This document shows positions 1 through 64,000 of a stretch of 64,000 nucleotides of DNA, one piece after another (the stretch's first letter is position 1; each line of letters opens with the position of its first letter). The notes beneath the pieces are model-generated. The model had not been told where the DNA came from. It ran no database searches and saw only the letters and a list, made by a program, of their open reading frames with translations. The DNA comes from Dermatophagoides farinae. Lineage: Eukaryota > Arthropoda > Arachnida > Sarcoptiformes > Pyroglyphidae. Position numbers and translations under genes: made by a program. The stretch lies in assembly GCF_024713945.1 (NCBI RefSeq), contig NC_134677.1, forward strand, positions 4,467,001-4,531,000, given 5' to 3'.

Positions 1-3000
1 CTATCATCATAGCTATCAACAACAACTACATGATGATGATTAGGATGATGATGATGATGATAAAACCGACATTACCAGAAAAAAATAAAAATTACGAACA
101 AATAAAAACACCAATATATGTCGACCATACATAAATAAATTGGTAATATTTAAGCATAAATGTAAACATTTAACTGGAAAAATGAGCCGCATCTTGTTCC
201 GAAATTCTTTGGAACCCTAAATACAAACGCACATACATACACTAATCTATACTGAAATTCTTGAATGCACGTTCATATATATTATATGGATGGATGATTA
301 CCCGAAAACAAAAACTATATTCATGCGTGTATGTATTTTAGTAAGAATAACATTTGTGCTTCACTGTCTGCTTATTATATATTACACTAGGACCGATATC
401 ATCACCATGATGATTATAATGATCGGGACCCTAAATACAAACTGCATACATTTACCATAGCAATTACTTTTAATTAGATCGCTTACAATTTTTTTTTCTT
501 CTTCTTTTTTTCTACTATTGTCGTCATCATTATTGTCATGGTTGCCGTTGGTTCAATGCTGCTGTTGTTATTATTAATGCTTATTATACTGATTAATGTC
601 GATTGTAGAATTATATTTTTTTTCCATCGTCTTTTTTGGAAATATTTTAGCAAAAATTCTTTTTTCAATCCTTTAATACATGTTTGAATGAGAAAGCAAA
701 AACTATTTTTCCTTCTTGAATTGTTATTTATCGATCAATTGATGGTCTAAACATTTATTTTCTAATCTAAGATTTATTCACATTAATCGATTTTTCATTA
801 CATTCAATTTGATGATTATATTATTTTTGTATATGAAAATAATGTCAATATCTAATTGCATTTGAATCATATCTGTAGCATTTGTAAGTTAAAATATTTA
901 ATTTAATTTTTTTTCGGATTCACAATCTTAATGGTAAACTCTAAATGTTTCAGATAGTTTTATATGTTGTTTAAATCTATGTAATTAAAGTATTTCATCA
1001 ACATATGATTGATTTCTGTATAAATATTAGATGTGATTAAATTAAAAATCATTACAGCACAAGCAAACCAAAAAAGATCGATAAAAAAATTCAATACCAA
1101 TAACATTGTCGTGAGACCTAATTACGTGATGTGTGTCATTAGTTTTGACAAAAAAAAAAAAAAAAAAAAAAAATAAGGACAGCAAAAAAATGACATGAAA
1201 AAAATGTTGGAATTTATTACAATTTTTCTTTTCCATCATCTATTTTATTGAATTTTAAAACATTATGATAAATATTGTTAGTTTTGGTTGTTATATCAAA
1301 TTTTCTTCCAACAACAACCCACGCACACTTTCGGTGTCTATGTGAAAATGAATGAAATTTAAAAGTTGTTCCAAATGTTTGTTTATTATATTTATTTTAA
1401 AATTCTTATTTGTTTTCACATCTATCTTACAAGTGATGATCAAATTAGAAACTTGCCTTAAGATATTTTGAAAAAAATTATGCAGACAAACACACATTGA
1501 TAGACAATGGAAAAAATTTACATTGTCGATATGAATGATATGATGATACATATGGTAGTTATAAATAGTGACATAATTTAAATTTTTTTTCCTTACAATT
1601 CTCACATCAAACTACAAAATTCAATTAGTCATTGAAAATGAATTTAACTATTTTCTATTCAACTAAAATTCTCTATAAATAACATGTACATTTCAATCGA
1701 CATTGAAAAATTGACAAATAATTTTTCAAGTGAATCAAAAGCATCATTATGTGGAGATAATAATCGTTATTGTATTAAATAGAACTAACAACAAAACTTG
1801 TATTTCATTCATTTTTTCACAATAATTTAAATAAGAATTAATTAATTTTATTATTGAATTTTTAATTTACATTATAATTTATTTATTTTTTTTCATTTGA
1901 ATGTTTTTTATATAAAAACAAATCAAGACACACACACACGCAAACACGAAAAACTATATTCATTCATCATTTAGTTTTAAAATACGTTTGTTCGTGATTT
2001 AACATTTTTTGTTTTCTTTATTTGAAATGCCATTTATCTTTGAAATTTATTACCATCTATATATTTTCGATCATTTATTCCTGAACGAATATAGTGTATA
2101 TTGTATGCTTGTCAAGATTATGATGATGATAATTATTCTTTGGAGCAAGCAAGAATTCAGAAAAAAAACAAATTTAAGCATATCTGGAATAGAAAAAAAA
2201 AGGATCTGACTCGTGGGACCAACGCAACAGAAATAATATGCTTACAAATGAACCATCTGCCCCGTTTGGCAGCATGCTACACTTTCTTAATTCATTTGTT
2301 TTATATTATTAGATTTCCTTTATTTTTCCTAATAATAATAATGTCTTAACACCGTTCTACGCCTTTTCCCTCATTATGTTTGTGATTCTTATTCATTTTT
2401 CACAAATTTTTGAGATTCTGTACTATGTTTTCTGAAAATTAAATGATATCTTAATACCGAAAAACCATAAGAAAACATCACGATGGTTTGTATGGAATAA
2501 AATTTATAAATCAAAACTGCTTCTCTCAAATACACCATACATTGGAAAGAAGTTTTTCTGGAACAATTGAAACATTACAGAAATATCATGAACAAGCTTC
2601 ACATTCATGATGATTACCTAAAAATTATGCAATTTTTGTTTATTTTAGAAAAGTTTTTTCCAACTATTTTCATGGTTTTTTGTTTTTATTTCAGATTTTT
2701 TTTCCAAAAAAAAAACACCAGAATTTTGGTCACAATACTTTGATCCAAGTTTTTATGGCAGTTTTTCTGTTATAATTTTCGTAATGGTTTTGAGCTGATG
2801 CCTGAAAATTATAAAAGTTGAAAAACAATTTATTCACTGAAAAAACATGAATACAACGTCAAACAAATATATAATTGTCAACAAAAAAAAATTTATGTGT
2901 TATTTTGAACCAGGAAACAAATTGAAGCAAAGAAATTCTTGTTTTTCTTCATTAACATTGTTTTGTGGAAAATTGTAAATCGATCAATTTGTCTTGAAAT

Positions 3001-3715
3001 TTCCGGAATCAAATGTTTTTTCCAAGTAAATAATTGAATGAAGAAAAACGATGCATTTATGTTAGTGAAAAGTATTGCTATTGCATTTGATTTGAAAAAT
3101 CTTCAAACACAAAAAAACACGCAAAAAAATAGTGGAAATGTCCTAGATCAAAATATCTAAAGACTTGTTTTCATTGTTTATGGATGTTATTATTGTATTG
3201 TGAATAATGAAGAATTATTGTAGTGGATTCATTCTCTATTTACATTACTTTCATCACGTATTCTACGGAAAATTCTTCTTGCTACAGAATTTTTTTTACT
3301 TAGTTCTAAAACCATAAATATCTGTTTTCAAAATTATATTCTGTTTAAACAATGTCGTTCTATTCACATATATAAAGTCGTCGATTCTCAATTTATAGAA
3401 AGTAAAAGTTTTTTTTTTGTTTCTTCATTCTATATTTTGCCTTATGCACAAATTCATTAATTATGTTTGATGTCAGTGTATCGACCTTCATTTTTGTGTT
3501 TAAGGATATTATGCATAATATTGAATTTTTTTCAACATTATTAAATTCTATAGAATATGAATAGCTTTCACATTCTGTGTAGACTTGTATGTGCATTTAA
3601 TGGCCAATCGAATTTTTTTATTAAATGCAATTTTATTCATTGTAATTGATTGCTTATTAATTTCTTATTGTTATGCATAAATTTTTTCTATTTTTCTTTT
3701 TGGTCTCATTATTAG
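1..3715. other. non-coding stretch before first exon
   Basis: No convincing exon was seen on either strand. It holds a GAT-rich microsatellite at 31-61, a 15-bp direct repeat (ACCCTAAATACAAAC at 214-228 and 428-442), a 24-nt poly-A run at 1150-1173, an AC run near 1929-1942 and general T- and A-rich DNA. If the exon at 3716 is internal to a larger gene, this stretch is probably intron. The open frame around 2101-2349 is within chance length for this base composition. Confidence 0.5.
1150..1173 (+). repeat. poly-A run (24 nt)
   Basis: Uninterrupted run of A on the plus strand. No target-site duplication or element body was recognised beside it, so I do not call it a retroelement tail. Confidence 0.9.
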
Positions 3716-4323
3716 AATATGAAATGTCCGAAGTTATGATAGTTACTGCTTCTGGTGGTCAACATTCAAAAACATCGACAGATGTTAACCATTTAACAAC
3801 ATCAACCATGACCAATAATGGTAATATTATGGCTCATCATTCACACGTTTATTATCATTATAATTGCTGTAATAGCAATCAACATTATAATAGTAATGAA
3901 AATAGACGTGATTCAACAAAAAGTTTACCACCACCAATGACCACAAACATTAACATCAGTAATAATAATAATCATCATCAACATTTTAATAATCATCGAT
4001 GTCGTTGTGTGGCTGCGACACTAATGACGACAACCCAATCACAACCAAATCAGCCAATAACATCACCATTGTTACGATCATCTGGTTTTGAAAAAATAGA
4101 AATAAAGGATCAGATAGACCAAAATAATAAAGTGAGTAAAGGTACACAAACTGTTTTAAGTATGATGAAAAATGATATAAATGGTAGCATTACTGGCATT
4201 TCCGGTGCTAATGTCAATACAAAGGTAAATGAAATAACATCTACTGTAACAGCCACTGCTGTAACGACGGTATCACCTACCATCAACCCTACATATATTG
4301 GCCACGAAATTGAACAATTTTGA
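3716..4323 (+). CDS. terminal coding exon, Ser/Thr/Asn/His-rich disordered protein
   Basis: Product not recognised. The exon follows a pyrimidine-rich acceptor ending ATTAG at 3711-3715 and runs about 200 codons to a TGA at 4321-4323. Its frame (xAA TAT GAA ATG TCC) implies entry with one base from a preceding exon that I could not find. Alternatively the ATG at 3724-3726 is the true start and the upstream exon is untranslated. The product has no membrane segment or folded-domain signature. It contains runs such as NNNNHHQH, a Cys-bearing segment (YNCCNS, later HRCRC) and a Thr-rich C-terminal third ending GHEIEQF. A KGTQT stretch at 4138-4152 fits the [KR]xTQT dynein light chain LC8 ligand consensus. 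Low AT bias in this frame and length well above chance make coding likely. It looks like the tail of a larger protein, but the family is unknown. Confidence 0.7.
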
Positions 4324-4614
4324 TTCAAAAAAAAAATATATATTCGTTCCAACGTTGGTGGAAGATTATTTTGTGTTTTGTTTTTTCAAAATGACAACAT
4401 TGTTATATATTTATCTGCAAATATTTTGATTTGAATCCAAATTTTTTCAAATGTTAATATTATAAATATTGAAAATCACTGTTTTCTATATAATCATCAT
4501 TGTGTATAATATGGTTTGCTGTATTTTTTTTTGTTTGTTTTTTGTAAATGTCTAATTCTTTGTCTATGATTATATTATACAATTGTTTTCAATAGAAAAT
4601 TATGGTTTGATAAT

Positions 4615-4620
4615 AATAAA
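4615..4620 (+). promoter_or_regulatory. AATAAA polyadenylation signal
   Basis: First clear AATAAA on the plus strand after the stop at 4321-4323, giving a 3' UTR of about 300 bases. T/GT-rich DNA follows. Confidence 0.45.
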
Positions 4621-6997
4621 TGATTTAAAATTTAAATTTTTCTTTTTTTTCGGTGAGAATACAATTCAATACATATTCTGTTCTATGGGATTTTTGTCAT
4701 TTGTTTTTGATGTTTGTAATTTTTTTTGTTCTGGTCTGAAAGAAATTGAAAAAAAAATATAATCGAAACCAGACAGCGTAAACATTTGGAAAGTATGCAT
4801 AAAAAAATACTGGACATTCCCGCCCACATACTCACAGATCATTGTTGTTGGTCAGATTTCAGAAACTGTCATGAAGTTTGGCTTGGCCATTAATTTTGCA
4901 TATTTTTTTTTCTTTTTTTCTTATTTTCCGGTTTGAATCATCAAACTGTGAACTGCAAATGATGGCTGTACTGGTAAGTAGTTGCAATTCATTCAGTGAG
5001 GATTATCTAAAAAACGATTAACATCAACCGAATAAAAAGTAAATGGAAAAAAAATTTGGGAAAACCTTTCATCGAAAATGACCAACATAAAAATTGATTC
5101 CTTCTGGAACATCATTATCACTTTTTTCACATCATGATGATCATCTCTATGATAATATCTTTAGAATCTTAGATTACAAACCTCAAATTGATTGTTTTTG
5201 TTGATTTGGATGACTACTTGACGTTGCTCAATTGCAATCATTCGTAGAATATGAACAGTATACTGCAATTTTGATCTGAAATTTTGTATATAAATGAATC
5301 TGAAAATAAACTGAGCATAATGAATATTCTTTTTTTTTGTTGGTTATAAAATTTTCTTATATTTAATGCATGAAAACTATTTGTACAATTTCATGGTCGA
5401 CTTGACGCCCAATCCATCAGTTACACTTTGATATGAGGCAGTAGTTAATTAAATAGTCTTTTTTACCGCCAATCTGTTACAATCAAACATAAATAACAAA
5501 CACAGAGGCCAATGAAACCGATTCTTGAATACATTTATTTGTTATTAATAATGAAAAAAAATATATATTCAATCTCTATAGTATTGTACTTGATTTTGAC
5601 ATATGTATCATATGTAACCGACTAAATTACATACAACATTTTATTCATTTTGGCGATCGACCTAAAAATCGATGGACCAAATATAATCTGAAAATGAAAT
5701 ATTAGTCCCAGACATCAAGAATCAAGAATGTTAGTAATAAAATAGTCAGTGTTGAAGAAAGGTAAACTTTGAAGTTTTAACATTGATTAAATTAAAAGTT
5801 ACATCAAGTTAGTTTATCTGAGATGACATATTTTCTGCCATTCAAATCCGGTGGTTTCAAACCAAATATTGCATGAAGATCATTAGATGAATTTCACTTA
5901 TTAAGATCCATACTATATTCTAAAAATATAATGAACATCACGCGATTGAATAAATATTTGTAACGATGTTTTTTTCTTTGTTTTTGTTAATTTATTTTTC
6001 TGGCTACTCTCTATACAGAATTTGAGTTTAAGCCTCATAACCTTTGGCTTTTGTAATTTGATTCCTATCATTCATTCATTAAAAAGTAATTCACTTAATG
6101 AAAATCGAAGCAAAGTAAAGGAAATGAAATTTCTGAATCTGACACATCTGAAAAAACCAAAAAAAGAGGGTAAAAAACAATGTTTTGAATATTGATATGA
6201 ATGATTGGAATATGGGTTCGATAAATTTTTTTCTCTCATTTTTTTTTTTTTTTGGTTAATCATTGTAAACGACATCATTGCTGTCATTGCCCGTATATCA
6301 TTATTGACATTTGTTTTACATGATTTAATTTTTTTTCGGTTAGTTACTATACTGTTTGATGGAAATTTTTAATTATCGAAGACATTTTTTTTTATTTTTT
6401 TTCAACACATTTCACATTATTTTTATTATTATTGGAGTGAAAAATCATTGACATTTTACATGAATTTTTTCTCCTTCTCTGTCGTATGGTTGTATGTTTG
6501 GAATGGATTTTTAAAATTAATTTGTGACCTACAATTTTTTTTTTATCGCCATCACATTTTATTTTCATGAATTTTTTCTTCTCTTTTGTGTTTATCGTTG
6601 TCGTTCGATACGATCGAATGAGGTCCTGTTTTTTTTTTGTTTCACCATACACATATATACATGCTGTAAATCACGTCATGTTAATGTCGTTATAGTATTT
6701 TTAGCATTACAAAAGAATACATTGCTTGTCGAACACTCACAAACATACACCAGAGACAAGCACAGCTTGTTGAACAGAGAAATTCATTTCTTTGAATGAA
6801 AAAATAGTGTTTTGAAAAAAAAGTGAAAGTAAACTCCGATTTCAAAGAATCTTTATAAAGTAATAATATTACTGAAATGAGAGCAAGAAAAAAAATGTGA
6901 TTCAAATGCGTTTGGCGAAAATGGATTGTTACTGGAATGAATTGAATAATAACCAAGATGTAGTGAAGAGAGAAAAGTAATTGAATAAATCATTCCA

Positions 6998-7033
6998 TAC
7001 ACACACACACACACACATACATACATACATACA
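6998..7033. repeat. compound (AC)n(ATAC)n microsatellite
   Basis: About ten AC units run directly into several ATAC units. Confidence 0.9.
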
Positions 7034-7426
7034 ATTTGATGGTTGATAATGTTATTCGAATCGATCCTTTTTTTTCTCATTTAGATATTCGTTTTTTTTC
7101 TCCTTTGTCATTTATTTGTTTTTTTTTCTGTACATTTCAAATCAATATTATCATTTGTGTCAAATAAGACAAACCTTTTTTTATTTACAAACAAATGTCT
7201 TTGATAATGGTTCCAAGAATAAAAATTGTAATGGGATGTGAAAAATTTAAATTTTCATTTTACGTTTCAATGATACAATTTCATACAATTCATATCTATG
7301 ATGTTTCAAATCACAATATACCATTGTGTATTGGAATTACAATACTAAACAAGTTTAGTAACTGGACAATGTTTTTTCTGTTTTAATCAACATTCTAGTC
7401 ACATTGATCCAAGTGATTACATGGTT

Positions 7427-7429
<3 letters not shown>

Positions 7430-7465
<36 letters not shown>
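7430..7465 (+). repeat. poly-A run (36 nt)
   Basis: Longest homopolymer in the window, followed by TAAAAAATAG. No flanking duplication or reverse-transcriptase frame was seen. Confidence 0.9.
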
Positions 7466-7467
<2 letters not shown>

Positions 7468-8099
7468 AAAAATAGTAGTCATCATATAACAGAATAACAA
7501 ATTCAACCAGATAGCGGACGATGAAAAAAAAAGTTCAGCTAACAAGTTGATATAATGCAATGAGTATGAGCAAACATTGTGGTGAAAAAAAAATGAGAAA
7601 TAACAAACTATGCAAAAAATGATGACAATGATCAATATCTATTGGTTATTCAATCAATGAGAAATGAGTTTTTTTTTATCATATCAAATATTGTTGAATC
7701 CAAATATAAACTATTATTTATCCATCCATCTTTTTTGTTGGATTTGCTCATCATCATTGATCATGATTGAAAAATGTATTTCTCTTTCCTATCAATATTA
7801 TTCATTATCCCTATAGGGATGAATTTTTGTTTTGATAATACTATCGAATGAGATGTGAGAAACAAAATTCGTCATGTTGAATTAATTTCCAGAAAAAGAT
7901 TCCATCAACATAATACATTTGTTATAAAAACAAAAACAAAAAAAAAGAAAAATTATTCTTTCTATCTTTTCTTTGGCTTCAAGGGTAATGGGAAAAGACA
8001 GAATTTTAAATTTGAACAATGAGAATTTAAAATACGAATCAAAATGTTTATCAGAAAATGTTTTTTTTAAATCTTGAACAATTTATTCAAATTTTTTCT

Positions 8100-8121
8100 G
8101 ACGTCGACGCGTCATCTAGTG
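8100..8121 (+). other. GC-rich motif, copy 1 (GACGTCGAC ... CATCTAGTG)
   Basis: GACGTCGAC is followed after GCGT by CATCTAGTG, in otherwise AT-rich DNA. A close relative lies at 11337-11354. The CATCTAGTG half resembles part of the CTCF core (GCCMYCTRSTGG), but the match is incomplete. Confidence 0.5.
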
Positions 8122-11100
8122 TTTTGGTTTGAAAGTGGTTTTAAATGTTTTTATTATTCTGCCGAAAGGTGACACTTATGGCGGTCCATCGCTTTCTTTT
8201 CAAACTGTCAATTGGTATAATTTCAATATATACGAAACTATAGCAAAAACTAATATAAAGCAAAAAATATGACCCTTAATGACGATGAAAAAAAAACGGC
8301 TGATAATGAAATATTCTTCATCATTATGATCATCGATGAATCTTGGCAGATGTATAGAGATTTTTTTTTTTCGTTCCTTGAAGCTACTACCCGACTATCG
8401 ATCGTCATTTCTTTTTCCGTTTTCATTTCTCAATGAATTGAAAAAAAACATCATTAAAAATTGAAACCAATTTTTTTTGCCATTCGAAACAAAAAAAAAT
8501 CACAAATTTTGAAAGCTTTTTCACATTTCATTGGGACTTTTTAAACTTTTTTTTTCATTTAGCAAACAGAATTCGGTTGAATTTCAAGTCGGTTAGACAC
8601 ACACACACACACAATTGCAGAAGGCCAAATAAAACTGAAATCTTTCGACTAATCAATTAGAAAAAAACTTGTGAACCAAAAAAACAAAGAAAAAGGAAAA
8701 AAAATCGATAAAATTGATCTCGTTTCTTTGTCGTTTCATTCAAAATTTTTTTTCTCAATTTAAAAAATTTTCATTTCAAAGATGCATATTTATTTTTAAA
8801 TTTTTTTCTCCTACCTGCAACGGTTTGCATTTGACCACACAGCTTTCTTGGAAAAAGTTAATCTTCCTTTCTTATTTGTTGGTTTGGCCTCATTTGATTT
8901 TTTTTTCATTTTTCTTTTCTACGTATTCCAAGAAAAATTTTCCTATTCATTCATTCAGATCGCTAAAAACGTTTAAGTGTTTGTGTGTGTGTGTGACTGT
9001 TGTGTGGTGAATACAAGGACAATTCTTTGGAAATCTTTCTCTTTCACCCTACGTAAACAACAATGATGGCAGTTTGTCTTTTACATTGCTTAAGGGGTCA
9101 TAATCACAACCAAACACATTTTCTGGTTACTCGTGGTAACAATAATAATAAAAAAATAGTTTTTGTATATGCTATGGGCTGGACTTGTTATACATAATAC
9201 AATTGTATAATTGTTGGAAACACCAATTTTTTTTTCTCTAAACTCATGATGATTCATCTTACATTGATAATATTTTATACAGTGGTTTTATATTCCCATT
9301 TTTTTTGAAAATACTATCTGACTAAGATGTGTACTTTTTTTAGAGCCTGTTGGATTGTTCATCAACATACACAAGCAAATCGAAACCATCATTGTAGATA
9401 AACATAAAACAAAATGTTCCACAGTTATATATGGTAAATTGAACCATAGGAAGTTGAGTCATAAAGAATCTGTATTCTCAGCCTTTATGTGACTAGCTAT
9501 ATATAATACCGATTTTACAGCTACAACATTTGCTGAATTTGGTTTCTCGTTTATTTTGCTCAACACATTCGTATGGACGACTACAATATATGTATGGGCA
9601 TGGATCTGTTTTAAATTTACGCTAACAATCTCATATAGTCACAAAATTCTTTATCATTTTCAATTTGGTTCTCAACCATTTCAGTCATACAACTGTGGTT
9701 TCATGAAATTAGTGTGTTCTTTCTTTTCGCGCAAAAACAAAAAATCTGACATTTATTCTTGTTGATTGTTTTTAGTTTCTACAAAAAAAAACTGTCAAGA
9801 TTGTGACTAATTCAAATACAACAAAAGAATGTGAAATTTTTTATTGAAACATACAAAACAAAAAAAAGAAGCTCATTTTTTGAATTAAATGAAATCATAT
9901 CATTCTACAATAATTTATCTGGAATTTTGTTCTTTGCATTTAATTAAGGTATGTTATGTTTTTTGATTTTTTTTGGTTCATTTACACAATTATATTATTC
10001 TTACAAATATTCGATTCGAGTCAGTAATTTTTATATCGTTTATTTCGTTTGAATTTCACATATTTTCTTTGATTTTATTCTCGACAATGATAATATTCAA
10101 TTTTTTAGCTTGATAAAAAAAATTATAAATTACATTCATACACACACAGCATGACACTGTCATAACCGCTATTTTTGTCCGTGTGTTTGAAGATTTGGAG
10201 GAACATGTGTCGAATTCTATCGATTCGATTTATATTTTTTTTTTCTTGTTCTGATTTTCCTGAATACTTGAATAAGACATTCAAAAAAAAATTAGTGAAT
10301 GCTAGAAAGAGATGGAGAGGAGACATATTCATAATTTATCGACTTGAATTTATCGTCATTTTGAATGTCGAAACCTAACATTTAGCACACATAAACTTAC
10401 ACATTTATTTATAGTTAATAATGATGTATATTGCGTGCTTGCACATGCAAACACTGTTTACATATCATTTTCAAAGTTCCAGTAGGAAAAAACTTTCTTC
10501 ATATGTGCGTGTATTTGGACCCCAAAACATATAATAACCTAATAAGCTAAAAGCCGAATGTGAAGTGAATAAGAAAAATTGAAACTTGAAAAAAAATGAT
10601 TTCACAAATCTTCTATGCCAGATTTGATAGAATAGCAGAATCTGAAAAAGCGAATATGATGTGTGTGTGTGTGTGTTGAATGGTTTAGTAAATGAGAAAA
10701 AAAATTCATCCAGACACGCGTTTCATTTCATATAATCTACGATCTTTTTTTCGGGGTGGTGGTGGTGGTGGTTTTATGTAGAAAGAATACTCAAAAGATT
10801 ATCGTATCGCGTAATTGCATATCATTGGAACAATTCCAATAACTTCTGTTGTTTTTGTTGATGGAACCCGGCTGTTTCAAAAAATCTGGCCAGAATTTTT
10901 TCTGCTCTATTCGTCTAGTTCCATCATCAGTGTTATGTGCATCAAAGAAGCAAAAACATGAATGAATGAATGCTTCTGTTATCACAGAGCTGTTGTAGTA
11001 TTTTTTTTGTTTTGTTTTGTTTTGCTTCTTTTGAATACCCCATGTGTACATTTGAGCTCAGTTTTTGTTTTGGAACTTTTCATTTTTTTTCCTCTCCTGA

Positions 11101-11246
11101 TCCTTCTCCTGAATGTGTGTGATCAGCTTTCAGATCAGATTGAAATTTTCATTGTTTTCATTGTTTAGTATGTAATGCCCACACACACACACACATTATG
11201 TATATGGATGTAACATTAGCAAGTTCGCAAGGGATTTGACGATGAC

Positions 11247-11264
11247 GATCCTGAATTCAGGATC
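11247..11264. repeat. 18-bp perfect palindrome
   Basis: GATCCTGAATTCAGGATC reads the same on both strands. It lies just before a GAT microsatellite. Confidence 0.85.
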
Positions 11265-11336
11265 ATGATGATGATGATGTTGATCAAACATACAGGGCCA
11301 TCCATATATTTGTGAATGAATGGTGGTAAGCAAAAG

Positions 11337-11354
11337 GACGTCGACCATCTAGTC
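11337..11354 (+). other. GC-rich motif, copy 2 (GACGTCGAC CATCTAGTC)
   Basis: The same two blocks as at 8100 (GACGTCGAC and CATCTAGT), here directly adjacent without the GCGT spacer. They are in the same orientation, 3.2 kb away. Confidence 0.5.
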
Positions 11355-14300
11355 ATCATAATCATAATCATCATGGCCAAGATTAGATGTTCATTTGAAA
11401 GAAGGGGATAGATCTGTATAACGACATATATTGGTCCAGATATTATCTTACAATACTAGATAATATAATTCAATATCAATATAAGCTTAACCATATCGAT
11501 TATTATTTTCCTTAATAATAATAATGATGTTATTCTGTGTGTGTAATATTTTTTTTTGGAAAAATCCAAATCAAACCAAATACATGTGTGCTATGTCATA
11601 TTGTGTGTGTGTGTGTGTATTTACTTGTTTGTTCATGACGGATATTTACGAAAATCCAACTAACTCGAAATTTCGTTTTATATGAAAGTTGTTATCCGAA
11701 CATCAAAAAGCAGTCTAACAAAATGTGTATATGAACAATTTTGGACACGTCCATATACGAATCGAAATGATGGGACTTAACCACGTACAAGCTTATTCTT
11801 TTGATTATTATATAAATTGAATTAGACATGTTTCGATTCTGACAAAGTGATGATGATCATCATCATCATTGATGTATTCGCATCTTGAATTATAAATACG
11901 GTCTGATGAAAATTTTATTTTATTCTATATACCGAATCCTTATTTCTTCATTATCTTTTAGCTACTTTCATTATCACCATCATAATCACACAAATCAAAC
12001 AAAACAATATTTTGTTTATCATTTTCACGCTTGGTCTATTGTTATTTATCACAAGATGATGTCGAATTTGATATCACTTTTGCTAGTCATGTTTTTAATT
12101 AACCAAAAAAAAATTCTTAACAAATTTTTTCTTCATTCCCCGATTTATGTTTCATGCTACCACACATATCAATTATTCTTTTGTTCAAAGTCTGTATTTT
12201 TTCAAGTAAAATATCGTAAACATTTCTTTTCATTAGTTGAAGTTCCAAATTAATCTGCCCGTGTTTTTTTTTGTTGTTGTTGTATGATTTAGATACAAAT
12301 TTGAGCTCCCAAAGGAAAGTGACTAATTCATCCGCAAAGTTTCTTGCCTTTATCATTATTATTTTTATTGCTGTTATTAGTCTTTTTTCACACAAAGTAT
12401 TACCATTATCATCATTATTAGTTATGTTCATTTTATTGATGAGATTCTGTTTTTTTTTTTTTTTCATTCGAAAATCGAATCTTTCGTATCTTTGTTATAT
12501 ATGTTATATAATATCAGAAATAGAAAAAATACTAACTTGTATTTGGCATTAATTGTCTGATAATTGTTTATTGACTATTATTGATTATCTACATACTTCC
12601 GTTTAACATCATAAAAAAATTGCATTGTAATCATTTGAACAATGAAATAAAATTCAATATATTCAATCCTGTATTCCAGCGAAAAAAAGAGGCGATAATA
12701 TACTAAAAAATCCACGATCAACTATGAAAATTAATATTTGTTTTTCCATTGTTTCCATTGTTTTGATTTGGATTTTTTTTCTCTTACTGCATAATTCACT
12801 TTGTCATTTTGTTTTGTTTTGTTAATTAAATGTCACTACATAATGCTTCTTTTCTTTTCCTAGCAGTTCTATTGTTTTTTTTTTGGCTCTAAACACGTTC
12901 CGGAAAATATTTGGATAATTTTTATTTTTATCATTTTTTATTTTCACTTTGTTTATTAGCAATTTGATTTCCGTTCACACACAGACAATGATTATTCTCC
13001 TCCTCATAATCATTGTTCATGTACCGATAATCCTAAGAATTAAGTTAATCTTAGTCACACTCTACATGTGTGGGTACATGTTCCAATTAGTTTCAATTTT
13101 TTTTTTAATATTATGGAAAAGAAATCATTTAATGATTATAACTTGTTTATATTTTTTTTTCATCATTTTTCCCTTTTCGAAAAAAAATCAAACCCATTTC
13201 CGCCCGGCCAACAATGATGATAAAATTTTTTATCTATTCAATAATATCACAATATGTACTTTATTTTCAATCCAATACTTATTTTCATGTTAAATTTTTA
13301 ATTTACGTTAACCAAACAATTACAATCAATTATAAGAATGTATTATTGTCATGTCACTTCCGATAATCATATACATTTAATAACACTTAAAAATGATGAT
13401 AATCAATAATAAGATATCTTTTTTTTTTCATTTGCAATTGTCAAGACATTGATTATATCTTGAGTTGTCACCAATGTTTTTCGTTTATATTTAATTTTTT
13501 TTTATTTTATTTTGCCGGATGTTTAGATAATATATTCTGATTTTATTTTTCTGATAAAATTTTTCATCTGAATTAGATTTTGTTCTGTACAAACCGTTGT
13601 TTTAGAAGCATTTGTTATAGTGGTCAGTCAGTTGAGTGATTCTATCATGAAATAAATTTGATTAAATTCAACAAAAAAAATATTATTGAAAAGAGACAAC
13701 AAAAACAGACATTTTGGTTGACATTTTTTTCATAATATAAAAATAGAAAAATTTTGTATGCCTTGTTTTGACGGTTTTTTTCAATTTTTGGTTGTCATTT
13801 GATTTTTATCATCGCTGTGGTAGATTTCTATTGAAAAGATTTATTTTTCTACAAATATTAATCGGATACCATAATTAATTCAAGAGAAAAAAAATCATTT
13901 TTATTGGAATTGAATGATTTTAATGAATAAATGGGAATAGAGTGATGTTAAATGTTATTTAAGAATTTTTCAGATTCAGTTTCACAATCCTGCCAAACAA
14001 TCAATTGGATTGGCAAACAAATCAAAACTATTCAACCGTATCCATAGATATGGTTAGATGCCGACTATGAATTGAATTTTAATTTCAAAACAATTCTCGT
14101 TTCTTTTCGTAGATCGATTCATTTATAAACGATAAAGAATTTTAGAACGTCAACAATATGAAACAATGGTAATCATTTTACAATTATCGAACGTAAAACC
14201 CGTAAAAAATATTCGTTTGTGAGCTGTTGATCATATTATTACTTTTTGATTTTCACAATCAGAATACACTAACTGAATTCGATTTACAGTCATTTGTCAT

Positions 14301-17300
14301 TGTCCATGTTTCTTAGCAACGTTATGATTCCATATGTTTAGTTTGTCCTGGAACAAAAAGTTTTTCGCATTGCACGAAATGACAAATGATGACATTTTTT
14401 CTCTTTATTCAGTAAAAACAGCATTACATACAATGGTCAGGCATAAATCTTTATTAAATTCATATCAAATACTGTTTTACCAAAGTTAAACCAAAGTTTT
14501 TTTCACATGTTTTGTGTTTGCACACGAAACTCTAATTATTCACTGAAAAAGGGAGAAAAATTTGAGCCAATATTGTTGTTAGAATCAAGAAGAAAGAGAC
14601 ACAAGAGTTGAACAATTTTTTTTTGTTCATCTATACCAACTACTTTAATTTAGTTTTTTTTTGCTAATGGACACTCTTGACCCATAAGGATAATTTGTTT
14701 TTTTTTCGTTGTCTGGTCTCAAAATTTAGCATAGAAATGTAAACCTCACATTCAAACAAATTAATTGTGCATGAAAGAATAGAATATAACTTGACTATGT
14801 AAACTAACTATATTTCAAAGTGAATGAAAAGATTCCAGCGACAATTACATGGAAAACGAGAAAGTGTAAGCAAAAATCGGCTTAGCAGAAAAAAAGAGAA
14901 GTTTTTTTGATTCTCATTTCTCGAAAATAAGATTCGCATCCATGGAACTGGAGTTTTTTCTGCTGCTACTGGAATTAATTTTTTTACCAATAGTTATTTT
15001 TAATTTTAATTCTCCGGGTGTTTTTATTTCTTCTATTTTTTTTGCCAAACTTTGTTTTGTTGGTTCTCATGAGAAAAATTTAATTTTATGAATTTCGAAA
15101 TGGAAATTATTATTTCCGCTTTTTTTTCTCATTCGGATATACGATATATGATAGCAACCCTAATATTAATGTCCATTAATAATAATGAAGCCTTTTTTAT
15201 ATTTATATAGAACCAAAGGCACGCACTCTATCTCTCACGTAATTTGCATATATTATCATCTCTATCTTTGTATATGGTTCACTGAATATTAAAATCCATA
15301 TCATTATGATAGCATGATTGTCGTCATATTATCTAATCAATATACCAAACCTGATCGATCAAATATGTATTCTCTGTCATCAACTAAGATGTTTTCTTTG
15401 TGCTGGTAACACATTTGGTGACAATCGACAATTGTCATTATCATAAATGAACCAAGAATAAAAATCGTGATTTGTTTTTCAATCAAACAAAAATGAAAAA
15501 AGACCAGATTCTTTTATTCCGTGAGATTCATTTGAAATCTAATAATTTTTTTAAAAAAATTTTGGAGAAAATTTGATGACAGAAAAAGGAAAACTTTAAA
15601 ATTCATTTCAGATTTGTACAGAGAGAAAAATTTCGGATATGGTGTGTTCTATATATGATGATGATGAAATATAAATGAAAAGAAGCGACAAAAGAAATGA
15701 AAAATATAGAAAAATGAATTTAATTTTTTTCCAATGGTTTGTTTTGGTACTTTTAGATTTTTAGCAAGTAATTTTGATCCAGTAACCAACGTGTTGTGAT
15801 GAATTGATAAATGAATGTGCTCAAAAACTTTTCAATTTTTATTCGTCTCGACGTGAAACAAAAACTTTAGACTTACTTCTTGATTTCTCACTTTTATTCA
15901 GCCTCATATCATAGCTATGAAATACGCTAGAAAGTTTCATTTCTGTTTGTTTCGCTAATTTTTTTTTTCATCGTGCCCTATTCCTAGCAATTGATCTACT
16001 CTAATGTACTGTCGATGATTTTTTTCTAGTTTTCTTTTCAAATCAAGTGAAAATGAGCATAAAAAACATTAGTCTGATTGGTGTGTTGTTGTTTTTGTTA
16101 CCCAAGACAATGAGAAACAAGACAAACATACAAACGAATAGAACTTTGAAATCAACCAAAGAATGAAACAGAATTGAAAAATAATTTAACATACAAGCTA
16201 TTTTCTATGTACGAGCTTTATAAGTGTATATGATTTGTTTTTGTTTGTTTGTTCGTGCTAGCAATTCCATTCAATAAATCCATTCTTTAATTCATTCACA
16301 AATACACACTATGTTGATTTAATCCAAATTTCGGCTTGTTTTTTCGTTCTAATTCTCGTGTGTTGGTTTTCACATTCTTCTAATTCTGTTTATAGTTGAA
16401 TACTGTAATGCTAGTTATTTTTCTTATATTTTCTACAATTTGAGATTTATTTCTTCTTACACTTTTCCAAATTTCTTATGCAAATTTCTTTTCTTTTACT
16501 CCAGTTTTATTTCCAGTAGTGTCTTTGTATTATGGTTATAGATTGAATGAATTTTCTATATTCTGTACCACTTGAATTCTATTCGATCTGGTTTTTTTTG
16601 TTTTCTTTTACATTCATCTTTTTCTGATTTGGGATATATAATGCTATTACCAGAAGCAAAATGACAAAATGCATTGGCAATTTTATTCTTTTATTTTTTT
16701 ATGTTTGTTTTTTATTTTCACTTTTCTTTGCAAATGCAAAAAAATAGAATCCACAATTCAAATATACATACAAATATAACTAGACTAATCTATCTAGATA
16801 AGATTTTGCTACCAAGAATAAACAGCGAAAACATTTGGCACTTTCAACTGAACATCAGTTTTTTTCCATTTTTTGAGAATGTTTAGTTTGACAGTAATTT
16901 CTTTCGGCATTCAAAACATTGATAGAATCATAATAAACAGTATGCAGTTTGTTTTTATGCAAATCAATCCTTTATGCATAATCTGTATGCTTGCCTTTTC
17001 TTCAAATCCAAATCATCAAACTGAATTACCGTTTCTGTAGATTTATATGGCGATGTAGAAAAAAAGACTAGATTTTTTTTCTTCAATCCTAAAAGTTTGT
17101 TTTCAATTTATTCTAATCATTTCTGCCATATTCATTCATCGATTCACATTCATTTTGTCTATTTTTTTTTTGTCAATATTTGTGTCATTGTGAAAGTGGA
17201 TTTGATTTTCAATTCATTCTGGTAAAATCTTTCTATTTTATTCAATGTAAAATTTAAGAAAAAAAATTTGTTAATCTACATCCGCTTTATTGTAGCAAAT

Positions 17301-17327
17301 TTTCTCAACAAAATTTTGACCTAGAAA

Positions 17328-17564
17328 ATGGCTAATTGTTTTTTTTTGAAATATTCACTCTTTATATTAATTAATACAGTTTCATTGTGTTTTATGCAAA
17401 TAATTTCATTGTTTTTCAAATGTATTGTGTACAAAAAAAAAAAAAATATATCCAAGGATGAAAATGAATTGCTTTGTTATGCTAATGCATTGAGAAATGA
17501 TTCTGAACAACGAATCTTGGGCTTAGATCAAATCCTATACGAAAAAAAATGTAAAAACATCTGA
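17328..17564 (+). CDS. possible small open frame (doubtful)
   Basis: A 78-codon frame with a hydrophobic first half (about residues 5-35) and a polar second half (DENELLCYANALRN...). The polar half looks protein-like, but the length is within chance, there is no good acceptor upstream and I see no homology. It could be a chance frame or a decayed exon. Confidence 0.12.
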   Translation: MANCFFLKYSLFILINTVSLCFMQIISLFFKCIVYKKKKNISKDENELLCYANALRNDSEQRILGLDQILYEKKCKNI

Positions 17565-19983
17565 ATTGTTATGAAAAATAATTCTTTTTCATTTGTTCGT
17601 CAACAGTTGGAGCCCAATATTTATAAGTTGAATGGCTTGGATAAAACGAATGATAATTTATCGCTGGCTATTGACTTGTTTTTGTTTCACTATTTTGTTT
17701 GTTCATTGTGAATATTTGTTTTTGTGATAATTTTATTAAACACACCATACACTCATACCAACAAAAAAAATTTGAGAATGATTGATTGCCCAAAGAGGAT
17801 ATAAAGCCCCATAGGCATTCTATTACAATTGCATAGTCGTATATGAGGGCCTATTTTTGTATTTCTATAAAATTAGCTTCCAGAATATTAGGCAGAAAAT
17901 ACAATGACAAACAACAGAGAATTCATATAAATTAAACTTGATTTAATGAATATGGCCAGAGATTAAGCAACACAGCAATTGGTTATGCTAAATTAATACA
18001 AAAAACAAGTAAGCTTGTACGAACCTCAAAAAACTAGCAACTGATCAAGCAACTAGGAAAAAAAAGAAACGAATATGAAATATCCATAGGTTTATCATCA
18101 CTGTACATTCATTCAGAAATTCGCTGTCAAATTCTGACATTTTCAATTCATTTTCCTATCAAATATCAATGTTTTTTTCCTTGGTTGCCACATATAATCA
18201 ATGTATGTAATGATAGCCGCAATGATCTGCTCCAAATAGACCTGACCACCGAAAAAATATCAGTACTGTAACTATACTTATTGACGATGTCAATTAGTGT
18301 AAGATCCCAATATTGTTCAGAAACACACACACACGCTACAAACCTAGTATATGATAGTTGGGCGTTTTTTCTAATTTTCTATACACAACAATAGAATCAA
18401 TAGATCGATACGATCTTTGTAACTCATGACATATGACGTTTTGACAGGTCAAATTCATGTATTTATTTTGTTGTGTACATTTGTTTAGATTTTAGAATTA
18501 GAATTTCAATGTATTGATAGTTTCTTGCCCTTTTAATTTTTTTTTACAATTTTCATCAATTTATTACCGATACTGCTCTATTTTTCATTCAGTATGTTCC
18601 TGAGCTCATTGTGATCATCATTCTAAGTGACCATATGGCTATTGAATACAATGATAGAACCTTAATTGAATTGATATAATTTATGTGTGTTGCGACAATT
18701 GAATCAAAATTTATTCTTAAATTGTAAATAGTGAAAAGAAGAATCTAACTATATATACGATGCAATGAATCAATCGAAACAATTAAATATCAAAATCCCG
18801 AACAAATAGCATTCATTGGTATTCGTGAATAGTGTTTTTTGAAAGTGACCATAATTCTCATTCGAAAAGTATTTTTTTTTTGTTCATTCAATTTTTTTTG
18901 CTTCAAATTTTGTATTTTTTGTATACGATACAAAAATCATTATTCGAATATATAGATTGCATATAGCCATTATTATCATCATCATTACCTTTATTATTAT
19001 TAAATGGTCAATGGCAATCAGCATAGCTATATCCAATCATTCATTATATTATATGAATCTAACCGAATCTGTAACATGAACCCAAATGGAACTCTAAAAT
19101 AGAGTTGAATGAATCACCACTAACATTCTATACAAGCACATACACACACACACAATTCCATGAGTTTCCATTTCGTTTTTTTTTTGTTTGATTTTCTCAT
19201 TTTTTTTGGTGTTGGACAGAATTGTATGATGATGTTGATGACGACCATATATTGTTGTCTCTATCATCATGGACATTTTAGCAACTACAATGATGATGAC
19301 CCATTCTAGGTTATTGTGTATGTTTATGTGGATATCTTTCGCTTCAATTAATCTTTTCATTAAAAAACAACAGAAACATTATCAGAGATACTTAATATGT
19401 GTGTGCAATGATGCGATAGATAACAGGGATATAGTTATAGTTACAGTTACATTTTGGCTATTCTTTGATGAGAAATTCTTGAAACTTTTTATTTTCATCT
19501 ATATCCTATGCCATTTATCCATTCTTTCATTGCTATTTAGGTCCATCAATGAAAACTATTTTTCCTAGCCAATAAGCATCATCTTTATTTGTTTTTTTTT
19601 ACTTTCATTCGAATTGGTAAATAGATTTTTTTTGTCGTTATTGTTATATGTTGTTCAGGTCGAAAATAAATTTTTGAAATTTCTATGAGAAATGGTTTGT
19701 GCTACTTGTTTGATCAATGGCAATTCATCTAATCCACATCGATTTAAAACTTCTATACAAATATATAAAGAGTAAATGAAAAAAAAATGTAAAACCATTT
19801 GACCATAATCGGTCATCATCAAAAAAGAATAATGATCATAATCATTATATATCAACAACATACGTTATTCGTAAAGCTAAATATTTTCATTGATTACGGG
19901 ATGGGTGCATAAAGTGGAAAAAAATTTATTTTCTTTTTTGCTTTTGTGAATATTCTAAACTCTTGAAAAATAAATTTGAACTT

Positions 19984-20008
19984 GATGATGATGATGATGA
20001 TGATGATC
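19984..20008. repeat. (GAT)n microsatellite
   Basis: About eight GAT units. This trinucleotide recurs throughout the window (also 11262-11280, 27850-27872, 31953-31972, 34687-34712, 42811-42837, 52653-52671). Confidence 0.9.
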
Positions 20009-21599
20009 ATAATGATCAAGCTGAAGCTGGTCAATTTATGATTGTTTCCGTAACGCTACTATTCTAAATGTCTTGTATACAAATATTTTCGGGTGTATAC
20101 GGCTAAAGCAGCTGATTTCGAACAATGATGATTCCCCAGATGGACATTGAATCTAAAGTTGCAGCCATTAAAGTTCGGCATAATTCGGATTCTCTAGAAA
20201 AAAGTGCCAGTACAATGCACTTATCTTTTAGATGATGATGAAAGTCATTGTCTTATATAAAACACTCAGTCAATGTCCAACATTATTTTATTCATTAAAA
20301 TAAAGGCCTGGCCAAAAAAAAACCTCTGCCATTATCTTAATCAAACTTTTTTTTTGTTACGATTCTTTCTTACCATACTATACACATTTTCTATGCGTGC
20401 GTGTGTTTGTGTTACTTATGATATACGAGTGTGCTTTCTCGAAAATTTTTCTACACACTCAAGATTCATACTTTCATGTAAAATAAAAAAATTTCAGATT
20501 TTTGTTTCATTGTTTTTTCCATAGAATTGTATCTGGAATATAGTTTCATTTGAATAGGGCTCTAGCGACTTATCTATCTTGTGAACAAGAAAATAGAAAA
20601 AGATCATCTTTATAATCATAACAATTCGCATCGAAAATAGTGAAAAACTATGCCATTAGTTTCTTTGATCATAATCGCTTCCATTACATTATTGACGATA
20701 AACATTTGATTTCAAACGTATTTTATTTATTTCATATGAATTTCATATTTTCTAACTATCGGGACCGATTTCGATTGATCAAGTCTGAATGATAAAATTG
20801 CTGAGAACAATATTGTAGACAGTAAATGTTGGAGAAAAATGAAAAGTAACAAAAATCGATGAATTGAATTTTTATGGTTATCGATAAAGATATGGAAGTT
20901 GCGCTGAAAGGAATGCCAGATCATATTTATAGATTTATTTGTGTATGTTGAAATATGGATCCATATCTGTGGATAGAAAATATCAATTTTCAATTGTCAT
21001 AAATGAACATACAAACATTTTTTTCAGATCAATTTTGAATTGCTTCAAACATTTCGAACAATATTTAGCTTTATGGAACGTTTTTTTCGGTGGGAATTCT
21101 TCTTGACACTAAATTATCATGTGTTTATTGTGGATTGAATTACAGCACAAGAAGATGACCAAACGATAACTGTGTGTGTGTTATGTGAGAATGAAATTTG
21201 TGATTCACTTTCTTTTGGTTGAAATTCAATATCACTGTTTGGTAGAGAATTTTTATTTTCGTGAACATTATTCAGTCTTTTCCGTTAGTTTTAGAGTCTT
21301 TGAATTTGATGATTACTCCAAAAAATTTAGCTCCGAAGAATATCCAGAAAGAAAACTTTAATCTGTTAATTGATTGAATGAATTAATTAATATTGAATGA
21401 TCGTATACAAAACAGTAAAGAAAATCGATTAAACGATTCATAGACAATCGATAATTTTTATTTTGGTAAATAATTGTACAAATTTTTTTGAAAAGTTTGT
21501 TCGCTCACTTGATGTGATGATGACTTTTTTATTTCAGCCATATTTTTAATTTTCAATATTTGATTCATATCATTGTTTTGTGTAAACCAATTGGAAAAA

Positions 21600-22139
21600 A
21601 TGTGGACATTTCGTGAACCCATTTATATTCCATCATCATCATTATATGAAGATATGCTACACACAAATACGTTTTTTAAGGCTTGTAATCCAATGAGACT
21701 AGAATCAAGTAACCAGAAATATGGTTCAAATCAAACTTTTTTTTTTGTTTTCGCTGAACCAGCTGTTTGGTTTTTTCCTCTTATTTTTTGGGTTCGATTC
21801 TGTCCATTTTTTTCTGTTCAATTTTTTTCGATTCTCGTTCCATTCATTCCGAAACTTGATTTCTCTCTCTTTTTTTTTGTTTTTGTTGTTGGTATTTGCA
21901 AAGTTAGCGTATTTAATAAAATAATGGCCAACATACAGATATCGTTTTTTTGTGTGTTTACTGGAAAAGTCAACAACATGCCTAATTTAACATGCGAATC
22001 AAATGGAATTTTCTATTGTTTTTTTTTCACTCATTCACAAACATATACTTCATATATGTGTGTTTGTTTATTTGCGATACCCGACACTATTATTGTTAGT
22101 ATTCATCAATCTTTAATTTTCAATGTATATAACGATTAG
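21600..22139 (+). CDS. possible hypothetical membrane protein, 179 codons (doubtful)
   Basis: Longest open frame not assigned to a recognised gene. A pyrimidine-rich acceptor ending TTTATTTCAG lies about 60 bases upstream, at about 21538, and the ATG at 21600 has an A-rich context. The first 48 residues look protein-like (MWTFREPIYIPSSSLYEDM...). Residues about 55-110 are almost wholly Phe, Val, Leu and Trp, translated from T-rich DNA. T-richness itself suppresses stop codons, so the length is weaker evidence than it appears. A GTAACC within residues 38-44 could also serve as a donor, leaving only the polar N-terminal part coding. No family was recognised. Confidence 0.22.
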   Translation: MWTFREPIYIPSSSLYEDMLHTNTFFKACNPMRLESSNQKYGSNQTFFFVFAEPAVWFFPLIFWVRFCPFFSVQFFSILVPFIPKLDFSLFFFVFVVGICKVSVFNKIMANIQISFFCVFTGKVNNMPNLTCESNGIFYCFFFTHSQTYTSYMCVCLFAIPDTIIVSIHQSLIFNVYND

Positions 22140-23445
22140 ATGGATAGCCCCTAAAATGAAAATTATTATTGTATTAATTAATATAATATTCCTATGAACC
22201 CTACGTATGAATGAGCATGAAAATTTTTATTTTAAAAAATTACAATCAATTATTAAACAAAAGAAAAAAAAAATAGTCAAACATTCATTATTGATAATTT
22301 TTTTTGGCTGAATTAATGTAAACCGTTAATGTACAATTTTTGTTTTCCCGTTATCCCCAATGCTATTTATGCTTTTTGTTGCCTGGTATGGTGAGAATCG
22401 ATTTTTTTTCACCCTTCAATTGTTGAAAAAAAAGATGGCTACTTATTGGTGGTTATTTCCCATACTGCTCAAATTCATTTATATAATTGTTATAATAGTC
22501 AAACCCGTATCGTACTTTTAGATGCGGAAACCAGAATATTAACAACTTGCTTAGTAATGGTAGTAGTAGTGAATTCAAGTGAATACAATTCATTCATTCG
22601 GTAATCATATTGGATGTATTCGAGAGAAAGAGAAAAAAACAGAATTCTAGTTAGAATTTCTTGGTAAATATTTTTTTTTTTTTTGCTCGAGGTCAAATAA
22701 ATGTGAATGTTCGTTAGTACCACAAAATAATTGATGATCTATACATTGTATTTTCAAAATGGATCTTTCCTTTTGAGTGTGTGTGTGTGTGTGTTTTCCG
22801 TTACTTATTTTTTTCCAATTCTATATATAAATGTTCTATATGACTAACTACGATTAATTCTTCACGACACTTTTGTCTAGTTTTATTTTTTATTATATAA
22901 TAATAATAATAATAATATACAAAGCTCATATTCAAAATTCAACCAGACATTTTTTTCTGGTTTACTTTTACTCCCTTCTAGCTGACAGATTTTTTTTCTT
23001 TAGTTGTTGCTGTTGTTGTTGTTGCTTTTCACTTGTATATTTTTTTTCTGTAGCCAAAAATATATACAGAGTATGGCCATATATAATTCTGATGCTCATA
23101 AATTAGAGACGTTTTTCTTTGTTATTTGAAATGCACTTCTAATTTGTTCATATCATTCATCTGGAACATTTGAAAACGATTTCCTCTAATCACAACAACA
23201 CATGAAAATAGTGAAAAAAAAAGTTACATAAATATTAAGTCAAGTGTTGTGTTTCGGGTTAATTTGGTAGTAGTTTTATAGGCATGAATTTCGTTTTGTA
23301 AACTTTTGAAAAAACATCCACTTGTATGTTTGTATTTTTTCAATGGCAAACTATGACATATGATGATTATCATTCTTTTCAATTTTAACTTATAGAATCG
23401 ATTTCTAAATCTTTGTTTTATTTTGTTTCATTTTTTTTCTTGTAG

Positions 23446-23643
23446 CTCTTTTTTCTTGAACCGTCATCATCATCATTGCGATCATAACCGGATTCTTTTT
23501 GCTTCCATCTTGACATCTTTTTTTTTGTTCTTCTTATGTATTTTGTTCTTGGTAATCGATCGAATTGATCTAAGTAAATCATACGCCTATATTGTTAAAT
23601 CGATCGATATTATTATTATTCGCTCAGGCTGCGATCATAATCG
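23446..23643 (+). other. probable 5' UTR exon part of the secreted-precursor gene
   Basis: A strong acceptor (T-rich tract, then CTTGTAG at 23439-23445) precedes the start codon at 23644 by about 200 bases. This suggests an upstream non-coding exon spliced here. An in-frame TAA lies two codons before the ATG. Confidence 0.35.
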
Positions 23644-26600
23644 ATGGCAACAACAACAAACTGCTCAACTATTCAAAAAATGTCTTGCCAAAAAGAATTG
23701 ACAAATAATAAGGTTTTAAGTGGTAAATGTTGGTATTATCATCATCTTCATCATTGTCTAGATGATGATGATGATGATAGTGGTGCTCGGCAAAAAAAAT
23801 ATCGATTATTAAGATTTTGTAAAAAATTCTATAAAGCTGACCAAAATATATCATCATCGTCATCAACGACTTTTATATTCAAATATCATCATCATCTTCA
23901 TGATCATTATCAGAAACGACATTTATCAATCATCATGACCATCCTTATGATTGCATGTTTTGCATATCTTTCCATATCCGAAGTTGCCTTTTGTTTGCCT
24001 GAAAATATGAAAGATTCAAATTTAAACAACAACAGAATTCTACCAAATTATAATGATAAAAATGATCAATCTGTTACGATCAGTCGGCGGAATATTCCTT
24101 ATGATGATCAAAACAATCATCATCATCATCATTATATGTCTCATCGTGATGTTATTGTTAATCATAAAATCATGAATCGAAGATTAAAACGAGATTTATT
24201 TATATTCCCTGAAAGTGAAAATGTTGTCTACAATCATAATGACAATGGTGAAAATAGTAGTTTGGATCGACAGACACGGTAAGTGCTTAGTGCTAATTTT
24301 TTTTTTCATTTCCTAGACAAAGTCTTAAACCTTTTTAGTTTTTGTTATTTCATTGAATCATCAAAGCCTGAAATTGTTTCAATTTTTCTTATACCGCTTC
24401 ACAATTGTACGTTATTGTACGTTATGAATATAGTTGAGCAACAACAATAATAATAATGATGATGACGATGATCATTGTTGTTGTATACTGCCATAAGAAT
24501 GATCTTCCTTGTTCATGTAGGCTGCATATAATTTCATAGAATGTATAATTACACATTCATGCTTGGATCTAACTTCAATTTCGAATTCTATACATTTCAT
24601 CCAAAAGAAAATATAAAAGAATCATTTTATTTTTTTTTTTTTTTTTTTTTGTTGCAAAATCCATGAATGATATGAAACAACGGGGCACAATGATGATAAC
24701 AGATCTGGTGATGAAAATGAAAATGTGGCATGATGATGTTGATGATGATGTGTTTCGTTTTCTTTTATTTCTTTTTTTTTGTTGTTGTTTTTTCCTGTTT
24801 CTGTTAGTGGTTTTCCATTATGGACATATCAACATTATTATTAGAAACATGGAATAGTAAAGATAAGAGATTTGATTTTCAGAATTATTTTCTCTTTTTA
24901 TATTTCAAGTTTCCATTTCCATTTGGTTTTTTTTCTGGTTATGAATTCCTGATATAGAATTATTGTCATCATTAATGTTCTCGGTGCGGTGTTTGAATAT
25001 GAATAATTTTTGGCCTGTTTTCATCTTTTTTTATATAATTCTGGTGTATTACTGTGAATATCAATTTGATTTTCGCATTTTTTTTCTCTAATGTTTGAAT
25101 CTAAAATTTTCATTGATCATGATTATTTGAAAATGATGTTATGTAAATATATTGATTTTGGCACGAGTTTCCTTTACAAAATGTTACGTGTTCACACAGT
25201 AGATCCTGTATTAGGTTGTTGGAATCATTTTTCTAATAGCCAATATACAATTTGTTGGATATTTTCTTGATTCAATTTTATATTTTATATTTTTTTGGTC
25301 ACGAATTTGTAATGGAAAAAAATAGGGAAACTAAGATTTTTTTGTTGTTGTTGATAGATTTACAATGCTGTAAAACGAAATTTCTTTATCTATACACATT
25401 TCTCTGTTTACATATTTATCATTATTGAAACGATTTATGTTGGCCTGATGGTACAATGTGTGTTTCAAAAAAAAAAAAAAAAAAATTCCTGTCAGCCTTT
25501 TTTTAAATTAAATTCTTTTGGTATTGAAAATTCTTTTTTTTTCTTCTTTTTGCACTTTGCCGTCGATGTTTATTACATTCATTGGAAATAAAATTCATGT
25601 TTGTGTTTGTGTGTGTGTGTGTGTGTGTTTGTATCGTGGTCGTTTGGATGAATTTCCAAGAATGCAGTACACCACTACCACACACAGGACCAGAGGCAAA
25701 TTTATTTCACAATTTTTTTTCAAAATATTTTTTGTATTTTTTTTCGCCATCCACATTTCACTAAGTGGTTGTGTCTGTGCACAAGATGATTATTTTATTT
25801 AGAAATTTTTTTTTCTAACGATCACAATTTAAACACATTTGGGTTGGATAAAATTAAATTTCTATTCCAATGTTGTTAAAACGGATTGCTATATTTGTCC
25901 ACTGTTTGTATGTTTATTTTTTTTTTGCCTAGTATCTCTATATGTTTGTCTATTGCCGGTTTATCAGAATTGGTCGAATCAAGGAACCCTCTGGCCATGT
26001 CTATGTATATCAAAGTGGTATCCGATGATGAAAGTTTATGGACTTTGATGAGGAAAGGACAAGAATGAGGAAAGTTGGAAAAAAATGGCAAACGCAATCA
26101 ATTTCCTTTGATGTGAAGAAGAAAAAATAGTATTATTGAAGCAGCAGGTTTATGTTGGCTATGGCTTATGTGTCAAAGATTGACATGACACATAAGGTTC
26201 CTTAACTAGTATACTGTGAACTGAAACGAATGAGAAATGTAGTTGACATTTTCTCTCTCCTTTTTCTCATTTCCATCCAGTGAAACCATTTTTTCCATTT
26301 GGTAGAATGTCGCGGTAGAATGATTTAGATAGGGTCGGCTTTGTCAGTTATGTGTGTGTGTAGATGAGATTTAATTTCATTTTGATGCAATACAGTTTTT
26401 ATATTTTTTTTATATATATGGTATGATTCGGTGGTTTGTCAGAGAAAATTCTTGCTTACCAGAAAAAAAGCAAATCAAAATGAGTCTCATCTCAATGATG
26501 AGAAATAATATTTTTTTTTCTTCAAAATGGAAAAAACGAAGGATTTATTCTATGTCTGTATGATGTTCCATTAAGAATGTTATGAAATGCGATCTGCATT

Positions 26601-29600
26601 TTTTTCCTTTTCTTTACAATTTTGTTTGTTTGTGCATGTTTATGTCTGTGGTTTTTTTCTGGTTTTCCGGTTTTACAGTTGTTGTTTTTTTTGTCGTTGT
26701 TGTTTGCCGAATTTTTTTACCATTTTTTCTCCATTATTCTTCATCATTCAACAATTTTGATATTTCCATTCCTTATGATTATGGTTCATCATTGTTCGCT
26801 CTATTTAAACCGCCACCAATCATTAAGGCAAAACGCATTGAAAGTTTTCAGATTCCTATTGTACTTGTAGATAAATAGATAGACAATACTGTTTTATCGA
26901 TTCATCGTGGATTCCCAATGTTCATATGTATCGATGAAAAAAGACTATCGGTTTTCTCTTTTAAAAAAGGAATCGGATTTTTTCTCCGCACCAAATTGTT
27001 TGAATCATTATTTATTTATTAACATATATGTTAAAGAAAAAGTTTGAATAAAATCAAAAATATTGCAACATTCTCGTTTTTTATCAAACACACAGTTTGA
27101 CTTTGTATTTGATTTAATTTCGATGGCTTTAGGATTCGATATATATTGTTGAATTTAAATTCAAATCAATATTCAATTTTATTTTGCTTTAGTTTTGCTC
27201 AATTTTCAAGGATGAAGATTTCCTGATAGGATATTCTGTCATACATATGTAGACTGGTTTTTTTTGCTTGCATCACATCTTTTTGCCAATGGCCAATATT
27301 CATATGGGAAAAAAAAGTTTTTTCCCGCAACCAACATGGATTCTTCCATGATGATAATGAAGGGAACATTATCGTATGACACACACACACACAACAAATG
27401 AATTTTTTTCTGATCAAAATAAAAGAAATTGACATACGTTTCTATGTTATAAGAATGGAATTGAAAATTTGATTCAATTCGACCGAACGTGACATTTTAT
27501 CATATCGAATGATCATGATCGTGCAAATTCTTTACATCATGACTATCCGCTGATAGCTATACCTAAAAAAAATAATGATGATTATGATTATAATCATATC
27601 AATGTCAATATGGGGAATGACCATTTTTGGAATAAAATTCTACTATACAATCTGAACAAAATAATTATATATTGATGATGAAATGGAATTTCACCGCAGA
27701 ATCTAAATCGAAATTTTTATATAAAATGAAAAACAGGCGAAACAGGAGAAAAATGGTTATTGTATCCATTTTTGCTTACAATTCTATTTCGATTGCTTTA
27801 TTCATCGATGATAATGGTAATGTAATTCTATTAAATACGGCGGTGATAATGATGATGATGATGATGATGATTTGATCCTAGCTCATTACATGAATCTTCA
27901 TTGCTTTGATTTTTTCCTTTTTCATCGTATTCGTTTATTGGTTGTCATCACTTTTTTTCCTGCTTTCACACTTTGTATTATTATTATAACTATAATCATA
28001 TATAAAATCATCGTTTAGACAACATAAGACATATCCGTACAAAAGTCATTCAAGGATTTTTTTGTTTTTTTTTGTTGTTGTTGCCACGAACACCATAACT
28101 ATTATAACAGAGATTTTTCCCTAACGATTCTCTTAAGAATAAATCGAATTTTATCCTAACCATGAATTTTTTCTCTCTTTTTCTGGTCATGTTTCTTGAT
28201 CTGGTATCTGCATGTTGAATAAATATTAGCAATGTTTGCACATTATTTGAAACAGAAGTGTCGTTGATGTTTTTTCCTTTTTTCTTTTGCTCCAATGTCC
28301 AAATCTCATGTGATTAGTCGTTTTGACTTTTGCTGATTCCATGTCGTTTTTTTTGGCGCTAACATTAGTTTTTATTTCAAGTTCATCTTATAGCTACCCT
28401 TATATATCCAAGCATAAAATTCTCTATGAATTGCCATTTGGTTGTGTTCTTTTTTTCATATTGGTTTCCTGGAATTTTTTTAATTTCTTTCTCTCATTCG
28501 CTTCAATTCATCCTCAATTGTATATCAGGCTTGTATTAAAACTACTGTTTCTTTTTCTCCTTGTTCTTCAAATTCAAATTGAATGATGATATGAAACTGA
28601 ACAAAATAAAACGATTCAAATAGTGAAATGAGAAAAAAAAGTTCCATCTTTTGATCGACTATTGACATAAAGCCATCCTATGGTCGTTATATTATATGAA
28701 TGAAAATTGTTCAATCAAAACTGAACCAAAAAAAAAAGTTTCAACGGTGCTGTTTTTCAAACAGCAGGGATTCAGCAATGATGATACTGAAATCTATTTT
28801 TTTTTATCATTTTGCTACAATAAAAGAAAAAAGAGTTGAAATGAGAAATAACTTTGCCGATATATGATATATGATGGAAATGTTGTGCAATCAACCCTTT
28901 ATCATAGTTGGTCTTTTGAACATTTTCATTGGTTTTTCTGTTTCTATTTCTATTTCAGTTTTTGTTTTGTTTTTTCATTGAATTGTTCTTCTCATTCGAA
29001 TGAATTCTATGCAATAACAAAGAAAAACAACATACACAATGAAATAAAAATATGAAAAAAATATTCGATTTTATCTATTATTGTGTTATTAACGCTTCGA
29101 CAATGATTCAGAACACAAAAGAATCCAAAAATGGAAAAATTTCCTTTTCCTTTTATTCTATTTTATTCAAGAAAATTTTGATGCCAATTTCGCATCGTTT
29201 ATTTTTTTTCTCTTTCCCGTTTCATCATTGCATTAGTTCCGGAATTTATATTTTTCCATAATGATAATGATTGTGATGATTCTATTATTATTATGGATGA
29301 GTGAACCAAGTGGAATTATTATTTCATTTAGATTAATAATGGAAAAGTGTTCAATGATTGAATGATGAAATTCTAATCATAATAAAAATTTAACTGTTTT
29401 TCATTCAAAGCTTAGAAATGATTAATATTTGATTTTTTTTTCTTTTGTTTACTCTTTATTTTTCCAATTTATTTCCAATTCATAGAGAGAATCATCGAAT
29501 GAATCAAACCACCAATCGTAGTTATGAATGTAAGTTGATTGATTTACAATTTGATTATTGAATAAAATTTTTTTACATTATTTATGTCTTTTTCAAATTT

Positions 29601-29996
29601 AGCTTGTCCATCAAAAGAATGTTTTCGTAAAGTGGCCAATTTTGAACGTTATCTTCGATTATATGCACCGAAAAGTCAACAGATGACACAATTTGAATGT
29701 GTACTTCGAGATGTAAATATCTATTATCTATTTCATTTAAAGTTCATTAGTTTTATGTTTTAATTTTTTATATTCAACACTATTTACACTCATTTTTTTC
29801 TTTTCATATTTGTTTTGAACAGATTTTCTTTAATTGCATCAAAGATACTGCACATAAACAGCCAAAAAAATGTGTAAAAAAACGTTATGATCAAATCAAA
29901 AAACGTATCGCTAAACTTTTATCCGAAACTCGTCTTTGTATTGGTGGTCGACGTCATACGATTCCAACTTTATTTAACGGATTTTCATCTAAATAA
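23644..29996 (+). CDS. secreted precursor with dibasic processing site and six-Cys C-terminal domain
   Basis: Unrecognised family. The four coding exons are 23644-24278, 29486-29529, 29603-29712 and 29823-29996, all with GT-AG borders and matching phases (2, 1, 0). They give 963 nt, or 320 residues. Residues about 98-117 (MTILMIACFAYLSISEVAFC) form a signal-like hydrophobic segment. Translation may therefore begin at Met98 (23935); otherwise the segment is an internal anchor after a His/Asp-rich N-terminus. RRLKR at 179-183 is a furin-type site. After it come an acidic/Asn linker and a basic domain with Cys 228, 233, 259, 268, 280 and 302 (C-x4-C-x25-C-x8-C-x11-C-x21-C). That domain has helix-like stretches (FRKVANFERYLRLY; KKRYDQIKKRIAKLL). 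GGRR at 304-307 after the last Cys could be a Gly-dibasic amidation site. The layout suggests a hormone- or cytokine-like ligand, but that is inference. Confidence 0.75.
25593..25628. repeat. (GT)n microsatellite
   Basis: GT-rich run ending in about nine perfect GT units. It lies in intron 1 of the secreted-precursor gene. Confidence 0.9.
26165..26196. other. 11-bp perfect stem with 10-nt loop
   Basis: CTTATGTGTCA is followed after ten bases by TGACACATAAG. It lies in intron 1 of the secreted-precursor gene. GC content is modest, so folding is plausible but no function is indicated. Confidence 0.6.
29486..29996 (+). CDS. exons 2-4 of the six-Cys precursor (mature domain)
   Basis: Exon 2 (44 nt) follows ATTCATAG and ends GAAT before GTAAGT. 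Exon 3 (110 nt) carries Cys 228, 233 and 259 and ends CGAGAT before GTAAAT. Exon 4 (174 nt) carries Cys 268, 280 and 302 and ends in TAA. Introns are 73 and 110 bp, against 5.2 kb for intron 1. Moving the exon 2 acceptor two bases downstream would bring in a TAG, so the 29486 start is the only workable one. Confidence 0.8.
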
Positions 29997-30287
29997 TGAT
30001 CACATCCATGCCATCATCACATACAATACTATTTGTTATTGATCCCGAATTTATTTGTTAAATTTCTACTACTAACCATCATCCATTCTATTGATTTGGA
30101 ATCTACTGTAATGTATACATTCACAGGGAATCAAATCTGTAACCAAATAACATTTATATGAACCTCTTATAAAAAACATGACAAACATACGATATACGAT
30201 GGATTTCCATTCCCTTATATTATCATTCTCTTTTAGTTTGTTTTGTTCATTTAATCAAGTAACATGGAAAAAAAAGTTTTTTTTGTT

Positions 30288-30293
30288 AATAAA
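30288..30293 (+). promoter_or_regulatory. AATAAA polyadenylation signal
   Basis: About 290 bases after the stop of the secreted-precursor gene. Two more AATAAA matches follow near 30331-30348, so cleavage probably occurs in this cluster. Confidence 0.5.
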
Positions 30294-31397
30294 AACCTTG
30301 ATGATGGAAAAAAAATTTATTTCTTCAAAAATAAAACAAGAATAAAACTTTTATTTCATTTTATTTTTATTTAGTTTCTAAATCAATTTATTATTTTTTT
30401 TGTTCATTTGTTAGCTACTGCTGGATAATTGGTCATTTTCTTTTTTTTTTTTTTGGTTCACTATTCTTAATGTCAATCAGATCGATCAAATTCGGTCACA
30501 ATTCTCTAATAGATTAAATCTTCTTAGTTTTTCTTTTGGAAAAAATTTTTTTCATGTCAAAATTTCACAAAGGTTTCTTTTTTATCTATCACCCTCAACG
30601 AAAAACAGTTTCACTTCAACGGAATCATTATTTTGGATTTTTTTTTCTTAAATTTGGTTTTCTCAATGTTTTTAAACGCTTTCTATTTCTAAATGTTTAT
30701 CATACAGTTATTTATTCAGTCTCTATAGGATCTTTTTTGAAAAAAAATAAAAGAAAATTATAAAAAAAAACAAATAGACTAGATTAAGCCTAGCGTATGA
30801 TGACAATATTCGTTGAAAAAATGACAATTTTTTTTGTTGGCTTTTTGTATGTGGTACTGTGTATCGAGCTTCAATATTTTCAATTCCAGTATTAATCCTT
30901 CCATGTAAGATTTGGTTGTGTGTTTGTTTGTTCAATTGTAATTTTTATTTTAGTTTGATTATTTGGGTTTCGAATTCTGTTGTCGTTTTCATTCACCGGA
31001 TCTTTTGTTCGGATTTATGCCCTATGTTCAATGTTGACAATATGAAAAAAAAAATTTCATCGCAGATTCAATCAGGTTATGTTCACTTGCGAAGGTGATT
31101 ATGACACAAATTCTATTTTCTAGAATATTCATAAAATGATCAGGAAAAAAATCTATATCTAATCTTTAATAAGAATTTATACTATTATTCTAAATAAACA
31201 ACAAGAATGAATGACCAAAATAGAAAAAAAATAAAGAATAATGTCATACTGAATTTAGAAGAAAATTTTTCTCTCTCGTAAAAAAATTCACATAGATCCA
31301 CTCGAACCATACAAACAATAAATGTGATTAATGATCCAATTGATGATCGAGATATTTTTTTTTTTTTTTTTGAAACTTTCAAGTTTTCCACCCACAG

Positions 31398-31515
31398 TGT
31401 TGCAAATGTGTTTATGAACGATGTAGATGTGAGTGTGACATCAAAATTCTTTATGAAATAGAATTTTCGATTTTTTCTTCCTCACCATTTGGCGATAAAT
31501 TCCGGCATGATAGAT
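31398..31515 (+). CDS. possible Cys-rich terminal exon (doubtful)
   Basis: An acceptor-like CCACCCACAG with a T-rich tract upstream leads into a 38-codon frame starting CCKCVYERCRCEC, with six cysteines in 13 residues. The frame ends FGDKFRHDR and TGA. The polar, charged remainder looks like real protein. Against this, the Cys codons come from a TGT/GTG-rich patch that may be simple sequence, and no upstream exon was found. If real it would be the end of a small Cys-rich protein. Confidence 0.2.
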
Positions 31516-33909
31516 GATTGTTTTTTTTTTGATGTCATTTTCACACATAACATACGTATGATCATTGCCAGACTTTACAAATAAATTCACCGTGGTCACG
31601 CGGTTGGACGTCTTTATTTTTCTATTTTCATGTTTTTTTTTGTTTTTGTTTTTAATTTTCTGCCTGATGATATATAAATAAAATACACCACGTCAAATAC
31701 ACATTTATCCACGGATGTAAAAAACAAAAAAGAAATGAAACAACTCATGGAAAAAAAAATTCATGAATTCATAAACGAATTTTTTCTACTCGCTGCTAGT
31801 ATGATGATATTTTTTTGAACTTTCAAACCAATTTAAACAATAACTGTTTTGGCTTTTAACCAAAAAAAAGGAGAAAAAAATTTTAAGAATAAAGAATGAA
31901 CATCAAACACCAGTTTTATGCATACATTTTGTTCATTGTACAATCAACAATCAAGATGATGATGATGATGATGCCAAAAACAATAAAGTGAAACAAAAAA
32001 AAACAATGAAGATGAACAAATGGCCGCATCAATTTAGAACCTCAAATATCGTGCTTTTACGGAACACAGTACAAAGAGAGAGTGTATAAATCAGCCAGCG
32101 AAAAAAAAACGAATCCATTCAAACGAATGCCGTTGGTAGCATTATTTCTGTTATTATCCAACAAACGAGATGTATGTGCTTTTTATTTGAGGCTTTGAAA
32201 TTTATTTTTCATTTTTTTTTCTTCACAAAAAAATAGCAGGAACTTTATTATTTTTTTCCACTAAAAAACTGAACCTAAACAATCTTAGGTCTTTATTATA
32301 ATAGTTTGCTTCATTTTTCGATAGATCGTATCCAAAATCGACAAAAAAAAGTAATAATAAACTTAACGTTTCAAACGAGGAATAAAACATCACATTATAG
32401 TGGTAAAAACCACAAGAATGTTTTTCACTTCTCTTAATCATCATTGATGTTATGAGTCTTTTTATTTCCTAGATCCATCATCATCTACAGAATGGATGTA
32501 TGAATAAATTAACCGATTAACGCATATAAGGTACATTAAAAGCTTTCATCATTATCCAATAAAAGTACCTAAAAAATTAATCATTAAATTTTTTTTGTTT
32601 TGTTTTTTGCAAAAGAGGTTGTGAAGAAGAATTTTTTATATTCTCTTATTTTGACAACCTAAACGACTAATCGATGAATCAATAATGGGAAAATTTTTTT
32701 TTCTTTTGATGTTTCAACAATATATTTTTGCACAAATTATCCATTAATGATGTTTCCTATTAAAACATCCATCAGAGTTGAAATTTTTTTTTCGATGAAG
32801 TAGCTGTCTTCATTATTTATAAGAATATTTACTCAGATTGACCATTTAAGATGTTTTTCGGTTCAAAAAAAAAAATTCCGGAAGATCAAAAATAAATTCA
32901 GGCCACGATAGTGTTGATGATGAAGAATGTTGATGTACCAATGGCACACAGTACTTTGGTCCAACATCCTAATATAAATAAATACTAACAACAATCAAGA
33001 ATTGAAAAAAATAGAAAAACATAATAGCTTCTGGCTAGATCTCATCATCTTTGTTGATTTGTTCGAATGATGATGAATGCTTCACTGACTACAACACATT
33101 ACATTATGTATACATACATGGTACGTCTCATTAGCCAAATAGCCGAATATATACGGAAGAAATGGCGAAAAAAAACAGAAAACTAGAATCAAAAAATCCA
33201 GGAACAATAGACTGATTCTTAACAGAATCACCACTTAGCATGTTGTTGTTCTGGATAATGATGATGATTTGTTTCAATGTTTTAGTCCAAACAAAAAAAA
33301 AAACAAAATTCAACGATGAGAAAAACGTTATCTTTTATTGCTGAAAATGTTCGTTTTTGTGTGTTTACATAAATTTTCTCCTTACAATTCTTTCATTTGG
33401 TACATGTTAGCTCAATCATTTTCAGTCATTTTCGATTTTCAGCATCATGCTTGAAAGATCTTTTCATCAATACATCTTCAAAGAAAAAAATGTTGATTCC
33501 AAATACAAAGATAGGGTGATTCGAAAAAAATTGTTTGTGCAAATTGCAACAAGAATAATACTCAATTGCATAAGTAAATAATTTTTCCCATCAATGGGAT
33601 TACAATCAAACCATCATTTGATCAAAGTTTTCACTTCATCATTATGTACACACTTGAAATTAACATTTGGTTCAATCCATTGACCCGAACACGATTACAT
33701 TAATTCAAAATGATGATCCAATTCAATCATGATCGCTTATTTTTGATAGAATATTAATTTCTTTACAAATAGAACACTCATATAGTAAAGAGATAGGTTA
33801 GAATATTTCTATGAGTTTCTTTTTTTCATAGTTAATCATAAAAAGCAGATGACAGAATCAAATAATTTCTTTATCACAATTAATAATAAAATGATCAATC
33901 ATAACCGGA

Positions 33910-33937
33910 CAAAGGTCGTTGTCGCTGACCTTTGACA
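33910..33937. promoter_or_regulatory. nuclear-receptor-like DR1 plus opposed half-site
   Basis: TGACCTTTGACA at 33926-33937 matches 11 of 12 bases of the DR1 consensus TGACCTTTGACC, bound by HNF4/RXR-type receptors. CAAAGGTC at 33910-33917 is a perfect inverted copy of GACCTTTG at 33927-33934. No gene start lies nearby, so an enhancer role is conjecture. Confidence 0.35.
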
Positions 33938-34948
33938 AGTTTCATTCAGCACAATCAATACACATATGTACAATATAATGAGATAGAAAAAAAAACCATA
34001 TACAAAATAATTGAACGCCAAAAAAAAAATTTTCATCAATTTTCTTTCGTCATCATACTAGTCGCGTGTGTATGTCATCGCCATCATTACTACAAAATTA
34101 TAGCTATAAAATAATTTTTTTTATTGGAAATTAATATCGCGTGAAAGCAACTAATAATCGAATATTATTCACATTATCAACATCATCATCATTACTATTA
34201 TTCTATTTCAAATTTTCAAGCAAAAGAATGTCAGTCATTAAAAGTTGGTCCGACCGGAATATAATTAATGAATAATATTTTTTTTATCATGATAGCGGTA
34301 AATATGAATATAGAACTCATCATCCATAGATTGTTCCATCTTTTGACTATTTTTTAGATATTTTTTTTCATTAATGAAAAACTATAATAATAAAGAATTC
34401 TATTGTGGTTATGGGCCATGCATTTAGGGTTGCCAAATACAATATGAGAAACAGTGGACTCATTGTAATGAATGACAAACATCATCATCATCATCATCAT
34501 TGAATAAATATACTGCTTTATATGTATCCAAAATCATCAATTTATTTTTGTGTGTGTGTGTGTGCGATGGCACAAAACATTGAAATGGTGGATTCATTTT
34601 TTTTCACTGTTATATTATATAACTTGCTAAGCATCATTATTTTCATGAACATTATGATGATGATTGTTGTCGTGATCCTGAATGATTATGATGATGATGA
34701 TGATGATGATGAACAAATACGATTTAATAATTATCATCATTCCCCCTTTGTTCCAAATGAAATGATGAAATTTTTATCATTATCAGTGGTGACTGACTCA
34801 TAAACATATTGTTTATCTGCTTATTATTTTTTTCAAATGTTTAGCCAGCATGTTTTTAATTTCTCTTTTTCTCCTTGTTAATGGACAAATTTTTTTTTGT
34901 TCCACTGAAAAGGTTTTTTTTTCTCGAAATGATAAAAAGATGCCCGGA

Positions 34949-34973
34949 AACATTCATTTTTAAAATGAATGTT
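34949..34973. repeat. 12-bp inverted repeat, 1-nt spacer
   Basis: AACATTCATTTT, T, AAAATGAATGTT. AT-rich and near-palindromic, with no other feature beside it. Confidence 0.6.
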
Positions 34974-35480
34974 CCGTTCTATTTAATGTAGTTGTTGTTT
35001 GGTATTCCGTACCAAAGTGAACAAAAAAAAAGTTACCAAAATGAACAAAAAAAAAATCTACATTTGAATTCGCAATCAATAATATATTTACAAATGAATT
35101 TTATTATTTTATCATTTTTTTTCAAGTGGAAAAATTTGCAATTATTAATGAAAGATTTGCAACAGAATTAAAAAAGATAGATAGATAGTTTGATATTCTG
35201 ATAAATTGAATCACTGTTTTGGATTGTCCTGAATGAATTGAACATCAATGTGATATTAAAGTGTCAAACAAGTGTGTAGGTGTCACTGACATTAACATAG
35301 GTGTTTGGCATTCAAAAAAGAGTCAAAACAAAAATAACAATAACAAATATATAAAAAAAAATCAAACGCAGGTGTATTATTTTTTGATTTTTATTCATCA
35401 TGTAAACATTTCATACCTACGTAATTTTGTCTTATAATACAGAGAATTCAATTTTTTGTTATATATGTGTGTCAGTTTGT

Positions 35481-35500
35481 GTGTGTGTGTGTGTGTGTCA
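35481..35500. repeat. (TG)n microsatellite
   Basis: About ten TG units in the intergenic region. Confidence 0.9.
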
Positions 35501-36910
35501 ATATGTCTGTGTGTAATGTTTCTGAATGGCAAAAGAAAGATAAAACCAGATGAAATTACATGATTTGAACATGCACAATATATTTGAGCAACAACATTCG
35601 TTTGTTCGGATTTTTAAAAACACCCATCGCTTACAAACATTAGATAACATAAATAAGAATGGAAAAAAAGTAGGAAGAAACTACCACACAATCGGAAATG
35701 ATTACCGATAGTAAACACTGATTTTGGTGTGTTTGCGAACCTGAATCCATTCTAAGAAATGTGAATGAAATTGTTGATAAAGAAATTGATGTTTTCTTTC
35801 TGGTGAAATGAAAGATGAAGCATAATGTGTGTATATGTGAAAGTGTGAAACAAACAAAAAAAAACAAGAGAAAAACAAAAAGAAAGAAATTCTACATTCA
35901 ATGTTGTTGAATGAAGTTCACACAACCAGATTACTATTACCAAACAAAAAAAGTGTAGAGCAGGAAAACTTTTGAAGATTTTTGGACCCAAAATACTATC
36001 TGGAAACGATTCGATACGATTCAAGTAAAACAGTCGTCGTCGTCGTCGTCATCATCAACATTGATTTAGTCATTGATTGATTATTTGCAGCTTCATCATC
36101 TGATCATCTTGGAACGAACAAACAAACGAAAAAAAAACTTGAAGCTATTGGAAACATACGCAATGTGATGGTGTGTATGGTACAACCAAACGATTTTTAA
36201 TCAAATTTATTTTCAAGTAGTAGTACTATCTCGAGATTTTTGTTTAACAGATGGATGTTAAAAGTTGTTGGAAAATTGACGACGATGAAAAATCAAAGCT
36301 CAAAGTGTAGATAGTGTGTTTTTTTTTCTTGGTAGAATAATCGATCGAATTTGTGACTTTGGTGGAACCACACGGGAAAAACAGCTTTTCTTGGATTGTC
36401 TGACTGGTTTGATATTTTTTTTTTAAGAAGGAATTATTCAAAGCATCCGCACATTGCCAAGGAAAATTTTGCTTGATGTTTTTTCTTGAATTTCATTCAA
36501 ATATGATGATGAGTGAATGTCGTATGAAAGATGCCTAGTTATTTTTTTCAAATAAATAAAAAAAAATTTTTTGTTAATATAATTTATCATAGTAATGCTA
36601 TTATCATTTTTTTCTGAATGAATGCTGTATATATAAATGTGTGTAGGACTTGATGGAATTTTGATTCTTGAATTAAAAAAAGATTATATTCCAAATGCAA
36701 CGCTCATTTTTTGGGCAATAAATAATTTTAGAAATGAAAATCGCATCTTTTTTTCTTGCTTTTTGTGTATATATTCAAACTAATCTGATATTTCTGGTAA
36801 ATGAATTCCAGATGTTCTTGTTTGTGCGTGTGTGTGTGTGCGTGTCTAGTGGTGATTGTCATAATGATTATTACCTTTTTTGTGCAACCGATAAAAATGA
36901 AATTTAAAGA

Positions 36911-36916
36911 TTTATT
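36911..36916 (-). promoter_or_regulatory. AATAAA signal on minus strand
   Basis: Reads TTTATT on the plus strand, about 400 bases beyond the stop of the minus-strand gene at 37312. It is the nearest canonical signal I found. Confidence 0.35.
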
Positions 36917-37311
36917 ATTATTACATAGTAAATGAGAAAAAAATTTCGTTTGAATTAGAAATGAAAATGAATATTAAGAAGGCTGTAGCGGATGAAGAAA
37001 ACGAATACGAATAATGATGATGATAATTGATTGGATAGATGAGCAAAAAAAAATAGATGAAAAATTATGTGTGTTTGATATATCAATAATAATCGATTCG
37101 GATTTATCGATAATGTATGGAATTTATCAATGAATTTCAAAAAAAAAAAAATTCATCTGGATAATATTTACAACAACGACAAAGAAAAATCAATACTGGA
37201 ACGAATACTTCAAGATAAATTGTTTGTTTAGAATTATGGGATTTTTTTTTGTTTAAAATTTTCCTCTTCGTTATCAATAAATAAAAAAAAATTCATTTCA
37301 ATCGATTAGAT

Positions 37312-40300
37312 TTAACCGAAGAAATTCATTTGTGGAATAATGCTCGAACTTTGCGTAAGTGGAATGGTTTCAGTCAATACGGTTGTAACAGTTGTTGGCA
37401 TTACACTCGTGCTTGTTATCGTACGATATCGTGTACTAAATGCATTATAAACTAATGTATAGACTTTTGATTTGGTCATTGTTGTTTCAGTGACGGTCGT
37501 CATCGTTTTCAAAATGGTTGAACTTTGTAAAGTTGGTGTCACTTGAAATTGTGGCATCATACCGAATTGTGTGGCAAACATATTTTGTAATTGTGCTTGT
37601 TGCATCATTCCATATTGATTATTATTCGCTATGATCGGAATCACTTCAGTTGTATAAGTGTTTACAAGTTTTTCAGTTGTTCCAGTTGGTTCCAGAATCG
37701 TTCTTGATCGTGTTTGACGACCATCATAATAGCTGACCAATTTCGTATTATACAATGTTTCCGTTTGCATCACTTTAGTTGGTTTTGTAATCGTACTATA
37801 TTGAGTGGGTTGTTTCATTTGTTGTTGTTGTTGTTGTTGTTGTTGTAGACCGATATAAAGTGCGGCTAATTGTGGATTTTGAAGAACAGCTGCTAACAAG
37901 AGTGGATTGTTTAAATCGAATTGTTGGGCCAATTGATTCGGTTGCTGTGGAAATGCCATCATTTGTGGCATTTGTCCAGCATTACCAAATACTAAACTCG
38001 GTTCAATTTGATTCGATGATCCAGATAGTTGTTGTTGTTGATTATCATCATTCAATATGTTTTCATCTAAAATCATTGGCATTTCTGTAGGCAAAATGTT
38101 GGCTGTTGAATGAAAAATTTATAAATAATCATTAATATTGCAAAATTAATGGATGATAAAAAAGGAAAATTTACTTACAGTCGACAGAAGTTGGCTGAAT
38201 AGTTTGTTGTTCGGCCATTGATAGATCATCTACATCGGTACCATTGATAAATGCAGTATTCATTTCCGGATTGAATGCCGAAGTTGATGTACTATCAATC
38301 AATATCATATCACCGGGAGGCAATGTCCGATATGCGGTAATCAGTTTGCGAATGAAAAAACTTTCGGTAACCGTATGACTTTGTGTTGTCGTTCCATCGA
38401 ATACTGGAACAACGGTTGTACGCATTGTTCTTTCAGTTACCGAATAGGTACGTGAAATGACCAAAGCAGGTGTTTCAGGTACGGATGTAGCTTCAATATT
38501 ATTGCCAACAATATCTAATGTTGGCTGAATAAGATGGGTATCAAATTCTGATTCAGTCGGATGTAATGTTCGTTCAATAGTGGTGGTCAATGTCAAAGTT
38601 TTCACTTGAAGATGATTGCCTTCAACGTGTTGTGTTACTTCACTAGTAATCGTTTGTACTTCTTTGACAACTTTCGACGGATCGATAATTAATTTTTCAT
38701 CTGGATTCTCTTCAACGGTAGAAGCATCCGTAGTTGATGACAAATTTTCCAGAATTTTTTCTTTAGTCTCAGCATTGATTGATGGTTTCATAGATTCGAT
38801 ATTAGTATCATTATTATTTGTAGTTATTGCTTCTGCTGTTTCGTCTTTAAGTTCCTGTTCTTTTGAATTATAATAATGCTGCATTTCTTCAGCTTGAGTG
38901 GCCGGTAATTTTGATTTAAAACGATTCATTTTAACCTAGATAAATAAAAAATAAAATTGATTTTAACCGATTAAGTATTATTATCATAAATTTTCATTTT
39001 TCTTTGATTTTCATTTACTCTTGGTGATTGTCTGGGAGGCAAGGTGAATCGTTTCGATCCAAGTATCTTTAATCGTCGTATTTTAATGTTAGGATTGTTG
39101 CTATGATTCTCCAAATTATCTTTGCCATCACCATTATTATTTTTACCATTATCATCAGCATTGTCTTTCAGTTTGGCCCATCGTGATTTCAATGGATTCA
39201 ATTGAAGACGAGCATTTAAATGTCTAGCCTTGGAACTTTCGACCAATTTTATCGATTTAGCACGAAGTGGATGCATTTTTTTGGCCATTCCGGTAATGGC
39301 ATTAGTTGTATGTTCTTCTTCATTCCGATGATCATCATCAACTCTTGGTAATGGATCTGAATGTCGTTGTTGTTGTTGTTGTTGTTGTCCATGATGATTA
39401 TGATAGTTATGATGCTGATGATGATGGTGATTTTGATATGGCATTCGAGTTGATCGAACAATTGAATGGTGGCTATAAGTATTAGTCGGTCGTACAGTTG
39501 GACTTGATACATCTTCATTTGGTTTTATTTTTGTGGTACTCGATAATATCTGAGCATATTTACCACTAATATATGTACCGATAACTTTTGTTTCATAAAC
39601 AGTTGTGGAACCTTCATTAATAACAGTACCACCAAGCACAGTAACCAAACCGGTCGGATAAGTAGGAATAACAGTAGGTTTTGTCGGCTTAATTACTTCG
39701 GCAACTGGTACACGTGTTGATTCAATCAATGGTGGTTGAGTGGTCGTTATCGATGATGATTCTCGCGTATTAGAATTTGGTGATGGTGTGAATACAATTA
39801 CGGTACCATCAACGGTCGTTCGAAAATTCAAAAATCCTCTTACAGTAACCGTTGGCATAGCCGTTGCAACGGCAATACTACTCTGTAATTGTGGTGATCC
39901 ATAATATTGTTGTTGTTGGCTATCGACAATGAAACCTATATTTTTTTAAAAAAAAAATAGACAACAAAACAAAAACATAAATTGATGATTCTAAAAAAGT
40001 GTTGACTATGGCTTATTGCCCAACAATCTTATGTATTGAAGTTCTAAGTCAAAATATAAAACAATATTACACATCGATTGACATCCTTGAATAGGCCATG
40101 TCGATTCATTCGTGCTTAATACATTGCCTCAACATTGTGTGTGTGTGTGTGTGTGTTCCAACAATATGACTATTCATTCGTTTCAAGGCACATTATTGTT
40201 TCGTGTTTCTCCACTGCTTGTCATTGTCAATTTGTTCTTTTTTTTTATTTTCTTTTCATTTCATCAACGCTATCATCGTTATAATAATCATAATAATAAC

Positions 40301-43300
40301 AACAACAACAACAACAAAATAACTTGGTCAGTTGATTATCACTATTTGAGACAACCGTGACAAAAATCATTGTCCTAAATTGATCATATCATCCAAGAAG
40401 AAAAAAATATGAAAAAAAACTCCATTGTAATCCATGTATGTAGGTGTATGTCAATTTTAGTAATTTATCAAATGAATAAAAATGTAAACAATGGTTTGAT
40501 CAAAATGATTGATAATCAACATAAGTAATAATTTGATTTATTTGGCCAAAATATATAATTTTGTTAATGATCGTGATTCAAATGAAATTAATAAAATGTG
40601 AATTTTGAATTGCAAATATTAGAAAGAGTATGACAAAAAAAAATCTACATAATTTGTTGTTGTTGGAAAATGAAAAGGAAATTACGGCCCCTTTCATCCG
40701 ATTTTGTTTGAATGATGATGATTATGATGTAACAATTAGAAAATTTTTTTTTTACTCATCCTCAAAATGTTATGGATGCAATGCGTGCCAATTCAAACTC
40801 GATGATACGCTACATGTTTTACACAAGGTGAAAAAAAACATGTTGATGATATCCACAACAGCAAAAAACGAAACAATAATTAGTTGCTAAGTAACTATAA
40901 AATATTATCCTGTTGTAATCATCATCATGATAAATATCAGTTTTTATTCCAACTCTTTTAATGTTTCCTGATGAATCGTGTCCGGAAAAACGATGTAGTT
41001 AGGTTGAGGTTTTTCACACACACACACACATCTGTGTTTATTACGAAATTTTTTTTCTACATTTTCATCGACAATATTTTCATCGTCGACCAATAATTGT
41101 GGCATCGATATTGATGATATCATGAGAAAATTTATGTTCAACTTCATATCATCGACAAATCAATGATTAATATATATATTAACATGGTTAAAGTTTTTTT
41201 TTTCTAGTTCGTTATGCCCTGTTCGAGTTTTGAATCTAGAAAATTTCATTTTTACCAAAATGATTAATACATTTGTAAAATTGTTAGAGTTATTTTGTGG
41301 AAGACAAAATTTTTGTGCACTAAAATCCTGTATATCCATTAGAATTCATCTGCTGCTGTTTTAGATTATCATTATCAGCAGGCATGAATTTGTTTTTCAT
41401 GGATTCATCAAGGGCATTCGAAAAATGGTCATATCGTATTTTCGATGATGATCCAGAATGATTAAAACATTATCGTGTAGGATGTAATAAAAAAAAAAAA
41501 TTGAAATCATGGTATTGTGTAGTTTTAGTGATTAGAGGTTTAAAATGTTTGATAATGACATATCTATGATCATCGATAGCAATGATATTTTCTCTTTGTT
41601 TTGTTAGATTTGAACATTTTTTTTCTACATATGAATTTCGCTCATCAATGTATTTATATAAATGTTTTCAAATGTTTTAAGTAGCTATAATTTATTATTT
41701 AATCATATGGTCATTTCCTATAAAAATCCATCGAATAACTATTTGTTTTTCGAAATTATAAATTAATTTATTACTTTTGATCATGATCATGATAAGGATT
41801 TTGAAATGAATCCAATTGATTTAAATCCAAATTTTCTAATAAGGAATTGCCATCACATTGCATTCATCATCACTAGCTAGTAATTTTAGTAGTTGATGAA
41901 AATATTGATCATTATACCGGAAATAATTTTTTTTTCTATTTCTACTTGAGTCATCAATGATATATAAATCCAACTTATGATGATGATAATGTTTGATGAC
42001 AATGATGTTGAAATGTATTCCATTGTCATGAAAACTAACATAATACTTTCTGACCGATAAATTATTTTTACAAATGGAATTTGTTTGTTTTTTTTTTTGA
42101 TGTTTACAAATGTCAAATCCAAAAAATGGCCCTGTTTTTTTTCACTAGAATTTCAATCATTTGATTGTTGTTCATTGTCATTTTGTCATTTTGTTTTTTG
42201 TATCAACAAAGGTGTCGTAAAATTTCTCGATCATCATTTATTTCATTGTATATACAATAGAGATTATGAAATAAAAAAACATTCCAGAGATACCATTCCT
42301 TTTTTTTTGAAAAGTAATAACATTTGAACATTTTTTCCGGTCATTTTTTTTAGTCCAGAGACTGAAACTTAAAAACGACAGCCACAAAATGTCAATGGTT
42401 TCATATAATGAAAATAAAAATTAACAGTGACCAAAAAAAAATAGTATTTGAAATGAATGAAATATTTAAGAGGAAATAAAAAAAATGTTGACAATTTGAC
42501 ATCCACATGGAGCAAATACCCTTTCCTTGTGTGGTATTTGAAAATAAAATTGAAAATTTGACAATAGTATATTTTCAATTGTCAAAATGACTTTTTATTT
42601 TTTTTTTTACTTTTCTTCTATCTTTGTTCATTTCTCCACAATGAAATGTAATGTAAGAAGAAATAATAAACTTTTGTTTTGAATCAAAAGAATATGAGTC
42701 TAGTTTCAAATTATTAGATTCTATTTCCTATCCACTAATAATAAGTAATGGTTACATTTACAATCATTTATGAACTAAATATATTGTAGTTTTTGTAGCA
42801 ATCATTACTTGATGATGATGATGATGATGATGATGATAATCAAATAAAATGTGAACAAAAAAAAGTGATATTCACATACAATAAAGAAACCATAATCATA
42901 TCCATTCGTTGACAACATCAGATATTGTTTTTGTCTAATGACTATGGTTCTCATTCATTTTGGATAAAATTCAAACCAATTAATAGAAAGTTTCGATAAT
43001 GTCGACGTTTATATATATAAAAATCATCTATATCACTAGAATATATTCACAATTGAAAAAAAACGATGATGATTAGCAGCAAGTCATACATTCACTATAT
43101 GCTCACATATACTTGATCGATGAACGAGCGATAAACGATCCATAAATTGATTGATTATTAATTTAATTAATGATTACAAAGGAAAATTGTTAAATGATCA
43201 TCTATGCATAGTTACGTTTTTTTGTTTTGCTTTTATTCTTCAATTCTATTATCGAAAATGAATTCAAAGAATCATGCAAAAAAAAAGAAATGATGATGAA

Positions 43301-46300
43301 CAATATTTCATTCATTCTATTCTCAATCTCAACTATGCAGCTGTTTCTGAAAATATTGTCTCATTCAATTCAATATAGCGTAAATGAATAAATGTTCTAT
43401 AGAAACAATGTGCAAAAAATTTGAATTTAAAAAATCCTTCCATGAATCTATTTGTTTCATTGTAATCCAATTCATTCATTTTTCAATTCAATCATTTCTA
43501 GTTTTTTCTTTTTTTTTCTTTTTTTTTTGATTTTCAAAAACGAAAGATGAAAACCAATTTAAAATTCTCGTTTTCTTCAACACACTAGTACGTACAAATA
43601 CAGAAAAAAAAATCTTTTTGTGATTTAGAAACGGCAAAAGTAATGCATTTTTTCTTGAAAATCTTGTTCTTTAGTCCAATTTTCACATCCGATTCATACC
43701 AGTTAATAGGTTTTTTTTCGGTTCTCACAAAAAAAAATCACAAACAGTGATTTAATCCCAGAGCTTTGTTCTCTGTGATGGTGATGATGTACATTATTAC
43801 ATTCAGTCATTCAAATGTTTGTTAGCGTGTGTATAAATAAAATCGTTTTTGAAATTCCTGACACTGATGTTCAGTGATTTGATTATGGTAAGATTTCTTT
43901 TTTTGCTTGATCACAAATAGAAGATGATGGAAATGAACTTCTCAATGTATGATAAATTAAGAAGTGATCATCGTTGATTGGATGAACACAATATTACAGA
44001 GAAAATAAATCTAACATTGTCTACATTGATCACCGTCAATCAAAATTGAAAAATTTTCTCTGTCTGGTTATATCGATATAAATCTAAATCAAGTCGTATT
44101 TGTGCACATGGTCATCGGGAAAAAAATTAAATTTGTTTATGAGGCTAAAAAAACGATAAATTTCAAATTAATAATTTAAATCCAATAAGAAAAAAGAAAA
44201 TTTTCTATTTTTTTGTTTATTTATCATGAATGCAATGATTTTTTCCAATTTCATCAAATACTGATCTGATATATCGACGAATACTCATACACACACCTTA
44301 CAAACAATCAGAAAAACAAAACATTTCGATTTGTTTCAATCAAATCGGATCATTTTTTTTCTTTTGAATTCAATAGCGAACAAAAATCAATTAATCATTA
44401 ATAGTAAAACAATAGTGAAAAAAAAGTTCTAAATGAATGACACTAAAAAAAATTGACAGACGAGGCGATATCTCGCTGTACTGGTCTAGATTCAAGTGCA
44501 CCACCACCACACATTGGCGAAAACAAATTTTCATTTGGATTTTGTCAACCATTGTTGAGCATTATGAAAATCTTATAAACCTACAGGAGATCATTGAAAC
44601 CTAATTCATAGACACTTACAAACTGAAAACATGAATTGTCCGAAAACATTATCGTCATTTTGTGATCCAAAAAAACGACTTGTTTTCTACTATTAAAAAA
44701 TGAATGCAGAAAAAAAATCATTTTTTCTCATTCGTCATTCTATTCTTGAATTCATCCTCGTCAAACATCCTTTTTATTTTGCTTATGAACTCGTTTTATT
44801 TAATTTTTTTTCAAATTTTTTTATTGCTTACTCGAAACAAAAAACAAAATAAAATTAGAGCACTCGAGCATGAAGACAAAGTTCTTTTGTATGCCATGAT
44901 CATCATAACCATCAACATCTTTTCTAAATGATTACGAAATCTGACTGACAAAAGCTGTGAACAGAATGTTGTTTCACATGGATCCCATTGTAATCAGGCC
45001 TAATTGTCACAAAGGTAAACAACTGTAAATCATGAGCATTCAACATGTTGAATAGCATTCAAGTTAAAACATATTTTGTGCTGATCGTTTTGAGGAAATA
45101 GTTTTACATTTTAAAGATTTATAGTTGTTTTTTGATTTATCTTTGACTGCAAAATAAACAATTACTGCCAGCTGTTTTTATATTAGTGTAGAAAAAATTC
45201 AACATAATTTATCAGCATAATCAAATATATATTGCATTGCAGAAAAATATGACAAAATTTTGATTGATTTTGAAAAAAATGCTGTTATCAATCATAATTC
45301 AGTTGCTTTTTTTTCTAGATCCAGTAAAATTGTGGTATTCAGTTTATCGATTATTTGCATTGATAATATCTATCATTAAATAATGATGGATATTTTTTTT
45401 AGTAAATTAGGTTGATATATGTCTGTTCAATTGGATTGAATGAGTGATGACGTGTGCTTTATCATCATGCAAATTATTATAGTTGATCGAAAATTTTGTA
45501 TAGCATCTTGAATATAATCGAATAAAACTATTGAATTTTGTTTTTGCAACTACATGACCACATGTCGTTTTTCAGTTTTTTTTTTCTTAAGATTTCATTT
45601 CATCAATCTTCGATTTATGCAAAACGAGAGAAAATGATGACTTTTTGTCGTTTTTTTCTTTTTTTCCCACAGAGATGCAACTTGAAATCAAACTTACATA
45701 ATGGTTATATGTTTGTCCAACGTTAATAAGGTTAATCCAAATGAAAGATTTTCCAATTCGATTTGGATTCGATTCATTTCATAAATATAATACATTTTCA
45801 TTCATCATTTTCATCCAATTTTCAAGATTAAGGTCTTATATTCATAAATCTTCTGTGTTGTTTTTTTTGTTGTTGTTGTCATTCGATTTCATTAGCTATT
45901 TAATCATTTGTTTCATATATGAGAACACTCACACACACACACACAAAAATGAATCGTTCATTTTGAAAAAAAATCGTGGTAGATATTCATTCATTTATCA
46001 TTATTAAAATCCATAGACAGATAATTTCGGCCAGATAAATATAGTGGCTATGCTAGAATTTGTTTCAATAATTGTTTCAAATCGAAAGTATTTGTTTGAA
46101 TATTTGGAATTTTTTTCCATGGTTTCAAGAGCTGTCCATCTAGATTATGTATGTTATTTATTATATTCAATCGAGTGCAATCGCGTGCATCACAATAAAG
46201 ATAATATAATCAAATGATAATCAAATTCGATCAAATGTCGTTCAAAATGTCAAGATGTGGTCACTATAAGATTTTTTTTTGTTTTCATTTTCTCTTCCTT

Positions 46301-47802
46301 TCTCATCAAAGATAATTATTTTCTGCATATGAAAATCTTTGACATGAACGAATGACAAGTGGATCACTACTTGTTGTTGTTAAATTTTCTAAACAAAAAA
46401 CAGAGTGACATATTCTTCATATGGACACACGATGACTTCCTTATTTTTATTTTCTTTATTGAATTGAGACTCGTTGCTGCTCAGTATGAAAAAAAAACAT
46501 TCGAATGAGAAACTTTATGTAAAATATTTGTATAAGATGAGAATATCACTATGTTGTGATCAAATTTTTAACCATTATAAATTATGATCATTTAGCCCTG
46601 ATTTGAATGATGCTCAAAAAAATTGAAACATTACATCTGGGACATTTGTAATGACACCACACAACATGAGTTCAAATCGTAAAAAAATTTGTTACAATTT
46701 GATACATTTAACGAATTTTTCAAATGAAATAAAATAAAACAAAATAGAATAAAAATTTTCTTATCATTTGAATGATTATAAATAATAAATTAATTAAATT
46801 TTTCTGCCAAAATTTTTTTTTATGAAATCAATCATTGACTCTGTTAATGCATGCTTTCGATAATTAATCAATTTATAAACAAGAAATCATCAACATTATA
46901 AATGTTTTCACGTGTTTTTGTTGTTTTTTTTGTGAAACTTGAAACCGAATCCAAAATGATGCATTTCATTATTCAATATTTCAAAATAAATGATTGTTTA
47001 TTGCATAGAAATGTAAAATCTAATTAAATAAATGATCATAAACATGATGTTATATGATTGTTGGCATTTTTGTTGTTGTTGTTGCTGCTGTTTTTAATGT
47101 CACCAATACGTCTTTTTTAACCTTTGTCTTGAATGTTTAATTTTTTTTTGTTGATTGAATCTTTGCAAATCATGATTTATAGATTGAGAAAAATATTTCT
47201 ATAGATTTCAAATTCATATAATCACATAAACTTTATTATTCATTTGTTGAACGTGATTCAATAATTAAAATGCAATATCCGTCCTTTGATTATTGATAAA
47301 AATTTTTTCTCATATGTGATATATTTATTTTTATTGTCTGTTCTCGATAGTAAAATGAATGATATCACTTTATTTAATCCTAGATTTTAGCAAGAGATGT
47401 AAAAAAAAATTTTCTGATATCATTTAGTTTCATTAAATTGATACAAGTTTTTTTTCGCTTGGCTTATATATGAACACAACAAACCGATTTTGATTTTGAT
47501 TAGATTTTCGGTTTTCATTTCATCATCATCATCATCATCATTATTGTCCTTCGAATGACTCGATTGCTTCCGGCTTATCCAAAATAGAGAAATCTAAATA
47601 GCGTTATCGAAATTATTCGACCGCAAATCTTTTGATTTGATGGATTTTCATCTTGCAAACCGAAGCAAGAGGATTTTCTTTTGCTCATTTTCTCTAATAT
47701 TGAGAATAGTGGATTATTTTTAGTTCAAACAAGATGTATAATGAATGAATGAAATAAAAATGATTGTTTGAATGATTGAATGGATGGTCGAATGATTCAT
47801 AT

Positions 47803-47833
<31 letters not shown>

Positions 47834-50369
47834 ATCACGCGATAAACAAATCTTAAAATCTAAATCAAAACAAACTTATAGATACACAAAGAAATGTGGA
47901 TACGTTTTTGATTATTTTGCCTACGCCATTACTTTTTCCGTGAATCATTTGTGTTTCAAAAAAAAAAAAAAAATTTATTTTGCCTTTTTCATTGTTTGTT
48001 TTCTCTATTCACATCTCCATCATCATCATTGGTACAATGGTGAAAATGATTTTTATCTAGACCAGTGTAAATTTTTATATTCAACATTCAATTCAATTCT
48101 TTTCAATGATTGCTGTGGATTGAAAATTTTTCATTTTTACACACTGTTCTAAATAGTGTTATGAAAAATTTTTATTTCAAATGACGATAATTTAATTCAC
48201 ATTCATGCCATTCAATTAAGATTATGTCACACATATTATTTTTTTTTAAATATGTTTGACAGCTTTTATAGATTGATTGATTGCTTCAATTGATTGAATC
48301 AATCATTCAACGCTTGCACGCAAAATTTTTTCATACCTAAAGGGCATGACAATAATGTTGATGATAATAATTACATGGTGTTAATCACCTATGTGTTTGA
48401 ACAATGATTGTATTCGAAAAAATGATTGATCAATTAGACAAATAATCGATATTTGACAATTTTGTAGTCATTCATAAATGAATAAATGGTTTAGGAGGAG
48501 CATGGTTAGAAAAAAAACAATACGTTCATTTGTTCGCGATAAATGGTGAAACTTTTGCACGTGTACAATTAAATACGTGCCCGTGTAATAAAACGATGGT
48601 GATGATATAAAAGAAAAGAAAATATTCATGAAGGCGTCTTGTTTTTTTGTTTCTTTCTTACAAAGAACAAAAGAAATTCAAAGTTATTGTTTTTTTTACT
48701 GTGGTATTTCAAGGTTCGAATGTTTATGTTCGTATGATAATAAATCATTATCTTGTTTCCAAAACGGTTTTTATTTCAATATGATGAATTTTTTTTCCAT
48801 TTGAAAAAAAAACAATCTCTGTTGTTATTCATAGTTATCCTATATAATTTATGAAGAGCTGTTTCAACTGATTTTTAATTCACAATCGTTTTTTTTGACC
48901 AAAATTACACTACCAGGTTTAAATGAATATAACCATCATTACATACAAACAAAATAATTATTGTCAATGAAAATGATTAGATGATTGTGATGAGGACCAA
49001 TTATAATTTCATCATTAACAAATAATCACCCAGAAGCTTTTTCTTTTGGTATTTTAAGACAAGAATTCATGACGATCTTGCATCTTTTACATGATGTGAG
49101 AATTTTAACTTTTACGTGACCAGATTGACAATGTATGACGCCAACACGTAACGACACGAATCTGTAATAAGGAGAGAAAATAAAATCATGTCTTCTAACG
49201 AGTAGAATGCCACACTCAATCGTCAATTATATCTAAAAAAATTTTTATTTCACTACCATCTTTGACTAATCTATATGGAATACTAATGACCAATAAATTT
49301 GATGATCATCTTGAATCACCAAAAAAAAAGAAATGATAATTAATCTTCTTTTTCATTTTTACTTTTGCTTCATGTGTTCAGCATGAATGAATAAATGAAT
49401 CTTGATGATGAATATTATATTCATTAATTTGAGTGTGAAATTTATCAGTTTAATAACAATGTTCAAAATATAAGTAGTGTGAAAAAAAAAACAATAGAAA
49501 AATAGTCGAAGGTCCACCTAAAACTCATTTTTCTTCACTCTTGAATCCTTCAAATAAAGATCACAACTATCATTAGCATAAAATAATGAACGGATATTGA
49601 TTCGTTGTTGTTGTTGATGATCTTATTTTTTGCATTCAAGATCTTCATCGCATTTGTTTCTAATTTATTAGTTGCTATACGCTTCTTCAAAATTCTAAAT
49701 TTTTCAAATGACATTGATGATGGAAAAAAATTGGCAATATTGTAACAAAATCAAATGGATAATCATCGTTAATTTTCCATGAAAAATTTCTCATTACTTT
49801 TTATTTATGGAATGCAGAAAATTATGCAACAATAACACAATGATGATTTTGAACATCATCTTATTTTCTTACGATCTTTGGCAACTAAAATACGAAAAGT
49901 TTTTCTCTCTGTATTGACAAAATAGTTGACATTGAATAATAGACCAATGGAAAATGGTCTCAATTCAATGATCTGGATAGCTGATTGTCATCATCATCAT
50001 CATCATCAACGAAAAAGCATGTATTGAAACCGACATTTATTTATATCACAAATGAATGACACATATACACTTATATATAGTGAAATGATCCCAAAAAAAT
50101 GTCAATTTTTTTCATTTGAAAGTTACGGTCATGTACAAACTTGTATCATGTTTACCGAAATTATTTCACTCAAAATATATCATATAATTATCGGATTATT
50201 GAGTCTCAACATAATAATGTATAATGTTTTTTTTTCATTGTCAAACAAGAACTTTAAATAGGTTGAATTTGATTCCGTTCTGGTTATATGGCTAACACTT
50301 ACCAAACAACAATAATAATGGTACAAAAAATGTTGAAAAAAATAATGATGATGATGATTTTGAAAACAT
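37312..50369 (-). CDS. DUF4758-like secreted or surface protein, four exons
   Basis: Exons in transcript order are 50303-50369, 39019-39935, 38179-38935 and 37312-38102. They total 2532 nt, or 843 residues, and every junction keeps frame (phases 1, 0, 1). Exon 1 encodes a signal peptide. Repeated segments match what I recall of arthropod DUF4758 (PF15950) proteins: VRGFLNFRTTVDGTVIVF at about 54-71, then TVYETKVIGTYISGKYAQIL at about 134-153. Later related segments are RTYSVTERTMRTTVVP and KVYTLVYNAFSTRYRTIT near the C-terminus. A His/Gln run at about 191-212 and a basic, dibasic-rich stretch at about 239-328 lie between. A second Gln run is encoded near 37818-37847. Function is unknown; Thr-rich repeats and a signal peptide suggest a secreted, perhaps glycosylated, matrix or cuticle-associated protein. 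The three 3' exons are secure. The family name is from memory and exon 1 rests on splice phase and signal-peptide logic. Confidence 0.75.
40630..40890 (+). CDS. possible small open frame with CxxCxxC (doubtful)
   Basis: 86 codons containing SSKCYGCNACQFKLDDTL, with a possible donor CACAAG/GTGAAA inside. Length is within chance and no acceptor of quality precedes it. Antisense to the long intron of the minus-strand gene. Confidence 0.12.
   Translation: MTKKNLHNLLLLENEKEITAPFIRFCLNDDDYDVTIRKFFFYSSSKCYGCNACQFKLDDTLHVLHKVKKNMLMISTTAKNETIISC
40944..41147 (-). CDS. possible 67-residue secreted protein (doubtful)
   Basis: Starts MKLNINFLMISSISMPQLL, a weak signal-like segment, followed by an acidic part. 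A CVCVC stretch is encoded by a CA/GT microsatellite at about 41018-41030. The end, NYIVFPDTIHQETLKELE, is balanced and protein-like. The stop TAA overlaps an AATAAAA that could be its own polyadenylation signal. Length is within chance and the microsatellite argues against strong constraint. Confidence 0.18.
   Translation of the reverse strand: MKLNINFLMISSISMPQLLVDDENIVDENVEKKFRNKHRCVCVCEKPQPNYIVFPDTIHQETLKELE
42811..42837. repeat. (GAT)n microsatellite
   Basis: Nine perfect GAT units, one of the longest trinucleotide runs in the window. Confidence 0.9.
47801..47832. repeat. (AC)n microsatellite, interrupted
   Basis: Two AC blocks separated by an AAAC interruption. Confidence 0.9.
50303..50369 (-). 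CDS. signal-peptide first exon of the DUF4758-like gene
   Basis: ATG at 50369-50367 opens 22 codons (MFSKSSSSLFFSTFF..., then VPLLLLF) plus one G, followed by a consensus donor GTAAGTGT. Exit phase 1 fits the body exon at 39935, which needs exactly one base: G plus GT gives Gly, then FIVDSQQQQYYG. The implied intron is 10,367 bp. This is the only signal-peptide exon with a good donor that I found upstream on this strand. Confidence 0.6.
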
Positions 50370-51076
50370 TATTATATGATGTTTAATTATTAATTGACTA
50401 TGTTCTGTAAATAAAAACTGTTGTAATGTTTCTTTCGTTTGGATGAATTGATAAATTAATCACATGGAAATTTAAAATCAAAACAAATTGGCACATTTAT
50501 GCATGTGTTGCATTTGAAATACACTTTGTATAAGCTTGTTGAACACATTGATATTAGACAATGGACACTAAATTAAATATCAGAAAAAAGCAGGTAGCAT
50601 AATGTTGACAGTTTGTTTAGTTTTATCAGCGATTATTATCAATTTGAAAATAAAATCACAGTTTACAGTTGCAGATGTTATTCATTTACATTCAATTATA
50701 GCATAGATCTATTTCACTTGACAATACGTAAAATAATTCAGAAAAAATTTTTTTTTAAAAAAGAGCCAGAAGAAAAAAATCGGTCAACAATTCAATAATT
50801 GATTGGTTGTACCGGTTATTGAGAGAAAGAAAGAGACGGTTTTTGTAGCTAAAATTAGCTGAAAAAAAACAACAGAAAAACTAGTTTCATAAAAACAATC
50901 ACTGTCGCAAATGACCGATAATCTTCGGGTATTTTGATTTTGTTATTGTGGTATAATAAATCTCATGATTTTTTTTACACAGATTTGAACAAGATTATCT
51001 TGATAGAGAGAATTGTTGATCTTTGAGATGATCCTGGCTCATGATTTTTTTCGTATTTTTGTTTGTCAGGGTAAAG

Positions 51077-51106
51077 ATGAGAGAGAGAGAGAGAGAGAAA
51101 GAGAGT
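51077..51106. repeat. (AG)n-rich microsatellite
   Basis: AG repeats with one AA interruption. This dinucleotide is rare elsewhere in the window, which favours GT/AC and GAT. Confidence 0.85.
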
Positions 51107-54100
51107 GGTATTATCTTGCACAAATATCGATTGGTAATGATACCCGATTATAAAAAACAGCAAAAGTGTTCATTTCTCTTTTCACTCATTCTATCTAGAA
51201 ATGAGAATTTTTTTTGTCGGTACACTTCAAGTCATACACTTGCTGGAAATAAACAGGTAAATCTGAATAAACTATTTGTGACTTGTATCATCTATCAATG
51301 GTCTGGATGGTTTAATGGATGTTTCTCTATACGAATATAATGAATGAGGTTTTCGAAGAAACATTCCCTGTGAGAGAGTAATAGCTATCTCTAAAGAGAG
51401 ACTTTCTCTCATTCTCTTCCATTCACTTTCTCACATTCAATTTCGAACCAAAAGAGAAATATGAATTTGTCTTGAAGAAACAAAGAACAATAGGACGGTT
51501 TTTTCTACAATCTAAGGAGAATACGATACATTAGATAAATTTGACAGTTTGGAAGCTTTCCATCTTCAGGATGTTCAAATTTTATATATCTATCAAAGTT
51601 TGATTTACACAGAATCTAAAAGAATAACTTTCATGATATGAACCTTGAACCATTTTGAAAATATGAACAAATAAAAAGTAGTCATGATGAATAGTCAAAC
51701 ATAATGTTTCAACAATCGAAATCTTTCATATTAGAACATCATTTTTTGACCATCATCAAGATGAACATGATGATCATTTCAAATTTAGCCACATCAAATA
51801 GCTATTGTTCATTCTGTGACTGGCACTTGTGGTCATTTTTTAATAGATGATCCATGATGATGATGATAATGATAATGTGAAAAACTAAGCCTACTGATGG
51901 TAACAATGAAATGATTTTTGTTCATCCCATTTTCATTTTCACACGGTCACGATTATCATCATCATTATTATTGTCTTTGTCGGCTAAAAATCTTTTCAAT
52001 CTATTTTATTTAATCCATACTCATTTCATATACTAATTATCATCAAAATCAAAGTTTCGTTCTTTTTTGTTACTGTCAAAATATTCCAACATTTCACCAA
52101 AAAAAACTGTTTATTTGAGCCAATTAATTTCCTTTTTATTTTAAGAACTTTTGCAATATACAAAAATCCATCATAACAATAGAGATTCAGATCTATCTTT
52201 TCAATCGCTTTGGTCATCAATCATGTTTCAGGAACAGTTAGAGTTTCGCAAGATCATGTAAATGATACAAAACAAAAGATTGTTTGTCCATTAGACATTC
52301 TTTCTAAATTATTGTTTATTGTTGTCCAATATATAAATGCACATTAATATTTGTTTATATTTATATTTAAAACAAATGTTTGTTTCTGCGCCAAAAATCA
52401 ATCGTATGATCTTTTTTTTGCTTTGGAGTCAAATCAAATCAATTAATCGATTATTCGGAATGAAACAAACAAAAATTCAATGCTAACAAGGAAAATAATA
52501 AAATTACTAGAAATATACGGGTGAAAGTGCTCGCTTGGTGTTCCAGAATCATTATTATTATTACTAAGTAAACAACAAGACTAACAGTTTTAAATAAAAA
52601 CTTGACATGGAAATGGACTTAAAATAAACAGCAGGTGTTTAGACCTACATATATGATGATGATGATGATGATTAAAAAGTGTCAAGATGATTGATTTGAA
52701 AAGAAAACGCAAAAATCAATTTCAGTTTCCTTTGGTGTAAGACATCCGAATTTTGAATTTTGCTGATGCCTCAGGTAATTATTGTATTGTTATTATATTC
52801 ATAATTGAAGAAAGACGAATGCGATTATAGTGGACATTTTCACTCATTACACGACAAATTGACCTTTGTATGAAAAATCTCATACGATTGACACAATGAT
52901 TCTTCTTTCATATAATTCAAAACATGATGTTAAAAACAATGTCTATGTGTCGATCAATCGATTTAGTCAAAACATGAATGTGATTGTGGTCGATGAATTT
53001 TCAAAATACAACAAGACCGGCAATCATTCAAACATTTTTCTTCTTGATTAATTGAATTTTGTTTTTTTTCTGTCGCATCATATATAAAATCCATGTTTGA
53101 TGATAAAAATCCGTGAACAATCATCAACGACGATGACGACCTTGTTACCTTGAAATAGGCGGTTCATCGATTTTTCTTTTTTTTCGTGTATTCAATATTG
53201 TTATTTTTCAATAAAATAACAACGAATCTCTCATTTTGGTTATGTGAAAAGAATGAAATAAAAAAAAAAGACTGTTGAATTCAGATCTGATCGATTGATC
53301 GATGAAATGAATGCAAAGGTTTGGCCATTGGAACATTTGATAGAAAAGTCATAACAATAATGATATGATAAACAAATAAGATGCATATGGTTAATAATGG
53401 TGGTGGTATCCATACAACAAAAAAATTTCTTCAATATTGATTGTGTGTGTGTGTCAGTTATTTCTTTCAAGGTCAATGATTGATCTACCTTTTTTCATTT
53501 TGTTTTTATCGTTCTGCCCCTCGATTGTCATTAATTTTTTTAAAGAATAGTGTGTTATTAAAATATAGTTTTTTTTAATTCTTGTGAGACAATTTCAATT
53601 ATTATGTTTGCTGTGACCATGTCACTTTTTCTTTTGATAATTTTTTACAGGATTTTGTCGTGACATAATTTTTTCTTAATAATAATAATGATGGGATAAT
53701 AATTTGTCATCATTATTAGAGGCATTATAAACTTGAAACTCAATTTCAAGATGAGCAACAAATAATTATTTCCTATTCTCATCATAATTATACAATTTTT
53801 TTGGACATTTATTGTCCGCTAGAAAAATGATGGCTATTTTTTTCAAAAAAAATAAATGATTTTAATGAAATGGTCAAAATATTAAGCTTTTATTATTATG
53901 AAAAAAAATTGATGAAAAGTCTTCCGGAAAGTGATGATTTTTTTTTCTTTTTCTTCCTTTGTCATTTACTTTTACAATTTTTTTTGCCATCTTGAATTCA
54001 ATAATTCTATTTGCACAACAATCGTTTTAGATTAGAAAAGAATGCAAGCATTTATGATTTAATCTGTAAATGTGTATGTGTATCTCAGTTTGGACATACC

Positions 54101-56754
54101 GATAAAAAAAAGTGAACAGTATATGAAAAAAAAATCAATTCAAAGCTTTTTTGAAAATAAAAGTTTTTTCTTTCATTTCTAAAATTTCGTCTATTTCAAG
54201 TTTTCCGTTTTGGACAATGGACATATTATGCCAGAATTGGGCATGAAAGTAAATCCATAAATCCATCTTTTCAACCTACACACTCCAAAGTTGTAGGCAT
54301 AGAGAATTCAATTTCTCATTTTTTTCCTTTACAAAATATTTCATCCGTGGACAAATACGTTGTTGATTGATCAATAGATCATCGATTCAATCATCAATCT
54401 ATATTTGCTTGAATATTCGAAATATTCATACATACAAACAATATAATTCTGGTAACAGCCTATTTTAAATAAATAATCAGAAGCCAAACATAATTATATT
54501 CTTAATTTCATCAAATTATTCAATACACACCCATGGTTGTTTGAAAATAATAAATCATCAAATTCGATTTTGATGTAAAAAAAAGAGAGAAAAACACATT
54601 TTGACCATTGTTTCATAATAATTGAATTTATTGGGAAAATATTTTTTTTGATGATTATGATCTATGATTAATCCAGTATTTAGCAAATAGTAATTTTCAT
54701 AACAATTTTTTTCAATTAATATGGGCAATCATCATTCTATTGTATTATGATATTCAATGAATTTTTTTTTTCGATTCACATTTTTAAACCCTATGTTTAA
54801 ACAGTGACCATTGTTAGATACAATTTCGTTGTATTAATAGAATACAATGATTGTCCATCATGATGCTGTGATTGTATGCTCTGAATGTGAAAAATTGTGT
54901 TAATATAATTTTAGAATATGAAAATTGAATTAACATATTCATCATATAAATATGATTATTATTATTGAAACATTTTTTTTTGTCGATTGATTATTATTGG
55001 ATTGCCAAATTTTCTATTCATTCTGTCAAATCGACAAATGCTTTTCATATGAGGAAAAAAATGGACCACCAACAAATGACCAAAAATGAAGGCCAGTTAA
55101 TGGGGAAAATTATTAAATTGTTAATGCATTTTCAGTTTGTTTTCATTTGTGAAACCATCTTTTTTTCGAATGTGTAAAATCACATATACAGACAAAAGAA
55201 CAAAACTTTTGAATACACAATCGTCGGAAAGATATTCCAAGGTTCACAATATTGCATTCAATTTTGCCACTTTGTTGGATTTCCAACTTTTAGCTGACCA
55301 AATTCGATTAAGTATACGATGACGGTGATGAAACCAGATCGCATAATAATTTTAATTGAAAAATTGATTAGTCACAAATTGTTTCCATGTTTTCATCAAT
55401 TATTTCTTTGATACGATGATGATTGAATGAAAATCCATTTATTTTCTTTTTTCAATATACCATTGATGATTGATTGAAATCATTGTGTCCCTGAATTTTG
55501 GAATTTTTGTTTGAAAGGCGGTGGTTACAGATTACAGAGAGACAAGTCATCTAATGAAAATGAATTATATTGATTATTTAAATTTGATGGAAAATTTCAA
55601 TTTTACTCTCAATCAATTGTCTGATTACAATTCGAAATGAATATTGGCCAGAATTCATTAAAAAAAATGAATTAACAAATGAAAATTAGCGGTTTTTACA
55701 TATTTTTCCGGTTTTGAAAATCTATTTTAATATAAATTTAACTATATTAAATTGAATTAATTAAAACAAATATGTTTATTTGATATACACATTACTAGAA
55801 GCTTATTCTCCATAATTGGTAATTTGTTTGATGTTCTTTAAACTTATAAAATTTCAAATTCAATATTAGTCGTTTTAGTTTAACTTTAATTTTAGACAAG
55901 TTTGATTGAAGCTTGATTGTTGTTATTTTATCATTTGTTTTCTTTGTTTCATTTGTTTTTGTAATATATTCATAGAACAATAAACCATACCATTCGTTAT
56001 TATTACTATTATTAATATTTTAGTAGAAAATAAATGAAGAACATTGTCCTTGTAGCGTGAAAGTTGATTATAAATGAGCCAAATTAAAATGCCAACAACA
56101 ACAAATAGCTAATCCAGACATCTGATTCAGGGTCCCATTTTATTTGGGGTGGTATAATCATAATGAATTTTCTATTGGTAAATTGTAATTGGTGTTTTTG
56201 TTTGTTTGAATTCTGAAATCATCATTAAATCTATTAGCATACAGCTGATTGAAAATTTTGTTTACAACACAAAAAAAGCTTTGTAGTGTGTGGTATGTGT
56301 TTTGTGAATGAATCTTCAATTTTCAACAATTTGGGAACCTTCAAAACAAAAAAAAAAGAAAATTGTTTGATGAAAAAAAGTTTAATGCCCTAGAAAAAAA
56401 AATAATTTTCTATCTGCAAATTCATTTTCACGCCATGTTACCTATCGCAATTGGCCTCGTGATTCATATTTTAAAATTTGTTTTTGCTGAGAAAACTTTT
56501 GCAGCTTTTTTTTCATTAAACATTAATCGCTTCATTTTGCCAAGATATGCATTGTTATTGTTGTTAACGTTGATGATGACCATAAATTTTTCATTTTCGT
56601 CAAGGAAGTGATGAAAATTTTTACTGTTTATTTTGTTTGCTTGATACCACAAACAATTCAATTTCATAAATTTTTGTGAAAAATCGCAGGCAATTTTCCA
56701 TAATTCTTAAAAATTAAAGAAAAAATAAGATAGTTTATTTTGTTTTTCCATAGG

Positions 56755-56817
56755 TTATCAATGATTTGTTTGATTTAAATAAAATCTTCCCACATCTTGC
56801 CAATCCAAATTTAAAGG
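56755..56817 (+). CDS. isolated 63-nt coding exon, gene unknown
   Basis: Bounded by an excellent acceptor (TTTTGTTTTTCCATAG, ending at 56754) and donor (AAAG/GTAAGTTT). Exactly one of three frames is open. It gives 21 residues beginning VINDLFDLNKIFPHL, entering and leaving at phase 0. Composition is protein-like. Partner exons were not identified: the flanking frames at 56363-56611 and 56824-57072 are open but of chance length. It could be a real exon of a plus-strand gene with long introns, or a relic of one. Confidence 0.4.
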
Positions 56818-57440
56818 TAAGTTTTGTTTAATTATTATAATCAAATTCATATTGATTCTATTTTATCAAAATTTATTAGTCACTATTTTTCAATAATTAA
56901 AATACAAAAAAAATTGATTTATGGTTTCCAATTATCTGACCAATTCAATTACAATGATATCAAAATAAATGATTTTATCATTAGCAATCAAATAGGTGAA
57001 TCTAATGATTGCACCATTTTTTTTTCACTGTATATCAAATATGAAATCAATGGGCGAATCGAAATTCATTGATATTATGGAAATTGAATTAATTCAATCT
57101 GTTGCATGAATATGTTGCAATTTTCATTCATCTAATTTGGAAACAAAGAAATCATTGATTTTTACAACAACTGGACAGGAAACTGAATAGACTCAAAATT
57201 TTTGTCAATGTGAATGAACATCATCATTGGTAATAAAATGATAAAAATAATAAGAATTCATCACATTCACTGAGTTGGCCTTAATATTACCAGGATATCG
57301 ATTTCAATTCAAATAGATAGCGAATTCAAACAAACAATTATGTCAAACTAAACTCGAGAAAAATTCGACAGTTCGAGTTTGCGTGTGAATAGTTTTTGTT
57401 CATCTGTCTATCATCAAATGTTGTGCGTGTGTTTGTTGAA

Positions 57441-57716
57441 TCAGAAAAAAACCTCGGTAACAGTAATTAACTGTCCATCATTCGAAATATCGATCCACTT
57501 TTGAATCTGATCGATCGATCCATTTGGAACGCCATAGTTGTCGTTTTTTCTTGCTACGATCTTGATAACAAACAACAAATTCGAAATCAAAATGAATGTA
57601 ATCATTGAAGCGATGATGATATGATTGCACAGTGTATACACAATGTTAGTATATGTCATTTTTTTTGGTCTGACAATCTCCGGTCTATAGTTAAGATTAC
57701 GTCTTTTTGAATCCAA
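57441..57716 (-). CDS. possible small single-pass membrane protein (doubtful)
   Basis: 91 codons from an ATG: a charged N-terminus (MDSKRRNLNYRPEIVRPKK), a hydrophobic segment at about residues 32-53, then a polar tail (NYGVPNGSIDQIQKWIDIS). The layout is that of a small membrane protein, and composition is better than most open frames here. There is no splice support, no polyadenylation signal was identified and I recognise no homologue. Confidence 0.25.
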   Translation of the reverse strand: MDSKRRNLNYRPEIVRPKKMTYTNIVYTLCNHIIIASMITFILISNLLFVIKIVARKNDNYGVPNGSIDQIQKWIDISNDGQLITVTEVFF

Positions 57717-60060
57717 TTAGTTCAATAATGATGATGATAAGTTCATGTTTAAAGTTTATATTGAAATGATGGTGGCACGCGTACGTCATTCCAATTGTTC
57801 ATTTGAACAAGTGGGGAGATGAAAATTACTCAAACAAAAATAAAATGAAAACATTCATCCTGTCAATTCTTATATAAAAAATAATACGAATAATAAAACC
57901 TCAAAAGAAATTGGTCTGTCATCATAACCAACATTATCATCATTTGATATGATCATGATTTAAATTGTATTAGTAGAATAATCGATACAGACAATCGAAT
58001 TTTATGACAAGTTGCTGATATCTTTCATATTACATTCGACAAATTTTTTTTGATGATGATTACAAGATCATCAGTTATTTTTGAATTCTGTCAATATTTT
58101 TTTTTCATTACACATCTGAATTAATTGTGAGAAGAAACAACAGAATAAGATTGAAAAATTGTAAATTTAAAATACTGGAAAAAAATGCTAAACACACAGA
58201 GCGCAAAAATTCATTGAATTAAAATCTTTTTCTTTGTGTGTCAGTGTATATATAACTTTTATATGTGAGTAGTGTATAGCAACAATAAACATCATAAAAA
58301 ATGAGAAAAAAATGCCAAAATACATCATACATTCATTGAATATCCATACATCAATGCTTTGTTTGTTATTACCGGCCAACCAAACATGGACCATCATCAT
58401 GTCTTCACATACACAAATGTTCATTGTCATTGTGTCGGTCATTTTTTTTTTTAATATTTATTCCATTTGAAAATTGATCCAATGGATGTGAATCTGCGTT
58501 TGACAGAAGAAGCACACACACACGTGCATCTCATTATATATTTTTTTCCACATCATCATCATTTTATTATCATCATCATCATCATATATGATGATAAGAG
58601 CAATTCAAATAACCAAAATCGAAAAGAATAGTTGATCTTTTTTTCATCGCTTTCATCCATACATACATTCATTCATTCATTGTCAATTGACAATTCATTG
58701 ACAATAACCATGGTTAAAAGGAGGAGACGAAGAAAAGATTTTCATTTTCTAAAGTTTCACAAACCGATCGTCGACCATTGCGATTTTCACAGTATGATCA
58801 AGATTCGATATTGAACGGCCAATGACTCTTGAAATAGAAAAAGAAAAGAGCAGATAATTTTTTTTTCTCTATTGAGTTTAACGATGATATCACTGTCAGA
58901 ATCATTATATAAGACTTGAAAAAAAATTCTCAAAAAAAAAAAAAAACGAAAAGAACCAAGATAACACCACCAAAATGTTCACAACTTTTTTTTGTTGTTG
59001 TTAGTATAGAATGTAAGAAACATACTTATGAACGAGAAAAAAAATCGATTTATCATTCAATTTTTTTTCACTCATTCGTACTATATTCGTATTCGTTAAG
59101 AGTATTGTATACAAATACGAATTTATCTTTCAAATGATGGCAACAACAACGTTCTATTTGACTTAAATCAAACACTTTCATCCATTACAGGCGATGAAAT
59201 GATGATGAGTAATTTTATTATTTAGAAAAATATACATTTGATTGTGTTTAAAAAAAAGTAGTGAAAAGAAAAAAAATATTAAAAAATGATATCCACTAAG
59301 GTCAACTAACTTGTTTTTTTTTTGTACCTACATAAACATGATTAAAATGAATGTCTATAAACATTGCATCGAACATTATATGCAAATTGTATTGTGTTAC
59401 TTTTTTTGGTGCGTCATCATCATCACAATAATTTCCATTGTAGCATCCTAAAATAGGCGTCCTCATTATCATTATTGTTTGTAGGATGTTTTGGTGGTTT
59501 TATGTGTACGAAATTAATTAATCCAATGTTTGACATTGACATTTTATATGATGGAAAAAGATGAATGTATTTTGGAGAACAGATAAAATAATAATATACT
59601 ATAGTCCAGTAATGTACTGCAATTATCTACACACGGTAATCGGATCCACAATAATAATAATAATAATAACAAACAAAAAAATGCAGATGAAATTCAATTT
59701 TTATTCAAATGTAATTCAATATCATCCATTGCTGAGTGTTTAATTTCGATTAAATTCATTTTTCTAATATTGTGATGATGGTTCCAAAAACATTTCATCA
59801 CCATACTCAATCAATTCAAAATAAAACAAAAGTCAATCACATATAATCTCATGTCTAACACTAAAGTTTATATAGGTGTTGAATATTATGAAATTCGGAA
59901 ATTGAAATTATTTTTTCTGTTTTCTGTGTTGGAATCTTTTGATCACGAAATCCAATATCTGGATGTGGTATGAAAGTAAAAAATTGATTGATTAACCTTG
60001 GATAAAACAAAATCTGATTTAAATTAATTTTTCTTTTTCTTTTTTTTTGTTGTTGACTAG

Positions 60061-60092
60061 ACGATCATCATCATCAATGGTTATTATTAATG
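60061..60092 (+). CDS. possible 32-nt microexon (doubtful)
   Basis: A long pyrimidine tract ending GTTGTTGACTAG precedes, and ATG/GTAAGG follows. The open frame reads RSSSSMVIIN with entry phase 2 and exit phase 1. The ATC repeat inside makes the peptide weak evidence; the splice signals are the reason to list it. Confidence 0.2.
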
Positions 60093-61559
60093 GTAAGGAT
60101 AATGACATGAAATGAATTGGTCTTTCTAAAATATATGGCAAAATGGCATTGAACAAACGTGAAAAACGAAAAGATTATTCCGGTGAATGATGAAACTTAA
60201 CATTTTTTTTCAACTTTTCCTTAATTATTGATTTGAATTCGATGATGAAGAAAAAAAATTGGTTTCCTTATCAAGTGTTTCATAGTTCAAATAAATAATA
60301 TATGTTTATTCATTCAATGTATCTTAATTTTCATATTGTTCCACTACGATTTCATTTTTTTAAAAGAATGTTTCATTTTAATTTTCGAACAGACACACGC
60401 ACACACGCAGAAATTAATTCTCAGGGACAGAATCCATTTTTTTTCATCACTTGTCTAAAATTAGAAATTGATTCTTGTCATTATTATAATATAATATGAA
60501 ATTATAGTGTTGTATACAATGTAAATCTACAATGATATATATGGCGACAAACATTTTATTCAACAGTTGGTTATAATTTATTGTTATAGTAAACATGACG
60601 ATAACCTTAAGGATTTTTATTTGTTTGCTTATTCGATATATAAAAAAGAGAAGACTGAAAATGAAAACTTAATACGTTTCAATAATAATCAAAAGAGAAA
60701 TACGTAATGAAAATAAAAATTACGTAAATTGAATCATAAATTTGAACATTGTAATTTTCAATATTGTAAACAAACGTGCAAATAGATCAGATACATTGTT
60801 TTATTTTTATATCATAAAAAATTATTTATCATCATCATTGAATTTTAAATATATAATACTTTTACCATTATGGTAAAACATTAATTTTCATTCCCAATAA
60901 GTGAAAATATAATAATATCAATATTTGAATCAATATTTTCTGATAAACTATATGATTAGTTTTTTTTTTGATTGAAAATTATTCGATAATTCAATGTTTG
61001 TATAACAATATAAGGAGAAATTATTTTTGATCTCAATCATTTTATTATGAATATAAGATTTGACCAGCCCTTCGACTTCCTTTGCTACACTACCATCTCG
61101 ATATATAATTTCGATCGAAAAATCGATCCAAATCGATTCTATTTATTTTTGTGTACAATGTACTAATTAAATTTGCCCATGGCTGTCATTGATTGTCGTA
61201 GTTGACGTCGTAATGTCCACTTTTTTTTCATTGATGATGAGATGAATGGTAATCGTAATCGAATGGAACAACAACAACAATCTAACTATACTTGAAATAG
61301 CATAACAATAATGATGATGATAGTAATATAATGAAATTATTTCATGATTCGATTTTGATTACATAACAAAACCTAGTACGAGGAATAGTCGGATGTAAAT
61401 TGAACATTCACATACACGCATATGAAGAAATTTGGATCGATATAAACAGTTTAAGTTGAACCAATCTCAAATACAATTTCCAATATAGCATGATTGTTTT
61501 GTTTATGCACATACATTTAACATTTATGATGTTATGTTATTTCCTAATGTATTGGCCAA

Positions 61560-62340
61560 ATGTCTGCATTCATCTCCACAATGTGTTCCTGTTGTGATGT
61601 TAACATTGATTCAGTGTTAACATAATTATTGCATAATAATGTTCAGAATGCATGAAACCTTCATTTGTTTTCAACAAATTGTTTCCAACAAGACCAATGA
61701 TCATCATAATCATTGCTGTAATCAATGTGAAAATGATTATTATTAGACATCCAGATGGACTTTGATTTAAAATGTTTTTCCATTTTTGAATTTGGTATTT
61801 GATCCAGTTCAAAATGAACTTTCCAACCGTCTTTGATTATGTTGGTTTGATTTTGTACAAAAGTTAAGAGTTCCACCTGCTCGAAACATCTTGAAAAGCT
61901 ATTCAACATTTATAAGTGAAGTGAAGAAAATGCAATCCTTGTTTTTTGTTTTTCGATATTTTCTGTAGGTGAGAAACAATGTCACAAACAATGGAACAAT
62001 GATCCTACTTGAAACTTGCCAAAATAGGCCAAACCATATACAATTAGTGAGACAAATCTCTGGATACACAATGACCATCACCGACATCTACATTACATAT
62101 TGAATCTAATATTGGCACTGCCATAAGATATCAAGATATCACAATTTTTGCTTTCATCCATTAATAATGAATTTTATTCGGTTCTAGTCACAGATTAAAC
62201 AAGAAAAAATAAAATGAATAATTTTAGCAACAAAGAAGTAAAGAAAAGAATGCAGCCATATTCTAAATGGTGATCCAAATGTTGTTTTAATCATAATTGA
62301 TCGATTGACATGGTCAGCCATTGTGAATGCCATTTATTAT
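61560..62340 (-). pseudogene. broken membrane-protein-like frames (possible pseudogene)
   Basis: Going down the minus strand from 62322 there are successive open segments in shifting frames. First is MADHVNRSIMIK..., with a hydrophobic stretch; second is MDESKNCDILISYGSANIRF (from about 62161). Third is MSVMVIVYPEICLTNCIWF... with two hydrophobic stretches (62087-61899). Last are two overlapping frames to about 61600, one with a strong membrane segment (GCLIIIIFTLITAMIMMII). Stops and frame changes separate them, with no good splice pairs. This would fit a decayed multi-pass membrane protein gene, or chance. No family was recognised. Confidence 0.2.
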
Positions 62341-62406
62341 GCAATAACCGGATCATTCGTTTGTTTTGTCTATGATTCGCTTTAATCGAAATGGAAATGA
62401 TCACCT

Positions 62407-62634
62407 ATGGATTTGTTTTTCATTTGTTTGTTCCGCATTCAATCATCATTCATCAAATTCACCATCATTTACAAGATATATTGTCCATGTCTATATCGTA
62501 TCATCAACAATCATCATAATATATCGATCGATTCAAGGAGAGAATTAAAGTTTGAGCTAGAACACACCCCATTTGGATATGTGGCTAAAAAAGATGCAGA
62601 TCATATATGGCGAAATATAAAAACAAATTATTGA
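62407..62634 (+). CDS. possible open frame with protein-like C-terminus (doubtful)
   Basis: 75 codons. The last 33 (RRELKFELEHTPFGYVAKKD...) are balanced in composition and use C and G at third positions more than random AT-rich DNA would. Acceptor-like AGs (TTCAAG, GAGCTAG) lie inside, so this could be a terminal exon for the plus-strand exons at 56755 or 60061. The phase of 60061-60092 is compatible with an acceptor at about 62560. That link is speculative. Confidence 0.18.
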   Translation: MDLFFICLFRIQSSFIKFTIIYKIYCPCLYRIINNHHNISIDSRRELKFELEHTPFGYVAKKDADHIWRNIKTNY

Positions 62635-62706
62635 TTTTTTTTAACAAACGAAAACTTTTATCCTTCAACAAGACAATACGTGCATATCAATAAATATCAT
62701 CGAAAT

Positions 62707-62712
62707 TTTATT
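62707..62712 (-). promoter_or_regulatory. AATAAA signal for the HDHD2 gene
   Basis: TTTATT on the plus strand, 82 bases beyond the stop codon at 62794. A good distance for a short 3' UTR. Confidence 0.6.
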
Positions 62713-62793
62713 ATTTGATGATTTTTGAATTTTTTGTTTGATTAGAATTTTTCTGTTTGTTTTAACAATAAAATTTATACAATAATGCAGATT

Positions 62794-63743
62794 TTAATTA
62801 CAAAGATCACTTAAAATAGTTTCAATTGCTTCGGCAAATGTTGCAACAGTTAATGTTGGTGATGGATTGATTTTATTTTCATCGTCTGGCCGATATTTTC
62901 CGGTTCGAACAAGTATACCTTGCATACCTAATGCCATGGCTCCGGCAATATCATCACGAACATCCTTTATGGTTAAATATATTCAATATCAAGCGTGTTA
63001 GTCAATCAATTTGATTTTCTAAATTGGCTATCTGATGATAACACTTACATCACCGATCATAACAGCTTCATCAGGTTGAATATTTGCATTTAACGATTGG
63101 AGAGCCGAAAGGAAAAAATTACGATCAGGTTTACCTACTACTTTAACATCTTCAGGTTTAATGTCAGCCCCATAAGCTAGAGCTTTCACGAAAGGACCAG
63201 GACCAAGTGCTAAACCTTTTGTTGTTTTATAATATCGACCTTGATGTATGGCCACTAATCGAGCTCCGTTTAATAATTTATCAAATGAATCATTTAACGT
63301 ATCATAATTGAATTTTGATGGTGCCAATCCAACAACGACTGCTTCGCCTTTATGACTATCAACTAATTCTTTGGTTACATCCTGAAAATCTTCCATTGCA
63401 CACTCTTCAAGCAATAAATGTGGCCAAAGTTTTTCATTTCGGATAAAATCTCTAGCTGCCACTAATGATGTGAATATTTCATTTTTTTCAATATCAAATC
63501 CAATGGATTTTAATCGTTCGTAGAGAAAATTTTGACTCTCTTTCGTCGTATTTGTTACAAACTTGTAACGAAGACCAGATCTACGTAATCTATGTAATCG
63601 AAACATTAAAAATGATCCATAATGATTAAAATTTGAATTCCAATTTACCTTGTCAATGCATCAATAGATCCGACAATTTCATTTGATTCGATATGAATCG
63701 TACCGCTTAGATCAATAAGTACGGCTTTTAATTTACAAAACAT
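62794..63743 (-). CDS. HDHD2: HDHD2-like HAD-superfamily phosphatase
   Basis: Complete gene of three exons (63649-63743, 63049-63589, 62794-62964), with introns of 59 and 84 bp and GT-AG borders. The product is 268 residues; human HDHD2 is 259. HAD motif I is [10 protein letters not shown]: nucleophile Asp11, with Ser13 where most HAD phosphatases have the second Asp. The vertebrate HDHD2 I recall has the same LSGT. Motif II is FVTNTT at 42-47, motif III Lys185 in VVGKPD, and motif IV GDDVRDD at 211-217, where Mg2+ binds. The exon 2/3 junction falls exactly between Asp212 and Asp213. LALGPGPFV and the end region ([21 protein letters not shown]) are HDHD2-like. The cap domain is C2 type, as in LHPP and PGP relatives. 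Probably cytosolic; its substrate is not established. LHPP is the nearest alternative, but the spacing and LSGT favour HDHD2. Confidence 0.93.
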
Positions 63744-64000
63744 TCTCAGTATTTTGACAATTTTACCATCAACTGGTTGTTAAGTGAATTAGTTAACTGA
63801 AAATGATTTATTTTCAAGGAAATTCAAGGGTAAAAAAAACAAAAACAATAAAAAAAAAATCAACACATACTATCGTTTATGAATGATACTCATTGTTGCC
63901 CGCTCATTGCATTGTTGTTGGCGCCAAAAAATTTCAATCCATTCAAACAAAGAAAAAGCATACACATGTCCACTGTTGTGTACTTTTAAATTTTAAATTC
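63744..64000 (-). promoter_or_regulatory. HDHD2 upstream region with TTGGCGCCAA
   Basis: No TATA box was seen. A palindromic TTGGCGCCAA followed by AAAA at 63918-63931 matches the E2F consensus (TTTSSCGC on either strand), about 180 bases before the start codon. It is one of very few GC-dense spots in the window. It could serve HDHD2 or a divergent gene beyond the window end. Confidence 0.4.

Follow-up and report, generated by a model that had tools for sequence, protein, structure and literature searches.

A putative furin-processed precursor with a six-cysteine domain in Dermatophagoides farinae and its possible relation to the DUF19 and DUF1397 families

Small secreted six-cysteine domains occur in several protein families. 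Saposin-like proteins are secreted and carry a small helical domain of this kind, and CHH/ITP peptides are processed six-cysteine helical hormones. DUF1397 (PF07165) is taken here to be the family of the 27-kDa hemolymph glycoproteins, and the 27-kDa hemolymph protein of Galleria and the 27-kDa glycoprotein of Bombyx are presumably DUF1397 proteins. DUF19 (PF01579), or T20D4.11-like, proteins are secreted-looking and have a six-cysteine unit with gaps near 7-26-8-7-23. C. elegans has more than 80 DUF19 paralogs; overexpression of one of them, T20D4.11, gave shorter adults in one line and slower larval growth, and a negative regulatory role is proposed for DUF19 genes in that study (PMC8410859). 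The Galleria study reports that the 27-kDa hemolymph protein rises after fungal challenge and calls its function unknown (PMC4224417), and in Bombyx the 27-kDa glycoprotein marks an oenocytoid-like hemocyte cluster (PMC8914287).

Here we describe a gene in a window of 64,000 nucleotides of D. farinae DNA (contig NC_134677.1) and compare its predicted product with these families.

Gene model and predicted precursor

The first-pass annotation had proposed a gene of four exons at this locus, and this splice model was borne out (Table 1). The introns, of 5207, 73 and 110 bases, are all of the GT..AG type, with donors GTAAGT, GTAAGT and GTAAAT and acceptors TTCATAG, AATTTAG and TGAACAG. Exon-end phases are 2, 1 and 0; all three introns are frame-compatible, and the joined exons give a single open frame of 320 codons. 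A codon score was trained on 43 non-overlapping ORFs of at least 200 codons from the D. farinae genome, which was sampled for this purpose in 20 pieces, each of 10 kb and placed at round coordinates. The window was scanned with this score independently of the gene model, and segments of at least 9 bits were kept. On the plus strand five such segments were found between 23.6 and 30 kb; three of them correspond to exons 1, 3 and 4, and the other two, which are short, Asp/Asn-rich and of low complexity, lie inside intron 1. Exon 2, with its 14 codons, was absent from the segments of at least 9 bits. Compared with the null, exon 3 scored above the 95% point and exon 4 at about the 95% point, and the start of the putative mature chain gave 0.30 bits per codon. 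Judged from the sequence, the four-exon gene model is sound.

Table 1. Features of the putative precursor gene (coordinates are those of the window)
Feature	Coordinates	Strand	Description
Exon 1	23644-24278	+	Joins in frame with three further exons
Upstream in-frame stretch, Met1 to residue 97	23644..23934	+	Begins right after an in-frame stop
Signal-peptide-like segment	23935..23994	+	MTILMIACFAYLSISEVAFC; maximal 15-residue hydropathy 2.37; A at -3
Pro-region, 66 aa	23995..24192	+	Asn/His-rich, without Cys, RRLKR at its end
First part of putative mature chain (DLFIFPE...)	24193..24278	+	Acidic linker, one NxS/T sequon
Intron 1	24279..29485	+	GTAAGT..ATAG, 5207 bases
Exon 2	29486-29529	+	Remainder of linker; two NxS/T sequons
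Exon 3	29603-29712	+	Carries Cys1-Cys3 of the domain
Exon 4	29823-29996 (stop included)	+	Cys4-Cys6, GGRR, short tail HTIPTLFNGFSSK, stop

Two in-frame methionines could serve as the start. The likely true start is Met98 (nt 23935), which would give a precursor of 223 residues; it is favoured because of its start context, with A at position -3 as against T at Met1, and because of the hydrophobic segment that follows it. The codon score did not separate the two candidates: residues 1-97 gave 0.03 bits per codon (null -0.14, sd 0.17), and the part of exon 1 from Met98 onward gave 0.10 (null -0.11, sd 0.18). Residues 1-97 contain His/Asp-rich repeats, and the DNA that would encode them is probably a 5′ leader. 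The signal-like segment was called from hydropathy, and the placement of the signal cut after residue 20 is a guess.

The RRLKR motif occupies residues 179-183 (nt 24178-24192). In ORFs of at least 200 codons, which comprise 17,533 residues with overlapping frames included, the pattern R-X-[KR]-R was found 6 times; this corresponds to an expectation of 0.08 per 223 residues. Cleavage at this motif would leave a predicted mature chain of 137 residues with a pI of 9.6, whose linker has three NxS/T sequons in total. Cysteines are found at residues 228, 233, 259, 268, 280 and 302, in the pattern C-x4-C-x25-C-x8-C-x11-C-x21-C; counting from Met98, these six are the only ones outside the signal segment, and all lie within 75 residues. 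This 75-residue domain contains 19 K+R and 7 D+E (pI 9.8), and its predicted amphipathic helices have a moment of up to 0.56. When exon 4 alone was modelled with AlphaFold2, a helix was predicted at its residues 14-35 (mean pLDDT 65). GGRR follows the last cysteine, and the tail of 18 residues ends at the stop. The positions of RRLKR and GGRR and the cysteine spacing are thus exactly as first described. The sequence also supports the secreted precursor layout, the furin-type site and the basic, helix-prone six-cysteine domain proposed with them, the helix having been modelled for exon 4 only. This arrangement, in which a compact basic domain is preceded by a signal segment, a cysteine-free pro-region and a convertase site, is that of proteins that become active when they are cleaved, be it in the secretory path or in the hemolymph. 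As far as motif and hydropathy can tell, the precursor has the layout of a furin-processed ligand, with a signal segment and RX[KR]R before the Cys-rich domain.

Other coding regions were seen in the window. On the minus strand, 37312-39945 holds long coding ORFs for a Gln/Thr-rich protein, one of which has a match (E 2.9e-14) to DUF4758, a putative sperm flagellar membrane protein. Also on the minus strand, 62803-63660 contains exons of a HAD-like hydrolase, with 63028-63660 matching Hydrolase_6 (E 6.8e-11) and 62803-62964 assigned by coding score. On the plus strand, 3661-4323 has 220 open codons with a strong coding score and no Pfam match at E<=0.01.

Searches and comparison with known families

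Searches with the predicted protein gave chance-level matches in Pfam, PDB and PHROGs. Pfam returned only sub-cut-off matches at E<=10 (SWC7, DRY_EERY and F-box-like_2; best E 0.011), PDB sequences gave one match with E 1.4 and none for the trimmed domain, and the PHROGs search yielded two weak matches, both to families of unknown function (E 0.018 and 0.15). Neither DUF19 nor DUF1397 matched at E<=10, a result to be read with the fact that HMMER filters drop most weak hits. No paralog was found among the best candidates at E<=10 in the D. farinae genome (62,435,336 bases in 22 contigs, as used for all own-genome searches), and the scan of one viral and one prokaryote collection detected no relative, which is what one would expect of an animal gene. 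A Foldseek search with the model of exon 4 returned noise only (best E 4.1). Among the results listed in literature searches, mainly of openly accessible articles without their supplements, there was no paper on the gene.

Three families were considered and rejected. Saposin B (PF03489) had no profile match at the locus and has another gap order: the complete unit of the D. farinae saposin L033 has gaps 2-27-10-24-5, a summed difference of 35 from those of our domain, its second unit being incomplete. CHH/ITP (PF01147) likewise had no profile match and has a different gap order, that of the D. farinae member L030 being 15-2-12-3-8. For insulin (PF00049) there was no profile match and the CC-x3-C-x8-C signature of the A chain is absent. 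Pfam profiles found CHH, insulin and saposin genes elsewhere in the D. farinae genome, all with other frameworks, so such families are detectable here. The earlier statement that the spacing does not fit CHH/ITP or insulin was therefore upheld by members from the mite's own genome. Profiles of CPG4 (PF15481) and of the odorant-binding proteins (PF01395) also gave no match with the predicted protein; the former matched no control genome either, and the latter found nothing in the genome and had no working control. The acarine odorant-binding-like protein VdesOBP1 is a secreted, helical mite protein with six cysteines; it differs in having 147 residues and five helices, whereas 75 residues span the six cysteines of our domain, and it was absent from the PDB sequence matches (PMC8222343).

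Resemblance to DUF19/DUF1397 units

The search of the genome with PF01579 revealed three sub-threshold ORFs, scoring 18.1-20.2 against a cut-off of 23.2. Searches for relatives of these DUF19-like ORFs gave 9 matches at E<=1 and, later, 29, 8 and 24 at E<=10. When the places found with PF01579 and with family members were merged within 800 bases, 42 remained, of which 31 were at E<=1e-3. The locus described here was not matched by PF01579 or by any of the four family-member queries. Two of the mite proteins, L049 and L052, match DUF1397 below its cut-off, and the Pfam families DUF19 and DUF1397 therefore appear to meet in D. farinae; DUF1397 proteins are longer than our predicted protein and have more cysteines. 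A large secreted-looking family of six-cysteine units thus spans DUF19 and DUF1397 (for example L039-L057, on many contigs), with clusters at C7:129097-131677 and C4:2702961-2704710; those members scanned against Pfam were sub-cut-off.

Two six-cysteine units are present in each of the seven proteins read through (L039-L043, L045 and L047), the others having been read in part. The gaps of eleven first units are 7 (8 in L047, 10 in L049), 21-27, 8-9, 7 and 23-25, the last being longer in L053; those of L049 and L052 are 10-24-8-7-24 and 7-24-8-7-23, respectively. Where starts were readable by eye, about 3-30 residues separate the hydrophobic segment from Cys1. In L051 and L054 (gaps 35-16-23) two first-unit cysteines seem to have been lost together, the pattern that the loss of one disulfide would leave.

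The gaps of our domain, 4-25-8-11-21, differ by a sum of 10 from 7-26-8-7-23, those of the closest family unit among the 15 compared; this set did not include unit L046B. Random placement of the inner cysteines came equally close to any of the 15 in 0.7% of 200,000 trials. However, 11 of the 120 possible orders of the domain's own gaps match the family as closely, and the framework alone is for this reason weak evidence of kinship; three of the five gaps (1, 4 and 5) fall outside the values seen in first units. Of the 11 D. farinae units used, six have an intron between Cys3 and Cys4; this seemed at first to be a shared feature, but in our gene the intron there has another place and phase. The seven mite members have two units, whereas our protein has one, preceded by a 66-residue pro-region and followed directly by the tail and stop; its Cys4-Cys5 gap is 11, not 7.

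We turned to the DUF19/DUF1397 comparison once the likeness of the frameworks had been noticed; in the residue tests the cysteines stay in place, and these tests are almost independent of how the comparison was selected. L051 and L054, which are without two first-unit cysteines, were left out of the profile. With a profile of seven first units the domain scored 9.5 bits, a value reached by 5 of 1000 Cys-fixed shuffles. The corresponding figures were 5.3 bits and 89 of 1000 for nine second units, and 10.3 bits and 11 of 1000 for first and second units together. A three-unit DUF1397-like profile gave 7.5 bits (24 of 1000 shuffles). The profile of 11 first units gave 11.3 bits, which was reached by 20 and 14 of 3000 Cys-fixed shuffles in two runs and by 2 and 3 of 3000 within-segment shuffles. 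None of 95 other six-cysteine segments (87 distinct) came to this value, the best scoring 4.2; the CHH segment and two saposin segments of D. farinae (one incomplete) scored 0.8-2.8 bits. Second units of the same proteins scored 2.9-13.7 bits, nine of the ten below our domain, and true first units, each left out in turn (n=11), scored 25-82 bits. By these residue scores the domain is about as close to first units as second units are, and clearly further than true first units.

The rise from 9.5 to 11.3 bits depends on L053A, an odd unit with a long insert. When L053A was omitted the score was 8.8 bits, reached by 34 of 3000 Cys-fixed and 9 of 3000 within-segment shuffles; again none of the 95 segments reached it (best 3.7), 7 of the 10 second units fell below it, and 3 of 400 column-shuffled decoy profiles scored the domain as high or higher. 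In the HMM alignment Cys2-Cys5 are in register once four extra residues between Cys4 and Cys5 are allowed for, and Cys1 and Cys6 are omitted. The E values of hhalign, 0.19 and 0.045, were not significant, and its single positive control likewise failed. The tail after Cys6 showed no family resemblance (310 of 1000).

Caution on the DUF19/DUF1397 reading is called for by the dependence on L053A and by the gap-order control, and the domain is not filed as a member of either family since it falls short of the Pfam cut-offs and has no two-unit layout. The first-pass annotation had called the precursor unrecognised. This stands as far as a family match in Pfam, PDB or PHROGs is concerned; the word is probably too strong, since framework and residues resemble first units, weakly yet above most controls. 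Mites, insects and worms have a poorly understood family of secreted proteins, to which the domain may be distantly related at half the size.

Possible nature of the precursor

The reading towards which we lean, tentatively and at slightly less than an even chance, is that the gene encodes a secreted, furin-processed precursor with a single, divergent, remote DUF19/DUF1397 six-cysteine unit, which acts extracellularly as a processed regulator. Signal peptidase would remove about the first 20 residues of the 223-residue precursor, and a furin-type convertase would cut after RRLKR to free the 137-residue chain. In this chain an acidic linker, which may be glycosylated, would precede a basic domain that is mostly helical and held by three disulfides. 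It would then probably act in the hemolymph, as a growth or immune ligand or as a binding protein kept latent by the pro-region.

The same processed-ligand layout is consistent with a lineage-specific peptide hormone or cytokine with a six-cysteine helical fold of its own, unrelated to DUF19/DUF1397, which would be cut at RRLKR and perhaps also at GGRR, where an amidated C-terminus would result. The chance-level database matches, the lack of a detected paralog and a DUF19 resemblance that is weak and not significant by hhalign all speak for it. Nevertheless, likeness of framework and residues to the mite units exceeds most controls, and the putative amidation would cost the C-terminal 13 residues; we regard this as an unlikely but serious alternative. 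The basic charge and amphipathic helices of the domain, together with the helix modelled in exon 4, would also suit a cationic effector, antimicrobial or membrane-active, that stays latent as long as the pro-region is attached. The gap order differs from that of the L033 unit and there is no saposin profile match, which argues against a saposin, and we find an effector of this type improbable.

Further readings concern the gene itself. The 97 codons open upstream of Met98 would allow a type II membrane precursor starting at Met1, in which the hydrophobic segment is a signal anchor, residues 1-97 are a cytoplasmic tail and the cut at RRLKR sheds the domain. Such a precursor is very improbable in view of the weak Met1 context, the His/Asp-rich repeats and a coding score not above the null. 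Finally, 141 of the splice combinations tried in this AT-rich DNA remain open, as might be expected if chance open frames had been joined as an artefact or the locus were a pseudogene. Near-consensus splice sites, three frame-compatible introns, coding peaks found on three exons without a gene model and the confinement of the cysteines to one domain make this hardly credible.

If the domain is indeed a remote DUF19/DUF1397 unit, a growth action is hinted at by analogy with C. elegans T20D4.11 (PMC8410859), and a role in immunity by the findings on the Galleria and Bombyx 27-kDa proteins (PMC4224417, PMC8914287). None of the members read combines a single unit with a furin-type pro-region, and in this respect our protein is a variant; others like it may exist, most members being known as places only. 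It is conceivable, if distinctly unlikely, that the gene is the founding member of a new family of furin-processed helical six-cysteine cytokines or hormones in astigmatan mites, perhaps arising from one DUF19/DUF1397 unit to which a pro-region and a convertase site were added.

If our preferred reading of a processed, single-unit relative is true, it would show how a mite could make a processed ligand from one unit of a large secreted family, and the DUF19/DUF1397 fold would gain a small relative with only one unit, convenient for studies of structure and receptors. Many allergens come from house dust mites, a major source of them, and given this role their basic secreted proteins are worth knowing.
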